Position numbers and translations under genes: made by a program
Part shown: one piece after another, positions 1-64,000 of the stretch
Position numbering within the stretch: the first letter of the stretch is position 1
How the letters are laid out: each line of letters opens with the position of its first letter
The notes under the pieces: model-generated
What the model was told of the DNA's origin: nothing
The model's database searches: none
What the model saw: only the letters and a program-made list of their open reading frames with translations
Source of the DNA: Armatimonas rosea
GTDB taxonomy: Bacteria > Armatimonadota > Armatimonadia > Armatimonadales > Armatimonadaceae
DNA length: 64,000 bases
Assembly (NCBI RefSeq): GCF_014202505.1
Contig: NZ_JACHGW010000001.1
Span: 1,364,001-1,428,000 of the forward strand
Reading direction: 5' to 3'

Positions 1-1333
1 GATGAAGAGCCAGGTGCCACAGGCCATTGCGAATTTGGAGTTCCAGAGCCGCTCGACCGATGCCGCGATCCAGCGTGCCCGCTCCGCCGAGGCGATCCAG
101 CAAGCCCGTACCCAGAGCGCGCAGGCCCAGGTCGCCCTCGCGGACAAGACCAGTACCAGCCAGCTCACTCAAGCGCAGCGGCAGCTCGCCGCCGCAAAGG
201 CCCAGGCCGCGCAGGTCGGGCTGCAGGCCGAGGCGGCCGCCGCAACGGTCCACCAGCTGGAGGCACAGGCCGATACCGCCCGTGCCGGGCTGGCCGGAGC
301 AAAGAGAGCAGTCGAGACCGCGCGAAAGGGCGTGGACGTGATCGCCGCGCGCCTCTCGGGTGCCGAGGCCGATGTCGAGAAGACCAGCCGCGACGAGGCA
401 CGCTACAAGGGGCTGCTGGAAAAAGACGCCGTGACGCGCCAGCAGTTCGAGGCGATCCACTCCCAGGCCGAGGGGGCACGGTCCAACCTCGCGGCGCTAA
501 AGGAGCAAGTGGCGCAGGCGCAGTCGCAGGTGGCACAGGCTGAGTCCCAGGTGGAGCAGGCCGCGTCGCAGGTGAAGAGTGTCGAGTCTCAGGTTCTCCA
601 AGCACGCGCCGCCCACGCCGCTGCAACCCAGGCCGCGCAGGCCGCGAAGGAGCAGGCGAAGGTGGCGGAGGCCGGAGTCGGGCTGGCGCGGGCAGGCGGC
701 GGCCAAGTGGCGGTGCAGGCCGGAAACCTCGCCGCGACCACCGCACAAAATCCTCAGCTCGCCGCCGAGCTCGCCACGGCCAACGCGGGACAGTCCCAGG
801 TAACCGCCAAGCGCGAGGCAGTCAACGCCGCCAAGACCCAGGTGGACCAGGCCGCCGCGCAGGTCGCCAGTGCACGCAAGGCACTCGCCAACACCACCCT
901 CAGCTCGCCCACGGCTGGGATTGTCGTGAAGAAGACGGCCAATGTCGGGGCGGCACTCGCGCCAGGCCAGACCATCCTCACCCTGACCCAGGGCAAGACT
1001 GTCTGGCTGACCGCGAACTTCAAGGAGACCCAGGTGCGCGACCTTCGGATCGGGCAGCCGGTGACGGTCCACGTAGACGCGCTACCCAACAAGACCATTA
1101 TCGGCCATGTCGCGGTGATCGGGGCCGCGACCGGCGCAACCATGAGCCTGCTCCCCCCCGACAACGCGACCGGCAACTTCACTAAGGTGGTCCAGCGCAT
1201 CCCCGTCAGAATCGCCCTCGATGGGGACCTCGACGGCCTCTCCCAGGGCATGAGCTGTGTCGCTGTGGTCGATACCGCGGATAAAACCGAGCACTCCGAG
1301 CGCATCCTCAAGGGCTGGGACGGCAAGAAATGA
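1..1333 (+). CDS. HlyD/EmrA-family membrane fusion protein, 5' end outside window
   Basis: Periplasmic adaptor subunit of a drug-efflux system, expected to link the inner-membrane pump encoded next to an outer-membrane channel. The visible 443 residues begin inside a very long Ala/Gln-rich coiled-coil hairpin (about residues 1-295). A lipoyl/barrel-sandwich half follows (SSPTAGIVVKKTANVGAAL), then a beta-barrel domain with TVWLTANFKETQVRDL. The N-terminal membrane helix and first lipoyl half expected of the family are absent, so the ATG at base 2 is almost certainly internal and the gene starts upstream. Its stop overlaps the start of the MFS pump by 4 bp (ATGA), indicating translational coupling. 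The family is clear; the substrate is unknown. Confidence 0.85.
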   Translation, partial: MKSQVPQAIANLEFQSRSTDAAIQRARSAEAIQQARTQSAQAQVALADKTSTSQLTQAQRQLAAAKAQAAQVGLQAEAAAATVHQLEAQADTARAGLAGAKRAVETARKGVDVIAARLSGAEADVEKTSRDEARYKGLLEKDAVTRQQFEAIHSQAEGARSNLAALKEQVAQAQSQVAQAESQVEQAASQVKSVESQVLQARAAHAAATQAAQAAKEQAKVAEAGVGLARAGGGQVAVQAGNLAATTAQNPQLAAELATANAGQSQVTAKREAVNAAKTQVDQAAAQVASARKALANTTLSSPTAGIVVKKTANVGAALAPGQTILTLTQGKTVWLTANFKETQVRDLRIGQPVTVHVDALPNKTIIGHVAVIGAATGATMSLLPPDNATGNFTKVVQRIPVRIALDGDLDGLSQGMSCVAVVDTADKTEHSERILKGWDGKK

Positions 1334-2898
1334 TGCCAAGCACGGTTAGCCCGTACCGGTGGTGGATTCTGCTGGGGCTTTGGGCATCGGCGGTGATGGA
1401 GGTGCTCGACACCACCATTGTCAATGTCTCGCTGCCCCAGATGGCAGGGAACCTCAACGCGACCACACAGGAGATCGCGTGGGTGGCTACCGGCTACATC
1501 CTCTCCAACGTGGTCGTGCTGCCCATGACGGCGTTCCTGGCGGGGCGCTTTGGGCGGCGCAACTACCTCATCGCGTCTATCGTGCTCTTTATTGTCGCCT
1601 CGTTCTTCTGTGGGACCTCGACCACGCTGGGGCAGATGATCCTCTTCCGCATCCTCCAAGGGGCGGGCGGCGCCGCGCTCCTCTCGACCGCGCAGGCGAC
1701 CCTCCGGGAGATCTTTCCCCCGCAAGAGCAAGGCCTTGTCCAGGCGATCTTTCTGATCGGGATCGTGGTCGCCCCGACAGTCGGCCCGACCCTCGGAGGC
1801 TGGATCACCGACAACTACAACTGGAACTGGATCTTCTACATCAACATTCCCCTCGGCTTGCTGGCACTGCTCCCCGTGACCGCGTTTCTGGAGGACTCGC
1901 CGTTTGGCCGTGGCAAGCGGCCGGCGGACTGGCTGGGGATTGGCCTGCTGACCGTGGGGCTGGGGTGCCTGCAGTATGTCCTGGAAGAGGGCAACAAGGA
2001 CGACTGGTTCCAGAGCGAGCTGATCGTCAAGCTCACCGCGATTGGGACTATCGCCTTGGTCGCGCTGGTCTTCTGGCAGCTCTCGCCCAAGAACACCGCG
2101 CCGGTCGTGGACTTCAAGGTGCTCCAGAACCAGCAGCTCCGCGCCACACTCGTGCTCTTTCTGGTGCTGGGCTTTGGGCTCTACGGCGGGATCTTCCTCT
2201 ACCCGCTTTTCACCCAGCTCGTGCTCGGGCTGACTCCCACGGCCAGCGGGCTCTCGCTCATGCCCGGCGGCTTTGCGACCATGGTCTCCGCGCTGATCTG
2301 TGGACGTCTCCAAGGCAAGGCCGACCCGCGGGTCTTGATCTGGATTGGGATGATCCTGTTCTGCTTCTCGATGTGGAACCTAGGGCACCTCTCGACCCTG
2401 ATCGGCACCGACAGCCTGACCTTCACGTTGATTATCCGCGGCTTTGGGCTAGGCTTTCTCTTCACCCCGATCAACCAGATCGCCTTCTCCGTGCTCAAGC
2501 CCCAGGAAGTGCAGCAGGCGGCGGGGCTGATCTCGCTGACACGCCAGCTCGGCGGCTCGCTGGGGATCGCGATCCTTGGCACCTACCTGACCAACCAGAC
2601 CCGCTTCCACCAGGCCATGCTCTCCGAGTCGCTCCACGCGGGAAACGCCGCCCTCGCCGAGCGCCAGTCGGCCCTTGCCGCGAACTTGGTGGCCCATGGG
2701 ATGAGCCCCGTGCTCGCCAAGGGGGCCGCACTGGGCGGGATCGCGCGGCAGGTCGGGCTTCAGGCACAGACCATGGGCTTCAACGATGGCTTCTTCCTGA
2801 TCCTGCTTAGCTTTGCCGCCGCTGCACCTATCGTGCTACGATTCAAACGTCCCGTCCCGGCCCAGACGGGCCGCGGCGGTGGGGGCGGAGGCCACTAG
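1330..2898 (+). CDS. DHA2-family MFS drug transporter (EmrB/QacA type)
   Basis: Inner-membrane proton-driven multidrug exporter of 522 residues, the usual length for 14-helix DHA2 transporters. The N-terminus carries the family motif LDTTIVNVSLPQMAGNL (about residues 25-41). A motif-A-like loop, AGRFGRRNYL, follows helix 2, and a motif-C-like segment APTVGPTLGGWITD lies near residue 140. The C-terminus ends in a Gly-rich tail. It pairs with the overlapping upstream EmrA-like adaptor, a typical tripartite efflux arrangement; no TolC-like channel gene is seen in the window. The ATG at 1330 overlaps the upstream stop. Confidence 0.93.
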   Translation: MMPSTVSPYRWWILLGLWASAVMEVLDTTIVNVSLPQMAGNLNATTQEIAWVATGYILSNVVVLPMTAFLAGRFGRRNYLIASIVLFIVASFFCGTSTTLGQMILFRILQGAGGAALLSTAQATLREIFPPQEQGLVQAIFLIGIVVAPTVGPTLGGWITDNYNWNWIFYINIPLGLLALLPVTAFLEDSPFGRGKRPADWLGIGLLTVGLGCLQYVLEEGNKDDWFQSELIVKLTAIGTIALVALVFWQLSPKNTAPVVDFKVLQNQQLRATLVLFLVLGFGLYGGIFLYPLFTQLVLGLTPTASGLSLMPGGFATMVSALICGRLQGKADPRVLIWIGMILFCFSMWNLGHLSTLIGTDSLTFTLIIRGFGLGFLFTPINQIAFSVLKPQEVQQAAGLISLTRQLGGSLGIAILGTYLTNQTRFHQAMLSESLHAGNAALAERQSALAANLVAHGMSPVLAKGAALGGIARQVGLQAQTMGFNDGFFLILLSFAAAAPIVLRFKRPVPAQTGRGGGGGGH

Positions 2899-2900
2899 CT

Positions 2901-3989
2901 GTGTTACGGGCGGTGGTGATCGGAGCGGGCTTTGCGGGGGAGGGGCACACCCGCGCCCTGCAACACGCGGGTGTCGAGGTGGTCGCGCTCTGTGGGCGAG
3001 AGCTGCCCGTTGTGGAGGCACGTGCCACCGCACTGGGCGTGCCACATGCCTCCACGGACTGGTGCGCGACCCTGGAGCGCCTGCGCCCCGAGATTATCGC
3101 CCTCGCCACCCCCGCTGCCCTCCGCCGCGACGTGATAGAAGCCGCTGTGGCGCTTGATTGCCACCTCTACTGCGACAAGCCGCTGGCGACCACCACCGCG
3201 GAGGCACGGGCGCTCTGCTCTCTTGTGGAGAGCACCAGCCTACGCCATGCCTTTGCCGCAACCCGGCGCTACGATCCCAGTGTTGTCTGGCTGGCCGAGC
3301 TCGTGGCGCAGGGGACCATCGGGGCGATCACAAAGGCAACCTACCAGGTTCGTGCTCACCTTGCGCCGCCCCTGCCCTGGTCGTGGGCGCTCTCGCTGGA
3401 GCAGGGCGGTGGGCTCCTCAATGGGCATTTCCCTCACCTGCTCTCGATCTTAGAGCGTGTCCTCGCCGGTCCCGTCTGCGCCGCGACCGGCAAGGCCGCC
3501 TTTGCCATCTCCCAAGCCCCGGTTCTCCCCGGCATCCACGACTTCCGCGACTGGGGCGCTCGCGCCGACACGCTCACTCCCGATGAGCTCGCGCAGGCCG
3601 AGTGGCGAGAGTGCGATGCGGATACATCGTACGAAGCCCAGCTGCGCTTCGATACCCCCACTGGAGAGGTCTCGGTCGCGCTGGTCTCGGGCCCCTCGGT
3701 CACCGCGGGACAGCTCCGTCTTGTCGGTGAGCGAGGTACCCTGATCGCCGACGGCGAGGCCGCTTTTCGTATCTTCTTGGATGGAAAAGAGCTTCCCATC
3801 CCGTCGCGCCTCACCGCCGCTCTCCCCGCCCTCGACGGCGGCTGCCAGGACCGCTGGGCCGCCCTTGCCCAAGACTTTGTCGCCGACATTCGCGGAGAGC
3901 CACACGCCCCGTACCTGACTTTCCATGATGGCGTCCGCTACCAAGAAGCCGCCGAGGCGATACGCAGGGGGCACATCTGGGTACACTAA
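2901..3989 (+). CDS. Gfo/Idh/MocA-family NAD(P)-dependent oxidoreductase
   Basis: Predicted cytoplasmic dehydrogenase of 362 residues, probably acting on a sugar or cyclitol. The N-terminal Rossmann fold shows GAGFAG (residues 8-13). CDKPLA near residue 93 corresponds to the catalytic EKP-type motif. The C-terminal half has the family's mixed alpha/beta architecture and HFPHLLSI, where the active-site His is expected. The GTG start is chosen because GGAGG lies about 9 nt upstream, within the end of the transporter gene, and only 2 nt separate the two genes. The substrate cannot be deduced. Confidence 0.88.
   Translation: MLRAVVIGAGFAGEGHTRALQHAGVEVVALCGRELPVVEARATALGVPHASTDWCATLERLRPEIIALATPAALRRDVIEAAVALDCHLYCDKPLATTTAEARALCSLVESTSLRHAFAATRRYDPSVVWLAELVAQGTIGAITKATYQVRAHLAPPLPWSWALSLEQGGGLLNGHFPHLLSILERVLAGPVCAATGKAAFAISQAPVLPGIHDFRDWGARADTLTPDELAQAEWRECDADTSYEAQLRFDTPTGEVSVALVSGPSVTAGQLRLVGERGTLIADGEAAFRIFLDGKELPIPSRLTAALPALDGGCQDRWAALAQDFVADIRGEPHAPYLTFHDGVRYQEAAEAIRRGHIWVH
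3982..3987 (+). promoter_or_regulatory. -10 element of a probable leaderless transcript
   Basis: TACACT ends exactly 6 nt before the ATG at 3994, so transcription would start at or next to the start codon. No SD sequence lies in front of that ATG. The same geometry recurs at six other genes in this window. Confidence 0.6.
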
Positions 3990-3993
3990 ACCC

Positions 3994-5349
3994 ATGAGTA
4001 CGCCCTCGACACCAACCGAAAACACCGCTGGCCCTTGGCCGCGCTGCCCCGAGGCAGCCGCGTATTTCCAGGAGCTCTTTACCCGCTTCGCCGACCAGAA
4101 CCCGCTTGTCGCGCAGCTGGCCCAGCGCCTCGCCGAGGATGCTGGGGTGGATATTCTTGCCTTAGTGGATCACTGGATTCTGCCGCCAAGTGAGGGCCTG
4201 ACGGAGCACTGGGAGGCGCTGGGGCTGGTGAAAACGACGCTCCCCGAGGGCGATGAGGTCTGGGAGCATCCGGGCGCACGCCTGCCGCGGCTCCGGGTGA
4301 AGGCCAAGCGGACGACGCCGTGTTTGGCTCTTGGTGTCGAGAGTATCGCGGCGTTTGCGGCGAAGAATGACCTCGCCATCGAGGCCTGCCACGGCGACAA
4401 CGACTCGGGCTACCAGTGTGCCCACCTCACTCTGCCCCATGGGGAGCTCATGCCGATTGTCCGTGTTGGCTACCGCGGCTTTGCGCCGCAGCCTGCCCCT
4501 GATGGCCTTGACGCCGCCCGCACTGACTTTGCGCAGCGGCCCCGCACCGACGACGAGCTCGCCACGATTGCGGCAGCCCAAGCACTGTTTGAGAAACATG
4601 CCGCCGTGCTGGGCCGTGGCCGGGCGACCGAGGAGTTCTTTGCGGCGGAGCGGGTCTACTACCTGGCACGCAACGCCGCGGCGCGCTGGCAGTATGCCCG
4701 GCAGGAGGCCGTGGGGATCGGCTGGGCCAACCACGACCACCACACCTACCGCTGCTCCCGCGCCGCCTTTCCCGCGCTGATCCGGCTCTTTGTGGCGATG
4801 GGCTTTCTCTGCCGCGAGCGCTTCTACGCGGGTGCCGAGGCGGGGTGGGGGGCACAGGTCCTAGAGCACCCCGAGAGCCGGGTCGTGATCTTCGCCGATG
4901 TCGATATCGCCCCGGAGGAGCTGGACCTGGACTTCGCTGCCGTGGAGCTGGCCCCCCGCACGACCCTGGGAACCATCGGTCTCTGGTGCGCGCTCCATGG
5001 CTCGTCGATTGCGCGGGCGGGGATGCACCATATCGAGTGTGAGTTTCTCTGCCAAAAAGTCAAAGACGATGCCCTTGTCGCGGGGTTTGGTGTCATGGCC
5101 CCCTTCACCGACCTGCCGATGCTCTGGCAAGCCTTCACGGTCGGGGAGCCCTGGCTCGTTCCCCACGAGCGCCTCGCGCCGCTGGTTGCCGCAGGGCACC
5201 TCACGAGCGAGCAGGCCGAGAAGTTCGCCACGACCGGCGCTCTGGGCAGCCACCTGGAGATTCTCCAGCGCTGGGAAGGCTTCAAGGGCTTCAATAAAAC
5301 CGCGGTCAGTAGCATCATCCGCGACACCGACGCCCGGCTCGCCCCCTAG
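3994..5349 (+). CDS. Predicted VOC-fold (glyoxalase-like) metalloprotein
   Basis: Protein of 451 residues with no assigned function. The segment starting NHDHHTYRCSR (about residue 247) and continuing to AMGF, ERFYAG and VVIFADVD looks like a vicinal-oxygen-chelate module. A later HHIECEF could provide a metal-binding Glu. An earlier region (LVDHWILPP, GLTEHWEALGL) looks like a second module. Related alternatives are DUF1338/2-oxoadipate dioxygenase-like proteins, but I could not match their motifs. The start is placed at 3994, not further upstream, because that ATG sits 6 nt behind TACACT. The last codons lie inside a palindrome shared with the convergent neighbour. Confidence 0.6.
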   Translation: MSTPSTPTENTAGPWPRCPEAAAYFQELFTRFADQNPLVAQLAQRLAEDAGVDILALVDHWILPPSEGLTEHWEALGLVKTTLPEGDEVWEHPGARLPRLRVKAKRTTPCLALGVESIAAFAAKNDLAIEACHGDNDSGYQCAHLTLPHGELMPIVRVGYRGFAPQPAPDGLDAARTDFAQRPRTDDELATIAAAQALFEKHAAVLGRGRATEEFFAAERVYYLARNAAARWQYARQEAVGIGWANHDHHTYRCSRAAFPALIRLFVAMGFLCRERFYAGAEAGWGAQVLEHPESRVVIFADVDIAPEELDLDFAAVELAPRTTLGTIGLWCALHGSSIARAGMHHIECEFLCQKVKDDALVAGFGVMAPFTDLPMLWQAFTVGEPWLVPHERLAPLVAAGHLTSEQAEKFATTGALGSHLEILQRWEGFKGFNKTAVSSIIRDTDARLAP

Positions 5350-5375
5350 CCCCCACACGTGGGGGGAAGGGGGCG
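5340..5375. repeat. Palindromic element at convergent gene ends, possible bidirectional terminator
   Basis: An imperfect 36-bp palindrome. Its core is CCCCCAC-AC-GTGGGGG (5350-5365), flanked by CGCCCCCT on the left and AAGGGGGCG on the right. It contains the stop codon of the gene ending at 5349 and precedes the stop of the minus-strand gene at 5383. It may terminate both transcripts, although no T-run follows. The same core arms recur inside the LuxE-like gene at 34017-34032. Confidence 0.55.
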
Positions 5376-5382
5376 TGGAAGG

Positions 5383-6225
5383 CTACTCCTTGTGCCCCTC
5401 CGCCTTGGAGAACGTGACAACGGTCTTCTCGCCTTTTTTCGAGACACTCATGCTCAGGTTGGCCGTGGCGCAGAGTGTCTCTAGAGCGGTCTTGATCGGG
5501 ACATTCTCAAAGGCGAGGACCTTGCTGGCGCTGGGAACGTCGCTGTCGATCGCAAAGACCAAGCCCGCTTGCTTGCACAGGTCCTCGATCAGGGTCTTGA
5601 CATCACGCGGTGAGGTTGCATCGGCCTTGACCAGCTTGCTAGGCAAGAGCCCCATGTCCAGCCCCGCCATCGCGATGCCAAGCTCCGCACCACGTGCGGC
5701 CTGCGCGGCGATCATGGGGACATTGACCCCGAGGGTGGCGAGCATGTCCATCTTGCCCATCGTCCCCTGGAGCTTGACGACATGCACCATCACGGTATCG
5801 TCGACTTTCTCCGCCCACCAGCCGATCCCGAGTGCCTGGCAGAACGAGTCGAGGGCACGCGCCGCCGATGCCTTGGTGAGCTTCATGTTCAGAGCGCGCT
5901 CGGGCAGGTCCATCTCGGTTCCGCCAAACGGGTAGAACGCGGTGTCGATATCGTAGTCCACCCCGATCTGCTTGATGAGCTGCTGGAAGGCTTGCTCGGG
6001 CTCTGCATTTCGGAGCTCCAGGTCGATCTTGGTCTTCTCCAGCGCCTCACGGGCTTGCTTGGTGGTTTTATCCTTTACGGAGACAGGAAGGTTTGGGTTC
6101 TTGGCAGGGGCAGCGGCGCGCTGGCCGAGGAGAACTGCAGGAGCCTCGGCGGGTGCTTCCTGTGCAGAGGCGGTCAGCGGGGCAAGGAGGGCAAGCCCCA
6201 GAAAAAGAAGAGGAAAGGTTCGCAT
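5383..6225 (-). CDS. Secreted protein with STN/secretin-N-like domains
   Basis: Exported protein of 280 residues. It has a signal peptide (residues 1-21, LLFLGLALLAPLTASA, cleavage before QEAP). Two regions resemble the short N-terminal domain of secretins and TonB receptors: about 65-130 (LELRNAEPEQAFQQLIKQIG) and about 205-275 (TLIEDLCKQAGLVFAIDSDV, then VPIKTALETLCATANLS). No secretin barrel is present. It is the third gene of the sigma/anti-sigma operon and begins directly after the anti-sigma stop, so it may be a periplasmic sensor or a target of that regulon. Function unknown. Confidence 0.65.
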   Translation of the reverse strand: MRTFPLLFLGLALLAPLTASAQEAPAEAPAVLLGQRAAAPAKNPNLPVSVKDKTTKQAREALEKTKIDLELRNAEPEQAFQQLIKQIGVDYDIDTAFYPFGGTEMDLPERALNMKLTKASAARALDSFCQALGIGWWAEKVDDTVMVHVVKLQGTMGKMDMLATLGVNVPMIAAQAARGAELGIAMAGLDMGLLPSKLVKADATSPRDVKTLIEDLCKQAGLVFAIDSDVPSASKVLAFENVPIKTALETLCATANLSMSVSKKGEKTVVTFSKAEGHKE

Positions 6226-6852
6226 TTAGTTTTGTTCTTTCTGCATCGCGACCACGTAGGCCGCAGGGATGGTGGATTCAATATGGATTGTCCCGCCGTC
6301 GTCGTCGTTGTTGTCAAGAACAACCGTGACAGGCTCCGGCGGGGGCATGACTGTGGCGATCACGATGATCTGCTCGGTCTCGGGCTTAGGCGGGGGCGTC
6401 GCCTTGGCTACGGCAATTGGCCGGCGGTACCGCTTGCGCCGCACGTGGCGCGGCGCGGAGGACGGCATCTTGGAGACAACCGCGTGGGGCGGCACGAGGG
6501 CCACTTGGCGGGGGGAGGGCGGGGACGGGCGCACCGGCACCGCAACAGGCCGAGGCGTCTCCTGGGGGAGCTCGGCCTCCAAGGGGACCTGCAGGCGCAC
6601 GACAAGAGCCGCTGCCGTACAGGCCAGCGCGAGCGCCGCGAGGGTGGGCCGGACAGTTCCAATGGGACGAGGGATCGGCTGGCGTGCCGGTAGCGGGGAT
6701 ACCTGGCCGAGGGTCTGGTTGAGGCCCTCCAGTGCCGTGAGCTCTTGCTGGCAGGCGGGACAGTGCGCTAGGTGGCGGCGCACGCGCCAGGCACGCCAGC
6801 CGCGCAGCTCGCCATCGGCGAGGGCACCTACGAGGACGGGACTACAGCGCAT
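6226..6852 (-). CDS. Anti-sigma factor with zinc-binding domain and one membrane helix
   Basis: Predicted membrane-anchored regulator of 208 residues that sequesters the ECF sigma factor encoded just upstream. The N-terminus has the ZAS-type motif H27-x3-C31-x2-C34 within RHLAHCPACQQEL. One transmembrane segment lies around residues 72-90 (LAALALACTAAALVV). The extracytoplasmic part is Pro/Arg-rich and ends with a short acidic region (DNNDDDGGT). The start overlaps the sigma-factor stop by 11 bp, which couples their translation. Which sigma factor it binds is inferred from position. Confidence 0.82.
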   Translation of the reverse strand: MRCSPVLVGALADGELRGWRAWRVRRHLAHCPACQQELTALEGLNQTLGQVSPLPARQPIPRPIGTVRPTLAALALACTAAALVVRLQVPLEAELPQETPRPVAVPVRPSPPSPRQVALVPPHAVVSKMPSSAPRHVRRKRYRRPIAVAKATPPPKPETEQIIVIATVMPPPEPVTVVLDNNDDDGGTIHIESTIPAAYVVAMQKEQN

Positions 6853-7375
6853 CGCCGAGCTCCTTTCTCAGTCGCTGCCGCGCGGTGTGCAAGCGCGACA
6901 TGACCGTCCCTATCGGAATCTCCATGAGGGTTGCGATCTCCTTGTAGCTGAGCCCTTCCCAAGCGACCAGCACCAAAGGCGTGCGGAGCTCATCGGGGAG
7001 GCGCTCGATAGCGGCCTGGGTGCGCTGGAGCGTGTCGGCGTGGACAGCCTGCCGCTCGGGGCCGACCTCTCCGGAGGCGGCGTCTGTGTCCAGAGCCACA
7101 CTCTCTCGCCGCCGCTCACGATGGCGCAGGGCGACATTGACGGTGATGCGATGGAGCCAGGTGGAGGCCGACGAGAGCCCGCGGAAGCGGCCAAAGCCCT
7201 CTAGAGCCCGCACTCCCACCTCCTGGGTCAGGTCATCGGCATCGTCGCGGCTCCCCGAGAGCGCCACACTCAGCCGCCAGACCCGCTCCCGCTCCTGCTC
7301 CCAGAGCCGAGCAAACGCCGCCTGCCGCTGCGTCTCTCTTGCATTCTGGGGACTCCAGGCCACATCACACTCCAT
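6842..7375 (-). CDS. ECF-subfamily RNA polymerase sigma factor (RpoE-like)
   Basis: Transcription initiation factor of 177 residues. Region 2 shows DDADDLTQEVGVRALEGFGR (about residues 44-63) followed by the helix STWLHRITVNVALRHRERR. Region 4 contains the helix-turn-helix YKEIATLMEIPIGTVMSRLH (about 144-163). Regions 1.1 and 3 are absent, as in all ECF factors. It heads an operon with its anti-sigma factor and a secreted STN protein. A TATCTA 8 nt upstream of the ATG could be its own -10 element, but no convincing ECF-type -35 box is seen. Confidence 0.92.
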   Translation of the reverse strand: MECDVAWSPQNARETQRQAAFARLWEQERERVWRLSVALSGSRDDADDLTQEVGVRALEGFGRFRGLSSASTWLHRITVNVALRHRERRRESVALDTDAASGEVGPERQAVHADTLQRTQAAIERLPDELRTPLVLVAWEGLSYKEIATLMEIPIGTVMSRLHTARQRLRKELGDAL

Positions 7376-7504
7376 CGCAAGCTTAGATACGCGCGGCGCG
7401 GAGTTTATTCGGGCAGGAGCTTTTTATTTTTGTGCGGGGGCTGAAAGTCCCCGGCACAATAGGAGAGAGCGCCCCGTGGGCGCGGGGAGACGCTCCCAAA
7501 CTGG

Positions 7505-7840
7505 CTACCCCCCGACGCGTTTCACCCGGTAGCCCTGTGTGGTTAGCTCCGCGACGATACGGTCTCGGTGGTCGCCCTGGATCTCGATGATGCCGTCTTT
7601 GACGGTCCCACCCGTGCCGCAGCGCTTCTTGAGCTGGGTGCAGACCCCCGCCAGCGCGGTATCGTCGAGGGGGAGCCCGGAGATCGTGGTCACGCCCGCG
7701 CCCTTGCGGCCCTTGGTCTCCCGCCCCACGCGAACAACCCCGTCGCCGAGGGGACGGACGGGGTTGTTTTTACAGACACACACCGCCTCGCCGCAGTCGG
7801 GGCAGAGGCGGCCTTTTTCGGTGGAGTAGACAAGTCCCAC
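7505..7840 (-). CDS. SUI1/eIF1-family translation factor (YciH-like)
   Basis: Small protein of 111 residues. The C-terminal SUI1 fold is recognised by GRKGAGVTTISGLPL and LKKRCGTGGTVKDGIIEIQG, ending in the usual basic VKRVGG. In bacteria this family is thought to affect start-codon fidelity, but its role is less settled than that of eukaryotic eIF1. The N-terminus has a CPxC-x4-CxC cluster (C13, C16, C21, C23) that probably binds zinc, a common addition in bacterial forms. It is the last gene of a minus-strand set with a coiled-coil protein 19 bp upstream. Confidence 0.88.
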   Translation of the reverse strand: MGLVYSTEKGRLCPDCGEAVCVCKNNPVRPLGDGVVRVGRETKGRKGAGVTTISGLPLDDTALAGVCTQLKKRCGTGGTVKDGIIEIQGDHRDRIVAELTTQGYRVKRVGG

Positions 7841-7859
7841 AGGGGGAACTATATCACAC

Positions 7860-8621
7860 TCAGGCGGCTTCTTTGTCGATCTTCAGGAGCTTGCGCGCCG
7901 TGTCCTCACGCAGGTAGGCAGGCAACTCACCGGTCTCCTGGGGATTGTTCTCTTCCTCTTGCTGGCGCAGGTAGGCCTGGAACTCATCGAAGAAGGCGAT
8001 CACACCGGTCAGGTTATCCACCCGGACACGAGCTGCCTCTTCGAGGGCCTGGTGGTTGGCGTTGGTCTCATCGACCAGGATGCGAAGCTGGTTGAGGCGC
8101 TCGTGGAGGCGCTCCATCTCCTCAGCGATATTGCGGCGGAAGGTCTTGAGCTGCTCGCGGTTGCGGGTCAGGTACTGGTTGAGGGCGACCATCTTCTGGG
8201 CGGCATCGCTCACCACCAGGTGGCCGGCGCTCGACGGATCATTGGTGGTCACGGAGATCGCCTGCTCCATCGCCTGGCAGCGCCCACGCGCCGTGACCCC
8301 GTAGGGCATCTCGATCAGCACCTCGATCGCCTGCTCCGCCGTGAAGGGGGCCTGAGAGAGGTTGGCGCTCCCGTAGATCACCTGATCGTTGAGGTTACCG
8401 TCGGGCGTGATGGTGGCAGAGATATCCGGGGGCGCGAGCGGATCGGGCTCGGGTTCCCGCACGGGCTCCGGTTCGGGAGCGACGACTTGCTGGGGCACGA
8501 GCTCGGGCAGGGCGACCGGTGTCGCTGCCACGGGCACGACAGGCGCGGGGGTGTCCTCGTCCAGCCGCACTTCAATAAAGCTGGAGGTGATGGCCTCACG
8601 GAGCTTCTGTCCAATTCGCAT
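7860..8621 (-). CDS. Coiled-coil protein of unknown function
   Basis: Protein of 253 residues with no recognised family. Residues 25-65 are Pro/Glu/Val-rich and likely disordered (PEPEPVREPEPDP). The middle is globular (QVIYGSANLSQAPFTAEQAI). Residues about 145-225 form a strongly predicted coiled coil with an ERLHERLNQLRILVDE register. The C-terminus is charged. It follows the ParB-like gene by only 10 bp, so the two are probably co-transcribed and may work together. No signal peptide or membrane segment is seen. Confidence 0.6.
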   Translation of the reverse strand: MRIGQKLREAITSSFIEVRLDEDTPAPVVPVAATPVALPELVPQQVVAPEPEPVREPEPDPLAPPDISATITPDGNLNDQVIYGSANLSQAPFTAEQAIEVLIEMPYGVTARGRCQAMEQAISVTTNDPSSAGHLVVSDAAQKMVALNQYLTRNREQLKTFRRNIAEEMERLHERLNQLRILVDETNANHQALEEAARVRVDNLTGVIAFFDEFQAYLRQQEEENNPQETGELPAYLREDTARKLLKIDKEAA

Positions 8622-8631
8622 CGAACTCTAC

Positions 8632-9837
8632 CTAGAACTTTCTAAGCCCTGCACCACCCCCACGGCTCTCCCCAACAACAGGGAGACCCTTGGGAGCGAA
8701 CTTGGGGCGATACTCGACACAGCGGTAGGAGAGCGACGACTCCCGGGGAGCCTCCGCTTCATCCGCACTCACTTCCTTGGTAAAGACAGAGCAGCGACCA
8801 TTGGCAGCATCGTAGTTGCCGCAGTCTGTACAGCGCCGTAGCACGGTCCAGCAGATGGAGCAGCGCACCGCGCCCACCAGCTCGATTCGGCCACAGAGCG
8901 GGCAGTGGATATAGACCTCGCGGAAGCCGTAGTCTTTTTTCTCCAGGGCCTGGCGAACCTTGCCCGAGAACGACTCGATCTGCTTGGTCATCTGGGTGAG
9001 GGAGGCCAGCAAGTGGTTCATCTCCTCCACCGAGATAAAGTCGACAACGCGGGCATCGAGGGTATCGGAGAGGTCATTGATCTTGCGGTCGATCCCCTTG
9101 ATGTGATCCTTGGCGGTCTGCCCCTTGTAGGGCTTGGCCTTCTCTTCTCCTGCACGGAACGAGCGGATCATCTGGTCGGCGACCGAGCCGGAGACCCGCA
9201 GGAAGATCTCTTTCTTGGTGGGGTACTGCTGGATGGCGCGGATGATCTGATCCAGCGCTCCAACTCCCATCTTCTCGGACTTGATCTTCTCGACAAGGCG
9301 CATCTGGGTCTGGGGGTCGCTGTTGAGCGCTAGGAGAGCACGGGCGTGCCCCTCCCCAAAGACCGGTAGGGTGCCGGGGCGGGTGATGAGCTCCGCTTGG
9401 ATCGCCTCGGGAAGCTCCAGGAGGTCCAGCAAGCGGCGAATGGTGGTGTCCGAGACCCCCAAGGTCCGTGCGGTCTTCTCGTAGGACATGAACTTGAGCA
9501 GGCCCTGAATCGCTCGGGCTTTCTCAATGGCGTTCAGGTCTTCCCGCTGGAAGTTCTCCAGAAGCGCATCCGCAGCGGCGTCCTCATCGTTCATCTCACG
9601 AATGACCGCCGGGATCGTCTCCATCTTGGCCAGCTGGCTGGCGCGGAAACGACGCTCTCCCATGATGATCTCATAGAAGCCGGGGTACTTTTTGTGAGGC
9701 CGGACGACAATGGGCTCAAGGACACCGCGTTCCTTGATCGAGGCAGCGAGCTCTTCCAGAGATTCCTGGAAGAATGTCTTGCGCGGCTGATCCTCCGCTG
9801 CACGTATTTTCTCTAATGGCAGAAACTGAAACGACAT
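8632..9837 (-). CDS. ParB/Spo0J-family protein with C-terminal zinc-ribbon region
   Basis: Protein of 401 residues. The N-terminal ParB nuclease-like domain has GERRFRA (residues 60-66) and ENFQREDLNAIEKA. A helix-turn-helix follows (ARTLGVSDTTIRRLLDLLEL). Chromosomal ParB proteins bind parS and load SMC. Here, however, the C-terminus has eight cysteines between about 312 and 373 (CPLC, CSIC, CTDC, then two single Cys), unlike the usual ParB dimerisation domain, so the role may differ. The start MSFQFLPL is preferred over the upstream in-frame ATG because ParB homology begins there and GGGGAG lies upstream. No parA and no parS site were seen nearby. Confidence 0.83.
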   Translation of the reverse strand: MSFQFLPLEKIRAAEDQPRKTFFQESLEELAASIKERGVLEPIVVRPHKKYPGFYEIIMGERRFRASQLAKMETIPAVIREMNDEDAAADALLENFQREDLNAIEKARAIQGLLKFMSYEKTARTLGVSDTTIRRLLDLLELPEAIQAELITRPGTLPVFGEGHARALLALNSDPQTQMRLVEKIKSEKMGVGALDQIIRAIQQYPTKKEIFLRVSGSVADQMIRSFRAGEEKAKPYKGQTAKDHIKGIDRKINDLSDTLDARVVDFISVEEMNHLLASLTQMTKQIESFSGKVRQALEKKDYGFREVYIHCPLCGRIELVGAVRCSICWTVLRRCTDCGNYDAANGRCSVFTKEVSADEAEAPRESSLSYRCVEYRPKFAPKGLPVVGESRGGGAGLRKF

Positions 9838-9940
9838 AGAAGCAAGGCTCCCCGTGGACTTTGCAGTCCATCTGGTCTTATATGGTCGGGTATACAGCAA
9901 GAATCCTTAGGCTGATTTCCGTAATTTTCACGGGGATTGC

Positions 9941-10882
9941 TTAGCGCACTCGAATAAATCCCAGCGAGACCATGACATCGGGGGTGTAGCTTGTCACCAG
10001 GAAGGGGTAGATATTCTCCGAGAACGAGACATGCCAGCGCGTGCTGGCGTCTTGCTGGACCCAGGCACCAAAGCTTGTCTGCTGGCGCCGCCCACTCCTG
10101 CCACGAAGATCACGCTCGTAGGGGAAGGCTGTGTCCTCTAGCTGAACCACGAGATTGGTGCGGGGCGAGCTCGCAAACTCCGCCGCGAGGGTGCTCCCCG
10201 TGAGCCAGCGCGAGCCCCCGGTGAGCGTCCCAAAGGTAGTCGCGCCCGCCCGCACGAGGTTGAGGTTCCCATGGAGCCGCCAGCGCCGGGTGAGCGCACG
10301 CTCCCCCAGCAGACCCGCTCCCAGGTCGAGAGTGCCACTATCGAGAAAGAGGCTCCGCCCGCTCACGGGAAGCTTGACCACCACCCGCCCCGAGATGCCC
10401 GGAGCCAGGGGGCGCTTTGCCGCAAGGGTCACCTGGGTTAGCGCCGCCGCCGAGCCACTGTAGGAAAAGAGTGACGCACTGTCGTAGACCTCGCCCTTGA
10501 CCTGGCCATTGGGGACATTCTTAAAGTACGGGTCATTGAAGGGGACAACATTCTCATGCCAGAAACGGATAAGGGGATCCAGGATCCCCCCGGTGCGCTG
10601 GACCACGCTCGCCTGCCAGCTCCACTCACCCCAGCTCGTGCCAAAGGCCTCGCCAAACCGCAGGTTCTGCACCTCGGAGTCGTCGTAGATCGAGCGGCTG
10701 ACCGTCCCATGGTAGATGGCATTGTTGCCGATATCGAGCCGCACACGCACCTGCCGGGCTCCCGCAGCGAGGGGCGCGGTAACCTCGGGCTCTAGCTGCG
10801 TGGCCGCACCGCTCAGGGCGGTCTGGAGCCGAACCGGCAGAGGGCCGAAAAACGCGGGGGGGCCAGGGGGGAGGGGGAACAT
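9941..10882 (-). CDS. DUF3187-like outer-membrane protein
   Basis: Predicted beta-rich protein of 313 residues. It starts with a GPLPVRLQTALSG-type segment and contains RTGGILDPLIRFWHENV, a pattern I associate with DUF3187. Many alternating beta-strands end in an aromatic/hydrophobic pattern typical of outer-membrane barrels (DVMVSLGFIRVR). No clear signal peptide is present from this start. The ATG at 10882 is chosen over an ATG 30 bp upstream because it lies exactly 6 nt behind TACAAT; the upstream ATG would overlap that element. The gene diverges from the FAD oxidoreductase. The function of this family is unknown. Confidence 0.6.
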   Translation of the reverse strand: MFPLPPGPPAFFGPLPVRLQTALSGAATQLEPEVTAPLAAGARQVRVRLDIGNNAIYHGTVSRSIYDDSEVQNLRFGEAFGTSWGEWSWQASVVQRTGGILDPLIRFWHENVVPFNDPYFKNVPNGQVKGEVYDSASLFSYSGSAAALTQVTLAAKRPLAPGISGRVVVKLPVSGRSLFLDSGTLDLGAGLLGERALTRRWRLHGNLNLVRAGATTFGTLTGGSRWLTGSTLAAEFASSPRTNLVVQLEDTAFPYERDLRGRSGRRQQTSFGAWVQQDASTRWHVSFSENIYPFLVTSYTPDVMVSLGFIRVR

Positions 10883-10888
10883 AGCGGG

Positions 10889-10894
10889 ATTGTA
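10889..10894 (-). promoter_or_regulatory. -10 element of a probable leaderless transcript
   Basis: On the minus strand TACAAT ends 6 nt before the ATG at 10882. It is back-to-back with the plus-strand TACAAT at 10908, so this 38-bp gap holds two divergent promoters. Confidence 0.62.
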
Positions 10895-10907
10895 CCTAAA
10901 GCCCCGG

Positions 10908-10913
10908 TACAAT
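10908..10913 (+). promoter_or_regulatory. -10 element of a probable leaderless transcript
   Basis: TACAAT followed by AACGCC and then the GTG start at 10920. The 6-nt spacing places the transcription start at the GTG itself. No SD sequence is available. Confidence 0.62.
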
Positions 10914-10919
10914 AACGCC

Positions 10920-12137
10920 GTGAAAGTGATTGTCGTGGGGGCGGGGCTGGCGGGGCTGACAAGTGCACGCCTGCTCCAAGAGGCGGGGGTGGAGGTCGTG
11001 GTCTATGAGAAGTCCGATGGGATCGGGGGGCGGGTGCGCTCCGATACCGTGGAGGGCTTCACGCTCGACCGGGGCTTCCAGGTGTTCTTTACTGCCTACC
11101 CCGCGGCGCAGCGCCAGCTGCGCTACGACGCGCTGGACCTGCGGGCGTTCGCTCCAGGGGCGCTGATCGCCCAGGGAGACCGCCGCCACACCCTCGCCGA
11201 CCCCGCCCGCGACCCCGAGGCACTCTTGCCGTCGGTGCTCACCGGGATTGTCACACCGCTCGATAAGTGGCGGACCTGGCGGCTCTCAGGCGAGGTCGGG
11301 GCCAAGCCACTCTCCGCGCTCCTCGACGGCCCCGATGAGACCACGGAGCGGTTTCTTAAGCGCCGTGGGTTCTCGCCGCTCTTTGTGGAGAACTTTATCC
11401 GCCCGTTCTTTGGGGGAATCTTCCTGGACCGGAGCCTCCAGACCTCGGCGCGGGTGTTTCAGTTTTGCTGGAAGATGCTGGCAGAGGGTGAGGCGTCGCT
11501 TCCGGCACGGGGCATGGGTGCCCTCGCCCAGCAGCTCGCCGACGGCCTGGAGATTCGCCTTGAGTCCCCCGTTAGCAGTCTCTCGTCGCTGGATGCCGAT
11601 GCGCTGGTCGTGGCGACCGAGGCACCCGAGGCAGCGCGACTGACCGGGCTGTCGACCCCGACGGGCGCGGTGGGGGTGACCACGCTCTACTTTGCGGGCA
11701 AAGTTCCCCTCTGGCAGGGAAAGCGGCTCCTGCTCCACGCCAACCAGGACCCCGTTGTCAACCATGCTGCCCTTCTGACCAACACCATCCCCGAGTACGC
11801 CCCCAACGGCGAGTGCCTGCTGGCGGCCGTGGTGCTAGGCGTGCCCGAGCAAGACGACGAGGCGCTCTTTGCCGCTGCTCTGGCGGACCTGCACCGCATG
11901 TTTATGGGGGATCGATCGGCACAGTCGGCGCTGGCGACCTACCGGCCCCTGCGTGCCTACCGGACTCCCTACGCCCAGTTTGCGCAGCCGCGGGGCGTGG
12001 CCACGACTCTCCCCGGCACTGTCACCGCGTTGCCCCATACCTACTTTGCCGCAGAGTTCACCGAGGCGAGTAGTATCGAGGGCGCGCTGCGCTCGGGAGA
12101 GAGTGCGGCGAGGGTGATCCTCGCTGCCCACGGATAA
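10920..12137 (+). CDS. FAD-dependent oxidoreductase of the amine oxidase/phytoene desaturase family
   Basis: Flavoprotein of 405 residues. The N-terminal dinucleotide-binding motif is VIVVGAGLAGLTSARLLQ followed by VVYEKSDGIGGRVRSD, the GG signature of protoporphyrinogen oxidase, carotenoid desaturase and amine oxidase relatives. The C-terminus has a second FAD contact, AAEFTEASSIEGALRSG, which is characteristic of the family. The substrate is not deducible. The GTG start is supported by a TACAAT 6 nt upstream and by the glycine-rich motif beginning immediately. The open frame extends further upstream, but that part overlaps the divergent gene and lacks homology. Confidence 0.85.
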   Translation: MKVIVVGAGLAGLTSARLLQEAGVEVVVYEKSDGIGGRVRSDTVEGFTLDRGFQVFFTAYPAAQRQLRYDALDLRAFAPGALIAQGDRRHTLADPARDPEALLPSVLTGIVTPLDKWRTWRLSGEVGAKPLSALLDGPDETTERFLKRRGFSPLFVENFIRPFFGGIFLDRSLQTSARVFQFCWKMLAEGEASLPARGMGALAQQLADGLEIRLESPVSSLSSLDADALVVATEAPEAARLTGLSTPTGAVGVTTLYFAGKVPLWQGKRLLLHANQDPVVNHAALLTNTIPEYAPNGECLLAAVVLGVPEQDDEALFAAALADLHRMFMGDRSAQSALATYRPLRAYRTPYAQFAQPRGVATTLPGTVTALPHTYFAAEFTEASSIEGALRSGESAARVILAAHG

Positions 12138-12157
12138 GCCTACCCGCCGGCCCCACG

Positions 12158-12721
12158 CTACTCCAGGCGGCGGTAGAGCGCACCGAGGGGGAGCTGTGTG
12201 TCCAGGGCGACCAAGTCAAGGAGCGCCTCCGGGCCACGGAGCTCGACAAACTGCCAGATCGCTTGCTCCCCAGATGCGCGGCTGTAGTGCTCCGCCAGCG
12301 TCTCTTTCTGGGATAGCAGGACGTAGTGCCGCAGGGAAGGAAGCTGGCGGTAGTGGCTCCACTTCTCTCCCCGGTCGTAGTGGTCGGTCGAGTCTGAGAG
12401 CACCTCGATAATCACCACCGGATTTCGCAGACAGCTCTCGTCGTCCAGAAAGGGCTCACAGGCGACGCTCACATCGGGGTAGAAGAACGGCCCCGCCTCT
12501 CGAATCCGCACTCTCTGATCCGAGGATAGGGTGACACACGCGCTCGCTGCCAGAGCGTTTCCTAGCAGGCGAACCGCTTCGGCGACCAAGACATTGTGAG
12601 GGTAGCTGGCACCGGCCATTGCCAGTATCTCGCCTGAGATGTACTCGTGTTTTTCTTTCTGGGTCTTCTCCCAGGCAAGGTACTCGTCGGGTTGGAGGAG
12701 GGGGACTTTCTGTCCAGCCAT
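12158..12721 (-). CDS. Uma2-family (DUF820) restriction-endonuclease-fold protein
   Basis: Protein of 187 residues. It shows the DUF820/Uma2 pattern: an N-terminal EYLAWEKTQKEKHEYISGEI, then PDVSVACEP (the Asp of the PD-(D/E)xK core) and VVIIEVLSDSTDHYDRGEK. The last motif contains the Glu and a later Lys. These proteins are abundant in multicellular and filamentous bacteria, and their cellular role is not established. The ATG at 12721 is chosen because TACAAT lies exactly 6 nt upstream; the open frame further upstream has no homology. Confidence 0.85.
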   Translation of the reverse strand: MAGQKVPLLQPDEYLAWEKTQKEKHEYISGEILAMAGASYPHNVLVAEAVRLLGNALAASACVTLSSDQRVRIREAGPFFYPDVSVACEPFLDDESCLRNPVVIIEVLSDSTDHYDRGEKWSHYRQLPSLRHYVLLSQKETLAEHYSRASGEQAIWQFVELRGPEALLDLVALDTQLPLGALYRRLE

Positions 12722-12727
12722 GGCGGT

Positions 12728-12733
12728 ATTGTA
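12728..12733 (-). promoter_or_regulatory. -10 element of a probable leaderless transcript
   Basis: On the minus strand TACAAT, ACCGCC, then the ATG at 12721. It has the same 6-nt geometry as six other genes here and no SD. Confidence 0.62.
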
Positions 12734-12863
12734 CCTCCCTAAACTGCCATCTCCCTGCCGGTAGTGGTGCTGACGGTCTCCGCTGCGCTGCTTGTGGCCC
12801 TGCGTGCAACAGCTCGTATTCTGAAATGTAGTGCTCCGTTGGGTGGTCAGCTCGCTAATCTCA

Positions 12864-13379
12864 TCATTGATAAGGGGGAGGCGTACCAATTTTCTCCGTG
12901 AGCATCTTTCGAAGATAGCCCGTCGCGCCATTCAACAAGTCACGAGAGCAGCCATTGTACCCATCCCATGTCCCCGTTTCAGCAGGTGGTTCTAAAACTG
13001 TCTTAATTTTATGTAGATGCTTGGGGTCTTCTTGTACAAACATCTCCTGCCCACCACATATCAGTGCGCGAGCAAAATTGTCAACTTCAGCATCGGGATC
13101 CTCCTGGAGCCCGTGACAGCATAGGCCAACCAGTAAGTGAAAAAGCGGGTTGCCAATAACGACACCTGATGTGGAGTAATCTTCCAGAAGAGCAGATAGC
13201 GCATCGAACGCTTCTTCAAAGTCTCCTGCACGAATGGCCGAATTTGCGATCGAAAGCAATAACCACACTTGTTGTATAACGTCAAGTTGGCCAGCCATGT
13301 GCGACCAAGCTTCTTGATAAGCTGCGAGCGCCTCAGTTGCACGCCCCTTAACCATATGTTCATCTGCGAATTCAATCAT
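12864..13379 (-). CDS. AT-richer orphan gene with TPR-like helical protein
   Basis: Predicted helical protein of 171 residues from the ATG at 13379. The central part (ATEALAAYQEAWSHMAGQ, AIRAGDFEEAFDALSALLED) resembles tetratricopeptide repeats. The C-terminus, DLLNGATGYLRKML, is unrecognised. The open frame continues upstream to an ATG at 13526, but this would overlap the methyltransferase end by 86 bp. Codons are visibly more AT-rich than in the neighbours (AAA, AAT, GAA, TTT frequent), which suggests acquisition by transfer. There is no clear SD for either start. Function unknown; an immunity- or adaptor-like role is possible but unsupported. Confidence 0.55.
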   Translation of the reverse strand: MIEFADEHMVKGRATEALAAYQEAWSHMAGQLDVIQQVWLLLSIANSAIRAGDFEEAFDALSALLEDYSTSGVVIGNPLFHLLVGLCCHGLQEDPDAEVDNFARALICGGQEMFVQEDPKHLHKIKTVLEPPAETGTWDGYNGCSRDLLNGATGYLRKMLTEKIGTPPPYQ

Positions 13380-13440
13380 TTGTGGGCATTTCGTTTCTAC
13401 AAATTTTTTGTGGCGAACTGCATTTCTACCGTAGCGGTCA

Positions 13441-14214
13441 CTATAACGATTCCAATCTTGATTTCTCGCAAACGAAGAGCCAGCGGTCGGAGCGGGAGTT
13501 GGGGGCTTTATCGCCGTAGTTGCCAAAGACCTCGATCTGTGTCCAGCCCGCCTCCGTGAGCCAGAGCCGCATCTCCGCCAGGGTGTAGCCCCGCTGCTGG
13601 TGGGTCTCGTGGAAGTAGCGGCGGGTGTTGGTGTGCGGATCGGTCACCCAGAAGTCCATCTCCACCCGACAGAGCTTTGTCTCTTCGTCCCAGTGCGACT
13701 TCCAGTCGTGCTCGATCGGGCCGTTCTTCTCGTGCTGGGTGAAGAGCCCATGGCGCAGGGCGTAGGCGGCGTTCATATCGAAGGTGAAGACTCCCCCCGG
13801 AGCGGTGTGGGCAAAGAGGCGCTGGAGCCCCTCGCGCAGGCGCGTGGGCTCCGTGACATAGTTGAGGGAGTCGAAGACACTCACCAGCCAGTCGAACTGC
13901 TGCCCGCCCAAGTCCAGCTCGGCGAGGTCGGCGACATGGTAGGGGATCTCGTAGCGCTTGGAGCTGGCCTTGGTCTGGGCGATCTGGATCATCTCCGGGG
14001 CAATATCAAAGCCGGCGAGCGGCCGGTACCCGCGCCGGTAGAGGAGCTCGGTGATCGCCCCCGTGCCACACGCGACATCGAGCACAGACTTTGGGCTTCG
14101 ATCCCGCTCGCGCACCGCACGCTCCATCCGAGAGAGCCAGACGCTGTAGGGGACCCCGGCCATGAGCGCATCGTAGATCGCGGGGAGAGACTGGTACTGA
14201 TTTACCTGAGACAC
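13441..14214 (-). CDS. Class I SAM-dependent methyltransferase
   Basis: Cytoplasmic methyltransferase of 257 residues. Motif I is SVLDVACGTGAITELL, motif II contains LAGFDIAPEMIQIA, and a post-motif lies at FDWLVSVFDSLNYV. The second half (RRYFHETHQQRGYTLAEM, ending WLFVCEK) matches a common small-molecule methyltransferase subgroup. The substrate is unknown. The GTG at 14214 is preferred to the upstream ATGs because TATAAT ends 6 nt before it and homology begins right after (QSLPAIYDALM). The last eight codons are AT-rich, adjoining the orphan gene downstream, and may be altered. Confidence 0.82.
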   Translation of the reverse strand: MSQVNQYQSLPAIYDALMAGVPYSVWLSRMERAVRERDRSPKSVLDVACGTGAITELLYRRGYRPLAGFDIAPEMIQIAQTKASSKRYEIPYHVADLAELDLGGQQFDWLVSVFDSLNYVTEPTRLREGLQRLFAHTAPGGVFTFDMNAAYALRHGLFTQHEKNGPIEHDWKSHWDEETKLCRVEMDFWVTDPHTNTRRYFHETHQQRGYTLAEMRLWLTEAGWTQIEVFGNYGDKAPNSRSDRWLFVCEKSRLESL

Positions 14215-14220
14215 GGCTAA

Positions 14221-14226
14221 ATTATA
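14221..14226 (-). promoter_or_regulatory. -10 element of a probable leaderless transcript
   Basis: On the minus strand TATAAT, TTAGCC, then the GTG at 14214. This is a perfect -10 hexamer at the leaderless distance. The gap to the divergent kinase start at 14291 is 76 bp. Confidence 0.62.
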
Positions 14227-14290
14227 CGCCCTCCTCTCCATTCTTGCGGCAAACCTGCCGAAACTACCAGAGAGACAGGCAATTTCACCG

Positions 14291-15652
14291 ATGGCCGAGA
14301 TAGTAAAAAGACAGACAACTGTACGCGTCAAGACCCGCCGTCCCGTGGGGATGGTCGCGACCCACCCGCTCCAGCCCTCCCCCGCTGTGGCGGAGCTGGA
14401 GCGACGGGAGCGGCAGCTGGCGGCCCTCTACGAGCTCTGGCGCTCCGCCGCCCACACCGACCTGGAGCGGCTCCTGAAAAATGTCACCGAGCGGGCTGTG
14501 GCGGCACTGGATGCCCACACCGGCTCGGTCTTCCTGCGCGAGCGGGGGACCGATCTGCTGCACATGGTCTCCTCGGTCGGGCTGCCCAACGATGTCTCGG
14601 ACTCTGTCACCCTTCTGGTAGGGGAGCGGATCGCCGGGCGGGTCGCGGAGACACGCCAGCCGATCTTGGTCAACCGCGATCCCCACACCCACCCCCTCCT
14701 CGCCGAGGGCGATATCGCCAAGCGCCCCGAGGTGGAGAGCGCGCTCTGTGCGCCGCTGCTGGGAGTCACCAACGAGGCGCTTGGGGTCCTATGTGTCTCC
14801 CGCCACGCCCCCGCCACCCAGTACACCGAGAGCGACCTGCGGGTCTTCTCCCTCTTTGCCGCCCAAGCCGGGGCCGTGATCGCCCAGCGCCAGACAATCG
14901 ACGATCTCACGCAGGCGGCGAAAGACCAGGCCAAGCTGGAGCGCGAGATGGAGCGCTCACGGGCACTGGCCGCGATGGGGCAGTTCGCTGCGACCATCGC
15001 CCATGAGCTGCGCAACCCGCTCGGCTCGATCAAGGGCGCGGCACAGTTTCTCCTCCAAGACAGCAAAGATGAAACCGTTCGTGATTTTCTGAACATCGTT
15101 GTGGAAGAAGTCAATGGGCTCGGCAAGCTCACCACGGATCTGCTGGAGTTTGCGCGGCCAACCCCGCCTGCACTCTACGAGCACAACCTCGTCGATATTG
15201 TCCGGAGCGAGGTGAGCTTCCTGCGCGAGGAGCTGGCACGCCTTGGCTGCTCCCAGGTGCAGGAGTTTTATAAAATCGACGAAGCCCCGGTGCAGGTGGA
15301 TGCCGCGCAGCTCGGGCGGGCGCTCCGTAACCTGCTGATCAACGCCGCCCAGGCGATGGCCAGTGTCGGAAACACACGCATCGATAGCCGCATCACCCTC
15401 ACCCTAGAGGCGAGAGAGGCGAGCTGGTTGCTCCGTGTCGAGGACAATGGCCCCGGCCTGCCCAGCGATGTGATCGAGCACCTCTGGGAGCCGTTTTTCA
15501 CGACCAAGGCCCGTGGGACGGGCCTAGGGCTGGCGCAGGTACGCAAGACGATCGAGGCACAAGGGGGGACAGTTCGTGCGGAGAACCATGCAGCGGGTGG
15601 CGCGTGCTTTGAGATCTGTCTTCCCCATGCCCAAAAAACTGAGGATCAATAG
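14291..15652 (+). CDS. GAF-domain sensor histidine kinase (NtrB-like)
   Basis: Soluble two-component kinase of 453 residues, with no membrane helix. A GAF domain spans about residues 55-200 (DAHTGSVFLRERGTDLLHM, LVGERIAGRVAETRQPILVN). A coiled linker follows, then the HisKA domain with phospho-acceptor H238 in IAHELRNPLGSIKG. The HATPase domain shows N, G1 and G2 boxes (LLINAAQAM, VEDNGPGLP, GTGLGLAQV). The HELRNPL form and the gene directly downstream, a sigma-54 activator 3 bp away, make it the cognate NtrB-type partner. The GAF ligand is unknown. Confidence 0.92.
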   Translation: MAEIVKRQTTVRVKTRRPVGMVATHPLQPSPAVAELERRERQLAALYELWRSAAHTDLERLLKNVTERAVAALDAHTGSVFLRERGTDLLHMVSSVGLPNDVSDSVTLLVGERIAGRVAETRQPILVNRDPHTHPLLAEGDIAKRPEVESALCAPLLGVTNEALGVLCVSRHAPATQYTESDLRVFSLFAAQAGAVIAQRQTIDDLTQAAKDQAKLEREMERSRALAAMGQFAATIAHELRNPLGSIKGAAQFLLQDSKDETVRDFLNIVVEEVNGLGKLTTDLLEFARPTPPALYEHNLVDIVRSEVSFLREELARLGCSQVQEFYKIDEAPVQVDAAQLGRALRNLLINAAQAMASVGNTRIDSRITLTLEAREASWLLRVEDNGPGLPSDVIEHLWEPFFTTKARGTGLGLAQVRKTIEAQGGTVRAENHAAGGACFEICLPHAQKTEDQ

Positions 15653-15655
15653 AGA

Positions 15656-16990
15656 ATGGCAGCTGAGAACGACGAGATAAAACCCAGCGGCGCGACCGTG
15701 CTGGTCGTGGACGACGAGCCCAACCTGCGGCGTGTCCTATCCGCAGTCCTAGCCCGGGATGGCCACGAGGTCCTCGTGGCCGACGGGGGCCGGGACGCCA
15801 TTCGCAAGGCCAAGGCGCAGCACAAGCTAGACCTGCTGATCACGGACTACCTCATGCCGGACATGAACGGCCTGGAGGTCCTGGAGTCGGTGCGCAAGCA
15901 CCACCCGGGGCTCCGGGCGCTGATTATCTCCGGGCATGGGACCGTGCGCTCCGCGGTCGAGGCGATGCGCCTGGGCGCGTTTGACTTCATTACCAAGCCC
16001 TTTGATGTGGAGCAGGTGCGCGATGCCGTGGACCGTGCCCTCGCCGCAGGCCCCGATGTGAGCCTGGAGGCGATCACCCGCTCCGCCCCCGGGACGGGCA
16101 AGACCGCCTCGGTGCTGGCCAGTGCGCCCAACCCGGCTCCGCTCCCCAGCTTGGTCAATATCCCCAATGTCTCGCTGATCGGCTCCGCACCCGCGACCCA
16201 GAAGATGGCGAGCCAGCTGCTCAAGGCGGCGGGCGCAAGCAAGGCGACCGTCCTCCTGCTAGGGGAGTCTGGGACCGGGAAAGAGGTGGCCGCGCGGCTG
16301 GTCCATGAGGCAAGCCCGCGCAAAAAAGGCCCCTTCATGGCGATCTCCTGCGCCGCTCTCCCCGACACGCTCCTGGAGTCCGAGCTCTTTGGCCACGAGA
16401 AGAGCGCCTTCACCGGTGCCGCCGCGGCCAAGCCCGGAAAGTTCGAGCTCGCCGATGGGGGAACCCTCTTTTTGGATGAGATCGGGGACATTCCGCACCT
16501 GACACAAGTAAAGCTACTGCGGGCCCTGCAAGAGCGGGAGATCTGCCGAATCGGGGGCGTGAAGAACGTCAAGGTGGATGTCCGGGTAGTTGCGGCAACC
16601 AACCGCGATCTCTGGCAGGCGGTTCAAGACGGCAGCTTCCGCCTGGATCTCTACTTCCGGCTGCATGTCGTCCCGGTCTGGCTTCCGCCTCTGCGGGAGC
16701 GCGGCGACGATATCCCGGCGCTGGCACTGCACTTTTTGGAGAAGATCGCGCGCGACAACGGCAAGGCCTTTCCGCTGGGCTTCTCCCCCGAGGCGCTGGC
16801 GTGTCTGGCGCGGCAGCACTGGCCCGGCAATATCCGCGAGCTACAAAATGTCGTGGAGTATGCCGTGGTGATGTCGGCCCCCGATGCGCAACGGATCGAG
16901 CTCGATGCCCTCCCCGAGGCCCTGGTGCAGGAGACGGAGCCCCAGCACCGGCAAGAGGGACAGCCGCAGCTCAAAGTGGTGAACGGATAA
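15656..16990 (+). CDS. Sigma-54 response regulator lacking a DNA-binding domain
   Basis: NtrC-family activator of 444 residues. The receiver domain (about 12-130) has LVVDDEPNL, the phospho-acceptor Asp in LITDYLMPD, SGHGT and KPF. The AAA+ domain has Walker A GESGTGKEVA, Walker B GGTLFLDEIGD, the R-finger region and WPGNIRELQNV. Two oddities are directly visible. The loop that contacts sigma-54 reads SAFTGA, not GAFTGA (S250). The protein also ends about 30 residues after the AAA+ domain in a charged tail with no Fis-type helix-turn-helix. It may activate from solution or need a partner. It lies between the kinase gene and the Wzc-like gene. Confidence 0.9.
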   Translation: MAAENDEIKPSGATVLVVDDEPNLRRVLSAVLARDGHEVLVADGGRDAIRKAKAQHKLDLLITDYLMPDMNGLEVLESVRKHHPGLRALIISGHGTVRSAVEAMRLGAFDFITKPFDVEQVRDAVDRALAAGPDVSLEAITRSAPGTGKTASVLASAPNPAPLPSLVNIPNVSLIGSAPATQKMASQLLKAAGASKATVLLLGESGTGKEVAARLVHEASPRKKGPFMAISCAALPDTLLESELFGHEKSAFTGAAAAKPGKFELADGGTLFLDEIGDIPHLTQVKLLRALQEREICRIGGVKNVKVDVRVVAATNRDLWQAVQDGSFRLDLYFRLHVVPVWLPPLRERGDDIPALALHFLEKIARDNGKAFPLGFSPEALACLARQHWPGNIRELQNVVEYAVVMSAPDAQRIELDALPEALVQETEPQHRQEGQPQLKVVNG

Positions 16991-17000
16991 GAACGAAACA

Positions 17001-20000
17001 ATGGATTTCTGGCGAATCTGGCGGCTGATTAACCGTCGTATCTACCTGGTGATCGGGCTGGCGCTCGTGGCGGCGGTTCTGGTGGTGATTGGGATCTTTA
17101 TCCAGAACCAGCGGGCCGGCGTGGTCGCGGATGCACGCCTCACCCTGCAGCAGGCCGGGCCGAGTGTTGCCATGGGAAACAATGGCGAGACCACAATGGT
17201 GCAGACCGATACGAGCAAGCGTATCTCGGAGCTCGCGACCCAGCTGAGCGGCAACAACAATATCTACACGCAGGCCGCCGAGCTCTTGCGCAAGGACGAA
17301 GAGTCGCGCAAGAAAGAGGTCTATAGCATCCTGGAGCGCAACCAGTACTTCGCGCCCTACGATGCCCAGATCGCCGATAAAGTGAGCCAGCTGGTCAGCG
17401 ATGGCGAGCTCCCCGAGAATCAGCGCGATGCCACGATCGCCGCGCAGCGCCGCAAGTTCCGCCAGGACGAAGTGGCACGCCTCGCCGCCCCCCGCGACCG
17501 CCACGGTGCCTACTTCCCTGAGGGGGTCAAGAAAGAGGCCGGCGAGCTCGCGGATATCTACCGCCAGCAGGTGGATGTCAAGCCCATTATCAGCCTGATG
17601 GACACGGAGAACTCCCGCCAGTTCGACAACCAGATCCAGGTGATGGGCAACTTCCAGCAGGAGAGCGAGGCACTGCTCTACCTGAACATGCTCTCGGTCG
17701 CGTTTCTGGACTACTACGCCACCAACGCCCAGGGTGCCACCCGAGTCGCGATCGCACGGCTGGTCAAGCAGAAAGACGCCGCAGAGCTCGCTCGCCAAGA
17801 TGCGGTTCGGCGGATGGCGGCGTTTAAAAACCAGGACGAGTTCACGGCCCTCTTGGGGCAAGATGTCACCGGCCAGTCCTACCAGACCCTGGAGAGCCGC
17901 ATCTCTGAGCTCAAGGGAATCCGTGATAGCGCCGAGCAGGCCTTCAATGCCGCGGTCGCCAACGCCGCCAGCACGCCCAAGACCATCACGGTGAACCTCC
18001 CCGCCGACGAGAACCTGGAGTACAAGCGCGCCAAGGCCGATGTGGAGAGGCTCTCTGTCGAGGTGCAGCGCCTCTCCGCCACCAAGGGTGAGAGCGACCC
18101 GGAGCTTCTGACGGCACGCGCGGCCCTCACGACAGCACAGGCACAGGCCAAGGCGAACCACAAAAACTTTACCCAGTCGCAGCCCAACCCGAACTACCTC
18201 ACGGCGCAGAACGCTCTGGCGACCGCGCGGGCCAACTTTGAGGGCGCGCGGGCACAGCTTGCCGCACCGGAGGCCCAGTTCCAGAAGCTACGGGTTCGCC
18301 TGGGACGCTCCCCTGCGCTTCAGGCGGAGTACAGCAAGCTCGCTCGGGAGATCGAGGGGCTGGACAAGAACCTGGCCCGGATCAACCAGGAGCTCCAGAG
18401 CGCGACCATGGAGAATATCCAGTCGAGCCGCTCGGGGACGATCCAGATCACACGGGCCTATGTGCTCCCGTCGAAGAATACCTGGGCCAATGGCATCAAG
18501 CTCCTGGTCTACGCCACGACCCTGGCGCTGCTCCTCGGGATTGCGCTGGTGATCGGCCTAGATGCCCTCGACAACTCCGTGCGTACCAAGAAAGACGCCG
18601 AGGATGTCCTGGGGCTGCCCGTGGCGGGAGAGATTCCCGCGCAGCTCCCCGACCCACGGCGCGCCCCGCGGGTCACCTACCTCGACCCGCTCTCGCCCAC
18701 CGCGGAGGCCTACCGGCTGCTGCGCACCGATATCCTTTTTAGCCAGCTGGAGCACCCGTTTAAGTCGCTCCTGATCGCGACAGTCAAGCCGGGCCAGGGC
18801 GCGACCACCACCGCGACCAACCTGGCGATCACGATGGCACAGGCGGGCAAGAAGGTGATCCTGGTCGATGGCGATCTGCGCCACCCCAGCCTGCACCAGG
18901 TCTTCTCGCTCCCCAATGAGAAGGGACTGACCACGCTGCTGGCAGGGACGAGCCAGGCGATCGACGAAGCACTCCAGCGCACCGAGATCGAGTCGCTGCT
19001 CGTGCTGACCTCAGGGCCGCTGCCGCTCAACCCCAGTGAGCTGGTGGGCTCGGCCCAGATGCGCGAGCTCCATGAGCGCCTCAAGGCGGTCGCCGATATC
19101 GTGATTGTCGATGCGCCCTCCGCCATTGCCTTCTCGGACACCTCGGTGCTGGCCTCGTTTGTGGACGCGACCATGTTGGTGATCCGCGCCGGCGATGTCC
19201 CGCGTGGGGCGGTCGAGCAGGTCAAGGGCATGCTCACCAAGGCCCGCGCCAACCTGATCGGGGTCGTCCTCAATGCCGCGCCGAGCGAGAGCGTGGACTC
19301 GGTGCACTACCACAACCAGTACTACCCGCGTCTCAAGGCGGCCGGTGCGATGGGTGGTGTGCCTGACGAGGCGGCCGCAGCCATTGACGAAGAAGATCGC
19401 TTCGAGCAGCTCATGTCCGAGGGCATGGACGACGACGACTACGACGATGAAGACGAGGAGCCCGAGGCACTCGCACCCGCTCCCATGCCGTCGCTCAAGA
19501 ACCCAGGGGTGGGCACGCCTCCCCCGGCGCCTGCTCCGGTTGTGTCGGCTCCTGCCGCTGCTCCGAGTGCGCCTGTGGCCCAGGCCGCACCCATTGTGGT
19601 GGCGGCTCCTGTGGCCCCTGAGCCGAGCACGCCGGTGATGTCGGTTGTCACCGCCCCGGCGCCGGTTGCCGCGCCGGTGGTGGAGTCGCCCCGTGCGGTC
19701 GTGGTCGAGCTACCCCATGCCGTGGCTACTCCCGCAAGGACAACCACGCCTGCTCCGCAGCCGCCTCCGATCACGTTTGCCAGTGCCCCGATGGAGCCGG
19801 CACGCACCCCAGAGCGCGACGAGCCCCTCGAGCCTATCAAGCTCCCAGAGGCTCCCCGGAGTGTCGCCGAGCCACGGAAGACCAACTGGGGAACCTCACC
19901 GATGTCACCCCCGGCTACGCCACCAGAGCCCGTCAAAGAGCCCGTTAAGGACGACAACGAGATCACGTTTGAGTTCGACAGTGACGAGGACGACGAGGAC

Positions 20001-20147
20001 TATCTGGAGGACTTTGACGATGGCTACGACGAGGACTACGACGACGCCGACGAAGATTTTGACGAAGACGATGAAGAAAGTCCACGGCAAAAGAGGAAAA
20101 CGGCAGGCCTGGGTGGAATTCTAGGCTGGTTCAAGCGGGGGCGATAA
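17001..20147 (+). CDS. Wzc-like polysaccharide co-polymerase/tyrosine-kinase homologue with degenerate P-loop
   Basis: Very large inner-membrane protein of 1048 residues; typical Wzc proteins are about 720. Domains in order: cytoplasmic start and TM1 (about 12-35); a long periplasmic coiled-coil region (40-480); TM2 (about 498-518, LLVYATTLALLLGIALVIGL); and a CpsD-like ATPase domain (about 565-780). Walker A' is VILVDGDLRHP (D623) and Walker B is IVIVDAPSA (D704). The P-loop reads PGQGATTT, so the essential lysine is replaced by Ala601. A Pro/Ala-rich linker and an Asp/Glu-rich tail with a few tyrosines follow, ending in a basic KRGR. It starts 10 bp after the sigma-54 regulator. Confidence 0.85.
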   Translation: MDFWRIWRLINRRIYLVIGLALVAAVLVVIGIFIQNQRAGVVADARLTLQQAGPSVAMGNNGETTMVQTDTSKRISELATQLSGNNNIYTQAAELLRKDEESRKKEVYSILERNQYFAPYDAQIADKVSQLVSDGELPENQRDATIAAQRRKFRQDEVARLAAPRDRHGAYFPEGVKKEAGELADIYRQQVDVKPIISLMDTENSRQFDNQIQVMGNFQQESEALLYLNMLSVAFLDYYATNAQGATRVAIARLVKQKDAAELARQDAVRRMAAFKNQDEFTALLGQDVTGQSYQTLESRISELKGIRDSAEQAFNAAVANAASTPKTITVNLPADENLEYKRAKADVERLSVEVQRLSATKGESDPELLTARAALTTAQAQAKANHKNFTQSQPNPNYLTAQNALATARANFEGARAQLAAPEAQFQKLRVRLGRSPALQAEYSKLAREIEGLDKNLARINQELQSATMENIQSSRSGTIQITRAYVLPSKNTWANGIKLLVYATTLALLLGIALVIGLDALDNSVRTKKDAEDVLGLPVAGEIPAQLPDPRRAPRVTYLDPLSPTAEAYRLLRTDILFSQLEHPFKSLLIATVKPGQGATTTATNLAITMAQAGKKVILVDGDLRHPSLHQVFSLPNEKGLTTLLAGTSQAIDEALQRTEIESLLVLTSGPLPLNPSELVGSAQMRELHERLKAVADIVIVDAPSAIAFSDTSVLASFVDATMLVIRAGDVPRGAVEQVKGMLTKARANLIGVVLNAAPSESVDSVHYHNQYYPRLKAAGAMGGVPDEAAAAIDEEDRFEQLMSEGMDDDDYDDEDEEPEALAPAPMPSLKNPGVGTPPPAPAPVVSAPAAAPSAPVAQAAPIVVAAPVAPEPSTPVMSVVTAPAPVAAPVVESPRAVVVELPHAVATPARTTTPAPQPPPITFASAPMEPARTPERDEPLEPIKLPEAPRSVAEPRKTNWGTSPMSPPATPPEPVKEPVKDDNEITFEFDSDEDDEDYLEDFDDGYDEDYDDADEDFDEDDEESPRQKRKTAGLGGILGWFKRGR

Positions 20148-20156
20148 TACTCTCTG

Positions 20157-20180
20157 TGGGGCCGTTTCGACGGCCCCTTT
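20157..20180 (+). terminator. Rho-independent terminator after the Wzc-like gene
   Basis: A GC-rich hairpin, GGGGCCGT-TTCG-ACGGCCCC, with a UUCG-type tetraloop is followed by TTTGTG. It lies 9 bp after the stop codon and just upstream of the pilM promoter. Confidence 0.8.
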
Positions 20181-20191
20181 GTGATTTGTGC

Positions 20192-20221
20192 TTGACATGG
20201 AAAAAGGCAACACCGTATAAT
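20192..20221 (+). promoter_or_regulatory. Canonical sigma-70-type promoter of the pil operon
   Basis: TTGACA (20192-20197), an 18-bp spacer, then TATAAT (20216-20221). The expected transcript begins near 20228 and carries the strong SD AAGGAAGGA before the GTG of pilM, so this gene has a leader, unlike the leaderless group. Confidence 0.8.
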
Positions 20222-20261
20222 TGCCCATGTTCTGTCTCAGAGAGAAGGAAGGAATAGCGTA

Positions 20262-21728
20262 GTGGCGAGATTGGGCGGAGGGAAACCAGGCGGGGGAGCG
20301 AAGGCTGCTCCACGCCCCAAACCGGTTGTTCGTGCCAAACCGAGCGGTGGATCGTTCGTTGGGCTGGACATCGGGACGCAGACAATCAAGATGGTCGAGG
20401 TCAGCGGCGCGGGCAGTAGCCTGCGTGTGACGGCCATGGCTGTCGAAAATACCCCGCCGGGCACGGTCCAGCAGGGGGTGATCGCCGACCCTAAGACCTT
20501 GGGGGCTGCGATCAAGCAGATGCGTACGAAAAATGGCATCAAGGCGACCAAGTGCGTGTCGTCGGTTGCAGGAGCCGCCGGGATGGTGGTTCGTGTGATC
20601 GAGGTGCCCAAGATGACTCCCAGCGAGCTGGCCGAGACCATGAAGTGGGAAGTGGAGCGCCATATCCCCTTCGCTGCCAGCGATGTGGAGATGTCTTTCC
20701 AGAAGATCGATAACCCTGAGTCGGACAACGATCCTAACAATCCCAACATGGAAGTCCTGCTGGCGGTTGCCCAGCGCGACATGATCCGCAATCATATCGA
20801 TACGGTCTCCGCCTCGGGGATGACCCCCTTGGTGATCGATGTCGAGCCGCTGGCCGCAGGTCGTGCGCTGATCGATCTCTCTCGTGAGGGTCTCCAGAGC
20901 AAGAACGTCGTCGTGGTCAATATCGGTGCATCCCAGACCGACGTGGGGGTGTTCAAGTCGGGGGCTCTGCGCTACCCACGAACCATCCCGCTTGGGGGAG
21001 ACAACCTGACCCGCGCCATTGCGGATCGCATGGGGCTCTCCATGGATGCGGCCGAGGATGAAAAACGAGCGCATGCGGTCATCCTGATGGACCTGGTCAA
21101 GAGTGGCCAAGCCGAAGAGATGCTCTACGGCGAGTCGTCGAACAATGTCGATGGCGGGGTCTCCTCCATCTTCGATGTCGATATGAGCGCTCCGCTGCCT
21201 CCACCCCTCTTTGGAGGTGGTGAGGCTCCTGCTGCGCCTGCGGCATCGCCTTTTGACATCGCCGATGATAACCCCTTTGCCTCGGCGGCGAATCCCTTTG
21301 CCAATCCCTTCGATACACCCGAGACCGAAGCGGGTGGGGGCGATCCTCCTCCCCCAGTTGAGAGTGCCGTGGTTCCATCGGAGCCCGACGATCCTTACTA
21401 CCAGCGTCGCAAAGAGGTCTTCAATGCGATCCTGCCCATGCTGGGTGAGTTTGTGATGGAGCTGCGTCGCTCGGTGGACTACTTCCGCTCGAAGTATCCC
21501 AACGACACGATGGACCTGATCGTCCTGTGTGGTGGGTCTGCTCGGGTGCAGAACCTGGACCAGTACATTGAGCACGACCTTGGAATCCCCACAACCGTGG
21601 CCGATCCCTTTGCCGGTCTCAACGTGGCCTCCAAGCAGGTCTCCGTGACCCGGAGGATGGAGCTGGCACCGTCACTGGTGGTTGCACTGGGCCTCGCGGC
21701 GCGGGATGCCGTCCTGGGCAAAGAGTAA
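20262..21728 (+). CDS. pilM: Type IV pilus inner-membrane platform protein PilM
   Basis: Cytoplasmic actin-like ATPase homologue of 488 residues that joins PilN at the inner membrane to form the pilus alignment complex. The N-terminal phosphate-binding motif is FVGLDIGTQTIKMVEVSG (about residues 28-45). Further hallmarks are KWEVERHIPF and the late LIVLCGGSARVQNL. An insertion of about 100 residues (roughly 295-390), rich in Pro, Ala, Glu and Asn-Pro-Phe, interrupts the fold between LMDLVKSGQAEEMLYG and the C-terminal half, and is not typical of PilM. The GTG start is set by AAGGAAGGA 8 nt upstream. It is first in the pilMNOP cluster. Confidence 0.93.
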   Translation: MARLGGGKPGGGAKAAPRPKPVVRAKPSGGSFVGLDIGTQTIKMVEVSGAGSSLRVTAMAVENTPPGTVQQGVIADPKTLGAAIKQMRTKNGIKATKCVSSVAGAAGMVVRVIEVPKMTPSELAETMKWEVERHIPFAASDVEMSFQKIDNPESDNDPNNPNMEVLLAVAQRDMIRNHIDTVSASGMTPLVIDVEPLAAGRALIDLSREGLQSKNVVVVNIGASQTDVGVFKSGALRYPRTIPLGGDNLTRAIADRMGLSMDAAEDEKRAHAVILMDLVKSGQAEEMLYGESSNNVDGGVSSIFDVDMSAPLPPPLFGGGEAPAAPAASPFDIADDNPFASAANPFANPFDTPETEAGGGDPPPPVESAVVPSEPDDPYYQRRKEVFNAILPMLGEFVMELRRSVDYFRSKYPNDTMDLIVLCGGSARVQNLDQYIEHDLGIPTTVADPFAGLNVASKQVSVTRRMELAPSLVVALGLAARDAVLGKE

Positions 21729-21801
21729 AAAGAATTTTTGAAGGCCGCTGCCTTGGTAGCGGTCTTACTGAGCAAACGGATAACGGGAAGATAGGAAAAC
21801 G

Positions 21802-22527
21802 ATGCTGCGCATCAACCTCTTACCAGCTTATATAGCGGAACAGAAAAAGAAGAGAGCCAACCTCGTGTGGGCGGGTGTTCTTCTGGCTACCTGTATTGCG
21901 GCACCTCTGGTCTATCGCTTTACCATTCAAGAGAAGACCTACAACGACATCAAGGCTCAGGCCGATCAGGCCGATCTTGATGCGACTGCGGTCGAGACCA
22001 CGGAGCAGAACACAAAGAACAAGCTCGCCGAGATTGCTCCGCTTCAGGCGAAGGTTGACTTTGTGAAGGACATCCAGTTCTACAACAAGTTCCCCGGCTT
22101 GGTCTACCGCAATGTCGCACGCTATACCTACCGTGGTGTGGAGTACAACAGCATGGCGGTGCAGGGAGATAGCCTGAGTGTCAATGCCTTCGTACCTAAG
22201 CTCGAGGATGTCGGGCGCTTCTATCTCACCTTGTTTGGAAACCCGGATATCAAGGCACTGAGTATCAAGGGCATGCCCGACTGGCGGACCATGCAGGCCA
22301 TGAAGCAGCTGCCTCCGGATGCACGACGTGGGTTCCCCGTTCAGGTATCTGCTCAGCTGATTCATAATGTCACCCCGCCTTCGGCCCCTGCCGGTGGTGC
22401 TGGCGGTGGTATGGGAGGCTTCCCCGGTGGGGGCGGTATGCCTCCGGGAATGATGAGCGGAAGCCTGAGTGGTAGTGGTATGCCTCCTGGTGGTATGGGT
22501 GGCAAGGGCGGCGCGGTCGACCAGTAG
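21802..22527 (+). CDS. pilN: Type IV pilus assembly protein PilN
   Basis: Single-pass inner-membrane protein of 241 residues that binds PilM through its short cytoplasmic N-terminus and dimerises with PilO in the periplasm. MLRINLLPAYIAEQKKKR is the classic PilM-binding INLLP motif. TM segment about 22-40, then a coiled coil and a ferredoxin-like periplasmic domain. The C-terminus carries an unusual Gly/Met/Pro/Ser-rich tail (about 195-241). Within that tail, 60 bp are identical to the tail of pilO. A small hairpin (CCGCT/AGCGG) lies in the 73-bp gap after pilM. Confidence 0.9.
   Translation: MLRINLLPAYIAEQKKKRANLVWAGVLLATCIAAPLVYRFTIQEKTYNDIKAQADQADLDATAVETTEQNTKNKLAEIAPLQAKVDFVKDIQFYNKFPGLVYRNVARYTYRGVEYNSMAVQGDSLSVNAFVPKLEDVGRFYLTLFGNPDIKALSIKGMPDWRTMQAMKQLPPDARRGFPVQVSAQLIHNVTPPSAPAGGAGGGMGGFPGGGGMPPGMMSGSLSGSGMPPGGMGGKGGAVDQ
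22429..22488 (+). repeat. 60-bp direct repeat, copy 1 (pilN tail)
   Basis: An exact 60-bp sequence repeated at 23230-23289. It encodes the same peptide beginning MPPGMMSGSLSGSGMPP in both pilN and pilO. It is too long and too exact to be chance low complexity, and implies recent duplication or gene conversion. Confidence 0.85.
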
Positions 22528-22551
22528 GCGTGAGGAGCCAGGAATAACGAC

Positions 22552-23367
22552 ATGAACAAACTTACAATCCCTCAGATTTGGATCATCTCTGGTGTCCTCT
22601 CGGCGATTATTGCGCTGACACTCTGGTTCACCATCAACGATCCGAAAAACAAAGAAATTGCGACCCAAGACACGCGCTATAAAGATCGCCAGTCTGTTGC
22701 GGATCGCAAGCCGATGGCGGACAAGGGCTACAAAGATGCTCTTGTTAAGGTTGCAGCAGCGAAGGCGGACTGGGGACGCTACGAGCGCCGGTTTATGCCG
22801 ACGATCAATATCTCGAACCTCTACACGGCTTGGCAGCAGATTCAAAAAGAGCAGCTCTATGTCCTAGGACCCAAGCTTGATAAGTTTATCCGTGCGGATA
22901 AGGGTGTCCAGATCGTCCAGGCCAACTACAGCCTCTACTCCCCGCCCGATGATCCCAACCAGTCCAATAGTCCCTTGTTTGCGGATAACAAGGGAGCAGT
23001 GACGGTCTCGGGGAACTTTGATGCCATCTTGCGCCACGTCGAGCGCTGGAATAACTTTGATCGCCTTGTGCTTGTCACGGGCTTTAGCCTGCAAGGGAAC
23101 TCTCCTCGCCTGCTGGGAAGCTACAACTTCCAGGTGTTTGAGTTTACCCAAGGAGATAAGGCTGGCCCGACCTTCCCTGCGGCGAGTGGTGGTGCCGGTG
23201 GTGGAATGGGCGGCGGTGCCATGGGCATGGGGGGCGGTATGCCTCCGGGAATGATGAGCGGAAGCCTGAGTGGTAGTGGTATGCCTCCTATGGCGGGTGG
23301 CGGTGCTCCGTCGGGAGCCGGTGCTGCCGGAACGGCGGGCCCAGGTGGCGGCGCGCCGCTAGATTAA
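22552..23367 (+). CDS. pilO: Type IV pilus assembly protein PilO
   Basis: Inner-membrane partner of PilN, 271 residues. A short cytoplasmic start leads to one TM helix (about 8-26, IWIISGVLSAIIALTLWF). A periplasmic helical region and a ferredoxin-like domain follow (LVLVTGFSLQGNSPRLLGSYNFQVF). The C-terminal roughly 75 residues are Gly/Met/Ala/Pro-rich and include the peptide shared with PilN. The sequence is weakly conserved, as usual for PilO, so the identification rests on topology plus position between pilN and a pilP-like gene. Confidence 0.85.
   Translation: MNKLTIPQIWIISGVLSAIIALTLWFTINDPKNKEIATQDTRYKDRQSVADRKPMADKGYKDALVKVAAAKADWGRYERRFMPTINISNLYTAWQQIQKEQLYVLGPKLDKFIRADKGVQIVQANYSLYSPPDDPNQSNSPLFADNKGAVTVSGNFDAILRHVERWNNFDRLVLVTGFSLQGNSPRLLGSYNFQVFEFTQGDKAGPTFPAASGGAGGGMGGGAMGMGGGMPPGMMSGSLSGSGMPPMAGGGAPSGAGAAGTAGPGGGAPLD
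23230..23289 (+). repeat. 60-bp direct repeat, copy 2 (pilO tail)
   Basis: Identical to 22429-22488, 801 bp away and in the same coding frame relative to the peptide. Such a repeat could recombine and delete the intervening part of pilN-pilO. Confidence 0.85.
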
Positions 23368-23385
23368 GAGGCGATGAGGAAATAG

Positions 23386-24366
23386 ATGAAAATCGCAACA
23401 TTCGCGTTGACCCTGACAGTCTTCGGGGGCGTAGCTCTCATGGGCTGCAATAGTGGCTCCTCGGGTGGGGACACCCCGCCCTCTTCTGCTCCGGGAGCGC
23501 CTGGCGCTGCAGCACCAGTCGCTGGTGGAATGCAGGCTCCTGGTAACCCGATGGCACCAGGAATTGCCCCGAAGCCGGGGGGAGGGCCTGGAGTTACCGC
23601 TATGGGGGGCGGCAAGGGCGGACGTGTGAGCTCGTTTGACAGTGCACCTGAGAGCATGAAGAAGCTTTGGGGTGCGGGTGGTGGTGGCATGGCCCCAATG
23701 TCGATGCCCGGTGCGGGTGGCGGTATGGGGGGAGGCGATGCGGCGGGAGCTAAACCTGCTCCTATCCGTGAGGGGATGGTTGCACTGGCATCCCGTAAGG
23801 ACCCCTTTGAGTCTATCTTCAAGCAGGTGGTTCAGATCACGCCTGCCTGGGACTACGTGATTAACCATCGAACCGAGGCACCTCCAAAGTACGTTCCCCC
23901 GACGACCTTGACAGGCGATCCGGATATCGATCTGCCGCCGCTACCGCCGGTTCCTCGACGAATTGCGGGTGTCTTCTACAACGGTGGTATCACTGCAATT
24001 CTGGAGTCAGGGAACCCCCCGGACTCGGATATTACGATTGTTCAGCCCGGCGCTGAGGTCGAGAGTGGGATTCCCAACGTTCCCCCCCTCGTGGTTGAGT
24101 CGATTACTATGGATAATCTGATTCTTCGTGCTCGAGATGGGCGAACGGTCGAGGTCAAACTTTCTGCTCTGGCACCAGCGGTTCGCGATGCGCTACGTCA
24201 GCAATTTGGGTCCAATGCAGGCTCGGGTATGGGACCGGGCGGCATGGGCTCTGGGAGCATGGGACCTGCTGGTATGGGGCCTGGTGGCTTTGGTGGACGT
24301 GGTCCCGGTGGCGTTGGCGGAGGAGCTAAGGGCAGCGGTGGTGGTAGTGGAGCACCGATCCAGTAG
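23386..24366 (+). CDS. pilP: PilP-like lipoprotein of the type IV pilus
   Basis: Predicted lipoprotein of 326 residues with signal sequence and lipobox ALMGC (Cys21). A long Pro/Gly/Ala/Met-rich disordered region follows (22-125). The compact part (about 128-270) contains RKDPFESIFK, which resembles the RDPF motif of PilP, followed by PRRIAGVFYNGGITAILES and a short beta-domain like the one that contacts PilQ. The C-terminal 55 residues are again Gly/Met-rich. Position after pilO and before the secretin gene supports PilP; sequence similarity alone is modest. Confidence 0.75.
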   Translation: MKIATFALTLTVFGGVALMGCNSGSSGGDTPPSSAPGAPGAAAPVAGGMQAPGNPMAPGIAPKPGGGPGVTAMGGGKGGRVSSFDSAPESMKKLWGAGGGGMAPMSMPGAGGGMGGGDAAGAKPAPIREGMVALASRKDPFESIFKQVVQITPAWDYVINHRTEAPPKYVPPTTLTGDPDIDLPPLPPVPRRIAGVFYNGGITAILESGNPPDSDITIVQPGAEVESGIPNVPPLVVESITMDNLILRARDGRTVEVKLSALAPAVRDALRQQFGSNAGSGMGPGGMGSGSMGPAGMGPGGFGGRGPGGVGGGAKGSGGGSGAPIQ

Positions 24367-24391
24367 GCGCTCTCTGGAACATTGTGAAAAT

Positions 24392-24418
24392 CCTGCTTGG
24401 CGCTGAAGCATCAAGCAG
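24392..24418. promoter_or_regulatory. Inverted repeat inside a promoter spacer
   Basis: CCTGCTTG and CAAGCAGG form perfect 8-bp arms around a 11-bp centre. They overlap the -35 box and spacer of the promoter upstream of 24483. It could be an operator or a weak terminator for the pilMNOP transcript. Confidence 0.45.
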
Positions 24419-24425
24419 GTATAAT
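24397..24425 (+). promoter_or_regulatory. Sigma-70-type promoter upstream of the STN protein/pilQ
   Basis: TTGGCG (24397-24402), a 17-bp spacer, then TATAAT (24420-24425). It suggests that the secretin part of the pilus cluster has its own promoter. Confidence 0.65.
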
Positions 24426-24482
24426 GCACCAAAATAGACGGTGCATACTGATTTGCGGGGTAAAGCAAGACAGGTAAATAAG

Positions 24483-25139
24483 ATGAACAAAATGCAATTT
24501 TTGGCTCTGACACTCTCTTTAGGCGCAGTGGCTGTCCTCAGCCCGACAAGTGCCTATGCACAGAAGGCCGGGCAGGACATGCCGCGTATCACCATCGACT
24601 TGAAGGATGCAGGTCTCCGTGGTGCTCTTGAGGCGATGTTTAAGCAGGCCAATATCAACAACTATGTTATTGATAACAATGTCGCTGGGTTTGTGACCCT
24701 CAAGATCACGGATCAGCCTTTTGAGAATGCTTTCAAGCTGATCATGCGTGCTTCGAGCATACCACTCACCTACACCAAAGAGAACGATGTCTGGATTGTG
24801 AAGCCTCGTACGGTTACCCAGAATCCGCAGGATCTCGGTGGGACTCCCCCGGAAGATCCGAACCCTGTCCGGCCTCCGGCTGCTTTCGAGCGTATCAACC
24901 TCACCTATCTTGATCCCTTGGATCTTCAGCTTGTCCTTGGTGGCGTGCAGACCATCTCCTTCTTCTCCCGCTTTGGTAACATGGGCGGCATGGGCGGCGG
25001 CATGGGCATGGGCGGCGGCATGGGCATGGGCGGCATGGGCGGCGGCATGATGGGCGGCATGGGCGGCGGCATGATGGGCGGCATGGGCGGCGGCATGATG
25101 GGCGGCGGCATGGGCGGCTTCGGTGGCTTCGGGCGCTAA
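24483..25139 (+). CDS. Short secreted STN-domain protein with Gly-Met-rich tail
   Basis: Exported protein of 218 residues. Signal peptide 1-26 (LALTLSLGAVAVLSPTSAYA, cleaved before QKAG). A single secretin N-terminal-like domain spans about 35-110 (ITIDLKDAGLRGALEAMFKQ, ITDQPFENAFKLIMRASSIP, VWIVKPRT). A second short segment resembles the start of an N1 domain (ERINLTYLDPLDLQLVL). There is no secretin barrel. The C-terminal 50 residues are almost only Gly and Met, encoded by 24-bp tandem repeats. Next to pilQ, it may be a separately encoded accessory or N0 domain for the secretin. Confidence 0.7.
   Translation: MNKMQFLALTLSLGAVAVLSPTSAYAQKAGQDMPRITIDLKDAGLRGALEAMFKQANINNYVIDNNVAGFVTLKITDQPFENAFKLIMRASSIPLTYTKENDVWIVKPRTVTQNPQDLGGTPPEDPNPVRPPAAFERINLTYLDPLDLQLVLGGVQTISFFSRFGNMGGMGGGMGMGGGMGMGGMGGGMMGGMGGGMMGGMGGGMMGGGMGGFGGFGR
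25026..25097 (+). repeat. Three perfect 24-bp tandem repeats
   Basis: Three exact copies of a 24-bp unit starting ATGGGCGGCATGGGC, encoding MGGMGGGM, within a larger Gly-Met-rich block (24979-25122). Likely prone to slippage in multiples of 24 bp without frameshift. Confidence 0.85.
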
Positions 25140-25155
25140 CCTTCGTGCTTGTTCG

Positions 25156-25217
25156 TTAATGAGCCTTTCCCTTAATGAGCTCAAGGTGGTTTTCCAGGGG
25201 TAAGTAATTACCCCTGG
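25156..25217 (+). promoter_or_regulatory. pilQ leader: direct repeats and strong stem-loop
   Basis: TTAATGAGC occurs at 25156-25164 and 25172-25180, 16 bp apart. It is followed by a stem-loop with perfect 10-bp arms CCAGGGGTAA/TTACCCCTGG around GTAA (25194-25217). No T-run follows, so a simple terminator is unlikely. It may be a processing or protein-binding site between the STN gene and pilQ. Confidence 0.5.
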
Positions 25218-25275
25218 CAGTGCTCCTAATAAATCAGGCTAAGGCCGGAGTACTGCTGAAATTTGGAGGATATGT

Positions 25276-26922
25276 ATGCAAAATTCCTGGCGACGGAGCG
25301 CTTTGCTAACGGTATGTGCGCTTTCGATTCCCCTGGCTACAACTGTAACTACGGCTCGAGCACAGACAACCACGGGCAAAGATGTCACAAAGAACATCGA
25401 TGTCAATCTCCGGAATGCACGTCTGGAAGATGCAGTCGTGGTCTTGACCCAGCAGAGTGGGCTGGAGAATGTCGTTATCATTCCGGGTAAGTACCAGAAT
25501 GTGACGATCAAGCTGACTGATAAGGGCGTCGAGGCGACGTTGCGGGCGATTGCCAAGGCTGCGGGAGCTACGGTTGAAGAGAGCGATGGTATCTACTATC
25601 TCCGCCCTGCGGGGACTGAAGTGCCTGTTGAGAAGAAGCCTGAGGCTGCTCCTGTTGTCGTACCGGCTGCACCCGTTCGCGGTAAGTCACAGCTTACTAA
25701 GATCGAGCTGAAGTACCTTCCCCCCTCTGACTTTGTCAAGATGCTGGATGACCCGACCTACAACTATATTGTTAGTAAGATGGTTATTCCGGAGGCAATG
25801 GCAGCAAACAAGAACTCCCAGCCTGTTGGGCCTCCCAATGTGTCGCTGATGGAGTCCGATAAGAAGCCTGTCACGGGTCTTCCCACAGAGGGTTCTGGAA
25901 CCGGTGCTCTGGGTGCTGGTCAGCGTGGCGGCGGCTTCGGCGGCGGTGGCTTTGGTGGCGGCGGCTTCGGTGGCCGAGGACCCCAGGGTGGTGGTGCTGG
26001 CTTTGGCCAAGGTGGACTTGGTCAGGGTGGGCTGGGCCAAGGTGGTCCTGGTGGCGCTAATGGACAACAGCAGCGCTCTCTGCGACCTCCAGGGATCGAT
26101 AACATCCTCTCCAGCGATGCCGATAACACGCTGATTGTTCAGGGTGACCCCGCTGATATCGATGAGCTCAAGGCGCTGATTCGTCTTCTTGATGTGGCTC
26201 CTAAGCAGGTGGAGATTCGTGCTGAGTTTGTGACCGTGAATATGCAGGATATCGAGAACTTCGGTATTCAGTGGCAGTTCAGCCCGGCCAACAACCTCGA
26301 TCTGAGCATGGCACCTGCGGCGGGAAGCTCGCCCACGATGACGGTTGCCTATGCATCGGGTAATGCAGTCGCGAACCTGCGGGCAGCCTATGTCAAGCAG
26401 ACCAATAACGTCCTGCAAGCACCTATCATCAGCACCTCGAACAATACACCTGCATCGGTGTTTGTGACCGACCTTGCTTACATCCAGCAGTCGACGGTTA
26501 TCCAGCCGCCGTTTGGTGGACAGCCGGTGGTTGCGAATCAGCTGTTCCCGATCTCGTCGAGCAACTTCTTTAGCGTGACCCCGCATATCAACGGCGACGG
26601 CACGATTAGTATGCTCCTGACACCACAGCTGCAGTCCTTCACCTCGGCTATCACCTCAGGGACACCCCCACGGCAGACGACCCAAGGTGTGATGACCTTC
26701 CGGCGTATCAAGAGTGGTGACACCATGATGCTCGGTGGCTTTATCACCAAGCAGGAAGATGGCGGCGAGATTCGCATGCCTCTGCTGGGAAGCCTCCCGA
26801 TCATTGGAGATCTGTTCAAGCAGAAATCCAAGACCGTGACCGGTGTTGAGACTCTGATCTTTGTAACTCCCCGAATCATCGAGGAGACCAACACAGGAGC
26901 GGGTTCCGGTAGCAACCTCTAA
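25276..26922 (+). CDS. pilQ: Type IV pilus secretin PilQ
   Basis: Outer-membrane secretin of 548 residues forming the pilus exit pore. Signal peptide 1-31 (ending TTVTTARAQ). N0/STN domain about 35-115 (NIDVNLRNARLEDAVVVLTQ, DGIYYLRPAG). An N1-like part is interrupted by a Gly-rich stretch (210-265). A typical segment DADNTLIVQGDPADIDELKA follows, then the C-terminal secretin barrel with MTFRRIKSGDTMMLGGFI and LPIIGDLFKQKSKTVTGVET, ending LIFVTPRIIEE. It is shorter than proteobacterial PilQ because AMIN domains are missing. SD GGAGG precedes the ATG. A strong terminator follows. Confidence 0.92.
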   Translation: MQNSWRRSALLTVCALSIPLATTVTTARAQTTTGKDVTKNIDVNLRNARLEDAVVVLTQQSGLENVVIIPGKYQNVTIKLTDKGVEATLRAIAKAAGATVEESDGIYYLRPAGTEVPVEKKPEAAPVVVPAAPVRGKSQLTKIELKYLPPSDFVKMLDDPTYNYIVSKMVIPEAMAANKNSQPVGPPNVSLMESDKKPVTGLPTEGSGTGALGAGQRGGGFGGGGFGGGGFGGRGPQGGGAGFGQGGLGQGGLGQGGPGGANGQQQRSLRPPGIDNILSSDADNTLIVQGDPADIDELKALIRLLDVAPKQVEIRAEFVTVNMQDIENFGIQWQFSPANNLDLSMAPAAGSSPTMTVAYASGNAVANLRAAYVKQTNNVLQAPIISTSNNTPASVFVTDLAYIQQSTVIQPPFGGQPVVANQLFPISSSNFFSVTPHINGDGTISMLLTPQLQSFTSAITSGTPPRQTTQGVMTFRRIKSGDTMMLGGFITKQEDGGEIRMPLLGSLPIIGDLFKQKSKTVTGVETLIFVTPRIIEETNTGAGSGSNL

Positions 26923-26943
26923 GCTAGCCTGATGGGTTCGCAG

Positions 26944-26976
26944 AACCGGGTGGCGTCTTCGCCACCCGGTTTTTTG
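26944..26976 (+). terminator. Rho-independent terminator after pilQ
   Basis: AACCGGGTGGCG and CGCCACCCGGTT form a perfect 12-bp stem with a TCTT loop, followed by TTTT. It ends the pil transcript before aroK. Confidence 0.93.
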
Positions 26977-26983
26977 CTTGCGA

Positions 26984-26989
26984 TACAAT
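26984..26989 (+). promoter_or_regulatory. -10 element of the aroKB promoter
   Basis: TACAAT directly after the pilQ terminator and 12 nt before the aroK ATG. It predicts a leader of only about 5 nt. Confidence 0.6.
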
Positions 26990-27001
26990 GCGTCAGACAA
27001 A

Positions 27002-27532
27002 ATGCTGGATAACATTGCACTAATAGGATTCATGGGGAGCGGGAAGAGTACCGTGGGACGCCTGCTCGCACAGAGGCTAGGCTGGCGATTTCAAGATACC
27101 GATGCTCTCGTGGAGAGAGTGGCAGGGTGCTCGATCCCGACGTTATTTGCCCGTGACGGCGAGGCTGCCTTTCGCGATAAAGAGACCTCTGTCCTCCTTG
27201 GGATCACCCTTGGGGAGCGCCAAGTGATCGCCACGGGCGGCGGGGCGATTCTGCGTGAGGAGAATGTCGCCGCTCTGCGGACCCGGAGCCTCGTGGTCTA
27301 TCTCACGGCACAGCCCGAGGTGCTAGCGGAGCGTGTGAGCCGTCGGCCAGGGGAGCGCCCTCTCCTGACCAGCGGCCAGCCGGAGCCCCCTCTGGCGCGT
27401 ATTCTGAGTCTCTTGGCAGAGCGTGGTCCTCTCTACCAGAGCGCTGCCCACTGCATTGTCGATACCTCGTCACGCCCACCCGCAGCACTGGTAGATGAGA
27501 TCATTCGCCAGCATCAGCGAGGTTTGGTATGA
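27002..27532 (+). CDS. aroK: Shikimate kinase
   Basis: Cytoplasmic enzyme of 176 residues that phosphorylates shikimate at O3 with ATP in the aromatic amino acid pathway. Walker A is GFMGSGKSTVG (about residues 9-19). The shikimate-binding DTDALVE motif follows, along with EAAFRDKE, the GGGAI loop (ATGGGAILREEN) and the lid RPGERPLL. The ATG at 27002 is chosen because homology begins there and TACAAT lies 12 nt upstream. Its stop overlaps aroB by 4 bp. The pilQ-aroK-aroB order matches that of many Proteobacteria. Confidence 0.95.
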   Translation: MLDNIALIGFMGSGKSTVGRLLAQRLGWRFQDTDALVERVAGCSIPTLFARDGEAAFRDKETSVLLGITLGERQVIATGGGAILREENVAALRTRSLVVYLTAQPEVLAERVSRRPGERPLLTSGQPEPPLARILSLLAERGPLYQSAAHCIVDTSSRPPAALVDEIIRQHQRGLV

Positions 27533-28635
27533 GCCAAGTGGTGCCCGTGGCGCTCTCCGAGGGGCGCGACTACCAAATTCAGATCGGCTCGGGGGCGCTC
27601 AGCACCTTGGGGGAGCAAGCGAAGGCAGTCGCCCGCTCCTCACGTGTGGTGGTCCTGAGCCAGCCTGGGATCTTTCGGCGCTGGGGACAGCAGGTTCAGG
27701 CCAGTCTTGAGGAGGTGGGGTTGCAGGTGGACACGCTCTGCTACCCGGCGGGTGAGCACCACAAGAACCTCCGAATGATTGGTCGTCTGTACGAAGGTCT
27801 CTACGAGCTCACGCCGGCGCTGGATCGCAAGACACTTCTTGTAGCACTGGGCGGCGGGGTCGTGGGGGACATGGTGGGGTATGTCGCGGCGACCTACCTG
27901 CGCGGCCTGGACTATCTCCAGGTACCCACCACGCTCCTGGCCATGGTGGACTCCTCCGTCGGCGGAAAGACCGGTGTCGATTTTCGCGAGGGAAAGAACC
28001 TGGTAGGAGCCTTTCACCAGCCCCGTGCTGTCGTCATCGACCCTAATGTGCTCACCACCTTGCCACGGCGTGAGGTACGGGCGGGGCTCGCGGAGGTAGT
28101 CAAGTACGGTGTGATCCAAGACCCCGAGCTGCTGGGCTATGTTACACGCCATGCCAAACCGCTCCAAGCGATCGATCCCGAGGCGATTGCCCATGTCGTG
28201 GCGCGCTCTTGTCAGCTCAAGGCCGAGGTCGTGACCGCCGATGAGCGGGAGGAGACCGGCCTGCGGGCGATCTTGAACTTTGGCCATACGATCGGGCATG
28301 CCCTTGAGGGAGCGACCCACTACCGGCGCTACAAGCATGGGGAGGCGGTTGCCATTGGCATGGTCTCTGCGGCCCTCATTGGTGAGGAGGCCGGCGTGAC
28401 TCCCAGAGAGGTGACCGGCGCTCTTCGAGAGGCGCTGGAGGCTCTGGGACTTCCTCAAGCCCTGCCCACCGATATCTCCGACGAGGCGCTCCTGGCACTC
28501 ACCGCGCGGGATAAAAAGGCCGTGGTGGGGGAGGCGCGCTTTGTGCTCGCCGAGGCACTCGGTGCCGTGCGTCTCTGCCCGGTGCCCCTGGAGCTGGTGC
28601 GCTCCGGGCTGGTACGCCACCGACAGGAGGTGTGA
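27529..28635 (+). CDS. aroB: 3-dehydroquinate synthase
   Basis: Cytoplasmic NAD- and metal-dependent enzyme of 368 residues that converts DAHP to 3-dehydroquinate, the second shikimate-pathway step. Signatures are GGGVVGDMVGYVAATYLRG, PTTLLAMVDSSVGGKTGVD, the metal-binding Glu in RAGLAEVVKYGVI, and the His residues in LNFGHTIGHALEG and YKHGEAVAIGM. Length is normal. ATGA overlap with aroK indicates coupling. Confidence 0.96.
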   Translation: MSQVVPVALSEGRDYQIQIGSGALSTLGEQAKAVARSSRVVVLSQPGIFRRWGQQVQASLEEVGLQVDTLCYPAGEHHKNLRMIGRLYEGLYELTPALDRKTLLVALGGGVVGDMVGYVAATYLRGLDYLQVPTTLLAMVDSSVGGKTGVDFREGKNLVGAFHQPRAVVIDPNVLTTLPRREVRAGLAEVVKYGVIQDPELLGYVTRHAKPLQAIDPEAIAHVVARSCQLKAEVVTADEREETGLRAILNFGHTIGHALEGATHYRRYKHGEAVAIGMVSAALIGEEAGVTPREVTGALREALEALGLPQALPTDISDEALLALTARDKKAVVGEARFVLAEALGAVRLCPVPLELVRSGLVRHRQEV

Positions 28636-28639
28636 GGGG

Positions 28640-28645
28640 TACAAT
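28640..28645 (+). promoter_or_regulatory. -10 element before the small membrane protein/pseudokinase pair
   Basis: TACAAT overlaps an in-frame ATG at 28644, which therefore cannot be the start on a transcript from this promoter. It places the likely start at the ATG at 28662. Confidence 0.5.
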
Positions 28646-28661
28646 GCAGAGTGAATCGCAA

Positions 28662-28865
28662 ATGACGAGAGAACAGAGAGTAAAAGAGGGGGCCTGTGCT
28701 TGCTGGTTTGTCGTGGTAGCTCTGGCTTTTTTTGCCCCGGCTCTACAGCTCCGCTTGCCGATGGGAGCACTGACCGCTCTCTATAGCATCCTCCTCATGG
28801 GAGGCACCATTGCTCTGGTGCTCCCTATTGCCCGCCAGAAGGGAAAGAACAACCGTGTCGAGTGA
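28662..28865 (+). CDS. Small two-helix membrane protein
   Basis: Predicted inner-membrane protein of 67 residues with two hydrophobic helices (ACWFVVVALAFFAPALQL; GALTALYSILLMGGTIALVL) and a basic C-terminus (RQKGKNNRVE). No family is recognised. Its end overlaps the start of the PASTA pseudokinase by 11 bp, so the two are translationally linked and the small protein may assist the kinase-like protein in the membrane. The start could instead be the ATG at 28644 if transcribed through from aroB. Confidence 0.6.
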   Translation: MTREQRVKEGACACWFVVVALAFFAPALQLRLPMGALTALYSILLMGGTIALVLPIARQKGKNNRVE

Positions 28866-30831
28866 AGAGCCGCTGGGCGCTGAGGGGCGTTCCAAAGATA
28901 AAGACCGTGTGCGCCTGATCAACCGTATCGTTGGAAAACGCTACGAGGTGCTGGAGTGTGTGGGAGAGGGGCCGGTTCTAACCGCCTTTCGCTCCCGTGA
29001 CCAGCAGCTCAACCGGATTGTCGCACTCAAGACTCTGCGCTCCGAGCTCCAGGATCGTCCTGCGCTTCTTGAGGCTCTCCGGGCAGGCTTCTCCGAGGTT
29101 CTCACTCTAAACCATGCCGCGATTACGCGTGCCTACGATGTGGGGAGCGACTCCGAGGGGATTGCTCTGTACTACGCGGAGGAGTTTGTGCGTGGGATCG
29201 ACTTAAAAGAGCGCATTCGACGAGCGGCACCCTTCCAGCTCACGAGCGCGGTCGATGTGGCTATCACGGCCTCGGAGGCGCTGGAGTACTCCCATGGGCA
29301 TGGGATCGCCCACGGGGATCTCTGTCCGCAGAACATCTTAATTGGGCCCGAGGGACAGGTTAAGGTCACCGGCTTTGGGATCGCGCCTACCTACACACAG
29401 CTCGTGGGCGAGGATACCAGCCTCTTAATGCGGATCGTTCCCTATGCCGCTCCCGATCTGGCGACCAGTACCATGCCCACCGCGTCTGGCGATCTCTACG
29501 CTCTGGCAGTGGTTCTCTTTGAGATGCTGACCGGTGAGCTTCCCTTCCGTGGGGACAATCCCGTGACCATCGCACTGCGCCATGCCCAAGAGGCCCCGCC
29601 TGCGCCTCGCTCCCTCAACCAAGCAATCCCGCGCGCCTTGGAGGGGATCATCCTCAAGGGCCTCGCCAAGCGCCCGCAGGACCGCTACCACAGCGCCACG
29701 GAGCTCCTGGAAGACCTGCGCAAGGTGCGAGAGGCGCTGCGCTTTGGTCGCTCCCTTGCCTGGTCACCGCTGGAGGTTCAGGAGCAGGCCCCAGAGCCTC
29801 GCTCTGCCGAGGAGGCACCCGCTTCTCCGGTGAGCGTCATGCCGGTTGCGGCGGCCCCTCAGCCGGAGACAGGCCCTCGTGTCTCCAAGCCCGTCTCTCC
29901 GGAAGCGCCTGCGCCTACCGGCAAGAAGCTGCGAAAGGTGGCTCCCGACGACGACGAGGCCCCGCTCCCGCCACGCCGCACAGGTGGGGTGCTCTTGGCG
30001 ATCAACTTGCTCCTGCTCCTGGCGCTTGTGGGGTCCGGGGCAGTGGTCTTTAACTGGATCCGTCCGTTCTTAAGTCCCGCAAACGAGGTCATTATCCCGG
30101 AGCTTCGTGGCAAGACCCTCACCGAGGCCAAGGCGATCGCCAATGAGCGGCGCTTCAAGCTGGTTGCCGAGGAAGGGGAGTTTCGCGACGACAAGCCGGC
30201 GGGGGTTATCTACGACCAGAAAGAGCTCGCCGACGGTAAGAAGAGCATTGTCGAGGGCAAAGAGATCTACGTGAAGGTCTCCCGCGGCCCCGAGATGGTG
30301 CTCGTCCCCAATGTGGAGGAGACAACCCTCGATAAGGCGCAGAAAGACCTCGAGAAAGCCGGCCTGAAGATTGGGGAGACAACCCGGCGCTTTGATCCCA
30401 TCACGCCCAATGGGGTTGTTCTCCAGCAGCTCCCCCGTGGGGATGGCTCCGAGCGGCGTGCCCGCGGAACCAAGATCGATCTTGTGGTCTCAAAAGGCCC
30501 CGAGCCCGAGCCCACTCCTGAGCCGACACCGCCTCCGACACCTGAGCCGCGCACTCCGACAGGCACCGGGGACGGAGTGGGGCTTCCCGACCCAGAGGAC
30601 ACCCGCCAGCGTACCTTCCGTGTGCCCTACAAGGTGCCCCAAGACGGTCAGCCGCACCATATCGTGATCCAGATCGAGGACTCCGAGGGGACCCACACGG
30701 GCTACGAGAAGAACCACGAGCCTGGTCAGAGCCTGACTGCGGAGGTCACCGGAATAGGGCGGCCCATCACGATCAAGCTCTACGACAACGACGATCTCCG
30801 GGCGCAGACAACCCCGGTCAAGGGGAAGTAG
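28855..30831 (+). CDS. PASTA-domain serine/threonine kinase homologue, probable pseudokinase
   Basis: Membrane protein of 658 residues in the PrkC/PknB architecture. Kinase-like domain about 22-290; disordered Pro-rich linker; one TM helix near 378-400 (AINLLLLLALVGSGAVVFNW); two PASTA repeats (about 408-545) that in relatives bind peptidoglycan; a Pro/Glu/Thr linker; and a final beta-domain. Lys59 (VALK) and Asp155 are kept. However, the catalytic loop is HGDLCPQN, with Cys at the usual Lys, and DFG is GFG (residues 173-175), so metal binding should be lost. GTG start at 28855 with AGAAGGGA upstream. It lies 3 bp before rpe, as in Gram-positive prkC loci. Confidence 0.85.
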   Translation: MSSEEPLGAEGRSKDKDRVRLINRIVGKRYEVLECVGEGPVLTAFRSRDQQLNRIVALKTLRSELQDRPALLEALRAGFSEVLTLNHAAITRAYDVGSDSEGIALYYAEEFVRGIDLKERIRRAAPFQLTSAVDVAITASEALEYSHGHGIAHGDLCPQNILIGPEGQVKVTGFGIAPTYTQLVGEDTSLLMRIVPYAAPDLATSTMPTASGDLYALAVVLFEMLTGELPFRGDNPVTIALRHAQEAPPAPRSLNQAIPRALEGIILKGLAKRPQDRYHSATELLEDLRKVREALRFGRSLAWSPLEVQEQAPEPRSAEEAPASPVSVMPVAAAPQPETGPRVSKPVSPEAPAPTGKKLRKVAPDDDEAPLPPRRTGGVLLAINLLLLLALVGSGAVVFNWIRPFLSPANEVIIPELRGKTLTEAKAIANERRFKLVAEEGEFRDDKPAGVIYDQKELADGKKSIVEGKEIYVKVSRGPEMVLVPNVEETTLDKAQKDLEKAGLKIGETTRRFDPITPNGVVLQQLPRGDGSERRARGTKIDLVVSKGPEPEPTPEPTPPPTPEPRTPTGTGDGVGLPDPEDTRQRTFRVPYKVPQDGQPHHIVIQIEDSEGTHTGYEKNHEPGQSLTAEVTGIGRPITIKLYDNDDLRAQTTPVKGK

Positions 30832-30834
30832 CCC

Positions 30835-31500
30835 GTGGGAGTCTTACTGGCACCGTCGCTCTTGGCCGCCGACCACGCCCGGTTTGGTGAGCAGGCCCAG
30901 GCGGCACTGGCTACCGGGGAGCACTGGCTCCATGTGGATGTCATGGATGGCCGCTTTGTGCCCAACCTGACTTTTGGAGCAGAGGTAGTCCGGGCGCTCA
31001 AGCCGCTCTGCCCGGAAGCGGTCTTTGATGTGCATCTGATGGTGGTCGAGCCGGAGCGCTATATCGAGCCCTTTGTCGCCGCCGGTGCCCACGCGATCAC
31101 GGTCCACCAAGAGGCCACTCCCCATCTCCAGCGCACCCTCGCCGCGATCCGTGAGGCGGGCTGTCTGGCAGGAGTCGCTCTCAACCCCGCAACCCCGCCG
31201 GAGACCCTGCGCTATGTCTTGGGCGATCTGGATCTGGTGCTGGTCATGACGGTCAACCCGGGCTTTGGGGGGCAGGCATTTCTACCTAGCGCCGCTCGAA
31301 AAGTCGGGGAGCTGGCCCAGCTCCGCACCGAGGCGGGGGCGAGCTTTAAGATCAGTGTGGATGGCAGTGTGAATGTCAAGACCGCGGCGGGGCTGGCCCG
31401 CGATGGGGCGGATGTGCTGGTCGCGGGCTCCGCGATCTTCAATCATCCCGAGGGCGTGGCGGCCGGTGTGGCCGCGCTGCGTGAGGTGCTGGGGCCATGA
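30835..31500 (+). CDS. rpe: Ribulose-phosphate 3-epimerase
   Basis: Cytoplasmic TIM-barrel enzyme of 221 residues interconverting ribulose 5-phosphate and xylulose 5-phosphate. Motifs are APSLLAADHARFG, HVDVMDGRFVPNLTFG (metal His/Asp), DVHLMVVEPERY, VMTVNPGFGGQAFLPS and the phosphate-binding SVDGSVNVKTA and VLVAGSAIF. Normal length. GTG start, 3 bp after the pseudokinase. Its stop overlaps the next gene by 4 bp. Confidence 0.95.
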   Translation: MGVLLAPSLLAADHARFGEQAQAALATGEHWLHVDVMDGRFVPNLTFGAEVVRALKPLCPEAVFDVHLMVVEPERYIEPFVAAGAHAITVHQEATPHLQRTLAAIREAGCLAGVALNPATPPETLRYVLGDLDLVLVMTVNPGFGGQAFLPSAARKVGELAQLRTEAGASFKISVDGSVNVKTAAGLARDGADVLVAGSAIFNHPEGVAAGVAALREVLGP

Positions 31501-31871
31501 TAAGCGTAAGCCTAGTCTTTGGAGTCCTCCTCGCGATCACGGTGGGGCTGACGATCTTTTTCTACTCCAAGGGCTATGGCGCGCTCTCGCCACGCTCACG
31601 GCTCTTTCGGACGGCGGGAATGGCGCTGCTTTGCCTGCTCCTGGCGCTGGCGCTGATCTTTGTGGGGCGTGATTTTGTGGGGCGGGTGGGTGCGCTCCAG
31701 AAGCTGATGCTCCTGATCTCGCTCTATGGGCTCGGGGTGAGCCTGGTCTGTATCGCCCTTCTGGATGCACTGGAGTCGTTTGTGGCGATGCGCAAGGCGG
31801 AGCGCCAGGTGATCCAGCAGGTGATAGACAATGTCGCCGAAGAGGCGCAGAAGCAGCGCAATGCCCAGTGA
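31497..31871 (+). CDS. Small integral membrane protein of unknown function
   Basis: Protein of 124 residues with three predicted hydrophobic helices (about 3-21, 40-58, 70-92) and a charged helical C-terminus (MRKAERQVIQQVIDNVAEEA). No family recognised. It overlaps rpe by 4 bp and ribD by 11 bp, so it sits inside an operon of metabolic genes; no function can be inferred from that. Confidence 0.6.
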   Translation: MISVSLVFGVLLAITVGLTIFFYSKGYGALSPRSRLFRTAGMALLCLLLALALIFVGRDFVGRVGALQKLMLLISLYGLGVSLVCIALLDALESFVAMRKAERQVIQQVIDNVAEEAQKQRNAQ

Positions 31872-32985
31872 CCCCGATGTTTTCTGGATGCGGCGTGCCC
31901 TGCGCCTCACTAATCGGGAGAAGACCCACCCCAGCCCCGCCGTCGGTGCGGTGATCGTCAAAGACGGTACGCTGATCAGCGAGGGCTGGACCTACCACAC
32001 CGAAAAAGTCCATGCCGAGGCGATGGCGCTTGCACGGGCGGGGGAGCGAGCACGCGGCGCGACTCTCTACACAACTCTAGAGCCCTGCTCGCACTGGCAG
32101 CGCCCCGATGGCTCCCCGCGCGTCCCCTGCACCCACCACTGTATCGAGGCCGGAATCACGCGGGTCGTCGCCGCAACTCTCGATCCCAACCCCCAGGTGA
32201 GCGGTGACGGTTTCGCCCAGCTCCAGGCCGCTGGGATCGAGCTGACCATCGGTGTGTGCGAGGACGCAGCTATCGACGCGCACCGGGCGTTTCTGAAGCA
32301 CCAGCGCACGGGCCTGCCCTTTGTGACCCACAAGGCGGCTATGACCCTGGATGGCAAGCTCGCTGCAAGCCACACCGCGCCCCTGGCAATCACCAGCGCA
32401 CCCGCCCGACGTGTGGTCCACAAGCTCCGCGCTCAGGCCGATGCGGTGCTCGTGGGGGTGGGAACGGTCCTCGCTGACGACCCCGAGCTGACGGTGCGCC
32501 TGGTGCGCGGTACCAACCCCACCCCTGTAATCTTCGACTCTCAGCTCCGCACGCCCAAGACCGCGCGCCTCAACCGCCCCGGCACGCTGATTCTGACCTG
32601 CCAAGCGCAAAAGCCGGGCTGGGACGCCGAGCTGGTCACACTTCCCGCCGATAGCTCGGGCCGTGTCGCCGTTCTTCCCGCCCTGCAATTTCTCGCCGAG
32701 CGCGGCTTGCTGGAGCTCCTCCTGGAGTCCGGCGGTGCCCTCGCGGCGGCCTTCTGGCAAGCACAAGCCGTGGATCGAGCGCTGTTTTTTATCGCCCCCA
32801 AGCTGATCGGCGGTGCCCACGCCCCAACGCCGCTCGACGGCCCCGGTCTATCTGCGCCTATCGAGCTCCAGAACCTCCGCGTCCGCCGCTACGGCCCGGA
32901 TGTGGCGCTTTTAGCCTCCCCCAGCTCGCACCGCTCGCTACCCCCTCCGGCAATCGCTCGTTCCTCGCTGCGAAGGGGGACGTAG
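31861..32985 (+). CDS. ribD: Riboflavin biosynthesis deaminase/reductase RibD
   Basis: Bifunctional enzyme of 374 residues that deaminates and then reduces the GTP-derived pyrimidine in riboflavin synthesis. The deaminase domain has H51-A-E53 and Cys76 in EPCSHW. The second zinc Cys is at 90, so the loop between the two Cys has 13 residues rather than the usual 8. The reductase domain starts near 150 (THKAAMTLDGKLAA, VLVGVGTVLADDPELTVR, LLLESGGALAAAF). The last roughly 25 residues come from a palindromic element and look non-native. Start at 31861, overlapping the previous gene. Confidence 0.92.
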   Translation: MPSDPDVFWMRRALRLTNREKTHPSPAVGAVIVKDGTLISEGWTYHTEKVHAEAMALARAGERARGATLYTTLEPCSHWQRPDGSPRVPCTHHCIEAGITRVVAATLDPNPQVSGDGFAQLQAAGIELTIGVCEDAAIDAHRAFLKHQRTGLPFVTHKAAMTLDGKLAASHTAPLAITSAPARRVVHKLRAQADAVLVGVGTVLADDPELTVRLVRGTNPTPVIFDSQLRTPKTARLNRPGTLILTCQAQKPGWDAELVTLPADSSGRVAVLPALQFLAERGLLELLLESGGALAAAFWQAQAVDRALFFIAPKLIGGAHAPTPLDGPGLSAPIELQNLRVRRYGPDVALLASPSSHRSLPPPAIARSSLRRGT

Positions 32986-33069
32986 TCACGAGACCAGCGG
33001 CGCGTTTTACCCCCTTCGCGAAGCCGGAGGGGGTAGCGAGCGGTGCGAGCTGGGGGAGGCTAAAAGCGC
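32905..33069. repeat. Large palindromic element with perfect 47-bp inverted arms
   Basis: The left arm 32905-32951 is the exact reverse complement of the right arm 33023-33069, enclosing a 71-bp centre with further nested hairpins (CCCCTTCGCGAAG near 33011). It lies between convergent ribD and the LuxE-like gene and supplies the last codons and stop of ribD. No ORF for a transposase is inside, so it could be a REP/MITE-like element or a bidirectional terminator. Confidence 0.85.
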
Positions 33070-33079
33070 TGGGCGGGGG

Positions 33080-34090
33080 CTACTCCGCCAGCAGGGAGCA
33101 CCCACGCAACACGGCACCAGGTGCACGGCCCAAGAGCTGAAAGCCTCCGCGCTCGTCCCATACTCCCATGTCCTCGGTCTGGATCGCAAGGACGGAGTTG
33201 TAGTTCGCCAGATCGTAGTGAGCCAGAAGACCCGGCTGACCCGGAGCGGTGTCGTTGCCGGTGACGGGATCGAGGATGCGGGTGCGTAGCCACGGCGGGG
33301 CGAGCTTGGGGCCATCGACCCCCTGGCTGTAGAACTGGCTCGCCAGCTCGCTCATCCCGTACTCCGAGAAGCAGTGCGCCGGCGCAACGCCCAGGCGCTC
33401 CGCAAAGAGCGCGTAGAGCTCGGATTTCTCGACTTCTCGGCTCCGCCCCTTGAAGCCTCCCGTCTCGATCACCAGAGAGCTCTCGTCGAGAGAAAAGTGC
33501 TCGCCTGGTGTGGCATCGAAGTAGTTGACAAAGGCGAAGGCAGTCCCAAAGACGGTGCAGGGAGTCGCGAGGCTTGAGAGCGTGCTTTGCAGCTGCGAGG
33601 TGCTACTCTCCCCCCAGATAAACTCGGCCCCGAGGGTCTCTAGCATAAACGAGAGCGACGAGTGGGGGGCCAGGTCGGGCGGGGGCATGAGCGCAAGGAG
33701 CGGCTGGCTTGGGAAGTGGCGCTCGTAGCCTGCGAGCAGTGAGGTTTTGTAGAGCTCCAGGGCCTCCGCGCTCATAAAGTGCCGACTGGTCTCGCTACCC
33801 GTGGTCCCCGACGAGTGAAAGACAACGGGGCACTCGCTCTCGGGGACGCAGGTGAGGGCGAAGCGCTTGAAAGCGGCGGCGGGGGCGGCGGGGATGTCCT
33901 GCCAGCGCTCAACGGTGGCGGGCGTCTGACCACGGCCGTTGCAGAAGCGCTGGTAGGGAAGGTTGTGGGCGTACTGGTAGGCAAAGAGCCGCAGCGCGAG
34001 AGATTCAAAGACAGCTCCCCCACTCGTGGGGGCGGGGGGGGCTTGGGCGGAGGGGGCGATAAACGCGGCGATATCTTGGGCTAGGCTCAT
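33080..34090 (-). CDS. LuxE-like acyl-protein synthetase/AMP-forming ligase
   Basis: Protein of 336 residues resembling the acyl-protein synthetase LuxE and related adenylate-forming ligases. The phosphate-binding loop is VVFHSSGTTGSETSRHFMS (about 94-112). Later motifs are VIETGGFKGRSREVEKSEL and HCFSEYGMSELASQFYS, near the adenylate site. In lux operons LuxE activates fatty acids, but no luxC, luxD or luciferase genes are present here, so a different acyl or carboxylate substrate is likely. Codons for residues about 20-25 lie in a palindrome. The start overlaps the upstream beta-propeller gene by 4 bp. Confidence 0.78.
   Translation of the reverse strand: MSLAQDIAAFIAPSAQAPPAPTSGGAVFESLALRLFAYQYAHNLPYQRFCNGRGQTPATVERWQDIPAAPAAAFKRFALTCVPESECPVVFHSSGTTGSETSRHFMSAEALELYKTSLLAGYERHFPSQPLLALMPPPDLAPHSSLSFMLETLGAEFIWGESSTSQLQSTLSSLATPCTVFGTAFAFVNYFDATPGEHFSLDESSLVIETGGFKGRSREVEKSELYALFAERLGVAPAHCFSEYGMSELASQFYSQGVDGPKLAPPWLRTRILDPVTGNDTAPGQPGLLAHYDLANYNSVLAIQTEDMGVWDERGGFQLLGRAPGAVLRGCSLLAE
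34017..34032. repeat. Palindrome inside the LuxE-like gene
   Basis: CCCCCAC-TC-GTGGGGG has the same 7-bp arms as the element at 5350-5365 and is also followed by a G-rich stretch ending GGGGGCG. It is in frame, encoding part of the PAPTSGGA segment. Confidence 0.6.
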
Positions 34091-35292
34091 GGGAGGGCCT
34101 CGTAGAGGGTGATCGTGCCATCGGTGCGAACCAGGAGCAGGAAGGCACCGTCGGGGCTGGTGAGGACTTTCTCGATAGGGGCATGGTTCTCCAGCGCGAG
34201 CCGCCAGCGGGTCTTGCCGTCGCCGTCGAGGACAAAGAGCGCCCGGTCGCCATCGAGGACGGTCACCCGCTCGCCCTGGGCCGAGAGCGCGGCGAGCTGA
34301 GGCGAGAAGAAGCGCCCGCCTTTCTCGTCGCCGCGGGGCGACCCATCGCGGTTGAGCAGGACCAGGTGCGCCTCGCCGCCGCGCTGGGTGGTGGAGAGGT
34401 AGGTTAGCGCGACCCGCTGGCCATCGGCGGAGACCTGGGCCCGTGCGCGGGTGCCGGGAATGCGCTTCTCCCAGAGCCGCATCCCCGACTCCATATCGTA
34501 GCCCGCCAGCTGGAGGTCTTGCTCGGAGCGCCGGGCACCGTGGCCGGAGAGACTAATGGCGGTGGCACCGTCGGCGGAGACCTGGACCTCTTGCCAGCGG
34601 GCGGGGTTGGGGTCGCCATACGCCCAGCCCCCGAGTCGTCGCACGCCGGCCGGGAGCCACGTTCCCAGGACAGCGGACGAGCCATCCGTGGAGAGAGCCA
34701 GGGTCTCGGGGAGGGCGCTGAGCTTCCAGGTGACCGGGGGCTGGCTGGTCAGGAGGGAGGTCGCGAGGATCAGGTTGGCTCCCGTCCCAAAGAACGCGCG
34801 GCTCCCATCGGGGGTGGCGGCGATACTCCAGAGCGTGCCGGGGAGCTCAAAGGCATCTGCCTGGCCCGTGCGGGCATTGAGCAGCCAAGCCTTCTTCACC
34901 TGCGGGTTGTGCACCGCCCCGACCAGCACGCGCCCTCCCCGCACCGCCACCACGGTATTGGCCAGCAAGAGAGGCTGGCTACTCCAGAGGCGCATCCCAT
35001 TGTGGGGCGTGAGGAGCTGGACTTGGTGGAGCGAGTCGAGGAGCGCGACCTGGCCATCTGGGGAGAGGCTGAGCGCGAGGGGGCGCGGCAGCATGCGGCT
35101 CCAGCGCTCTTTCCAGCGCGGGCGGCTATCCCCGGCGAGCGGCTCGGTGTCCAGCGCCGGGATGGGGGAGGGACGGGGCTGCAGGGGCGGTTTGCTGGGG
35201 AGCTGGCGGCCCTGTCCCATCCCTGTCCCCAGCACGAGACCAAGCAGGGCGAGAGTCGCCAGGTACCGCAAGGGCGTACCGTGGAGAGGCAT
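34087..35292 (-). CDS. Secreted beta-propeller (PQQ/WD40-like) protein
   Basis: Exported protein of 401 residues. Signal-like N-terminus (LATLALLGLVLGTGMGQG, about residues 10-27), then repeated four-stranded blades with recurring DG-rich turns and aromatic pairs (LSLSPDGQVALLDS, WSIAATPDGSRAFFG, LALSTDGSSAVLG, VQVSADGATAISLS, AQVSADGQRVALTY, VLTSPDGAFLLLV). This resembles PQQ-dependent or WD40-like repeat proteins without catalytic residues. It sits between pdxT and the LuxE-like gene with 1-bp and 4-bp overlaps. Ligand and role unknown. Confidence 0.72.
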   Translation of the reverse strand: MPLHGTPLRYLATLALLGLVLGTGMGQGRQLPSKPPLQPRPSPIPALDTEPLAGDSRPRWKERWSRMLPRPLALSLSPDGQVALLDSLHQVQLLTPHNGMRLWSSQPLLLANTVVAVRGGRVLVGAVHNPQVKKAWLLNARTGQADAFELPGTLWSIAATPDGSRAFFGTGANLILATSLLTSQPPVTWKLSALPETLALSTDGSSAVLGTWLPAGVRRLGGWAYGDPNPARWQEVQVSADGATAISLSGHGARRSEQDLQLAGYDMESGMRLWEKRIPGTRARAQVSADGQRVALTYLSTTQRGGEAHLVLLNRDGSPRGDEKGGRFFSPQLAALSAQGERVTVLDGDRALFVLDGDGKTRWRLALENHAPIEKVLTSPDGAFLLLVRTDGTITLYEALP

Positions 35293-35864
35293 TAGGTACT
35301 CTCGATAAAGGCACGGTGGAGTGTTGGGTCGTCGGTGAGCTCTGGGTGGAACGCCGATGCCAGGAGCTTGCCTTGCCGCACGAGCACGACCCGGTCTTGG
35401 TAGCGGGCTAGCACCTCGACACCCTCGCCCACCTCGCTCACAAACGGAGCGCGGATAAATACCCCGCGCACGGTGCCGAAGCTGGTCTCGATATCGGTCT
35501 CAAACGAGTCGATCTGCCGCCCGAAGGCATTGCGCTCGACCGCGATATCCATCAGGCCCAGCAGGGGCTGGCCACCCCGTTTCTCCCCGGCGGTGATGCG
35601 CTGCGCCAGGACAATCATCCCCGCGCAGGTTCCCCAGATCGGCTTGCCAAATGCCTTGAGAGCCGTGTCCATGCCAAAGCGTGCCATGAGGTGCCCCATG
35701 GTGGTGCTCTCGCCGCCGGGGATGATCAGGCCGTCGGCGGTCGCGAGTTCCTCGGGGGTACGTACCTCAAAGCCCAGCCCACCCGCCGCGTGGACCGCTT
35801 TGAGGTGGGCTTCGTAGTCGCCTTGCAGGGCAAGGACACCGATTCGCTTGGTTGCCACAGACAC
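35292..35864 (-). CDS. pdxT: Pyridoxal 5'-phosphate synthase glutaminase subunit PdxT
   Basis: Class I glutamine amidotransferase of 190 residues that supplies ammonia to PdxS. Hallmarks are the N-terminal IGVLALQGDYEAHL, PGGESTTMGHL, catalytic Cys80 in WGTCAGMIVL, and the His173-Pro-Glu175 pair in AFHPEL. It lies directly next to pdxS with no gap, the usual arrangement for the ribose-5-phosphate-dependent B6 pathway. Confidence 0.96.
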   Translation of the reverse strand: MSVATKRIGVLALQGDYEAHLKAVHAAGGLGFEVRTPEELATADGLIIPGGESTTMGHLMARFGMDTALKAFGKPIWGTCAGMIVLAQRITAGEKRGGQPLLGLMDIAVERNAFGRQIDSFETDIETSFGTVRGVFIRAPFVSEVGEGVEVLARYQDRVVLVRQGKLLASAFHPELTDDPTLHRAFIEST

Positions 35865-36758
<894 letters not shown>

Positions 36759-36818
36759 TATTTTTAAAAACCTCGTTCTTGATTCTACCGCGCTGGATAC
36801 AACACAATCAACCGTGGT

Positions 36819-36824
36819 ATAATT
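36819..36824 (+). promoter_or_regulatory. -10 element for tRNA-Gln
   Basis: A perfect TATAAT in the 97-bp gap between divergent pdxS and the tRNA, about 32 bp before the mature tRNA 5' end. No convincing -35 box is visible. Confidence 0.5.
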
Positions 36825-36855
36825 CCAGCGCTTTCCTGAGAAAGTCAGAGAGCAC

Positions 36856-36926
36856 TCCCGGGTCGTTCAACGGCAGGACAGAGGTTTTTGGTGCCTTTAA
36901 TTGGGGTTCGAATCCCTGCCCGGGAA
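36856..36926 (+). tRNA. tRNA-Gln (anticodon UUG)
   Basis: A full cloverleaf can be folded. Acceptor arms TCCCGGG/CCCGGGA; D-stem GTTC/GGAC; anticodon stem GAGGT/GCCTT around the loop TTTTGGT, with anticodon TTG reading CAA; T-loop TTCGAAT on a stem with wobble pairs; discriminator A. The 3' CCA is not encoded. The body closely resembles bacterial glutamine tRNAs. Confidence 0.88.
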
Positions 36927-37012
36927 TTTCGCTTTTGGCACTGTTGCCAGCTCCTCGGAAAAAAATCGGCTCCCACAGTAACGGAACTGTTCCCAATGAC
37001 GTTTTAGTAGCT

Positions 37013-37675
37013 ATGAACACACGTCGCCCCTTCACGCTCATTGAGCTTCTCGTGGTCATTGCCATTATCGCGATCCTGGCTGCCATTCTCTTCCCGGTCT
37101 TTGCCACGGCACGCGGGCAGGCGCGCAAGACGGCGTGTCTGTCCAACTTGCGGCAGATCGGGATGGCGAACCTGATGTACGCCCAAGACAACGACGACTT
37201 TCCGGTCTGGGGCGGCGATCCTCCCGACCTCAACGGCGATGCGTGGAGTGGAAACTTGGATGTGGCGAACATGCGGCCCCAGCACGAGGTTCTGATGCCC
37301 TACATGAAGAGCAAAGAGATCTGGCGCTGCCCCGCGGATGGAGGTTTTGATTTTTGCGGCCCCTACGAAGGGACCTACCTGCCGTCGCACCCGAGCAGCT
37401 ATCAGAAGTGGGGCTCCAGCTACATCACCCGCACCGAGCTGATTTTATTGAAAAAGCCGATCTCCAGCATGGAGGCCGTGACCACGGATGGCAAGACGGT
37501 CGGCTCCGCGGGGATCGGGTTGTTTTTCGATGCGGTCGGTTACTGGCACGGGAGCAAGCCGCTACTAGGAGAGAACACGACCAACTACCGCAATAATGTC
37601 TCGTTCCTCGACGGCCATGCCAAGAGCCTGATCAATGCGGACTACCTCAACCTCTGGAGCCTGCGGGTTCAATAG
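37013..37675 (+). CDS. Prepilin-like protein with type IV N-terminus (DUF1559 type)
   Basis: Pseudopilin-like secreted protein of 220 residues. A short leader RRPFTL precedes the methylated Ile-Glu of [20 protein letters not shown], the class III signal cleaved by a prepilin peptidase. It continues [20 protein letters not shown] and ends with a [13 protein letters not shown] motif (the DG of the H-x9-DG type domain). This pattern is hugely amplified in Armatimonadota and Planctomycetota, where the roles are largely unknown. The ATG at 37013 is chosen because the leader starts there; the open frame upstream crosses the tRNA. Confidence 0.88.
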
Positions 37676-37744
37676 GAAAGCCTCGACGGAGATCGTCCCA
37701 AAATATGAGACTTCTGGCCCCTTGTCAGAAAGGGGTGCTCCCCC

Positions 37745-37750
37745 TAAAAT
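37745..37750 (+). promoter_or_regulatory. -10 element of a probable leaderless transcript
   Basis: TAAAAT, TGGCTC, then the ATG at 37757: a 6-nt spacing, no SD. A small hairpin CCCCTT/AAGGGG (37718-37735) lies upstream and may end the prepilin transcript. Confidence 0.5.
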
Positions 37751-37756
37751 TGGCTC

Positions 37757-38407
37757 ATGGGATATCGGCTCTTGCTGGCGCTCTGTCAGAGCATCGTGCG
37801 CCTGATTCTGGCAACCCATGGGGGCTTGCGGGTGGAGGGCGCGGCGCGGGTGCCGCGCACGGGCGGGGTCTTGCTGTGCCCCAACCATATCTGTGACCTC
37901 GATCCCCCGACGGTCGGTGTGGCGACGACGCGTCCGGCGTGGTTCATGGCCAAGTCCGAGCTCTTCTCGATGCGCTTCTTCTCCTGGCTCCTGCCGCGCC
38001 TGCACGCCTTCCCGGTCAAGCGCGACTCCGCCGACCGCGCTGCCCTCACACGCGCCGAGGAGCTCCTCAAGGCGGGCGAGGCGGTCGTGATCTTCCCCGA
38101 GGGCGGCGGCAACGAGGCGGGGACGCTCCAGCCGCTGCATCCGGGGGCGCTCCTGGTGGCCCTGCGCGCAAAAGTCCCTGTGGTTCCTGTGGCGCTGATC
38201 AACACCAACAAAGTGCTCCCCTACGGCCACATCAAGCTGCGCAAGTCCCCGGTGCCGGTCACCGTGATCTTTGGCGAGCCGCTCGACCTCTCCGACCTCT
38301 ATGGCAAGAAAGGCGGGATCGAGGAGGCCACCCGCCGCCTCACCGAGCGCCTCGCGGCCATGCTAGGCCAGCCCGTCCCCGAAGGCAAGCCCCAAAAGCA
38401 CGACTAG
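37757..38407 (+). CDS. 1-acyl-sn-glycerol-3-phosphate acyltransferase (PlsC family)
   Basis: Membrane-associated acyltransferase of 216 residues transferring an acyl chain to lysophosphatidate or a related lipid. The catalytic HX4D motif is H44-ICDL-D49 in CPNHICDLDPP. The second block, MAKSELFS, and the third, VVIFPEGGGNEAG (usually FPEGTRS), are present, and VPVVPVALI is motif IV. Start at 37757 from the -10 spacing and homology. Its stop overlaps that of the convergent gene. Confidence 0.88.
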   Translation: MGYRLLLALCQSIVRLILATHGGLRVEGAARVPRTGGVLLCPNHICDLDPPTVGVATTRPAWFMAKSELFSMRFFSWLLPRLHAFPVKRDSADRAALTRAEELLKAGEAVVIFPEGGGNEAGTLQPLHPGALLVALRAKVPVVPVALINTNKVLPYGHIKLRKSPVPVTVIFGEPLDLSDLYGKKGGIEEATRRLTERLAAMLGQPVPEGKPQKHD

Positions 38408-39645
38408 CGCTTGCGGCGGCGCTTCGTCGGGAGAACGAGGTAGATCACAGCTCCGATGATGCTGCCCCAGAAAAGCACAAAAACTCCCATTGCTCCGTAG
38501 CGCATCAGCCAGTTTCCGAAGTTGGCACTGGCTTCCTTGTGCCAGGGAATATCCAGTGATGGTGCCGGGGAGTCTTGGTAGCCGTCCCAGAAGTGTGGGT
38601 CGGTGTCCGGGTGGCGGCCTGCTTTGAAGCGCGCCTCCATAAACGCCGTGCGTGCGGCTTGCCACGTCTCCGCCGCGGCGCGCAGCTCCTTGAACTTGGT
38701 GGCGACATTGTCTTGGTTGGTAATGCCAAGCCAGTGGCGTGAGGCTGGTGTGATGAGATAATCCTCACCACTGCGGTGGGGAGCCTCGGGGAGCTTGGCC
38801 CCCTCAAAGAGCGACTTCTTCCCCACGCGAATCAGCTCACGGCACCGTAGCTCCGCGAGATAGGCGACTTTGGCATCGCCGCGCTTGTTGAGCTGTCCGG
38901 CCAGCGCCCCAAAGACATCGACACTCTCCCAGGCATTGCCCAGGACCACCAGCCCTGCCAGCCCCAGGAGTGTCTTGTCTGGTGTACTAGTGAGGGTTGC
39001 CGGCTCGCGCAGGTTGCCGGAGGGGGCATTGCGGTGGATAAAATAGGCCAGGCTCTGCTTCGTGCGCTCTTTGAGAATCCAGTCCATCGCCTGCAGCTGG
39101 GCGGCCTCGCGGCCAAAGTGGGCATCGGGCTTGAGCGCAATGGCCTTGGCGATCTCGGCGCGCGCCTGCTCCAGCTCCCCGATCCGCTCCTCTTTGGCAC
39201 CGTCGCGGAGCCAGCGGTGGGCGCGAAAGGTCCCCGCGTTGGCGAAGTAGCGGTAGAGCGCCTCGGTATCGCTGGCGGGGATGCGAGGGCGCTTCTTCTC
39301 GATCCAAGCCAGCGCCTCGCCACTCTTGCCAAGCTTGTCGTAGGCAACCGAGATATCATCATAGAGGGGAAGTTGCTTGGGGTCTGTCGCCAGCTCTCTC
39401 TGGCAGCGCTCGATCCGAAGCTGGTAGTAGAGCGCCGGGTTGCGGGGGAAGCGCCCGACAATCACCTCCACGATTCCGGGGATATCGGGTGCCTCGCGCG
39501 ATGCTCCCGGGCGTGCAATCGGGAGCTGCTTTGCCTCGAAGGCCAGGGCGTCAGAGTCTCTATCGTTGAGGCAGGCGTGGGCAGAGAGCGGCGTCAGAGC
39601 CAGGAAGGCAACGGCGACTTTTGCGGCAAGTGTGGCGTTTCTCAT
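38404..39645 (-). CDS. Secreted/membrane-anchored TPR-like protein
   Basis: Protein of 413 residues with signal peptide (VAVAFLALTPLSAHA, about 9-23) and a mature N-terminal Cys. A helical repeat region resembling TPRs follows (about 65-220: NPALYYQLRIERCQRELATD, YDDISVAYDKLGKSGEALAW, QARAEIAKAIALKPDAHFGR). Near the C-terminus is one TM helix (MGVFVLFWGSIIGAVIYLV) and a basic tail (PTKRRRKR). The bulk therefore lies outside the cytoplasm, anchored at the C-terminus. No family recognised; the convergent overlap with plsC is incidental. Confidence 0.65.
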   Translation of the reverse strand: MRNATLAAKVAVAFLALTPLSAHACLNDRDSDALAFEAKQLPIARPGASREAPDIPGIVEVIVGRFPRNPALYYQLRIERCQRELATDPKQLPLYDDISVAYDKLGKSGEALAWIEKKRPRIPASDTEALYRYFANAGTFRAHRWLRDGAKEERIGELEQARAEIAKAIALKPDAHFGREAAQLQAMDWILKERTKQSLAYFIHRNAPSGNLREPATLTSTPDKTLLGLAGLVVLGNAWESVDVFGALAGQLNKRGDAKVAYLAELRCRELIRVGKKSLFEGAKLPEAPHRSGEDYLITPASRHWLGITNQDNVATKFKELRAAAETWQAARTAFMEARFKAGRHPDTDPHFWDGYQDSPAPSLDIPWHKEASANFGNWLMRYGAMGVFVLFWGSIIGAVIYLVLPTKRRRKR

Positions 39646-39739
39646 AGTGTTTCAGGACGTCGTTTCGGGGGCGGGGGTTACGCTTGGGATGCAACTTTTC
39701 GGGGTAAACTGACACGTATAGAGTATGAGGTTTCACAAG

Positions 39740-40846
39740 ATGACAAATTCAATGCGCTTTGGAGTTCTAGGGCTGGCCACCGTGGGTCTGGCAGGCTGCT
39801 CGCAACCGCGTCCCGTGACCATGGCTCCGCCGGTTGCGCCGCCCGCCCCACCCGCGATGACCGCCGGGGCACCCAACAGCAACGAGGTCTACAACTGGCG
39901 TGACGTGCCTGCGGGTCAGCAAGTGCCGATCACCCGCGCTGTCTTTGACCAGGGGGGCTACCAGCTCTATGCTGCCTCCGGTGAGACCATTGTGGTGCCG
40001 TTTGAGAACCAGAACATGTATGTCATGAAGTTCGGACGAACCAGTGGCGACATGTACTTTGTTAATGATGGCAATACGGCTCCCACTCTGTACATCCGTG
40101 AAGGCCAGGGGCTGCAAAATGCGGCGGCACAGGGCGCGCTCTGGTACCCGTTCCCGCAGAACTATGCCTACACCCGCCCCGTCTACATGGGCATTGCACC
40201 GTCGTGGACCGACTATGTCGCGATGGGTTGGTACCCGGGGATGCACTACTACGGCGGCTACTACAGCTACAGCCCGTGGCGTGTGGGGCTTGCCTATGCA
40301 GCAATGCCGGGGCTGATGATCAATATCGGGGGACGGCCCTACTACGGCTGGAATAGCTACAACTCCTACTACCGTTCCAACCCCGTGAACCGTGTGCTGG
40401 TGACCAACCGCAACAGCTTTAATTACTCGTCGGTGGGGCGCCGCAGTGCCTCGATGGGCAGCTCGTTTGGGCGCTCGTCGGGAGGCTCTGGCTCCTTTGG
40501 CCGCACCTCTGCCGGCCGCACCTCAGGCGGAGGCTTTAGCGCCTCCCGCCCGAGCTTTGGCAGTGGCTCCCGGCCCACGGGGAGCTTCGGGGGCGGAAGC
40601 TCTGCCAGTCGCCCTAGCTTTGGTAGTGGGAGCTCATCGGGGTCCCGGCCCAGCTTTGGGGGCGGGAGCTCGTCGGGGTCTCGCCCTAGCTTCGGGGGGA
40701 GTAGCTCGGGAAGCCGCCCTAGCTTCGGCAGTGGGAGCTCAGGGTTCTCCAGTAGCCGCCCCAGCTTTGGCGGGAGCTTTGGGCGCTCCAGCGGGAGCTC
40801 GTTTGGCGGCGGTCGTAGCAGCTTTGGAGGAGGACGTCGTCGTTGA
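39740..40846 (+). CDS. Lipoprotein with Tyr-rich domain and Ser-Phe-Gly repeat tail
   Basis: Predicted lipoprotein of 368 residues. Signal and lipobox GLAGC (Cys20), Pro-rich linker, a compact region (about 50-145), then a Tyr/Trp/Gly-rich stretch (MGWYPGMHYYGGYYSYSPW). The C-terminal roughly 135 residues are repeats of SRPSFG[G/S]GS type. Such tails are usually disordered surface segments. The ATG at 39740 is preferred to 39725 because GAGG lies 9 nt upstream and the signal peptide starts there. Function unknown. It is followed by a tightly coupled gene. Confidence 0.6.
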   Translation: MTNSMRFGVLGLATVGLAGCSQPRPVTMAPPVAPPAPPAMTAGAPNSNEVYNWRDVPAGQQVPITRAVFDQGGYQLYAASGETIVVPFENQNMYVMKFGRTSGDMYFVNDGNTAPTLYIREGQGLQNAAAQGALWYPFPQNYAYTRPVYMGIAPSWTDYVAMGWYPGMHYYGGYYSYSPWRVGLAYAAMPGLMINIGGRPYYGWNSYNSYYRSNPVNRVLVTNRNSFNYSSVGRRSASMGSSFGRSSGGSGSFGRTSAGRTSGGGFSASRPSFGSGSRPTGSFGGGSSASRPSFGSGSSSGSRPSFGGGSSSGSRPSFGGSSSGSRPSFGSGSSGFSSSRPSFGGSFGRSSGSSFGGGRSSFGGGRRR

Positions 40847-41292
40847 GAAATGAGCTGATCTTCCAAACCGGCGGCGACTGGGACTCCACCAGCCTGATCA
40901 ACAACGGCTACACGGTCGAGGCGGCCCAGCTCTATATCGAGCTTCGCGCCGGCCGCGACGACTGGGGCGATGAGGTGCATGGGGGAATCTGGGAGGGGGC
41001 GGATCTCACCGCCCTGATCCGCCCCGCGGATAACCCGGACCTGCCCTTTGATATCTTCCCCGGCCGCATCACCATGGAGTTCCCTGGCTACACCATTGTC
41101 ATGGAGAACCTGCACCCCGCGGTGGACATGCGCCACCTGCGTGTCTGGTTCAACGGCGATGACATCACCGACCGTGTGGTGGATATTGTTGTGGATATCA
41201 ACGCGGTCGATAACTTTGTCCAGGCCTATGCCAGTGTCTATAAGTCCCGCTTCTTGCTGCGCGACGAAGTGATCACACACAGTATTTTGTAG
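40843..41292 (+). CDS. Conserved-looking hypothetical protein with TTG start
   Basis: Acidic globular protein of 149 residues, unrecognised. Visible features: WEGADLTALIRPADNPDLPF, ITMEFPGYTIVMENLHPAVD and a C-terminal helix. No signal peptide or membrane segment. The TTG start overlaps the previous stop and is fixed by the strong SD GGAGGAGGA 8 nt upstream. That SD lies in the last codons of the lipoprotein gene, so translation is probably coupled. Confidence 0.6.
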   Translation: MRNELIFQTGGDWDSTSLINNGYTVEAAQLYIELRAGRDDWGDEVHGGIWEGADLTALIRPADNPDLPFDIFPGRITMEFPGYTIVMENLHPAVDMRHLRVWFNGDDITDRVVDIVVDINAVDNFVQAYASVYKSRFLLRDEVITHSIL

Positions 41293-41303
41293 AAAGAACG
41301 AAC

Positions 41304-41741
41304 ATGTCAACTCGACCTGCTGCCGCCCAGGTAGCCTCCTTAGACACCAACCTCACCTGGATCGCCTACGAGTCGGATAGCGCCGATGGGCTTCATGTCC
41401 TGCACAACGGCCAAGCGATCCTGACGGGCTCGATTGAGAGCCTCTCGGTGGATATCGACTCGGAGAAGGGGACTATCACCGCGATTTTGGTGCGAAAAGA
41501 GGGGGGCAATATCAGCCTCTTCCCCGGCTCCGTGGAGATTATCGCTAAGGGCAAGCGCATCTCCCTCTCCGCGGTAAGTGCAACAAGCCTCGAGGGGCTC
41601 TACTTTGGCTTGGGGGTCCGCGAGGATGGCACCAGCGACGAAGTACGGGGAGTCAAGGGCCTGCGGGTTGTCTTTACTCCCGGGCTGGCTAGCGCAAAGC
41701 TCACCTGGATCGAAGGGGACACTGAAGAAGTGATCTTCTAG
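41304..41741 (+). CDS. Hypothetical beta-rich protein
   Basis: Protein of 145 residues with regularly spaced short beta-strands (LTWIAYESDSADGLHVLHNG, GTITAILVRKEGGNISLFPG, LRVVFTPGLASAKLTWIEGD). It looks like a small beta-sandwich. No known family recognised. It begins 11 bp after the preceding gene with an AGAAAGAA SD-like stretch, forming a two- or three-gene operon with the lipoprotein. Confidence 0.55.
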   Translation: MSTRPAAAQVASLDTNLTWIAYESDSADGLHVLHNGQAILTGSIESLSVDIDSEKGTITAILVRKEGGNISLFPGSVEIIAKGKRISLSAVSATSLEGLYFGLGVREDGTSDEVRGVKGLRVVFTPGLASAKLTWIEGDTEEVIF

Positions 41742-42358
41742 GGCTCCTTGCCGCCCAGCTCTTCCAGGCTGAGATGGGCGGCATCCCGAATGCGCTGGCT
41801 CGACGACGAGACCGCTAGCTTTCGGGCAATGGGAATCGTTGCTGTGTCGTCGGCGGAGGCTAGCACCAAGAGCGCCGCAACCGTAAACTCCACGGTCGGG
41901 TCCTGGTTCTCCGCACTCTGGCGCAGGTAGCGGCGCTGCTCTTCCGTGAGCTGGTGTGCCCGCTCTGTGTCTAGCCGCGGGAGAAGGCGCTCCAGAGCCG
42001 CATGGCACTCCACTGCCTCTCGCCCCTGCCACCGGGCAAAGTCCAGGAGCGGCCCCACCGCATCCACCCCCCGCACAGACTCCGCTAGGACTCCCACCTG
42101 GTGCCGTGTTGTTCGCCAGAGCCGACGTGCACGCAGGGTGAGGAGCCAGCCGAGAGTCGCCAAGAGCAGTGCCAGAGCTCCCCAAAAAGCTTGGCCCACT
42201 GCCAGCAAGAACATCCCCAGAGGAAAGAGCCAGATGCCTGCCTGCCAGTGTCGGAGCTGGGGAGCACACGAGAGAGCTTGCCCTTGAAGAAGCACGAGCT
42301 GCTGCTCTGCTGAGAGGTTCTGACAGGCCCAATCTGAGGTATCTCTAAAGCGGATCAT
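41738..42358 (-). CDS. Two-TM membrane protein with C-terminal helical module, paralogue 1
   Basis: Protein of 206 residues. Cytoplasmic N-terminus (about 1-38), hydrophobic hairpin (about 40-75, IWLFPLGMFLLAVGQAFWGA and LALLLATLGWLLTL), then a soluble helical domain. This ends in a module LTEEQRRYLRQSAENQDPTV, AALLVLASADD, SSSSQRIRDAAHLSLEEL. The same layout and C-terminal pattern occur in the genes at 43159 and 43838, so the three are paralogues. Function unknown. TATTAG lies 6 nt before the ATG, but AGAGGG could also act as an SD. Confidence 0.55.
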   Translation of the reverse strand: MIRFRDTSDWACQNLSAEQQLVLLQGQALSCAPQLRHWQAGIWLFPLGMFLLAVGQAFWGALALLLATLGWLLTLRARRLWRTTRHQVGVLAESVRGVDAVGPLLDFARWQGREAVECHAALERLLPRLDTERAHQLTEEQRRYLRQSAENQDPTVEFTVAALLVLASADDTATIPIARKLAVSSSSQRIRDAAHLSLEELGGKEP

Positions 42359-42399
42359 CCCTCTCTAATACGCACTTTATGGGGGGAAAAGGGACGCTA

Positions 42400-42428
42400 T
42401 TGACAAGGTGGTTTAGCTTTGTTACGAT
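42400..42428 (+). promoter_or_regulatory. Canonical sigma-70-type promoter
   Basis: TTGACA (42400-42405), a 17-bp spacer and TACGAT (42423-42428), followed by AAGGAG and the ATG at 42454. This fixes the start of the downstream gene and excludes the longer open frame. Confidence 0.78.
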
Positions 42429-42453
42429 GCGGCTGACAAGGAGTACTTTTATC

Positions 42454-43146
42454 ATGAGTATCTATCGTTTTGGAGCAGGACTGGCCGTCGTGGCCCTCGT
42501 AAGCACTGGTGCTTTCGCCCAGCCGCCCGGTGGTGGATTTGGGATGATGCGTGGTAACCAGCCTCTAACTCTCGCGACTGTCCCTGCGGAAGCGCTTGGC
42601 ACGGAGCTCAAGCTCAGCCCCGAGGTTCAGAAGCAGATCGCGGCGATCCAGAAGAAGGTTCAGGACAAGATGCAGGCAGCCATGCAAGAGCTGCGCGACA
42701 GCGGTGGCGCCGGTCCCGAGGCGTTTCAGGAGCTGCAGAAGAAGAACCAGGAAAATAGCAAGAAGGCCGAGACCGAGATCCTCGCCCTGCTCACCGACGA
42801 CCAGAAGAAGGCCCTTCCCGAGGTGCTCAAGGCGCTCCAGCTCCTGCGCACCGTGGGAATCCCGGTCCAGCTCAGCTCGGCGCTGATGCTCACCGACGTG
42901 CAGAAGAAGTCTCTTGCGGAGGTCGCGGCGGCGGTTCAGAAGGATCGCGAGGCCAAGATGAAGGAGATGCAGGAAGCCCGCCAGAACCAGGATCAGGACA
43001 AGATGCGCGAGCTCATGCAGGCCATGCGTGGCAATGGGGGAGTCAATCCCAAGGCGCTGGCGATTCTGACTGCGGAGCAGAAGGCCATGGTCGAGAAGTA
43101 CATCAAGGACCACCCCCAGCCGCAAGGACGGCGCGGTGGGAACTAG
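42454..43146 (+). CDS. Secreted helical Spy/CpxP-like protein
   Basis: Exported protein of 230 residues. Signal peptide about 1-23 (LAVVALVSTGAFAQ). The mature part is almost entirely amphipathic helix rich in Lys, Gln, Glu and Met. It contains repeated LTxxQKK-type segments (LTDDQKKALPEVLKALQLL, LTDVQKKSLAEVAAAVQKD, LTAEQKAMVEKYI), like periplasmic Spy/CpxP chaperone-fold proteins (LTxxQ motif). It may bind metals or unfolded proteins, but this is inference. Start set by promoter and AAGGAG. Confidence 0.68.
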   Translation: MSIYRFGAGLAVVALVSTGAFAQPPGGGFGMMRGNQPLTLATVPAEALGTELKLSPEVQKQIAAIQKKVQDKMQAAMQELRDSGGAGPEAFQELQKKNQENSKKAETEILALLTDDQKKALPEVLKALQLLRTVGIPVQLSSALMLTDVQKKSLAEVAAAVQKDREAKMKEMQEARQNQDQDKMRELMQAMRGNGGVNPKALAILTAEQKAMVEKYIKDHPQPQGRRGGN

Positions 43147-43158
43147 GCTCTGGTAGGC

Positions 43159-43833
43159 CTAAGGGGCTGCCAGGGAGAGAAGATACTCGCTGGCGGCCTC
43201 GCGAATCCTCTCGGAAGGGTGGCAGGCGGAGAACTCCTCCGCCTGTGCCCGAAGCTCGGTGTCTTGCAGGGTCGCAAGGACGAGAAGTGCACAGGTAATA
43301 AAGTTGGCATCCGCAGTCCGAAAGATCGCACGGCGGAGAAACGCACGCTGTGCGGTGCCCAGGGTCTCGAGCTCCTCAGGACTTCGGTAGGCGAGAAGAC
43401 GTGTCAGCGCGACAAAGAGTGCCTCTTGGATCTCAAACACAAGGCGATTGGCGCGCTGGGCATTGGGATCGCGGCGGCGGGTGCGCTTGCGTAGCTTGGG
43501 CAGGCTCTCCAGCGCCTCCCCGAGCGCAAAGAGCTCCGGGAGCGCGTCTTTGGGGACCTCGGTCAGCGCCTCTAAAACAAGCGCTCCCTGGCGAACCCAG
43601 GCGGGGGCGATGTAGCTCTCCAGGCGCAGGGCGATAAGACAGACACCGCCGAGCAGAAACAGGGGGAAGAAGTCCGTGGCGATCAGGCTCAGCGCACCAA
43701 GAGTGCCCACCAAGAAAAAAACGCTCAGAGCTGACAAGCCCTGGCGGCGCCGTGCCTCGCGGCGTGTCTGCTGGACATAGTCGGTGAGCAGGGTGGGCAG
43801 GGGAACCTGGGTATTGAGGCTCTGGAGGCTCAT
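43159..43833 (-). CDS. Two-TM membrane protein with C-terminal helical module, paralogue 2
   Basis: Protein of 224 residues. N-terminal basic helix (YVQQTRREARRRQG), TM hairpin about 33-70 (LSVFFLVGTLGALSLIATDF and FPLFLLGGVCLIAL), cytoplasmic helical domain, and the C-terminal module LGTAQRAFLRRAIFRTAD, CALLVLATLQD, HPSERIREAASEYLLSL. It starts 4 bp after the stop of paralogue 3, so both are in one minus-strand operon with the HTH regulator. Function unknown. Confidence 0.57.
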   Translation of the reverse strand: MSLQSLNTQVPLPTLLTDYVQQTRREARRRQGLSALSVFFLVGTLGALSLIATDFFPLFLLGGVCLIALRLESYIAPAWVRQGALVLEALTEVPKDALPELFALGEALESLPKLRKRTRRRDPNAQRANRLVFEIQEALFVALTRLLAYRSPEELETLGTAQRAFLRRAIFRTADANFITCALLVLATLQDTELRAQAEEFSACHPSERIREAASEYLLSLAAP

Positions 43834-43837
43834 AGGG

Positions 43838-44551
43838 TCATCTCAGTATATCGTCGGCCGCCTCCTTCACCTCCGGTGAGCTGGTGGTGAAGCGGTAGGC
43901 ATGGGCCTGGACGCGGGCACGGCGGTCTCCTGACGCCGCCAGAGTAAAGAGCGCGGCGATCACAAAGCGCTCCTGGCTCTCCAGGCACTCGACCCCACGC
44001 AGAGCGTTCAGGCGCAGGACGAGAAAGTCCCGCTCCTCTTGGGTGAGCTGCTGCGCCTCCGCCTGCGTGATCATCGAGAGGCGCAGGGTGAGCGCATCCC
44101 AGAGCTCTCTGTCTACCAGCGCCGGGGGATCGAGCGGCGAGTGGTGCGCCAGAAAGAGCAAGGTGGAGAGGTCCTGTGTCTCCCGTGGCTCTAGGGCGAG
44201 CCGGCGGAGTATCTCCAAGAGCCGACGTCTAGGGTTTCCGAGCTGTACTCCTTCGTTGTTGAGCATCCTGTAGATCAGGACGCAGAACGCAACACTGCCA
44301 AACAGGAAGGCAATGATCTCCCGCGGCAGGTTGCTGACGGTCAGCGAACAAACCAGGGCGAGCGCCGCCAGTCCGCCGAGGAGTGCCAGGACGCTTCGAA
44401 GGCGAAACTCGCGTGGCGGAGGTGTCTGGATCCACTCGCGTAGTAGCTCTCGGGCTTCATCGGGGGTGAGCTGAGCCAGACGAGCCTCCCCTTCCGGCGT
44501 CCCAAGCTGTGCACGGAGGTTCTCTTTCCAGTCACGCTGCCGCTGCTTCAT
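43838..44551 (-). CDS. Two-TM membrane protein with C-terminal helical module, paralogue 3
   Basis: Protein of 237 residues. Cytoplasmic start, TM hairpin about 54-95 (VLALLGGLAALALVCSLTV and IIAFLFGSVAFCVLIY), helical domain, and the shared C-terminal module LTQEERDFLVLRLNALRG, AALFTLAASGD, SSPEVKEAADDIL. The ATG at 44551 is preferred over the ATG at 44602 because it begins 4 bp after the upstream HTH stop rather than overlapping it by 47 bp. Function unknown. Confidence 0.57.
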   Translation of the reverse strand: MKQRQRDWKENLRAQLGTPEGEARLAQLTPDEARELLREWIQTPPPREFRLRSVLALLGGLAALALVCSLTVSNLPREIIAFLFGSVAFCVLIYRMLNNEGVQLGNPRRRLLEILRRLALEPRETQDLSTLLFLAHHSPLDPPALVDRELWDALTLRLSMITQAEAQQLTQEERDFLVLRLNALRGVECLESQERFVIAALFTLAASGDRRARVQAHAYRFTTSSPEVKEAADDILR

Positions 44552-44555
44552 GGCA

Positions 44556-44948
44556 TCATTCGTGGGGCAGAGCAAAGAGGGCCTCTGCGAGCTGCTGGCC
44601 ATCGGGGGTGAGGCAGTAGGTCTTGTCCTCTACGGTGGCGATCCCGGCGGCGACCAGCTCACGCAGGTGGTGGTAGAGCGAGCCGGTGGCCAGCCCGACG
44701 GTGGCACCGAGCTGTGGGGGGGGCTGGGGGCCGCTCTGGAGGAGTGCCTCGATCAGGCGTGCGCGCTGGACGGGGGTGAAGGCACTGGCGCGCTTGGCGA
44801 CCTGCTCTGCCGTTCGCGTGGCCCCGAGCGCCGCTACTGTGGGAGATTTCAGGGCCTCAATCTCCCGACGTAGCGAGGCGAGCTCGGCGAGCACCTCGGC
44901 GAGCTCGCCCTTGCTTTTTTTACTCTCTTTTCCTGCCTTGCCTGCCAT
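44556..44948 (-). CDS. ArsR-like winged-helix regulator with N-terminal coiled coil
   Basis: Small DNA-binding protein of 130 residues. Lys-rich start, then a coiled coil (GELAEVLAELASLRREIEAL, about 14-33). A winged helix-turn-helix spans about 55-125 (RARLIEALLQSGPQPPPQLG, GSLYHHLRELVAAGIATVED, YCLTPDGQQLAEALF). The SLYHHLREL recognition helix resembles ArsR/PadR-type regulators. It is first in the operon with two membrane paralogues and may sense a signal for them. TTAACA repeats upstream belong to the divergent phoP-like promoter region. Confidence 0.75.
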   Translation of the reverse strand: MAGKAGKESKKSKGELAEVLAELASLRREIEALKSPTVAALGATRTAEQVAKRASAFTPVQRARLIEALLQSGPQPPPQLGATVGLATGSLYHHLRELVAAGIATVEDKTYCLTPDGQQLAEALFALPHE

Positions 44949-44957
44949 GGAGCTAGT

Positions 44958-45023
44958 TTAACAGATTTTGTTTTCTTTACCAGATTCCTTTTGGCGAGAA
45001 ATAAGTTTAACAGAGGCTTAACG
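44958..45023 (+). promoter_or_regulatory. PhoP-box-like TTAACA repeats and promoter of the two-component pair
   Basis: TTAACA at 45007-45012 and TTAACG at 45018-45023 are separated by 5 bp, the spacing of Gram-positive PhoP boxes. A third TTAACA is at 44958-44963. GATAAT (45043-45048) lies 19 bp downstream and 9 nt before the ATG at 45058. This suggests autoregulation, possibly in response to phosphate. Confidence 0.5.
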
Positions 45024-45057
45024 CCAGGGGGATGCAATGCGGGATAATAGAGACGCA

Positions 45058-45759
45058 ATGGCAGGAGAAACGATCCTGGTCGTGGACGATGAGCCAACCC
45101 TTATCGAAGCGATCCGTTATAACTTAAAGGCGCAGGGATTCAATGTCCTTACCGCGGGGGATGCCGACGAGGCGCTACAGCTCTTTCGGAGCCAGCGCCC
45201 GGATCTTATCGTGCTGGATGTGATGTTGCCCTCGGGGAGCGGCTTTGATATCTGTCGCCTGATCCGGCAGCAGGGGGAGCGCGTGCCGATCCTCATGCTC
45301 ACGGCTCGGATCGCGGAGAGCGACCGGGTGCAGGGGCTGGAGATCGGGGCGGATGACTACGTGGTCAAGCCCTTTGGAATGCGCGAGCTCGTGGCCCGCA
45401 TCAAGGCCCTCCTGCGGCGCTCCGGCGGCGAGGGGGAGAGCAGTGTGGTGGGACCGCAGCTGGTCTCTGCCGCGCTGGAGCTGGTCGTGGACCTGGAGAA
45501 GCACGAGATCACGCTCAAGAGCAAGCCCGTGAAGCTCGCCCGCAAAGAGTACGATCTCCTGGTGCTCCTCACCGCACACCCGGGGCGTGTCTTTGACCGG
45601 GCGACACTGCTGGACCGGGTCTGGGGAACGGGCGAGGTGGTCGAGGAGCGCACGGTCGATGTGCATATCCGCTGGCTCCGCGAGAAGATCGAGCCCAATC
45701 CCTCGAGCCCAGAGCATCTGCTCACCGTGCGCGGCGTAGGATACAAGTTTCAGCCATGA
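45058..45759 (+). CDS. OmpR/PhoB-family response regulator (PhoP-like)
   Basis: Transcription factor of 233 residues. Receiver domain with VVDDEPTL, the phospho-acceptor Asp in [13 protein letters not shown], the conserved Thr in LMLTAR and Lys in [11 protein letters not shown]. The C-terminal OmpR-type winged helix has [40 protein letters not shown] and the usual end VRGVGYKF. It is coupled by ATGA to the histidine kinase gene. PhoB/PhoP identity is suggested by the kinase type and the upstream TTAACA repeats. Confidence 0.9.
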
Positions 45760-46790
45760 GTAAGCGCCTAGAGCAGCTCGCGGCCCTGGTCCCCGATGGC
45801 CTCCTGCGTGTCAATGAGAGCAATAAGATCATCTACGCCAACGACACCGCCGTGGGCTACCTGACCGCCGATGGCAATACCAAGCGGGTGGTCGGGCGCT
45901 CCCTCTTAGAGGCGACCCACCAGCGCTCGCTCGTGGAGCTTGTGGACACGGCACGCGCCACGAAACAACCCCAGGAGACCGAGGTGCGGCTAGTGAACGG
46001 TAAAGAGCGCTTTGTCAAGGCCCGTGCGCTAGGGCTCACCGCGGGCGGAGCCATGGTCCTCTTCTCCGACCAGACCGAGCTGACCCGCTTGCGCACGGTA
46101 CGCACGGAGTTTGTGATCAATGTCTCCCATGAGCTGCGCACCCCGCTGGCGTCGATTCGGGCGATGGCGGAGACCCTACAAGACGGTGCCCTCAACGATG
46201 CGGAGGTAAGCGAGAAGTTTTTGGGCAATATCATCCGCGAGGTGGACCGCTTGGTGCGCCTCTCGGAGGACCTGACCTTTCTCGCCCGCGCCGAGACCAT
46301 GCCCCCCGCCCGAGAGCGCTTCGACCTCGCCGACCTCCTGCTAGATATCGTAGAGCGCCTGGCTACCTACGCGGCCAAGCGAAAGGTGACGGTTCACCTG
46401 CCGGAGACCATGCCGTTTCTGGAGATCGAGGCGGACCGGAGCGAGGTGGAGCAGGTCTTTTTTAACTTGGTAGACAATGCGATTAAGTACACGCCCTCCA
46501 GTGGGAGGGTCGATGTCACGGTCACACGGGAGAAGGAGAGCATCACGGTGACAATCGCGGATACGGGGATTGGGATCTTGAAAGAGGACCTACCCCGTAT
46601 CTTTGAGCGGTTCTGGCGCGCCGACCGTGCGCGCCGCTTCCCGGGTGAGGCGGGAACCGCAACAGGGGGAACCGGACTAGGCCTTTCTATCGTAAAGCAT
46701 ATTGTCGAGGCCCACGGAGGAACCATTGTCGCCGATAGCGAATTGGGGAAGGGGTCTCGCTTTACTGTGACACTCCCGCTGGCTAAGTAG
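45756..46790 (+). CDS. PAS-domain sensor histidine kinase (PhoR-like, no membrane helix)
   Basis: Kinase of 344 residues. PAS domain about 8-105 ([20 protein letters not shown]). HisKA domain with H125 in [20 protein letters not shown]. HATPase domain with [34 protein letters not shown] and [19 protein letters not shown]. PhoR proteins usually have N-terminal membrane helices; these are missing here, so the sensor must be cytosolic or act through a partner. Overlaps the regulator by 4 bp. Confidence 0.9.
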
Positions 46791-46810
46791 GCTTAGCCCC
46801 CCTGATCGCT

Positions 46811-47695
46811 ATGAATGAACAACCTGTCCCCCTGACTGACCAGCTCGCCAATATTAGCCCGACTATCGTGGTCGCGGTGATCGCGGGCTTTACGATCCTT
46901 CGACTGATGCTCGTGAAGCTCCTCCGGGAAGGCTGGGCACGCACGATCTCCGAGACCTGCGATACGGTCACCTTCGTGCTCGCTCTGGCATTTCTGCTGA
47001 TCCGTCCCTTTGTGGCCCAGGCGTTCTACATCCCGTCCGAGAGCATGGTGCCGACCCTGGAGATCGGAGACCGGCTGATTGTCGATAAGGTCTCGTTTCG
47101 GCTCCATAACCCCAACCGCGGCGATGTGCTGGTCTTTGCCGCGCCCCCTGAGGCAACCGGAAGCGCGACCCTGGAGCAAGACTACATCAAGCGCTGTATC
47201 GGCCTCCCCGGCGAGCGGGTTGAGGTGCACGGGGCAAAGCTCAAGATCGGCGACGAGGTCTATGAGTCGCCCGGTGACGATCCCAATGGGCGGACGGCGC
47301 AGCAGACCCTGCGCGATAAGCTGGGAATCGACGAGAAAAAATCCGTGCGCTTCTACAAAGACTATGTGCTGGTCGACAAAAAAGAGAAGATTCTCCCCGC
47401 CGATATCGCCCGGCAGTTTGGGCAGCCCGGGGCCAAAGTGGAGCTCACCCCCGGCGAGGTGCTGATCAATGGCAAGCCGCTCGACGAGCCCTACATCAAC
47501 GAGGACCCCGGCTACAACATGACCACGATCCCCAACCAGGAAGACAATGTGATCCCCCCCGGCCACTACTTCATGATGGGCGACAACCGCAACCACTCCG
47601 CCGACTCCCATGTCTGGGGCAAGCTGGCACAGTGGCGCATTGTCGGACGGGGAATTGTCACCTTCTGGCCCATTACCCGTATCGGGAAGCTCTAG
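46811..47695 (+). CDS. lepB: Signal peptidase I, copy 1
   Basis: Membrane serine protease of 294 residues that removes signal peptides from exported proteins. N-terminal hydrophobic segments (IVVAVIAGFTILRLMLV; VTFVLALAFLLIRPFV). The catalytic Ser78 is in YIPSESMVPTLEIGDRLIVD and the general base Lys127 in YIKRCIGLPGERVEV. The box E motif MMGDNRNHSADSHVWG is near the end. A large insertion (about 150-230) lies between boxes D and E. It is followed 39 bp later by a second copy. Confidence 0.94.
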   Translation: MNEQPVPLTDQLANISPTIVVAVIAGFTILRLMLVKLLREGWARTISETCDTVTFVLALAFLLIRPFVAQAFYIPSESMVPTLEIGDRLIVDKVSFRLHNPNRGDVLVFAAPPEATGSATLEQDYIKRCIGLPGERVEVHGAKLKIGDEVYESPGDDPNGRTAQQTLRDKLGIDEKKSVRFYKDYVLVDKKEKILPADIARQFGQPGAKVELTPGEVLINGKPLDEPYINEDPGYNMTTIPNQEDNVIPPGHYFMMGDNRNHSADSHVWGKLAQWRIVGRGIVTFWPITRIGKL

Positions 47696-47734
47696 TCGTG
47701 TAACACCCAGGGCTTCTGTAGCGTATCAAGTGCT

Positions 47735-48574
47735 ATGGAAGCTCTGGCTAAACTTGATCTTGTTGGGGTGGTCTTTGCGCTGGCGGCAGTCACCCTTCTT
47801 CAGCTCGCTCTGCGCCCAAGCAAGGCTCGCGTTCTTCGCCTTCTTAGCGAGAGCTGTGACTCCGCCCGCTGGGTGCTGGCGGTCTTCTTCTTGCTGATCC
47901 GCCCCTTCGGAGCCCAAGCGTTCTATATTCCGTCGCCGTCGATGGTGCCCACCCTGGGAGTCGGGGATAAGCTAGTCGTGGATAAGCTCAGCTACCGCCT
48001 GCACGACCCCCAGCGCGGCGATGTGATTGTCTTTGCCGCCCCGGCACGCGCCACCGACGACAACAAAGAGGGGACGGACTTTATCAAGCGCTGCATTGGC
48101 CTTCCTGGCGAGACGATCGAGGTGCGTGGCGCACGGCTTCGGGTGGGAGGCGAGACAATCGGCCCCGAAAACACCGACCCCCGTGTCCATCCCGCCGCCG
48201 ACTACCTCCGCCAGCGCCTGGAGCTTGCCGCCGATACCCCGGTGCGGCTTACCCGCGACGGTGCCTTTGTCAACCACAGCTGGCTCCCCCGAAAGACCCT
48301 GGCCCACAAGCTTGGTGTTGCGGAGAGAGCGCTTGTCCTGGAGCCCGGCGAGGTGCGCATCAATGGCAAGCCCCTCGACGAGCCCTATCTCAACGAAGAC
48401 CCGGGCTACGACATGCCTGTCACACAGATTCCCCCCGGCCACTACTTCATGATGGGCGACAATCGCAATAACTCCGCAGACTCGCACTACTGGGGCCTGC
48501 TGGAGCGGGAGCGCATGGTGGGGGTTGCACGGCTTACCTACTTTCCTCTGGGACGCGCCCGGAAACTGCCGTAG
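47735..48574 (+). CDS. Signal peptidase I, copy 2
   Basis: Second type I signal peptidase, 279 residues. Catalytic Ser69 in FYIPSPSMVPTLGVGDKLVV, Lys118 in FIKRCIGLPGETIEV, and box E MMGDNRNNSADSHYWG. Same insertion layout as copy 1, so the two arose by tandem duplication, but they have diverged clearly outside the motifs, implying different substrates or expression. Both appear catalytically intact. Confidence 0.93.
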   Translation: MEALAKLDLVGVVFALAAVTLLQLALRPSKARVLRLLSESCDSARWVLAVFFLLIRPFGAQAFYIPSPSMVPTLGVGDKLVVDKLSYRLHDPQRGDVIVFAAPARATDDNKEGTDFIKRCIGLPGETIEVRGARLRVGGETIGPENTDPRVHPAADYLRQRLELAADTPVRLTRDGAFVNHSWLPRKTLAHKLGVAERALVLEPGEVRINGKPLDEPYLNEDPGYDMPVTQIPPGHYFMMGDNRNNSADSHYWGLLERERMVGVARLTYFPLGRARKLP

Positions 48575-48599
48575 TCTCGGGTACAATAGCCCACAACGT

Positions 48600-49529
48600 A
48601 TGCCTGATACCATCCCCATCGCCGCTGTCTCGGACCTGACCGTGCGCTACGGTGCCAAGACCGTGCTGGACCAGTTCTCTCTGGAGATTCCCGAGGGCTG
48701 TGTGGGGCTCCTTGGCCCCAATGGCGCGGGGAAGACAACCCTCATCAAGACCCTCCTGGGATTTGTGACTCCCCAAGCGGGGCGTGCCCAGGTGATGGGG
48801 CTCGATGTGGCCACGCAGGGCAAGAGTATCCGCCAAAAAATCGGGCTGATGCCGGAGCAGGACTGCCATATCCCCGGAATGAACGCTGTGACCTTCGTGG
48901 CCTACGCGGGGGAGATGGCAGGGATGCCCCCCGAGCAGGCGATCCGCCGCGCCCACGAGGTGCTGGAGTGGTGTAGCCTGGGGGAGGCGCGCTACCGCAA
49001 TGTCGAGACCTACTCCACGGGGATGCGGCAGCGGGTGAAGCTGGCACAGGCGCTGGTACACGGTCCCAAGCTCCTCTTTCTCGATGAGCCGACCAATGGC
49101 CTCGATCCCGCGGGCCGCGACGAGATGCTGGAGCTGGTGCGCGATGTGAGCCATGGCAAGGGCCTCTCGGTTGTCGTCTGCTCCCACCTGCTCCCCGATA
49201 TCGAGAAGACCTGCGACACGGTCGTGGTGATGCGCCGCGGCGAGGTGGTGCGCCAAGGGCCGATCGCCACCCTCAAGCAGACCGGCGGCGTCCAGTTTGA
49301 TGTGGAGCTACGGCTCTTCTCCGACGGCTTTGTGGGCGCGATGCAGGAGCGGGGCGCGAGCCTGGTCTCCCAGCTCGGGAGCTCCTGCCGCTTCGCCCTC
49401 CCCGAGACCGAGCCCGCGCCCCACCGCCTGATCTTCGAGGCCGCCGTGGCCTCGGCGGCGCAGGTGCGCGGCTTCCGTCCGGCGGAGCGCAGTCTGGAAG
49501 ATGTCTTTTTGGAGGCGGTTTCGGGATGA
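48600..49529 (+). CDS. ABC transporter ATP-binding protein
   Basis: Cytoplasmic ATPase of 309 residues for an ABC-2 type exporter. Walker A GPNGAGKTT, Q-loop region GLMPEQDCHIPGMNAV, signature YSTGMRQRVKLAQAL and Walker B LLFLDEPTNGLDP. A C-terminal domain of about 80 residues may bind substrate or partner. The ATG at 48600 is used; TACAAT ends 12 nt upstream. Its stop overlaps the permease start by 4 bp. Confidence 0.92.
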   Translation: MPDTIPIAAVSDLTVRYGAKTVLDQFSLEIPEGCVGLLGPNGAGKTTLIKTLLGFVTPQAGRAQVMGLDVATQGKSIRQKIGLMPEQDCHIPGMNAVTFVAYAGEMAGMPPEQAIRRAHEVLEWCSLGEARYRNVETYSTGMRQRVKLAQALVHGPKLLFLDEPTNGLDPAGRDEMLELVRDVSHGKGLSVVVCSHLLPDIEKTCDTVVVMRRGEVVRQGPIATLKQTGGVQFDVELRLFSDGFVGAMQERGASLVSQLGSSCRFALPETEPAPHRLIFEAAVASAAQVRGFRPAERSLEDVFLEAVSG

Positions 49530-50524
49530 GTACACAGAACCTAATTGCGGATCGCTCGTACCGCAACTACGACGGCCCCATGCGCACGGTCCGGGCGGGC
49601 TGGTGGGTGATCGCGCAGTCGGTGATCCGCACCAATATCCGCAAGATTGCCTTCTGGATGCCGGTGCTGATGATTGTCTTGATCCACCTGTTCTATGGGC
49701 TGGTGTTCTTCTTCAACCACAACCTGGCCCAGGGCATGCGCGAGACCGGCATGGGAAGCGGGCGCCAGCAGACAACCTTTACCTACGCAAGCTGTATCGC
49801 GCTCTGTATCTCGGAGGGCTGGCTCCGCGGGCTGCTGGTCTTTATCCAGGCCCTCGTGATCGGCGCAGGCGCAATCGCGGCGGACAACCAGGCCAATGCG
49901 CTCCTGGTCTACCTCTCGCGCCCCCTGACCAAGATAGACTATCTGGTGGGGAAGTGGTTTGGGGTGTTCTTGCTCCTCTGGTGCACGACCGTCATCCCCG
50001 CGCTCCTGGTCTATATCTTTCTCTTTAGCAACTACTCCGACGAAGACTTCCTGAAGCTAAACCCCTATCTCCTGCCACGGCTGCTCCTGGCATCGCTCGT
50101 GCCGGCGGTGCTGAACGCAAGCCTGGTGATTGGGATCTCGTCGTGGTTTAAGAGCGGGCGTATGGCGGGAGCGACCTACGCGGGCTTCTACTTTGTGGTG
50201 GGAATCATCACGTTCGTGGCGGGCTCGGTGATGGCGCGCAATGCCTACCTGAACCAGGACAACGACGATCCCAATGCGAAGACAACGGTCCAGTGGGCGA
50301 TGACCCTGCGGGATGCCAATGTCGGGGGGATCACGGAGGGGCTGGCGATGAATATCCTGCACGTGAAGCCCCAAGACGATCCCTTTCCCGCGGTGGGGGG
50401 ACACAAGCGCCGCCTGATGCCGCCGCATACCTGGCCGCTGGTCGCGCTGGGCGGGGCGTTTGTGCTCCTGCCGCTGGCAGCCGCCTACAAGAAGGTACGT
50501 GCCGTGGAGATTATCAGCGGATGA
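49526..50524 (+). CDS. ABC-2 type transporter permease
   Basis: Integral membrane subunit of 332 residues with about six hydrophobic helices (MPVLMIVLIHLFYGLVFFF, GLLVFIQALVIGAGAIAADN, WFGVFLLLWCTTVIPALLVY, LLLASLVPAVLNASLVIGIS, FYFVVGIITFVAGSVM, LVALGGAFVLLPLAAAY). LLVYLSRPLTKIDYLVGKW is a typical ABC-2 cytoplasmic loop. It lies between two ATPase genes with ATGA overlaps on both sides, so one permease may pair with a heterodimer of ATPases. Substrate unknown. Confidence 0.88.
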   Translation: MSTQNLIADRSYRNYDGPMRTVRAGWWVIAQSVIRTNIRKIAFWMPVLMIVLIHLFYGLVFFFNHNLAQGMRETGMGSGRQQTTFTYASCIALCISEGWLRGLLVFIQALVIGAGAIAADNQANALLVYLSRPLTKIDYLVGKWFGVFLLLWCTTVIPALLVYIFLFSNYSDEDFLKLNPYLLPRLLLASLVPAVLNASLVIGISSWFKSGRMAGATYAGFYFVVGIITFVAGSVMARNAYLNQDNDDPNAKTTVQWAMTLRDANVGGITEGLAMNILHVKPQDDPFPAVGGHKRRLMPPHTWPLVALGGAFVLLPLAAAYKKVRAVEIISG

Positions 50525-51468
50525 GCCAGCCGACAAGTGCTCCCATGATCGCCCTGGAGCGGGTCTCCCGCTGGCACGGGCAGGTGATCGGCCTCAACGA
50601 TGTCTCGTTCCAGCTCCCCGCTGGGCTGACAGCGCTGCTGGGCCCCAATGGCGCGGGGAAGTCTACCCTGCTCAAGCTGGTCACGGGGCAGCTCAAGCCG
50701 CACACCGGGCGTGTGATCGCTATGGGGATGGAGCCTTTTGCCAACCCCACGCTCGCCTCGCACCTGGGCTACTGCCCCGAGATCGACAACTTCTACGAGG
50801 AGCTCACCGGCCGCGAGTTCGTGACCCTACTTGCCGCGATGAACGGGATTCAGGGGGCGACCGCCAAGAAGCGGATCCAAGAGGTCATGGAGCAGGTCGG
50901 GATGGCGGACCGCTGCGACCGGCGGATTGGCGGCTACTCCAAGGGAATGCGCCAGCGCATCAAGGTGGCGCAGGCCATTGTCCACGACCCGGATATCTTG
51001 GTCATGGACGAGCCCCTCAATGGCCTTGACCCCGTGGGGCGCCGCGAGATGGTGGAGCTCATGCAGAGCTTTGCCGCGCGGGGCAAGTGTGTCCTAGTCT
51101 CTAGCCATATCCTCTACGAAGTGGAGCAGATCACCGACCGCATCCTCGTGATCTTCAAGGGCCGCGTGCTCGCTCAGGGCAATATCCACGATATCCGCGA
51201 CCAGATCGACAAGCACCCCCACCACATTCGCATTATCACGGACCGTCCCCGCGAGCTCGCCGCGAACCTGATCTTCCAGCCCTTTGTACTCTCCGCGCGT
51301 GTGGACCCCAAGGACGAGAAGCTCATCGAGGTTGAGACCCACCAGCCCGACATCTTCTATGGGGCTCTTCCCAAGATCGCGCTGGCCGGCAACTTCCAGA
51401 TCGAGCGCTTCCACTCCCCGGACAACAACCTCGAAGCCGTCTTCCGTTATCTCGTCGGTGATGCCTAG
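50521..51468 (+). CDS. ABC transporter ATP-binding protein
   Basis: Second ATPase of the same exporter, 315 residues. Walker A GPNGAGKSTLLKLVTG, Q-loop region YCPEIDNFYEELTGREFV, signature YSKGMRQRIKVAQAI, Walker B ILVMDEPLNGLDP and H-loop SSHILYEVEQ. The C-terminal extension (about 215-315) resembles those of ABC-2 ATPases. The ATG at 50521 overlaps the permease stop; homology starts about 12 residues later. Confidence 0.92.
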   Translation: MSQPTSAPMIALERVSRWHGQVIGLNDVSFQLPAGLTALLGPNGAGKSTLLKLVTGQLKPHTGRVIAMGMEPFANPTLASHLGYCPEIDNFYEELTGREFVTLLAAMNGIQGATAKKRIQEVMEQVGMADRCDRRIGGYSKGMRQRIKVAQAIVHDPDILVMDEPLNGLDPVGRREMVELMQSFAARGKCVLVSSHILYEVEQITDRILVIFKGRVLAQGNIHDIRDQIDKHPHHIRIITDRPRELAANLIFQPFVLSARVDPKDEKLIEVETHQPDIFYGALPKIALAGNFQIERFHSPDNNLEAVFRYLVGDA

Positions 51469-52727
51469 CGGGTGAGGCGGCGTGCTGCCATCAAGTAGGC
51501 CGTCTCCGCGATACCGCCGAGGGTAAAGGCAAGCGCGGCGAGCGGGAGGGCGGGGAACTTGGCAACGACACCCGCAACCAGCACGAGCACTTGGATTGTC
51601 AAGCCTAGCGCCATTCCTCGGTAGATGGGCTGGGTGTGCTGGCGGGCGACCAGCACCCCGCGCACGAACGAGCTAATCGCGGCGATGAGGGGCAGGAGTG
51701 CGCCCCAGAGAATGCCTTGACGCACCAGGCTGTGCAGGTCTGCGGGAACGCCCAGGGCGCTGGCGTAGCGCTCGCAGAGGGGCGTGAGCGCGAGAAGCAG
51801 TGTGGCAAGCGTGGAGCTAACCCCGATCAAGCTGGCGAAGCGGGAGAGAGTCGCCTCAGGAGTGGTGCCTTTTTTGAGCTGTGCCACCGTGATCTCCTGG
51901 ACGGCAAAGCCCCAGCCGCGGAGCAGGAGCAGCGCCGAGAACATGACAGGGGCGGCGGCGAGGGTCTGGGTGGCGAAGGGCAGGCGTGCGATCGCCGCGC
52001 TCGTGAGGGGCTGCGCCGCGAGTGTCAGGAGCGTGGTCATGGCCAGCGGGGTGTGAAACGCCGCGATTGCCTTCTGGCTCAGCGGGTCATCGTCGGTGTG
52101 TGTGGGCAGCGAGCGGATCACCGGGCGGGCAAAGCTGCTGGCCGAGAGTGCCTCGGCGAGCACCCCGACCATGATCGCAATCGCCGCTGTGGCCGCGCCG
52201 GAGAGCTTTCCCCAGGCAACCAAAGCGAGAGCGGGCAGGACCACGCTGGCGAGGCGGATCGCGGTGCCGTAGGTCACGAGCGCGGTGCGGCCCTGGCGCA
52301 CGAGCACGCCCTGGTGGAAGCGTCGCCAGGCAATCGCCGCGCTCCAGAGGAGCATCAGCTGGAGCGGCAGGCGGCTGGCCTCCACAATGGGGGTGGGCTG
52401 TCCCAGCAGGCTCAGGCAGATAAAGTCTAGGAGCGGCGTGAAGGCGATTGCCGCGGTCACGATCGTGCAGCCCAGAGCGATTCGCAGCATGAAGGTGCGG
52501 AGCGCCAGAAAAGTGTCGGTGTTTTTCACCAGCGCTGTGGCCGTGGCTAGCAGCATGATCACGGGGCTCTCGATCAGCAGGGAGAGCTGCATGGTCAGCC
52601 CCCAGGCCGCGAGGTTGGTGGGAATCTGCGGCAGGCGTCCGATCGCCCACTGCACCGACGGCCCCTCCAGCATCATGAGCTCAAAGCTGAGGGCGAGGGG
52701 GAGGTAGAGGCGCAAGAGGGGAAGCAC
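51465..52727 (-). CDS. MOP/MATE-fold transporter, possibly ANKH-like
   Basis: Polytopic inner-membrane protein of 420 residues with about 12 hydrophobic helices. The N-terminus contains LPLALSFELMMLEGPSVQWA and LSLLIESPVIMLLATATALV, which I associate with bacterial homologues of the animal ANKH (progressive ankylosis) family within the MOP superfamily. ANKH exports ATP, citrate or pyrophosphate in animals; the bacterial function is not known to me. Other MOP flippases remain possible. The GTG at 52727 is chosen because TACAAT ends 7 nt before it; an ATG 9 nt upstream overlaps the -10 box. Convergent overlap with the ABC gene. Confidence 0.62.
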   Translation of the reverse strand: MLPLLRLYLPLALSFELMMLEGPSVQWAIGRLPQIPTNLAAWGLTMQLSLLIESPVIMLLATATALVKNTDTFLALRTFMLRIALGCTIVTAAIAFTPLLDFICLSLLGQPTPIVEASRLPLQLMLLWSAAIAWRRFHQGVLVRQGRTALVTYGTAIRLASVVLPALALVAWGKLSGAATAAIAIMVGVLAEALSASSFARPVIRSLPTHTDDDPLSQKAIAAFHTPLAMTTLLTLAAQPLTSAAIARLPFATQTLAAAPVMFSALLLLRGWGFAVQEITVAQLKKGTTPEATLSRFASLIGVSSTLATLLLALTPLCERYASALGVPADLHSLVRQGILWGALLPLIAAISSFVRGVLVARQHTQPIYRGMALGLTIQVLVLVAGVVAKFPALPLAALAFTLGGIAETAYLMAARRLTR

Positions 52728-52734
52728 GATGCCC

Positions 52735-52740
52735 ATTGTA
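52735..52740 (-). promoter_or_regulatory. -10 element of a probable leaderless transcript
   Basis: On the minus strand TACAAT, 7 nt, then the GTG at 52727. It overlaps the alternative ATG, which argues against that start. Confidence 0.5.
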
Positions 52741-52793
52741 CCGCCCCCTGCCAAGGACTGCGTAAATATCGTGTTACACTGGTAGTTATTGAA

Positions 52794-52834
52794 AATTATT
52801 AATAATTGACAGAATTGTCTGCGGGACGTATAAT
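52794..52834 (+). promoter_or_regulatory. rimO promoter with overlapping palindrome
   Basis: TTGACA (52806-52811), a 17-bp spacer and TATAAT (52829-52834). A perfect 14-bp AT palindrome, AATTATTAATAATT (52794-52807), overlaps the -35 box and could be an operator or UP element. Confidence 0.75.
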
Positions 52835-52844
52835 ATTAAAATCG

Positions 52845-52882
52845 CCGCTTGTGCCTGAATGGGTGGTTGCGGTTTTTTAATG
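52845..52882 (+). promoter_or_regulatory. Possible attenuator in the rimO leader
   Basis: In the roughly 67-nt leader, CCGC and GCGG can pair across a G-rich loop and are followed by six Ts. The stem is short, so this is only suggestive of a transcription attenuator. Confidence 0.3.
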
Positions 52883-52907
52883 TTTTAGAGGACGTTGAGG
52901 CGTAGAC

Positions 52908-54260
52908 GTGGAGAAGGTTCGGATCGGCCTGGTTAGTCTGGGTTGTCCAAAAAATTTAGTGGACTCCGAGGAGCTTCTTGGAGCACTTACCGAAAATGGG
53001 CGTGGACAGCTCGTAGATGGGGATGCTGCTGCCGATGTGGTGGTGGTGAATACCTGTGCCTTCATCGAGAGCGCCAAGAAAGAGAGCCTTGCGGCGATTC
53101 GCGAGGCACTCGGGCGAAAAGAGCGGGGGGAGATCTCCAAGGTCGTCGTGGCGGGCTGTCTGGCCCAGCGCTACTCCAGCACGCTTGCGCAAGAGTTTCC
53201 CAATGCCGATGCTCTCCTAGGGATTCAGAGCGCGTCGCAGATCGCCGATGTGGTCTTTAAGGAGCGGGGGGCGCGGCTCTTGCCGATGCTGGACACCAAC
53301 AACCTGGTGCAGCCGCTCACCGAGAAGTACCCCTTGATTCCGCCATCGCGTGTGCGTGCCACGGCCCCCTGGACCGCCTACCTCAAGATCTCCGAGGGCT
53401 GCGACCATGCCTGTACGTTCTGCTCGATCCCCAGCTTCCGCGGCAAGCACCGCTCCAAGCCGCTAGAGCGTATCGTCACCGAGGCCAAGCGCCTGGTCGA
53501 TAGTGGGGCGGTGGAGCTGAACCTGATCGCCCAAGACACCACGGCCTATGGCATGGACCTCTACAAAGAGCTCGCCCTGCCGCGCCTGCTCACCGAGCTG
53601 GGCAAGATCGAGGGCCTCAAGTGGGTGCGGCTGCTCTACTGCTACCCGACCATGATGACCGATCGGCTGATCCAGACCATGGCCGATACCCCCAATGTGG
53701 CGCACTATGTCGATATTCCGCTGCAGCACGGCGACGACCAAATGTTAAAACGGATGAAACGCGGGGGCTCGGTTTCGTCGTACTATCGTCTACTGGAGCG
53801 CTTGCGGGGCGCGATGCCCGATATTGCGGTGCGGACGACCTTCCTCGTGGGATTCCCCGGCGAGGACGCGTCGGCATTTGAGAACCTGAGCCGGTTTGTC
53901 CGTGAGGCACGCTTTGACCGGCTGGGGGTCTTTGAGTACAGCCCGGAGGAAGGTACCCCCGGTTTTGAGCTACGGCCGCGCGTGCCTGAGCGCATCGCCC
54001 GGCAGCGGCGACGAGCGCTGATGGCACTGCAGCAGCCCCTCTCCCTGGCCGCAAACCAGGCCCTGGTGGGGAGAGAGCTCGCTGTCTTGGTGGAGGGAAT
54101 CGACGGGGACGTGCGGATCGCACGCTCCTGGCGCGATGCCCCCGAGATTGATGGCACTGTTCGCGTGGTCGGAACGAGTGCGCAGCCAGGCGACTGGGTG
54201 CGTGTTCGGATCACACAGGCAGAGCCCTATGATTTATTCGCAGAAGTTTCTGGAGGATAA
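52908..54260 (+). CDS. rimO: Ribosomal protein S12 methylthiotransferase RimO
   Basis: Radical-SAM enzyme of 450 residues that adds a methylthio group to an Asp of ribosomal protein S12. N-terminal UPF0004 domain with IGLVSLGCPKNLVDSE and VVVNTCAFIESAKKES and its cluster cysteines. Radical-SAM CxxxCxxC at Cys165, Cys169 and Cys172 (GCDHACTFCSIPSFRGKHRS). The final TRAM domain ends VRVRITQAEPYDLFAEV. PSFRGKHRS and the start LGCPKN distinguish RimO from MiaB. GTG start. Confidence 0.95.
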   Translation: MEKVRIGLVSLGCPKNLVDSEELLGALTENGRGQLVDGDAAADVVVVNTCAFIESAKKESLAAIREALGRKERGEISKVVVAGCLAQRYSSTLAQEFPNADALLGIQSASQIADVVFKERGARLLPMLDTNNLVQPLTEKYPLIPPSRVRATAPWTAYLKISEGCDHACTFCSIPSFRGKHRSKPLERIVTEAKRLVDSGAVELNLIAQDTTAYGMDLYKELALPRLLTELGKIEGLKWVRLLYCYPTMMTDRLIQTMADTPNVAHYVDIPLQHGDDQMLKRMKRGGSVSSYYRLLERLRGAMPDIAVRTTFLVGFPGEDASAFENLSRFVREARFDRLGVFEYSPEEGTPGFELRPRVPERIARQRRRALMALQQPLSLAANQALVGRELAVLVEGIDGDVRIARSWRDAPEIDGTVRVVGTSAQPGDWVRVRITQAEPYDLFAEVSGG

Positions 54261-54262
54261 CG

Positions 54263-56254
54263 TTGGCTACGAAAAAAATGCCTACGGCCAATAAGGTCGA
54301 GGTTGCGGTGCGGCCGCTCACGGATGTGGAGCGGGATAACTTACTGGCAGATTCCTATCTCTCGGATCTGGTCTATGATGCGCTCCTTGAGCGTGGGGAG
54401 GCATCGAAGATCTCCGAGATTGCACAGGAGATCAACAACCCCAATATCGGCTTTGCGATCGTGCGCACGGCCCTGGATAAGTCGTCGCGTTTTGTCTACA
54501 TGGCACGGCTCTGGAACCTCAGCGCACGCTACATGGATGTCACCCGCTCGCTGGAGCGCAACCTGATGGACGTCATCCGGGCTGCGGGCCGACCGCTCTC
54601 GACTGCACAGCTTGCCACCGAGCTCTCCGTGATCTACAACCGCCCCTCCGAGACCTACTTTGGCCTCCTCTCAAAAGTCTTGGGCAACGAGCACCTCTAT
54701 GTCAAAGGCCCCGGAAGCTCCTATGGCCTAGCCGAGTGGCTCCCGCTGGTTGATGGCGAGAACCTCGATGAGGTCGCGCTGGACAACAAGCTCAAGCCCG
54801 AGAGCCTCGCTCCCTACCAGGCTCTCTCCAGCAAGGTGGGCTGGGCTAAAAATGCCTATGCCGAGGCGAGCTACAAGACAGTCGCCGCGCTCAAGGGACG
54901 CCCGGTCTCGCACCGCCTGCTCGGCGTTCTCGCCTGGTCGGTGCTGGGCGCGGACTACGAGCCCGCCGCGCACCTGGCTGCCTGTCTGGCCGATAGCCGC
55001 CTGGTCTGGCTGAGCGCGGAGAAGGGGCGTGGCCGCTGGATCACCCGCGAGACCGCCGAGCGGCTTGAGCGCCTGCTCGCCGATCGTGCAAGTCACCTGG
55101 CCGAAGAGGTCGAGGAGGCACCAGCTCCGGTTGTTGCCGTTGCCGAGCCCGTGGTGGAGAGTGTCGCAGAGCCTGTGGCCGAGACCGCTCAGGAGCCCGT
55201 GCTTGAGGCAGTCCCTGAGCCGGTGGTGGTCGAAGACGAAGTCAAGCCCCTGACGGTTGGCGAGGAGGACCTGGCTGCCATTGCCACGGTCGTCTCCGAG
55301 CGCGGCGTCCCGGTTGAGGTCTCCGAGCTCCTGGCTCTCCAGTACGAGGTCGTCCCCGGCGATCCGTCGTATAAGAACGATGTCACGCTGCTTGAGGCCC
55401 GCCTTAAGAGCGATGCACGCTTCCTCTATGTGGGAGCGGGGCGCTTCCGTGAGGCAGGGACCCTCCCGCCCTTTATCTACGATCTGCCTGAGTTTCTGGC
55501 CTTCCCCGAGCTACAGTTTGTCTCCATGGACGGCGAGATCATGGACGAGGAGATCGAGGACGAAGGGTTTGCGGGGAGCCTGCGGCAGGATATCTACTCA
55601 CCGCTGGCACAGGATGCGGGCGATGACGAAGGTCCCAACACCAGCCCCATCCCCGATGATGGTGTCCTGCTCGTGGTGAAGGCGCACCATAAAGAGATCG
55701 GGACCTTCCCGCTCTGCCAGATTCCTGCGGGCTTCTTCCCGGAGGACGCCCCGCTGGTCGAGGTCACTCTGCGTGAGGAAGATGGCACGACACACGATCT
55801 CTGGGTCAACAACGAGCACCGCTTGGCCTTTAACTTCTTTGGCCTCTACGAGAAGCTCGCCGCCGACTCCGGAGGCTGCCTGCGGCTGAGCGCGACCACG
55901 CGTCCCTATGAGTTCCGTGTTGAGGTGCTGGAGGAGACCGATCCTCAGCTCTACCTGAGCCCGGAGCGCTACGCCGAGCTTCTCAGCGCCCGTGAGCAGG
56001 CCGAGGAGTCCGGGGATGTGGCGACCTTTGACATTGTCTGTGAGCTTTTGGAGGAGTACCCCAAGGGGCTCGACTTCCTGCAGCTCCTCACCGAGGTCAA
56101 TGTGGTTCGTCGTGTGACGCGCCGTAAGCTGGCCTCGATTCTGTCGAACTACTTCTGTTTTGTGCAGAAGGCGGGGACAGGGCAGTGGCGCTTCGATACC
56201 AAGAAGCGCGATATGGGAACGGATCGAACCAAGCGCAAGTACCTGAAGCGTTAG
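54263..56254 (+). CDS. Large acidic protein with winged-helix-like repeats, unknown function
   Basis: Cytoplasmic protein of 663 residues with no assigned function. Several segments of about 70 residues resemble HARE-HTH/RpoE-delta-like winged helices: about 27-90 (LVYDALLERGEASKISEIAQ, FVYMARLWNLS), 95-155 (MDVIRAAGRPLSTAQLATEL, HLYVKGPGSSYGLAEW) and 320-395 (IATVVSERGVPVEVSELLAL, FLYVGAGRFREAG). A Glu/Val/Pro repeat linker (270-312) separates them. The C-terminal 300 residues look globular and end in basic TKRKYLKR. The TTG start is set by GGAGG 6-7 nt upstream and lies 2 nt after rimO. Confidence 0.6.
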   Translation: MATKKMPTANKVEVAVRPLTDVERDNLLADSYLSDLVYDALLERGEASKISEIAQEINNPNIGFAIVRTALDKSSRFVYMARLWNLSARYMDVTRSLERNLMDVIRAAGRPLSTAQLATELSVIYNRPSETYFGLLSKVLGNEHLYVKGPGSSYGLAEWLPLVDGENLDEVALDNKLKPESLAPYQALSSKVGWAKNAYAEASYKTVAALKGRPVSHRLLGVLAWSVLGADYEPAAHLAACLADSRLVWLSAEKGRGRWITRETAERLERLLADRASHLAEEVEEAPAPVVAVAEPVVESVAEPVAETAQEPVLEAVPEPVVVEDEVKPLTVGEEDLAAIATVVSERGVPVEVSELLALQYEVVPGDPSYKNDVTLLEARLKSDARFLYVGAGRFREAGTLPPFIYDLPEFLAFPELQFVSMDGEIMDEEIEDEGFAGSLRQDIYSPLAQDAGDDEGPNTSPIPDDGVLLVVKAHHKEIGTFPLCQIPAGFFPEDAPLVEVTLREEDGTTHDLWVNNEHRLAFNFFGLYEKLAADSGGCLRLSATTRPYEFRVEVLEETDPQLYLSPERYAELLSAREQAEESGDVATFDIVCELLEEYPKGLDFLQLLTEVNVVRRVTRRKLASILSNYFCFVQKAGTGQWRFDTKKRDMGTDRTKRKYLKR

Positions 56255-56272
56255 TTTACAGGAGGAGTTTCG

Positions 56273-58804
56273 ATGGGGCGGCCACACAGAAGACGTCGGG
56301 GCGGGTTCCGCCTCTGGGTTAGCCGGCTAGGAGCATTTCTGGGGGTTCTCTCCGCACTACTTTTTGCGGCGATCATCTCCGGGGTGCTCTATGCGGGTGT
56401 CCGTGTGCGCAAGGTCGCCCAGGCCATGCCCGACTCCACCGCGCTGAGCCGTGAAACCGCGGGAGGGATCACCCAGATCTACTCCACAGACAAGGTGCTC
56501 CTGGGGGAGATCTACACCCGCTTCCAGGAGCGAGTCGATATCGACCAGATCCCGCAGATCCTGCGGGATGCCACGATCTCCATCGAGGACCAGCGCTTCT
56601 ACGAGCACCCCGGGATCGACCTCCGGGGGATCGCCCGTGCGCTCTATAAAAATGCCTCGGGGGCACGGCGGGGCGAGGGAGCCTCCACTCTCACCCAGCA
56701 GCTCGTGCGCAATGTCATTTTGCGTAACCGGGAGAAGACAGTCGAGCGCAAGCTCCAGGAGGCACTGCTCGCCTACCAGGTAGAGCGGAGCATGACCAAG
56801 AACCAGATCCTGGAGCGCTACCTCAACGAGGTCAACTACGGCGGCCAGATCTACGGGGTCAAGATGGCCACCAAGCTCTACTTTGGCAAGGAGCTCAAGG
56901 ACCTCACGATCTCCGAGGCGGCGCTGATCGCGGGGCTGGTACAGAGCCCTCCGAAGACCTACCCGTTTCGCCACCTGGAGGCCGCTCTTGACCGACGCAA
57001 TGTCGTGCTGGGAAAGATGCTGGAGCTCAAGAAGATCACCCAGGAGCAGTACGATAAAGCGCGTCACGAGGAGATCAAGGTTCTCCCCAACGAGCCCAAG
57101 GTGGTCTCGGAAGAGTACAAGGCACCGCACTTTGTGCGCTATGTCCTGCGCCAGCTCAAGCTCCGTCATGGCAATGAGGTCGTGCTCCAGGGAGGTCTGA
57201 AGATCTACACCACCCTCAACTGGGAGATGCAACAGCGCGCCGATGCGATCCTCCGTAGTAGCATCCGTGCGGAGCGTGGACGCAATGTCACCGATGGCGC
57301 GATGATCTGTCTTGAGCCGCACACGGGCTGGATTCGTGCCATGGCGGGCGGGGTCGATGAGAAGAGCGAGGTCAACTTCACGACTTACGGCAAGGGACGG
57401 CAGCCCGGCTCCACCTTCAAGCCGATTGTCTATGCGGCGGCCTTTGAGACGGGCAAGTACGGCCCCGACTCGGAGATGATCGATAGGCCTCTGAAGCTGG
57501 GGAGGAAGGTCTGGCCCAAGAACTACGGCGGCTCGGGCGGGCATGGCAACAGTGTCACGATCGAGCATGCCGTGGCCCACTCGCTCAATACAATCCCTGC
57601 CCAGCTCATCCAGCGTATTGGCTGGAAGACCGTGGTCAAGCTGGCTGAGCGAATGGGGATCAAGTCCAAGTTCCCGCAAAACGACCTTAGTATCTGTCTC
57701 GGGACATCGTCGGCGACTCCCTTGGAGATGGCCAGTGTCTTCTCGACCTTTGCCAACGCGGGCGATCATGCCGAGCCCATGGCGATCCGGCTGGTGATCG
57801 ATGGGCGTGGCAATGTCCTGGAGCGCAACGAGCCCCAGATTGCCAAGTCCGTGATCCGCGAGTCCACGGCGGCAAGCATTGGCCGCTGCCTGGAGGCCGT
57901 GGTGGAGCGTGGGACCGGTAAGGGGGCCAATACCGTTCCGGGGGCGCGGGGAAAGACCGGAACCACCACCGATAACTTTGATACGTGGTTTGTGGGCTAT
58001 ACCAAGGAGCTTGTGACCGCGGTCTGGGCGTGTAACCGTCAAGAGAAAGTCAAGCTCGATCCAAAGACACGCAAGCCCATCTTGGATGAGAATGGCAAGC
58101 CCAAGATGGGGCCGGTCTACCTCAAGATGGACAGCGACGCCACCGGGGGGCATGTCTGCGCCCCGATCTGGGGCCGCTTTATGGAGGCTGCCGTCCCCAT
58201 CCAGCAGAGCGCTGGACTGGAGCCCATTCCGCTACCCGAGGAGCTCCAGAAGCTGCGTGGCGCAACCCCGCAGCCCCCACCCACGCCCCAGGCGGATCGT
58301 CTGAATGAGGACGGCGAGGTGGTGATCTCGATCTGTGAGGAGACCAGCAAGCGTGCGACTCCTTACTGCCCCGATGTCGTGGAGAAGAGCTTTCCCAAGG
58401 GAATCAAGATCAATCCTTGTAGCCTGCACAAGGCACCAGCGGAGAGCGAGCTCACGGCGGAGGGGACGACAGATACCCACTCCACCCCGATTCCCGCACT
58501 GGCGACTCCCGGGCCTGTGCTGGTAACGCCTGCTCCCACTCCCGCACCGACTCCCACTCCCACTCCGGAGCCTCGTCGGCGACGGCGGGAGACACCGCCC
58601 CCAACCCCCGAGCCGCGCTCGCGGGTGGAGGAGGAGAGAAAGCCCGAGACACCTGTCCCGGAGATCGAGCTCGCGATCTGTACAGAGAGCAGTAAGCTCG
58701 CCAATAGCTACTGCCCCGAGCGTGTCACGAGGCGCTTCCCCAAAGGGACCCGTCTCCGCACATGTACCCTCCACAAGCCACGACCCGGGGAAGAGGACCG
58801 CTGA
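56273..58804 (+). CDS. Class A penicillin-binding protein (PBP1A-like)
   Basis: Bifunctional peptidoglycan synthase of 843 residues. Basic N-terminus, TM helix (about 20-45), glycosyltransferase domain with E105 in EDQRFYEHPGIDLRGIAR and GASTLTQQLVRN. The transpeptidase domain has Ser380-x-x-Lys in QPGSTFKP, SLN in AHSLNTIP and KTGTT near 563. The C-terminal tail has two copies of a Cys motif C-x10-C-x16-C (first Cys at 688) separated by a Pro/Thr-rich linker. It overlaps the PBP2 gene by one base. Confidence 0.95.
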   Translation: MGRPHRRRRGGFRLWVSRLGAFLGVLSALLFAAIISGVLYAGVRVRKVAQAMPDSTALSRETAGGITQIYSTDKVLLGEIYTRFQERVDIDQIPQILRDATISIEDQRFYEHPGIDLRGIARALYKNASGARRGEGASTLTQQLVRNVILRNREKTVERKLQEALLAYQVERSMTKNQILERYLNEVNYGGQIYGVKMATKLYFGKELKDLTISEAALIAGLVQSPPKTYPFRHLEAALDRRNVVLGKMLELKKITQEQYDKARHEEIKVLPNEPKVVSEEYKAPHFVRYVLRQLKLRHGNEVVLQGGLKIYTTLNWEMQQRADAILRSSIRAERGRNVTDGAMICLEPHTGWIRAMAGGVDEKSEVNFTTYGKGRQPGSTFKPIVYAAAFETGKYGPDSEMIDRPLKLGRKVWPKNYGGSGGHGNSVTIEHAVAHSLNTIPAQLIQRIGWKTVVKLAERMGIKSKFPQNDLSICLGTSSATPLEMASVFSTFANAGDHAEPMAIRLVIDGRGNVLERNEPQIAKSVIRESTAASIGRCLEAVVERGTGKGANTVPGARGKTGTTTDNFDTWFVGYTKELVTAVWACNRQEKVKLDPKTRKPILDENGKPKMGPVYLKMDSDATGGHVCAPIWGRFMEAAVPIQQSAGLEPIPLPEELQKLRGATPQPPPTPQADRLNEDGEVVISICEETSKRATPYCPDVVEKSFPKGIKINPCSLHKAPAESELTAEGTTDTHSTPIPALATPGPVLVTPAPTPAPTPTPTPEPRRRRRETPPPTPEPRSRVEEERKPETPVPEIELAICTESSKLANSYCPERVTRRFPKGTRLRTCTLHKPRPGEEDR

Positions 58805-60888
58805 TGATATCGCGCCGTCGCCGCTTCACGCCTCTCCCCACCGCCCCCTTGCCGTCTGAGGAGATTAGCATGGGGCGTGTCCTGGGCATGGGGGGGACGC
58901 TGGCGGTCCTCTTTGCCCTGCTGATCGGGCGGCTGTGGCTCCTGCAGATGGTACGCGGCGATGAGTACCGTGAGCGGGCGCTGCTCAACCGTAGCCGCAC
59001 CATGCGCACCACCGCACCACGTGGCATTATCAAGGACAGCAAGGGCCGGACTCTGGTCGCCAACGCCACCCAGTTTGCCGTCTTTCTTCGCCCCGACGAG
59101 ATGCCGCGTCCGGCAAAGCTTCCCAAAGTGAAGACAGCGAAGGGGAAAAAGGGGGCTGGAAAGACTCCCGCATCTCCAGAGCCGACCGTGGACGTTCCGC
59201 TCAATCCCGTGACCGACAAGCCCCTTGATCCTGTGACCAAGGCCTATCTGGAGCAGGTAGCGCGGCTGGTGGAGGTCCCGGTCGAGGTGCTCTTTACCAC
59301 GATCAAGAAGAAGCGTGGTATGCCCAATGATCCGATTCCTATCCGGGAGAATATCGACCGGGGGCTCATGGCACGCCTCTACGAGCACCAGGACGATCTA
59401 CCGGGGCTGGCGGTGGAGGTCGTGCCCATTCGCTCCTATCCCTTTCCCAATCTCGCGACACATATCCTGGGCTTTACAGGCTCGGTGAGTAGCGATGAGC
59501 TCAAGGACGAGAAGATCGTTGCCTATCCACCCGAGAAAAAGTACCGAAGCGGCGACTTGATCGGCAAGCAAGGCCTGGAGCGCTTCTACGATCTCTACCT
59601 ACGAGGCACCCTGGGCAACGAGGCCTTTGAGGTCGATGGCAAGGGGCGGCGGCGTAAGGAGATTGGCAAGGTGCCGGCAAAGGCCGGCGCGACACTGGTC
59701 CTGGCGCTCGATAAGCAGGTTCAGGATGTTGCGGAGAAGATGCTTGTAGGGAAGGTAGGGGCCGTGGTCGCGCTGGACCCACGGGATGGTAGCGTGCTCG
59801 CCATGGCCAGCACACCGACCTACGACCTCAATCTCCGCACGCAGCGCCTGACCAACGAAGAGTACAAGACCAAGGTCGGTGGCGGCGAGACCAATCGCGC
59901 GATCAGCCCCTTTCCGCCCGGCTCGACCTTCAAGCTGATTACCTCGGTTGCCGGGCTCGCCGAGGAGAAGATCACGCCCTACTCCACCATTACCTGTGCG
60001 GGCGGGAAGTTTATCGGCAAGCAGTGGAAGCGCTGCGATGGAACCCATGGCGGCATCGAGCTCACAGGGGCGATTGCACGCTCATGCGACACCTACTTCT
60101 ACACGGTTGGCGAGCGCCTCGGTCCGACAAAGCTGGCTGCCTGGGGGCATAAGTTTGGGCTGGGAGAGACCCCCACGCTGGACATGCCCGTCTATAGCTG
60201 GAGCCAGGGAATAGTCCCCGATCCCACCTACAAAAAGAAGAAGGCGGCGGGCTGGAACCGGCGGTTTGCCAATAAAATGTCGCCGCAGTGGATGGGCGGC
60301 GACACGGCAAATATGTCGATTGGCCAGGGGGATGTCAATGCGACCCCGCTTCAGATGGCCTCGGTTGCCGCAACAATCGCCAATGGAGGGACGGTCTGGG
60401 AGCCGCACTTTGTGAAGAAGGCCGTGGACGCCGACGATCCTACCCAAGTGCTGTATGAGGTTCAGCCCAAGGTGGTCTCGACCCTGGGGGTCAAGTCGTC
60501 CGTGCTGGAGGCGGTAAGGCAAGGGATGCGTGCCTGTGTGCAGTCAGGGACCTCGACCAAGGCCCAAGTTGGCGGTGGGATCGAGGTGGCGGGCAAGTCC
60601 GGCTCCGCGGAGAAGCGGGGAGGGCGCGGTGGGGGCAAGGGAGCCAACTACGGCTGGTTTACCTGCTATGCCCAGCGCCACGGCGAGCCGGCGACGATTG
60701 CGGTCTGCGTGTTTCTAGAGCCCACGAAGGGCGAGAACTACTACGGAGGCGATGCCGCCGCCCCCATTGCACGCGAGGTGATCCAGGCACACTTCCGTAA
60801 AGACACCCCGCCTGCCGAGAAGCCCACGGATAAGGCGAAGGAAAAGGATGAGGTCGGACCCTCTCGCCGTCGCCACAGCCGCCGATGA
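58804..60888 (+). CDS. mrdA: Class B penicillin-binding protein 2 (elongation transpeptidase)
   Basis: Monofunctional DD-transpeptidase of 694 residues. One TM helix (about 20-45, LAVLFALLIGRLWLLQMV), pedestal domain with RGIIKDSKGRTLVANAT, and transpeptidase domain with active-site Ser374 and Lys377 in PPGSTFKLIT, SCD in ARSCDTYFY and KSGSA near 600. Long length and the motif order match PBP2 better than FtsI. The ATG at 58804 overlaps the PBP1A stop; the open frame upstream is the shadow of that gene. Confidence 0.92.
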   Translation: MISRRRRFTPLPTAPLPSEEISMGRVLGMGGTLAVLFALLIGRLWLLQMVRGDEYRERALLNRSRTMRTTAPRGIIKDSKGRTLVANATQFAVFLRPDEMPRPAKLPKVKTAKGKKGAGKTPASPEPTVDVPLNPVTDKPLDPVTKAYLEQVARLVEVPVEVLFTTIKKKRGMPNDPIPIRENIDRGLMARLYEHQDDLPGLAVEVVPIRSYPFPNLATHILGFTGSVSSDELKDEKIVAYPPEKKYRSGDLIGKQGLERFYDLYLRGTLGNEAFEVDGKGRRRKEIGKVPAKAGATLVLALDKQVQDVAEKMLVGKVGAVVALDPRDGSVLAMASTPTYDLNLRTQRLTNEEYKTKVGGGETNRAISPFPPGSTFKLITSVAGLAEEKITPYSTITCAGGKFIGKQWKRCDGTHGGIELTGAIARSCDTYFYTVGERLGPTKLAAWGHKFGLGETPTLDMPVYSWSQGIVPDPTYKKKKAAGWNRRFANKMSPQWMGGDTANMSIGQGDVNATPLQMASVAATIANGGTVWEPHFVKKAVDADDPTQVLYEVQPKVVSTLGVKSSVLEAVRQGMRACVQSGTSTKAQVGGGIEVAGKSGSAEKRGGRGGGKGANYGWFTCYAQRHGEPATIAVCVFLEPTKGENYYGGDAAAPIAREVIQAHFRKDTPPAEKPTDKAKEKDEVGPSRRRHSRR

Positions 60889-62858
60889 TACCCGAGCTTG
60901 TCCAACGCGACCCCTTGCTAGCACCCTACACAGGGATCATCCAGGCACGCTTGGAGCGTTTCACCCAGGCCCAAGCGCGCCTGGGAGCGCTGACCGGGGC
61001 GATCAGCCGCGGGCACCACTACTTCGGGTTCACCAAAAACGCCGATACCTCGGTCACCTACCGTGAGTGGGCTCCCGCCGCAAAGAGCCTGGCGCTGATT
61101 GGGGACTTCAACGCCTGGGACCGCGGGGCAACCCCTCTCTCTCAAGACGAGCACGGGACCTGGAGTGTGACACTTCCTCCCGGAGCGATTGTGCAGGGAA
61201 GCCGGGTAAAGGTCCATGTCCATGGTGCCGACGACAGCCGCCTCGATCGCATTCCCGCCTACATCCGCCGCGCGGTCCAAGACCCCACGACCAAAGACTT
61301 CTGTGGCGAGGTCTGGTTTGCCCCGCTTTCCCTCCCTCTCCCCATGAGTAGAGGAGTCGCTGGCGAGGGGCTGCGTATCTACGAGGCACACGTGGGGATG
61401 GCGCAGGAAGAGCCCAAGGTCGGGACTTTTGCGGAGTTTACGGAGAAGATCCTCCCCCGGATCGCGGCGCTGGGCTACAACACGGTCCAGCTCATGGCCA
61501 TCCAGGAGCACCCGTACTACGGCTCCTTTGGCTACCATGTCAGCAGCTTCTTTGGGGTCTCCAGCCGCTTTGGGACGCCCAACGAGCTCCGGGAGCTGAT
61601 CGCGACGGCACACTCTCTGGGACTACGAGTGCTGATGGACTTGGTGCACAGCCACGCTGTGAAGAATCTCCTCGAGGGGCTGAGTCGCTTCGATGGCACC
61701 GAGTGGCAGTACTTCCACGATGGCCCACGCGGCTACCACACCGGCTGGGACTCCCGCTGCTTCGACTACGGCAAGCTTGAGGTGCTGCGGTTCCTCCTCT
61801 CCAATGTCCGCTACTGGCTGGAGGAGTACGGCTTTGATGGCTTCCGCTTCGACGGTGTGACCAGCATGCTCTACCTCGACCACGGAATCCGGGACTTCGA
61901 GGGCTACCCAGACTACTTCAGTGCCAATGTGGACAACGAAGCCCTGGGGTACTTGCAGCTGGCCAACACGCTGGTGCATGCCCTCAACCCTGCGGCGGTC
62001 ACGGTCGCGGAGGATGTCTCGGGGATGCCGGGGCTCTGTCGGCCGGTCTCTGAGGGAGGCGTGGGCTTTGACTACCGTCTGGCGATGGGCGTGCCGGACT
62101 TCTGGATCAAGCTCACCAAGGACCTCCCCGACGAGGCCTGGTCGGTGGGGGAGCTCTGGGGGACACTGACCAACCGCCGCTGGGACGAGAAGCATATCGG
62201 CTACGCCGAGAGCCACGACCAGTCGATTGTCGGAGACCAGACTCTGGCCTTTCGGCTGATGGGCGCGCAGATGTACACGGAGATGGCGATTGGGCGCGAG
62301 AGTGTCGTGATCGACCGTGGGATGGCGCTCCACAAGCTCCTGCGCCTGCTTACCTACACGCTGGCGGGCGAGGGCTGGCTAGGCTTTATCGGCAATGAGT
62401 TCGGGCACCCGGAGTGGGTGGACTTTCCCCGTGAGGGCAACGGCTGGAGCGGCGACTATGCCCGTCGCCAGTGGTCCCTGGTGGAGAGCCCGTTTCTGCG
62501 CTACCAGTTCCTCAACACCTTCGATGCAGCCTTGATGCACCTCCCACAGCCCACTGAGCCGCCGCGCCTTCTCGCGCTCCACGAAGAGAGCCAGCTTTTG
62601 GTCTACCAGAGTGCGGGGCTGGTTATCGCGGTCAACCTTCACCCCACCCAGAGCCTCTCCGACCTGCGGATTCCCATCCCCGAGCCCAGCGACTACACCC
62701 TTCTTCTCGATACCGACCGGGCTACGTTTGGGGGGCAAGGGCGGATCGCAGCCGAGGGAAACTATGTCTGGGAGCCGGTTGCGGTGGGGCATGCGGCGCA
62801 GAGCATCCAGGTCTACTTGCCGAGCCGCGCGGCTCTGGTCTTGGAGAAGAAAAAATAA
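60885..62858 (+). CDS. glgB: 1,4-alpha-glucan branching enzyme, eukaryote-type (GH13_8)
   Basis: Glycogen branching enzyme of 657 residues. The start DPLLAPYTGIIQARLERF and the CBM48 region YREWAPAAKSLALIGDFNAW are typical of the eukaryote-like class. GH13 motifs are LMDLVHSHAV, GFRFDGV with nucleophile Asp323, VAEDVSG with acid/base Glu376, and YAESHDQ. Residues about 147-162 (LSLPLPMSRGVAGEG) interrupt the usual link to LRIYEAHVGM and look like an inserted repeat-derived peptide. ATGA overlap with the PBP2 gene. Confidence 0.93.
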   Translation: MIPELVQRDPLLAPYTGIIQARLERFTQAQARLGALTGAISRGHHYFGFTKNADTSVTYREWAPAAKSLALIGDFNAWDRGATPLSQDEHGTWSVTLPPGAIVQGSRVKVHVHGADDSRLDRIPAYIRRAVQDPTTKDFCGEVWFAPLSLPLPMSRGVAGEGLRIYEAHVGMAQEEPKVGTFAEFTEKILPRIAALGYNTVQLMAIQEHPYYGSFGYHVSSFFGVSSRFGTPNELRELIATAHSLGLRVLMDLVHSHAVKNLLEGLSRFDGTEWQYFHDGPRGYHTGWDSRCFDYGKLEVLRFLLSNVRYWLEEYGFDGFRFDGVTSMLYLDHGIRDFEGYPDYFSANVDNEALGYLQLANTLVHALNPAAVTVAEDVSGMPGLCRPVSEGGVGFDYRLAMGVPDFWIKLTKDLPDEAWSVGELWGTLTNRRWDEKHIGYAESHDQSIVGDQTLAFRLMGAQMYTEMAIGRESVVIDRGMALHKLLRLLTYTLAGEGWLGFIGNEFGHPEWVDFPREGNGWSGDYARRQWSLVESPFLRYQFLNTFDAALMHLPQPTEPPRLLALHEESQLLVYQSAGLVIAVNLHPTQSLSDLRIPIPEPSDYTLLLDTDRATFGGQGRIAAEGNYVWEPVAVGHAAQSIQVYLPSRAALVLEKKK

Positions 62859-62915
62859 ATCTCCAGGATTGTCACATTCTTCACCAGGCTCTCGTCTAAC
62901 CAAATAAGGAAAGCA

Positions 62916-63635
62916 ATGAAGAGCGCCGCACAAGTAGACGAGAGCCTCGCCGCCCTCCCCCGACTCCTCCCTGAGGGTAAGGTCGCGGAGGAGCCGCTCC
63001 CGGCCGCCTTTCATGAGCGCTTTCCCGTGTTGCTGATCGGACGGCGGACACAGGGGACGATCTGGCCGGACCACTCCGAGAACAAGGCGGCGGTCGAGCT
63101 CTACCGGGAAGGCTACAAAGCCCTCCACGAGGACCAGGACGCCGTCGCTGCGATGCGGGCCTACGAGCAGGCACTGGAGCTAGATCCTCTCTACTTCCGC
63201 GCCTGGGTGGACCTGGCCATCGCCGCCCTGACCGACAATACCGCAGAGAGTATCGAGAAGGCCGAGGGAATCTTCGCCCAGCTCTGTGCGATCGAGCCCG
63301 ATGGTGCGTGGCTCACGCGCGAGGTGGCGAGCATGCTACGGCAGAACCTGGGCTACACCCGGATTGTCCGCTACCGCCGAACGGGAGACAAGATTTACTT
63401 GGAGCTTGCAGATGCGGAGTACAAGCTCGCCGATGCCCTGGCGGAGCACCAGAGGGTAGATATGCTCTGTTCCTGGGCGTATGTAAAGCTAGAGCGGGGA
63501 GACAAGGAGAGCGCACAGCGGCTCTGGGAGCGTGCTGTGAAATTTGCCCCAACGAGGGACACTTTAGTGGAATTTGTCAGAAAGTTCGCGCCGCTCGCGG
63601 TATTATGGGAGAGTCACTTGGGAGTACAACAATGA
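62916..63635 (+). CDS. TPR-like protein of unknown function
   Basis: Soluble helical protein of 239 residues. TPR-like repeats lie at about 65-105 (AVELYREGYKALHEDQDAVA, AYEQALELDPLYFRAWVDLA) and about 175-235 (ADALAEHQRVDMLCSWAYVK, ESAQRLWERAVKFAPTRDTL). The rest resembles degenerate repeats. No signal peptide. SD AAGGAAAG precedes the ATG. The stop overlaps the next small gene by 4 bp, so the two are translated together. Confidence 0.65.
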   Translation: MKSAAQVDESLAALPRLLPEGKVAEEPLPAAFHERFPVLLIGRRTQGTIWPDHSENKAAVELYREGYKALHEDQDAVAAMRAYEQALELDPLYFRAWVDLAIAALTDNTAESIEKAEGIFAQLCAIEPDGAWLTREVASMLRQNLGYTRIVRYRRTGDKIYLELADAEYKLADALAEHQRVDMLCSWAYVKLERGDKESAQRLWERAVKFAPTRDTLVEFVRKFAPLAVLWESHLGVQQ

Positions 63636-63745
63636 AGAAATTAACGCTTTTACTGACTGCGGCACTGTTGCTTGCAGGGATGGTTCTTCCGGCAACAGCA
63701 CAGGTACAAGGTCCCCCACCTGGTAAGGAGAAGGGCGGCGGTTAG
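63632..63745 (+). CDS. Very small secreted peptide
   Basis: Protein of 37 residues. A clear signal peptide (KKLTLLLTAALLLAGMVLPA, cleavage after ATA) leaves a mature peptide of only about 13 residues, QVQGPPPGKEKGG plus one Gly. The ATGA overlap with the TPR gene supports real translation. No family known; it could also be a remnant of a longer secreted protein. Confidence 0.5.
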   Translation: MKKLTLLLTAALLLAGMVLPATAQVQGPPPGKEKGGG

Positions 63746-63777
63746 CTGTTTTTGATTGCTTAGAGAGGAGAATCCAA

Positions 63778-64000
63778 ATGATGAATGCACAGGCGCTACA
63801 AGCACTCCAGGGGCTCAAGGCATGGCACGATCAGGCCACACCCAAGCCCGCTCCCACTACCACTGTCTCTGCCGCACCGAAGCGACAGACCAATAAAGAA
63901 CTTCTTGCGGTGATCCGCGATGCCCAGAGCTCCAAGCGTGAGCGCGACACGGCTGCGGAGCTGCTACGACGGCAGATCAAGTCGCTCTGCGCGGCCACAC
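63778..64000 (+). CDS. Hypothetical protein, 3' end outside window
   Basis: The first 74 codons of a gene with SD GAGAGGAG upstream of ATGATG. The protein starts MMNAQALQALQGLKAWHDQA, continues through a Pro/Thr/Ala stretch, then a charged helix with ELLAVIRDAQ and TAAELLRRQIKSL. No signal peptide. Too short to identify. Confidence 0.55.
   Translation, partial: MMNAQALQALQGLKAWHDQATPKPAPTTTVSAAPKRQTNKELLAVIRDAQSSKRERDTAAELLRRQIKSLCAAT

Follow-up and report, generated by a model that had tools for sequence, protein, structure and literature searches.

The window, a 64,000-nucleotide stretch of the Armatimonas rosea genome, carries on its reverse strand a gene for a ParB-family protein with eight cysteines in its C-terminus, hereafter ParB-Cys, followed by genes for a coiled-coil-like protein and a SUI1-family factor (Table 1). 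Pfam places the protein in the ParB superfamily, with ParB_N scoring 110.2 bits against a cut-off of 26.3 and HTH_ParB 57.5 bits against 22.6. A sequence-only reading of this DNA had called both domains intact, and the searches agree; its coordinates, strand and frame were exact. The eight cysteines it described were confirmed at residues 312, 315, 326, 329, 336, 339, 349 and 373; residues 1–311 contain no cysteine. Beyond residue 203 the protein has no significant Pfam domain, its best C-terminal match being the double zinc ribbon DZR_2 (E 0.28), and the helical linker occupies the position of the usual ParB C-terminal dimerisation region.

Table 1. Features of the ParB-Cys locus, in window coordinates
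Feature	Position	Strand	Remarks
ParB-Cys gene	8632..9837	(-)	401 aa; open reading frame and translation; orthologue 90% and paralogues 58-59% identical
ParB_N domain, residues 3-97	9547..9831	(-)	Pfam E 5e-32; carries the CTP-binding motifs
HTH_ParB domain, residues 99-203	9229..9543	(-)	Pfam E 2e-15; aligned to solved ParB/Noc structures
Recognition-helix region, residues 129-142	9412..9453	(-)	Homologue alignment against canonical ParBs; contacts per PMC7383237
Helical linker, residues 204-305	8923..9228	(-)	No Pfam match; conserved in the family; helices in low-confidence models only
Eight-Cys module, residues 308-381	8695..8916	(-)	CPLC-x10-CSIC-x6-CTDC-x9-C-x23-C
Coiled-coil-like protein	7860..8621	(-)	253 aa; 10 bp downstream of ParB-Cys; genus-specific neighbour
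SUI1-family factor	7505..7840	(-)	111 aa; 19 bp further downstream; Pfam SUI1 E 6e-18

The canonical parABS system lies elsewhere

The 6.3-Mb genome, assembled in 19 contigs, encodes eight ParB_N proteins. Its canonical parB adjoins parA at C1:108 kb, 1.26 Mb from the window gene at C1:1373 kb, and a genome-wide search at up to two mismatches recovered just two parS sites, C1:108006 and C1:109828, which flank this pair. The window gene is therefore not the chromosomal ParB, which adjoins parA elsewhere, between the genome's two parS sites. A ParA query matched the canonical ParA and two other ParAs only. The earlier proposals that the gene has no parA or parS nearby and is distinct from the parABS ParB thus held up. 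None of the three findings named as telling against them turned up: the gene is not the sole ParB, parS stays with canonical parAB, and the canonical ParBs examined lack the Cys region.

Two further ParB_N proteins, encoded on contigs C4 and C3, are paralogous to the window protein and share its tail, giving three eight-Cys paralogues in the genome. Of the remainder, one is an orphan without the cysteines (C1:1507 kb), one is a ParB whose gene adjoins a plasmid-type parA (C13) and two lie on C6. The orphan (L005, C1:1507594) belongs to a second Cys-less orphan class that carries the signature GLSERTVGYLLDLL and recurs in several Armatimonadota families.

ParB-Cys is a conserved family in Armatimonadota

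A profile built from the C-terminal 177 residues of the window protein matched 66 of the 291 Armatimonadota genomes searched. Strong ParB-Cys matches (E 1e-48 or better) occur in 47 of them, one further copy being cut by a contig end, and these carriers span 11 families. At least two ParB_N genes are present in 43 of the 47 carriers; the four without a second ParB are the MAGs G021 and G185 (<80% complete), G209 (88%) and G231, where the ParB-Cys open frame is just 146 aa. In five carriers besides the window genome (G008, G183, G217, G232 and G241), the canonical parB has a perfect parS and ParB-Cys has none, and two others (G020, G224) have no parS at up to one mismatch.

In a tree of the N-terminal region, all 41 Cys-bearing sequences form a single clade (support 0.997), and the canonical ParBs group with Spo0J and Caulobacter ParB (support 0.913) in a clade that excludes the window protein. 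Orphan ParBs without the cysteines fall between the two. Within the window's family, ParB-Cys duplicated early: one copy now has DUF4446 as its divergent neighbour, next to sigma and anti-sigma genes, and from the other descend the window gene and the paralogue on C3. By these sequence criteria, Armatimonadota hold three chromosomal ParB classes: parA-linked, second orphan and ParB-Cys. The open-access literature yielded nothing on DUF4446 or on any zinc-containing ParB of Armatimonadota, and ParB-Cys is a real, conserved ParB class that is apparently new to the literature.

This distribution bears on a possible mobile origin, in which a mobile-element or plasmid ParB became stranded in the chromosome and its tail is incidental. 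The genome does hold ParBs of mobile-element type, such as the one beside parA on C13 and the two on C6, but the plasmids, phages and viral contigs searched contain no eight-Cys module, and the cysteines and recognition helix of ParB-Cys are strictly conserved across all 11 families. We regard a mobile origin as largely refuted and very improbable.

ParB-Cys retains CTP motifs and alters DNA contacts

The window protein carries the CTP motifs QPR (17–19), GERR (60–63) and ENFQRED (94–100). Across 39 distinct homologues, QPR, GERR and ENxQRED are at least 95% conserved, and F96 at least 75%. In Noc, R89 and N121 are required for CTP binding (PMC8429893), and in our alignment the ParB-Cys family keeps the equivalents of both.

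The DNA-binding surface has diverged. Ten residues of Caulobacter ParB contact DNA (PMC7383237), and their window equivalents are Y119, G127, V128, S129, D130, R135, L136, E141, G163 and R166. The parS contacts Q162, K171, R173 and N178 (Caulobacter numbering) become Y119, V128, D130 and R135. Three of the six positions common to ParB and Noc are altered (Q162Y, K171V and N178R), and R173 is now acidic. The NBS-specifying residues of Noc (Q173, K179, K184 and R201) are likewise replaced, by D130, L136, E141 and G163. With four parS-contact residues replaced, a non-parS target is predicted. The family also has a common recognition-helix signature, GVSxxTxRRxLxLLxLP, against GKSRxxIANxLRLLxLP in canonical ParBs, from which a conserved, different target is the natural inference. 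ParB-Cys thus probably recognises a DNA site other than parS.

Searches for such a site count against the explanation we favour below. No perfect or near-perfect palindrome is common to the ParB-Cys loci of different families, and a scan for over-represented palindromes in 0.8 Mb of the window genome and 0.4 Mb of G183 gave no convincing common site. The matches were hairpins, repeats or copies of TATCGNCGATA mostly within apparent coding sequence. NBS was not enriched in the window genome, where it has 7 matches and its reversed control has 5. We rejected GCGTCCNNNGGACGC as a target because it is absent from G008, a genome of the same genus that nevertheless has two ParB-Cys genes. In the window genome, GCGTCCNNNGGACGC occurs in 143 copies (2 for the reversed control), for example at C1:179320-179368 and C1:1574251-1574299, often in pairs with a spacing of about 34 bp and hairpin arms on the outside, as a dispersed REP-/MITE-like element.

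The eight-Cys module

The clustering of the cysteines is not due to chance, since all eight are invariant in both paralogues and the orthologue and are kept in 38 of 39 distinct aligned homologues, the sole exception lacking the last Cys only. Among 14 diverse copies of the module, 12 columns are invariant: the eight cysteines and an R, a D, a P and an S. The module occurs on ParB, as stand-alone proteins of 76–78 aa, on GDPD phosphodiesterases and, in more divergent form, in a 261-aa protein. In the GDPD enzymes it sits at or near the N-terminus (L068, L069, L070, L071, L072 and L073). Outside Armatimonadota we found a single match, weak and partial, in a set of 397 genomes of which an estimated ~106 are non-Armatimonadota; in the sample used, the module is nearly confined to the phylum.

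The earlier suggestion that the C-terminus resembles two metal sites is borne out at the level of motif, as the paired CxxC knuckles that characterise zinc ribbons are present and conserved. PDB matches of the module were mostly zinc-binding proteins, all weak (E >0.05). AlphaFold models of the full length, with two sequences as input (the window protein and one relative), and of the C-terminus alone reached a pLDDT of 37–41. This very low confidence leaves a zinc fold without structural support, which counts against the favoured explanation, and a fold search from the models was dropped as they were too poor. The conserved motif suggests that the module probably binds zinc, folding as two sites; its second half may instead hold an Fe-S site.

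Neighbouring genes vary between lineages

The SUI1 gene is probably co-transcribed with ParB-Cys. The product of the gene between them matches no Pfam family and has a coiled-coil look; its N-terminus is amphipathic, at the 95th percentile of 213 (P0002), and that of its paralogue lies at the 75th. The gene order recurs in another species of the genus, represented by an Armatimonadetes MAG (L009) with a 90% identical ParB; in this assembly the coiled-coil gene is apparently frameshifted in its Pro-rich part. The protein downstream of the C3 paralogue is homologous to the window coiled-coil protein (BLASTP E 2e-7). Different genes adjoin the DUF4446-linked paralogue and the ParB-Cys genes found in other families. 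Hence, the coiled-coil and SUI1 genes do follow ParB-Cys as the sequence-only reading had stated, but their proposed role as parts of one system is not supported, the linkage being found only within the genus. Across the gene neighbourhoods no phylum-wide partner of ParB-Cys emerges, which again counts against the favoured explanation.

The coiled-coil family is expanded, with ten matches in the window genome and further ones in other genera of its order, most of the members not being next to ParB. Several members (among the window protein, L222, L223, L224, L226, L227, L228, L230 and L231) lie in operons with OmpA-domain or ABC-transporter genes, and several in the genomes of family f2 adjoin genes of these two kinds. 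In G015, ParB-Cys is followed by a substrate-binding-like protein whose homologue in G024 (35% identity, E 2e-75) is encoded ahead of a coiled-coil member, a hint of a common module.

DUF4446 lies near a ParB gene in G212:C661 and G214:C96, and in the window's family it is arranged divergently to ParB-Cys (L011:7080-7610); we rejected it as a specific partner, as it is present in 239 of the 291 phylum genomes and missing from the ParB-Cys-bearing family f2. A split comEC, with a Competence domain and a separate metallo-beta-lactamase gene, lies close to ParB-Cys in families f32–f35, usually directly upstream (L054, L055, L056, L059, L080, L081 and L082). Upstream of ParB-Cys on C3, a pair of small genes (L010:10799-11589) look roadblock-like by eye but have no Pfam match. 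PADLOC returned no meaningful defence-system match.

These neighbourhoods bear on two further readings. ParB-Cys could be a ParB-derived transcriptional regulator that binds an operator and spreads over a short distance with CTP, its Cys module contacting regulators or RNA polymerase. KorB and VirB are precedents for such regulators, and the neighbours vary by clade, as for a dispersed regulator: the window's family has sigma and anti-sigma genes, f32–f35 a split comEC and f19 ispE. However, genes such as ispE and comEC point to no common regulon, and alignments upstream of ParB-Cys genes and their neighbours in the f1 groups contain no conserved palindrome. We judge a regulator of this kind unlikely.

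Less probable still is a second system for segregation, served either by the resident ParA or by one specific to the lineage. In one genus (G015 and G016), a ParA-family gene does lie divergent beside a ParB-Cys of the window gene's own subclade, an arrangement that counts against the favoured explanation. Yet neither the window genome nor G008 has an orthologue of this ParA, and in G017 its contig carries neither of the two ParB-Cys genes. In other lineages, the stretches read at ParB-Cys contain no ParA gene.

Interpretation and relation to known systems

We favour, with some reservation, the view that ParB-Cys is a third chromosomal ParB class, a DNA clamp that is gated by CTP, works independently of ParA and has a tail resembling a zinc ribbon. 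With its motifs intact, the protein would bind CTP and load as a sliding clamp at a non-parS recognition site of its own. The C-terminal module, probably with two zinc sites, would serve dimerisation or partner docking in place of ParA. By analogy with the ParA-independent switches Noc, KorB and VirB, ParB-Cys would act as a local nucleoid organiser or regulator, and in the window's genus the coiled-coil protein is a possible effector specific to that lineage. Between nucleoid organisation, membrane attachment and regulation, sequence alone does not pick one role.

A bolder proposal, which we put forward tentatively and hold to be possible rather than probable, is a new functional class: a CTP-gated clamp that targets a conserved site of its own and whose tail, dependent on metal, serves to sense or dock something that is not ParA. 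Were this so, the phylum-restricted module, which recurs alone and on GDPD enzymes, would be an adaptor common to several systems.

From an origin in partition, CTP switches of the ParB family have been put to use in nucleoid occlusion and in the control of transcription, and to our knowledge few chromosomal classes of such switches are known. If the recognition helix of ParB-Cys is new and its tail binds metal, this phylum-wide family would be a case of clamps switching both DNA site and partner, and it would give a first handle on the chromosome biology of a little-studied phylum.

With chromosomal ParB/Spo0J of ParABS systems, ParB-Cys shares a ParB_N domain with CTP motifs and an HTH_ParB domain, its solved relatives being 6sdk, 1vz0 and 6t1f. 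It differs in falling outside the canonical clade, in having no parA or parS, and in its altered recognition helix and different C-terminus. The module shares paired CxxC knuckles with double zinc ribbon proteins (DZR_2, YfgJ) at weak, sub-threshold similarity. It differs in giving no significant match to them and in its second half, CxDC-x9-C-x23-C with conserved EAExP and SYxC.

Noc (TIGR04285) is the best NCBIfam match of the window protein, at E 1e-52 and 178.7 bits, below the cut-off of 315. Like Noc, ParB-Cys combines ParB_N and HTH domains in a ParA-independent paralogue that coexists with a chromosomal ParB. Unlike Noc, its contact residues match neither parS nor NBS, its C-terminus is the eight-Cys module and, because ParB_N begins at residue 3, there is no room for the N-terminal membrane helix of Noc.

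The CTP-dependent regulators KorB and VirB are plasmid-encoded, lack the Cys module and are distant in sequence, although KorB is detectable as a relative of the window protein (E 5.5e-16). Like ParB-Cys, they are orphan members of the ParB family, and they serve regulation rather than partition.

Follow-up and report, generated by a model that had tools for sequence, protein, structure and literature searches.

The Wzc-like gene and its surroundings

The window, that is, the whole 64,000-nucleotide stretch of Armatimonas rosea DNA that was analysed, carries a gene for a Wzc-like protein, probably of the PCP-2a type, with two regulatory genes upstream and a pilM gene downstream (Table 1).

Table 1. 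Positions of the genes, protein segments and signals in the window
Feature	Position	Strand	Basis or remark
GAF histidine kinase gene	14291..15652	+	upstream, co-directional; same order in family-f1 loci L116, L117, L147, L148
NtrC-type response regulator gene	15656..16990	+	10 bp before the Wzc-like gene
Wzc-like (PCP-2a) gene	17001..20147	+	1048 aa, stop included
First predicted transmembrane helix, residues 14-35	17040..17105	+	hydrophobic stretch; AlphaFold pLDDT only about 52-64
Predicted periplasmic co-polymerase part, residues 36-493	17106..18479	+	long helices, small alpha/beta base; AlphaFold
Second predicted transmembrane helix and cytoplasmic start, residues 494-523	18480..18569	+	hydrophobic stretch; helix 494-523 in the AlphaFold model
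BY-kinase-like domain, residues 524-763	18570..19289	+	AlphaFold and structure matches
EX2RX2R ring-interface motif EAYRLLR, residues 569-575	18705..18725	+	sequence; E569, R572, R575
Lys596, P-loop position 2	18786..18788	+	basic residue typical of the clade
Deviant Walker A KPGQGATT, residues 596-603	18786..18809	+	
GCG codon for Ala601, which replaces the Walker A lysine	18801..18803	+	alignment to CapB
Walker A' ILVDGDLRHP, residues 620-629	18858..18887	+	D623, D625, R627
Walker B IVIVDAPSAIAFSD, residues 700-713	19098..19139	+	D704, D713
Short conserved tail DSVHYHNQYYP, residues 766-776	19296..19328	+	at the place of the BY-kinase poly-Tyr cluster
Genus-specific C-terminal extension	19329..20144	+	Pro/Ala-rich linker, then acidic tail with Tyr
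Terminator-like hairpin directly 3' of the Wzc-like gene	20158..20177	+	similar hairpin in G001 (L138)
Perfect sigma-70 consensus promoter TTGACA-18-TATAAT before pilM	20192..20221	+	12/12; also in G001

Residues 569-772 scored 177.5 bits against the TIGR01007 profile, above the cut-off of 108.05, which places the protein in the BY-kinase family. The chain-length determinant profile TIGR03007 gave 54.5 bits over residues 267-547, a score below its cut-off. A homologue in the same genus (genome G001) is 62% identical over the full length. The C-terminal extension is 41% identical in the two proteins over the aligned part, and its distant acidic, tyrosine-bearing tail is present only in this genus.

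The cytoplasmic domain (residues 502-790) was modelled with AlphaFold using an alignment of the window protein and 19 related loci, with a mean pLDDT of 88.7 and a pTM of 0.83. The best solved matches of the model in Foldseek and VIA-align were CapAB and Wzc (CapAB 3bfv, E 2.6e-26; 4jlv, Z 37.4 and rmsd 1.1 over 228 residues), indicating that the predicted fold is that of a BY-kinase. The ParA/MinD proteins came far below, with Z about 17. The longer model, of residues 1-790, showed the Wzc-like layout of two hydrophobic helices flanking a long-helix region. Since its pTM was 0.39, and the best whole-chain Foldseek match, Wzc (E 6e-25), had a TM score of only about 0.35-0.5, the periplasmic part is supported by the model rather than settled.

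A regulator with receiver and sigma-54 AAA domains lies directly upstream in all five of the other loci of f1, the family of the window gene, with upstream sequence (L116, L117, L138, L147 and L148), and the histidine kinase was seen in the four f1 loci that extend far enough. Pfam reported receiver, sigma-54 AAA and lid domains in the window's regulator and no helix-turn-helix; DNA binding by this regulator, if any, may therefore be unusual. Downstream of the Wzc-like gene are pilM, pilN/pilO-like ORFs and a secretin gene, and the order of pilM and secretin was found only in the window genus (the window and G001). The region 24441-26922 contains two adjacent ORFs matching STN, a Gly/Met-rich one of 232 aa and then the full secretin. 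In the window and in G001 alike, the hairpin and the perfect promoter stand between the Wzc-like gene and pilM; the histidine kinase, the regulator and the Wzc-like protein therefore likely constitute one unit, and pilM opens a new one.

Family f1 has the gene outside exopolysaccharide clusters. No exopolysaccharide genes adjoin the window gene, and none of the five Poly_export genes of the genome is nearby, so a co-polymerase role at this locus would follow from homology only. At five representative loci outside f1 (L115, L118, L124, L136 and L140), the gene stands among exopolysaccharide genes in varying combinations: sugar transferase, exosortase, DUF3485, Poly_export, flippase, Wzy_C, glycosyltransferase, deacetylase and ABC2/Wzt.

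A lineage without the Walker A lysine

Bases 18783-18815 encode residues 595-605, VKPGQGATTTA, in which Ala601 aligns with the Walker A lysine of CapB; the catalytic lysine of CapB is K55 (PMC3795738). The original prediction was thus confirmed: this lysine is replaced, while Walker A' persists as VDGDLRHP (622-629) and Walker B as IVIVDAPSA (700-708). D713 is present as well. It had presented the loss as a feature of a single protein, and in this respect it must be revised: the loss is the lineage-wide state of a clade of 40 members. The expectation of an inactive or unconventional ATPase in an otherwise full-length co-polymerase fits the sequence evidence. The rest of the protein is not simply normal, however, for the lysine loss is accompanied by Lys or Arg at 596 and by a shortened tyrosine tail. 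The prediction also overlooked Lys596, the EX2RX2R motif and the fixed HYHNQYYP tail that replaces the poly-Tyr cluster.

The phylum was searched in 41 Armatimonadota genomes at first and then in 291 with a family profile, and 188 unique BY-kinase-like domains were typed at positions 596 and 601. The clade holding the window protein received a support of 95 (SH-aLRT) in a tree of 137 rows and of 94 in one of 186 rows, with all 40 members together. The duplicate L001 was removed before the counts, and the degenerate L033_5108 and the interrupted L155 were left out of both trees. None of the 40 members has Lys601; lysine-bearing orthologues, the finding that would have spoken for a sequencing error or a strain-specific mutation, were thus not encountered. 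These explanations are ruled out, since Ala or Gly occupies position 601 in 35 unique domains from 35 Armatimonadota genomes, all within the clade. The identical KPGQGATTT in G001, together with these 35 genomes, shows that the deviation is due neither to chance nor to error.

The residues at the two positions varied together. Among the 94 rows with Lys601, position 596 was K or R in 3 and E in 2. Where 601 was small or uncharged (A, G, S, N, T or V; 45 rows), K/R596 was found in 40, and where it was Ala or Gly, in 34 of 35. When 601 was Arg (49 rows, a count that covers 19 of the 24 weaker Arg-type genomes), position 596 was E or D in 46. Of the 40 clade members, 21 have K at 596, 17 R, one M and one S, so that 38 are basic there. 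These counts are of unique domains, not of independent events. A 76-row tree placed the non-Lys rows as one change with support of 95/81. The Arg601 rows grouped with a support of 99 when there were 21 of them (137-row tree), but of only 26 with 49 (186-row tree), so that their grouping is less sure in the larger tree. The charge swap goes back to very few independent origins, and it is its retention that suggests selection on charge.

Several members depart from the pattern. Four clade members of the S/N type form a long-branch subgroup, L146 has Thr601 without a basic 596, and L133, a clade member, has Met596 beside Arg relatives. Rows lacking Lys601 were also found outside the clade (L275, L278, L289, L033_5108 and the interrupted L155). 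In two of these, L278 (G196) and L289 (G029), the lysine is replaced by Val or Asn (GEGVTF and GSGNST).

The Arg601 lineage, a sister of the window's clade, has also lost EX2RX2R (L151, L177, L181, L182, L192, L193, L195, L202-L204, L209, L211-L213, L215, L217-L219, L221, L222, L225, L237, L242, L243, L246, L247, L249, L253-L255 and L256-L274). An obligate pairing of the two deviant lineages was considered and rejected, the Arg type being present in 19 of the 35 genomes with the A/G type (hand count). Similarly, there is no clean gap in E-value between lysine-less and lysine-bearing proteins: the lysine-bearing G216 at 2.8e-80 stands beside G010 and G005 at about 1e-80.

All members of both deviant lineages come from one phylum, in a sample that reached other phyla through 22 of the 23 loci of one set (the remaining one, L031, is from Armatimonadota). 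Most genomes are in many contigs. A DNA motif-pattern search gave 37 places in 35 of the 291 genomes, against about 27 matches for the reversed-pattern control (hand count), and 21 of the 30 loci inspected were the Wzc-like gene; profile searches were employed instead.

Conservation of the pocket, the charge and the tail

Purifying selection has preserved the fold and most of the P-loop, along with the Walker aspartates and the ring-interface motif. Between the window and G001, dN/dS was approximately 0.07 for the kinase domain and 0.03 for residues 590-640, the strongest purifying selection among the stretches compared (both values are approximate, as dS exceeds 1). The pocket is near-invariant across the 40 members, although the most distant are only about 27% identical to the window protein: G600, N607, D623, R627 and D704 are conserved in all 40, D713 in 39 and D625 in 36. 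Of the marks of a catalytic BY-kinase, the window protein retains the four aspartates D623, D625, D704 and D713 and lacks the Walker A lysine and the poly-Tyr cluster. In the ring-interface motif, whose role has been described (PMC3795738), E569 and R/K572 are present in all 40 members and R575 in 26. Gln599, in place of the Glu of PGEGK, occurs in 38, and Ser707, where canonical Walker B has PP, in 37.

Residue 596 is position 2 of the P-loop, which we take to be the place of the ParA/MinD "signature" lysine; this position adjoins the amine of the Walker lysine. Within the clade there were 5 letter changes at 596, of which 3 keep the charge and 2 lose it, and in the lysine-bearing rows 37 letter changes with 4 changes of charge state. 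It appears, then, that the charge is held at 596 and the letter is not. The simplest physical reading is that P-loop positions 2 and 7 share one charge site, so that position 2 would be neutral when position 7 is Lys, basic when it is small and acidic when it is Arg. This exclusivity has exceptions in L032, L290, L291 and S. aureus CapB1 (4jlv), which has both lysines. Since a basic 596 can stand beside the lysine, as in L032 and CapB1, it is not strictly a substitute.

The clade carries a tail like VDSxxYHxxYYP in place of poly-Tyr runs such as YYYYYYYY, and Y774 and Y775 are conserved in at least 90% of the 33 sequences of set A3. L152, L166 and L168 bear the lysine, group with the deviant lineages and already have a short VDSYRY..YY tail; the tyrosine cluster was therefore probably lost before the lysine.

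Other BY-kinase-like genes of the same genomes were also surveyed, in 41 genomes chosen since nearly all carry deviant proteins. No lysine-bearing BY-kinase above the TIGR01007 cut-off was found in 18 of them (G001, G004, G026, G029, G037, G087, G177, G196, G203, G225, G226, G230, G233, G234, G235, G236, G238 and G244), a hand count in which lysine-bearing matches below the cut-off are uncounted. Of these assemblies, G203 and G177 consist of one contig each; completeness is just 80% for G004, and contamination amounts to 6-9% in G029, G230 and G244. In G087 and G177 the Arg type alone is present, as the sole match above the cut-off. The window's genome has a canonical kinase (GEGKST) adjoining a Poly_export gene.

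That genome holds two further unusual genes. L155:8436-11795 (minus strand; contig C5, about 264.9-268.3 kb) is a second lysine-less Wzc-like gene, KAEQGSTTT, with Ser601 and Lys596, broken close to its Walker B motif by roughly 1 kb of inserted DNA in which two opposite-strand ORFs resemble, by eye, a split transposase; the gene that follows resembles, again by eye, a sugar transferase. L156 (contig C3, about 799.7-800.4 kb), which is outside the trees, encodes an 818-aa BY-kinase-like protein with the P-loop REGEGRSS, where Arg replaces Lys.

Possible function and comparison with known systems

The reading that we find the most convincing, with moderate confidence, is that the protein is a fused PCP-2a (Wzc-type) co-polymerase with a conserved, nucleotide-holding BY pseudokinase as its cytoplasmic domain. 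The domain would still form a ring and probably still hold Mg-nucleotide, and the tail of each subunit would dock in its neighbour's pocket like a clamp. Lacking the lysine and the poly-Tyr tail, it would not pass through the Wzc cycle of repeated tyrosine phosphorylation and ring break-up; the stability of the ring would depend instead on whether nucleotide is bound or released, or on partner proteins, and K/R596 may supply the positive charge that keeps the phosphates or the docked tail in place. Once its tail has been phosphorylated four times, the Wzc ring falls apart, to be re-formed with the help of the phosphatase, while K540M stays octameric (PMC11986026 and PMC12881504). PDB titles list Wzc K540M forms with MgADP. 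By analogy with the stable K540M octamer, a natural lysine-less Wzc should assemble into rings and may hold nucleotide, but should not break up its ring by self-phosphorylation. Against this reading, the near-invariant YY of the tail and the complete Walker A' and B exceed the needs of a pure scaffold, a basic 596 co-occurs with the lysine in L032 and CapB1, the S/N types are on a long branch, and L146 has no basic 596.

The possibility was considered that the enzyme has relocated its lysine, K/R596 taking over phosphate contact in a working ATPase or in a tyrosine kinase that acts on the YY of the neighbouring tail. This would agree with the gain of an interchangeable K or R at 596 where 601 is Ala or Gly, with the retained Walker aspartates and tail YY and with the strong selection on residues 590-640, and there is a precedent in the WNK kinases, where the lysine comes from another strand; they have another fold and are described as active with a lysine supplied from elsewhere (PMC4718504). 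However, the exchange of K and R is easier to reconcile with a role for charge than with exact catalysis, the poly-Tyr tail that would be the substrate is lost, and Met596 occurs in L133 beside Arg relatives; we consider such an enzyme possible but unlikely. A bolder version, which is offered only tentatively and is equally doubtful, is that two related lineages rewired the P-loop by charge exchange at positions 2 and 7, from an ancestral (neutral, K), one arriving at (K/R, A/G) and the other at (E/D, R). In the first, the relocated basic residue would keep up ATP turnover or tyrosine transfer to the neighbour's YY, and in the second an internal Glu-Arg pair would shut the phosphate site. If this were true, exopolysaccharide rings would run on a Walker ATPase without the Walker lysine.

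Conversely, the domain may be a pure scaffold of the EcpK type without nucleotide binding, its retained motifs reflecting constraints of the fold. EcpK is essential for exopolysaccharide though it has no Walker motifs, HfsB is grouped with it, and fused pseudokinase forms are mentioned, all in the available text of PMC12004946. But EcpK has lost all three Walker motifs and the tyrosine tail, whereas here the losses are confined to the lysine and the poly-Tyr run and the pocket is near-invariant down to the most divergent members, which makes a pure scaffold improbable. The canonical kinase in the window's genome raised the question of a hetero-oligomer in which the lysine-less chain regulates a canonical BY-kinase of the same cell. 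The 18 of 41 chosen genomes with no lysine-bearing match over the cut-off, including the single-contig G203 and G177 (the latter with the Arg type only), argue against it, and it is very improbable. A part in a type IV pilus machine was suggested by the gene order in the window and G001; it is scarcely credible and was dropped, in view of the terminator and promoter before pilM in both genomes and of a search, seeded with the window's PilM, that found no PilM in the stretches around the other loci.

According to the standard model, PCP-2 rings cycle by tyrosine autophosphorylation. If the pseudokinase reading is correct, this lineage would do without that cycle and yet keep a nucleotide pocket, and in some genomes its members, with their Arg-type relatives, are apparently the sole PCP-2 proteins. 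With such natural proteins, the contribution of nucleotide binding to exopolysaccharide export could be told apart from that of phosphotransfer, and nature offers in them a test of whether moving the basic residue leaves a P-loop able to work. A charge-swapped P-loop was not described in the literature searched, a weak negative as most subscription papers lay outside that search.

The protein resembles E. coli Wzc and S. aureus CapAB in its predicted fold, Walker A' and B and EX2RX2R, and its predicted fused layout is like that of Wzc. Unlike them, it lacks the Walker A lysine, has Lys at P-loop position 2, Gln for the Glu of PGEGK and PS for PP in Walker B, and ends its kinase domain in a short fixed tail instead of a poly-Tyr tail. 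Like the ParA/MinD deviant Walker A ATPases, it carries a lysine at P-loop position 2, five residues ahead of where the Walker A lysine would stand. These ATPases keep both lysines (KGGxGK[ST]), whereas KPGQGAT carries the first only, and the fold match to them is clearly weaker than to the BY-kinases. With the WNK kinases there is an analogy only, in that the catalytic lysine is missing and a lysine is found elsewhere at the nucleotide site; the fold is unrelated, and the WNK lysine is known to work while the role of K596 is a proposed one.

BY pseudokinases are established, and EcpK is proposed to act by binding (PMC12004946). The window protein shares with EcpK of Myxococcus xanthus and HfsB of Caulobacter a BY-kinase fold and, as homology suggests, a place in an exopolysaccharide system in the absence of catalytic residues; unlike EcpK, a separate protein with neither Walker motifs nor tail tyrosines, it is fused and retains Walker A' and B, its losses being limited to the lysine and the poly-Tyr cluster. 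Fused PCP-2 pseudokinases have also been noted, such as SMc01795 and others after Cuthbertson et al. (PMC12004946). The window protein is like SMc01795 and Rhizobium PssP2 in combining a co-polymerase part, here a predicted one, and an inactive-looking kinase domain in a single chain. PssP2 differs in that it is described as having neither Walker A, A' and B nor the Y-cluster, and a charge swap is not part of its description in the available text of PMC4182512. The distinguishing mark of the present lineage, as judged from the sequences, is that nearly the whole pocket is kept except the lysine, and the charge has moved.
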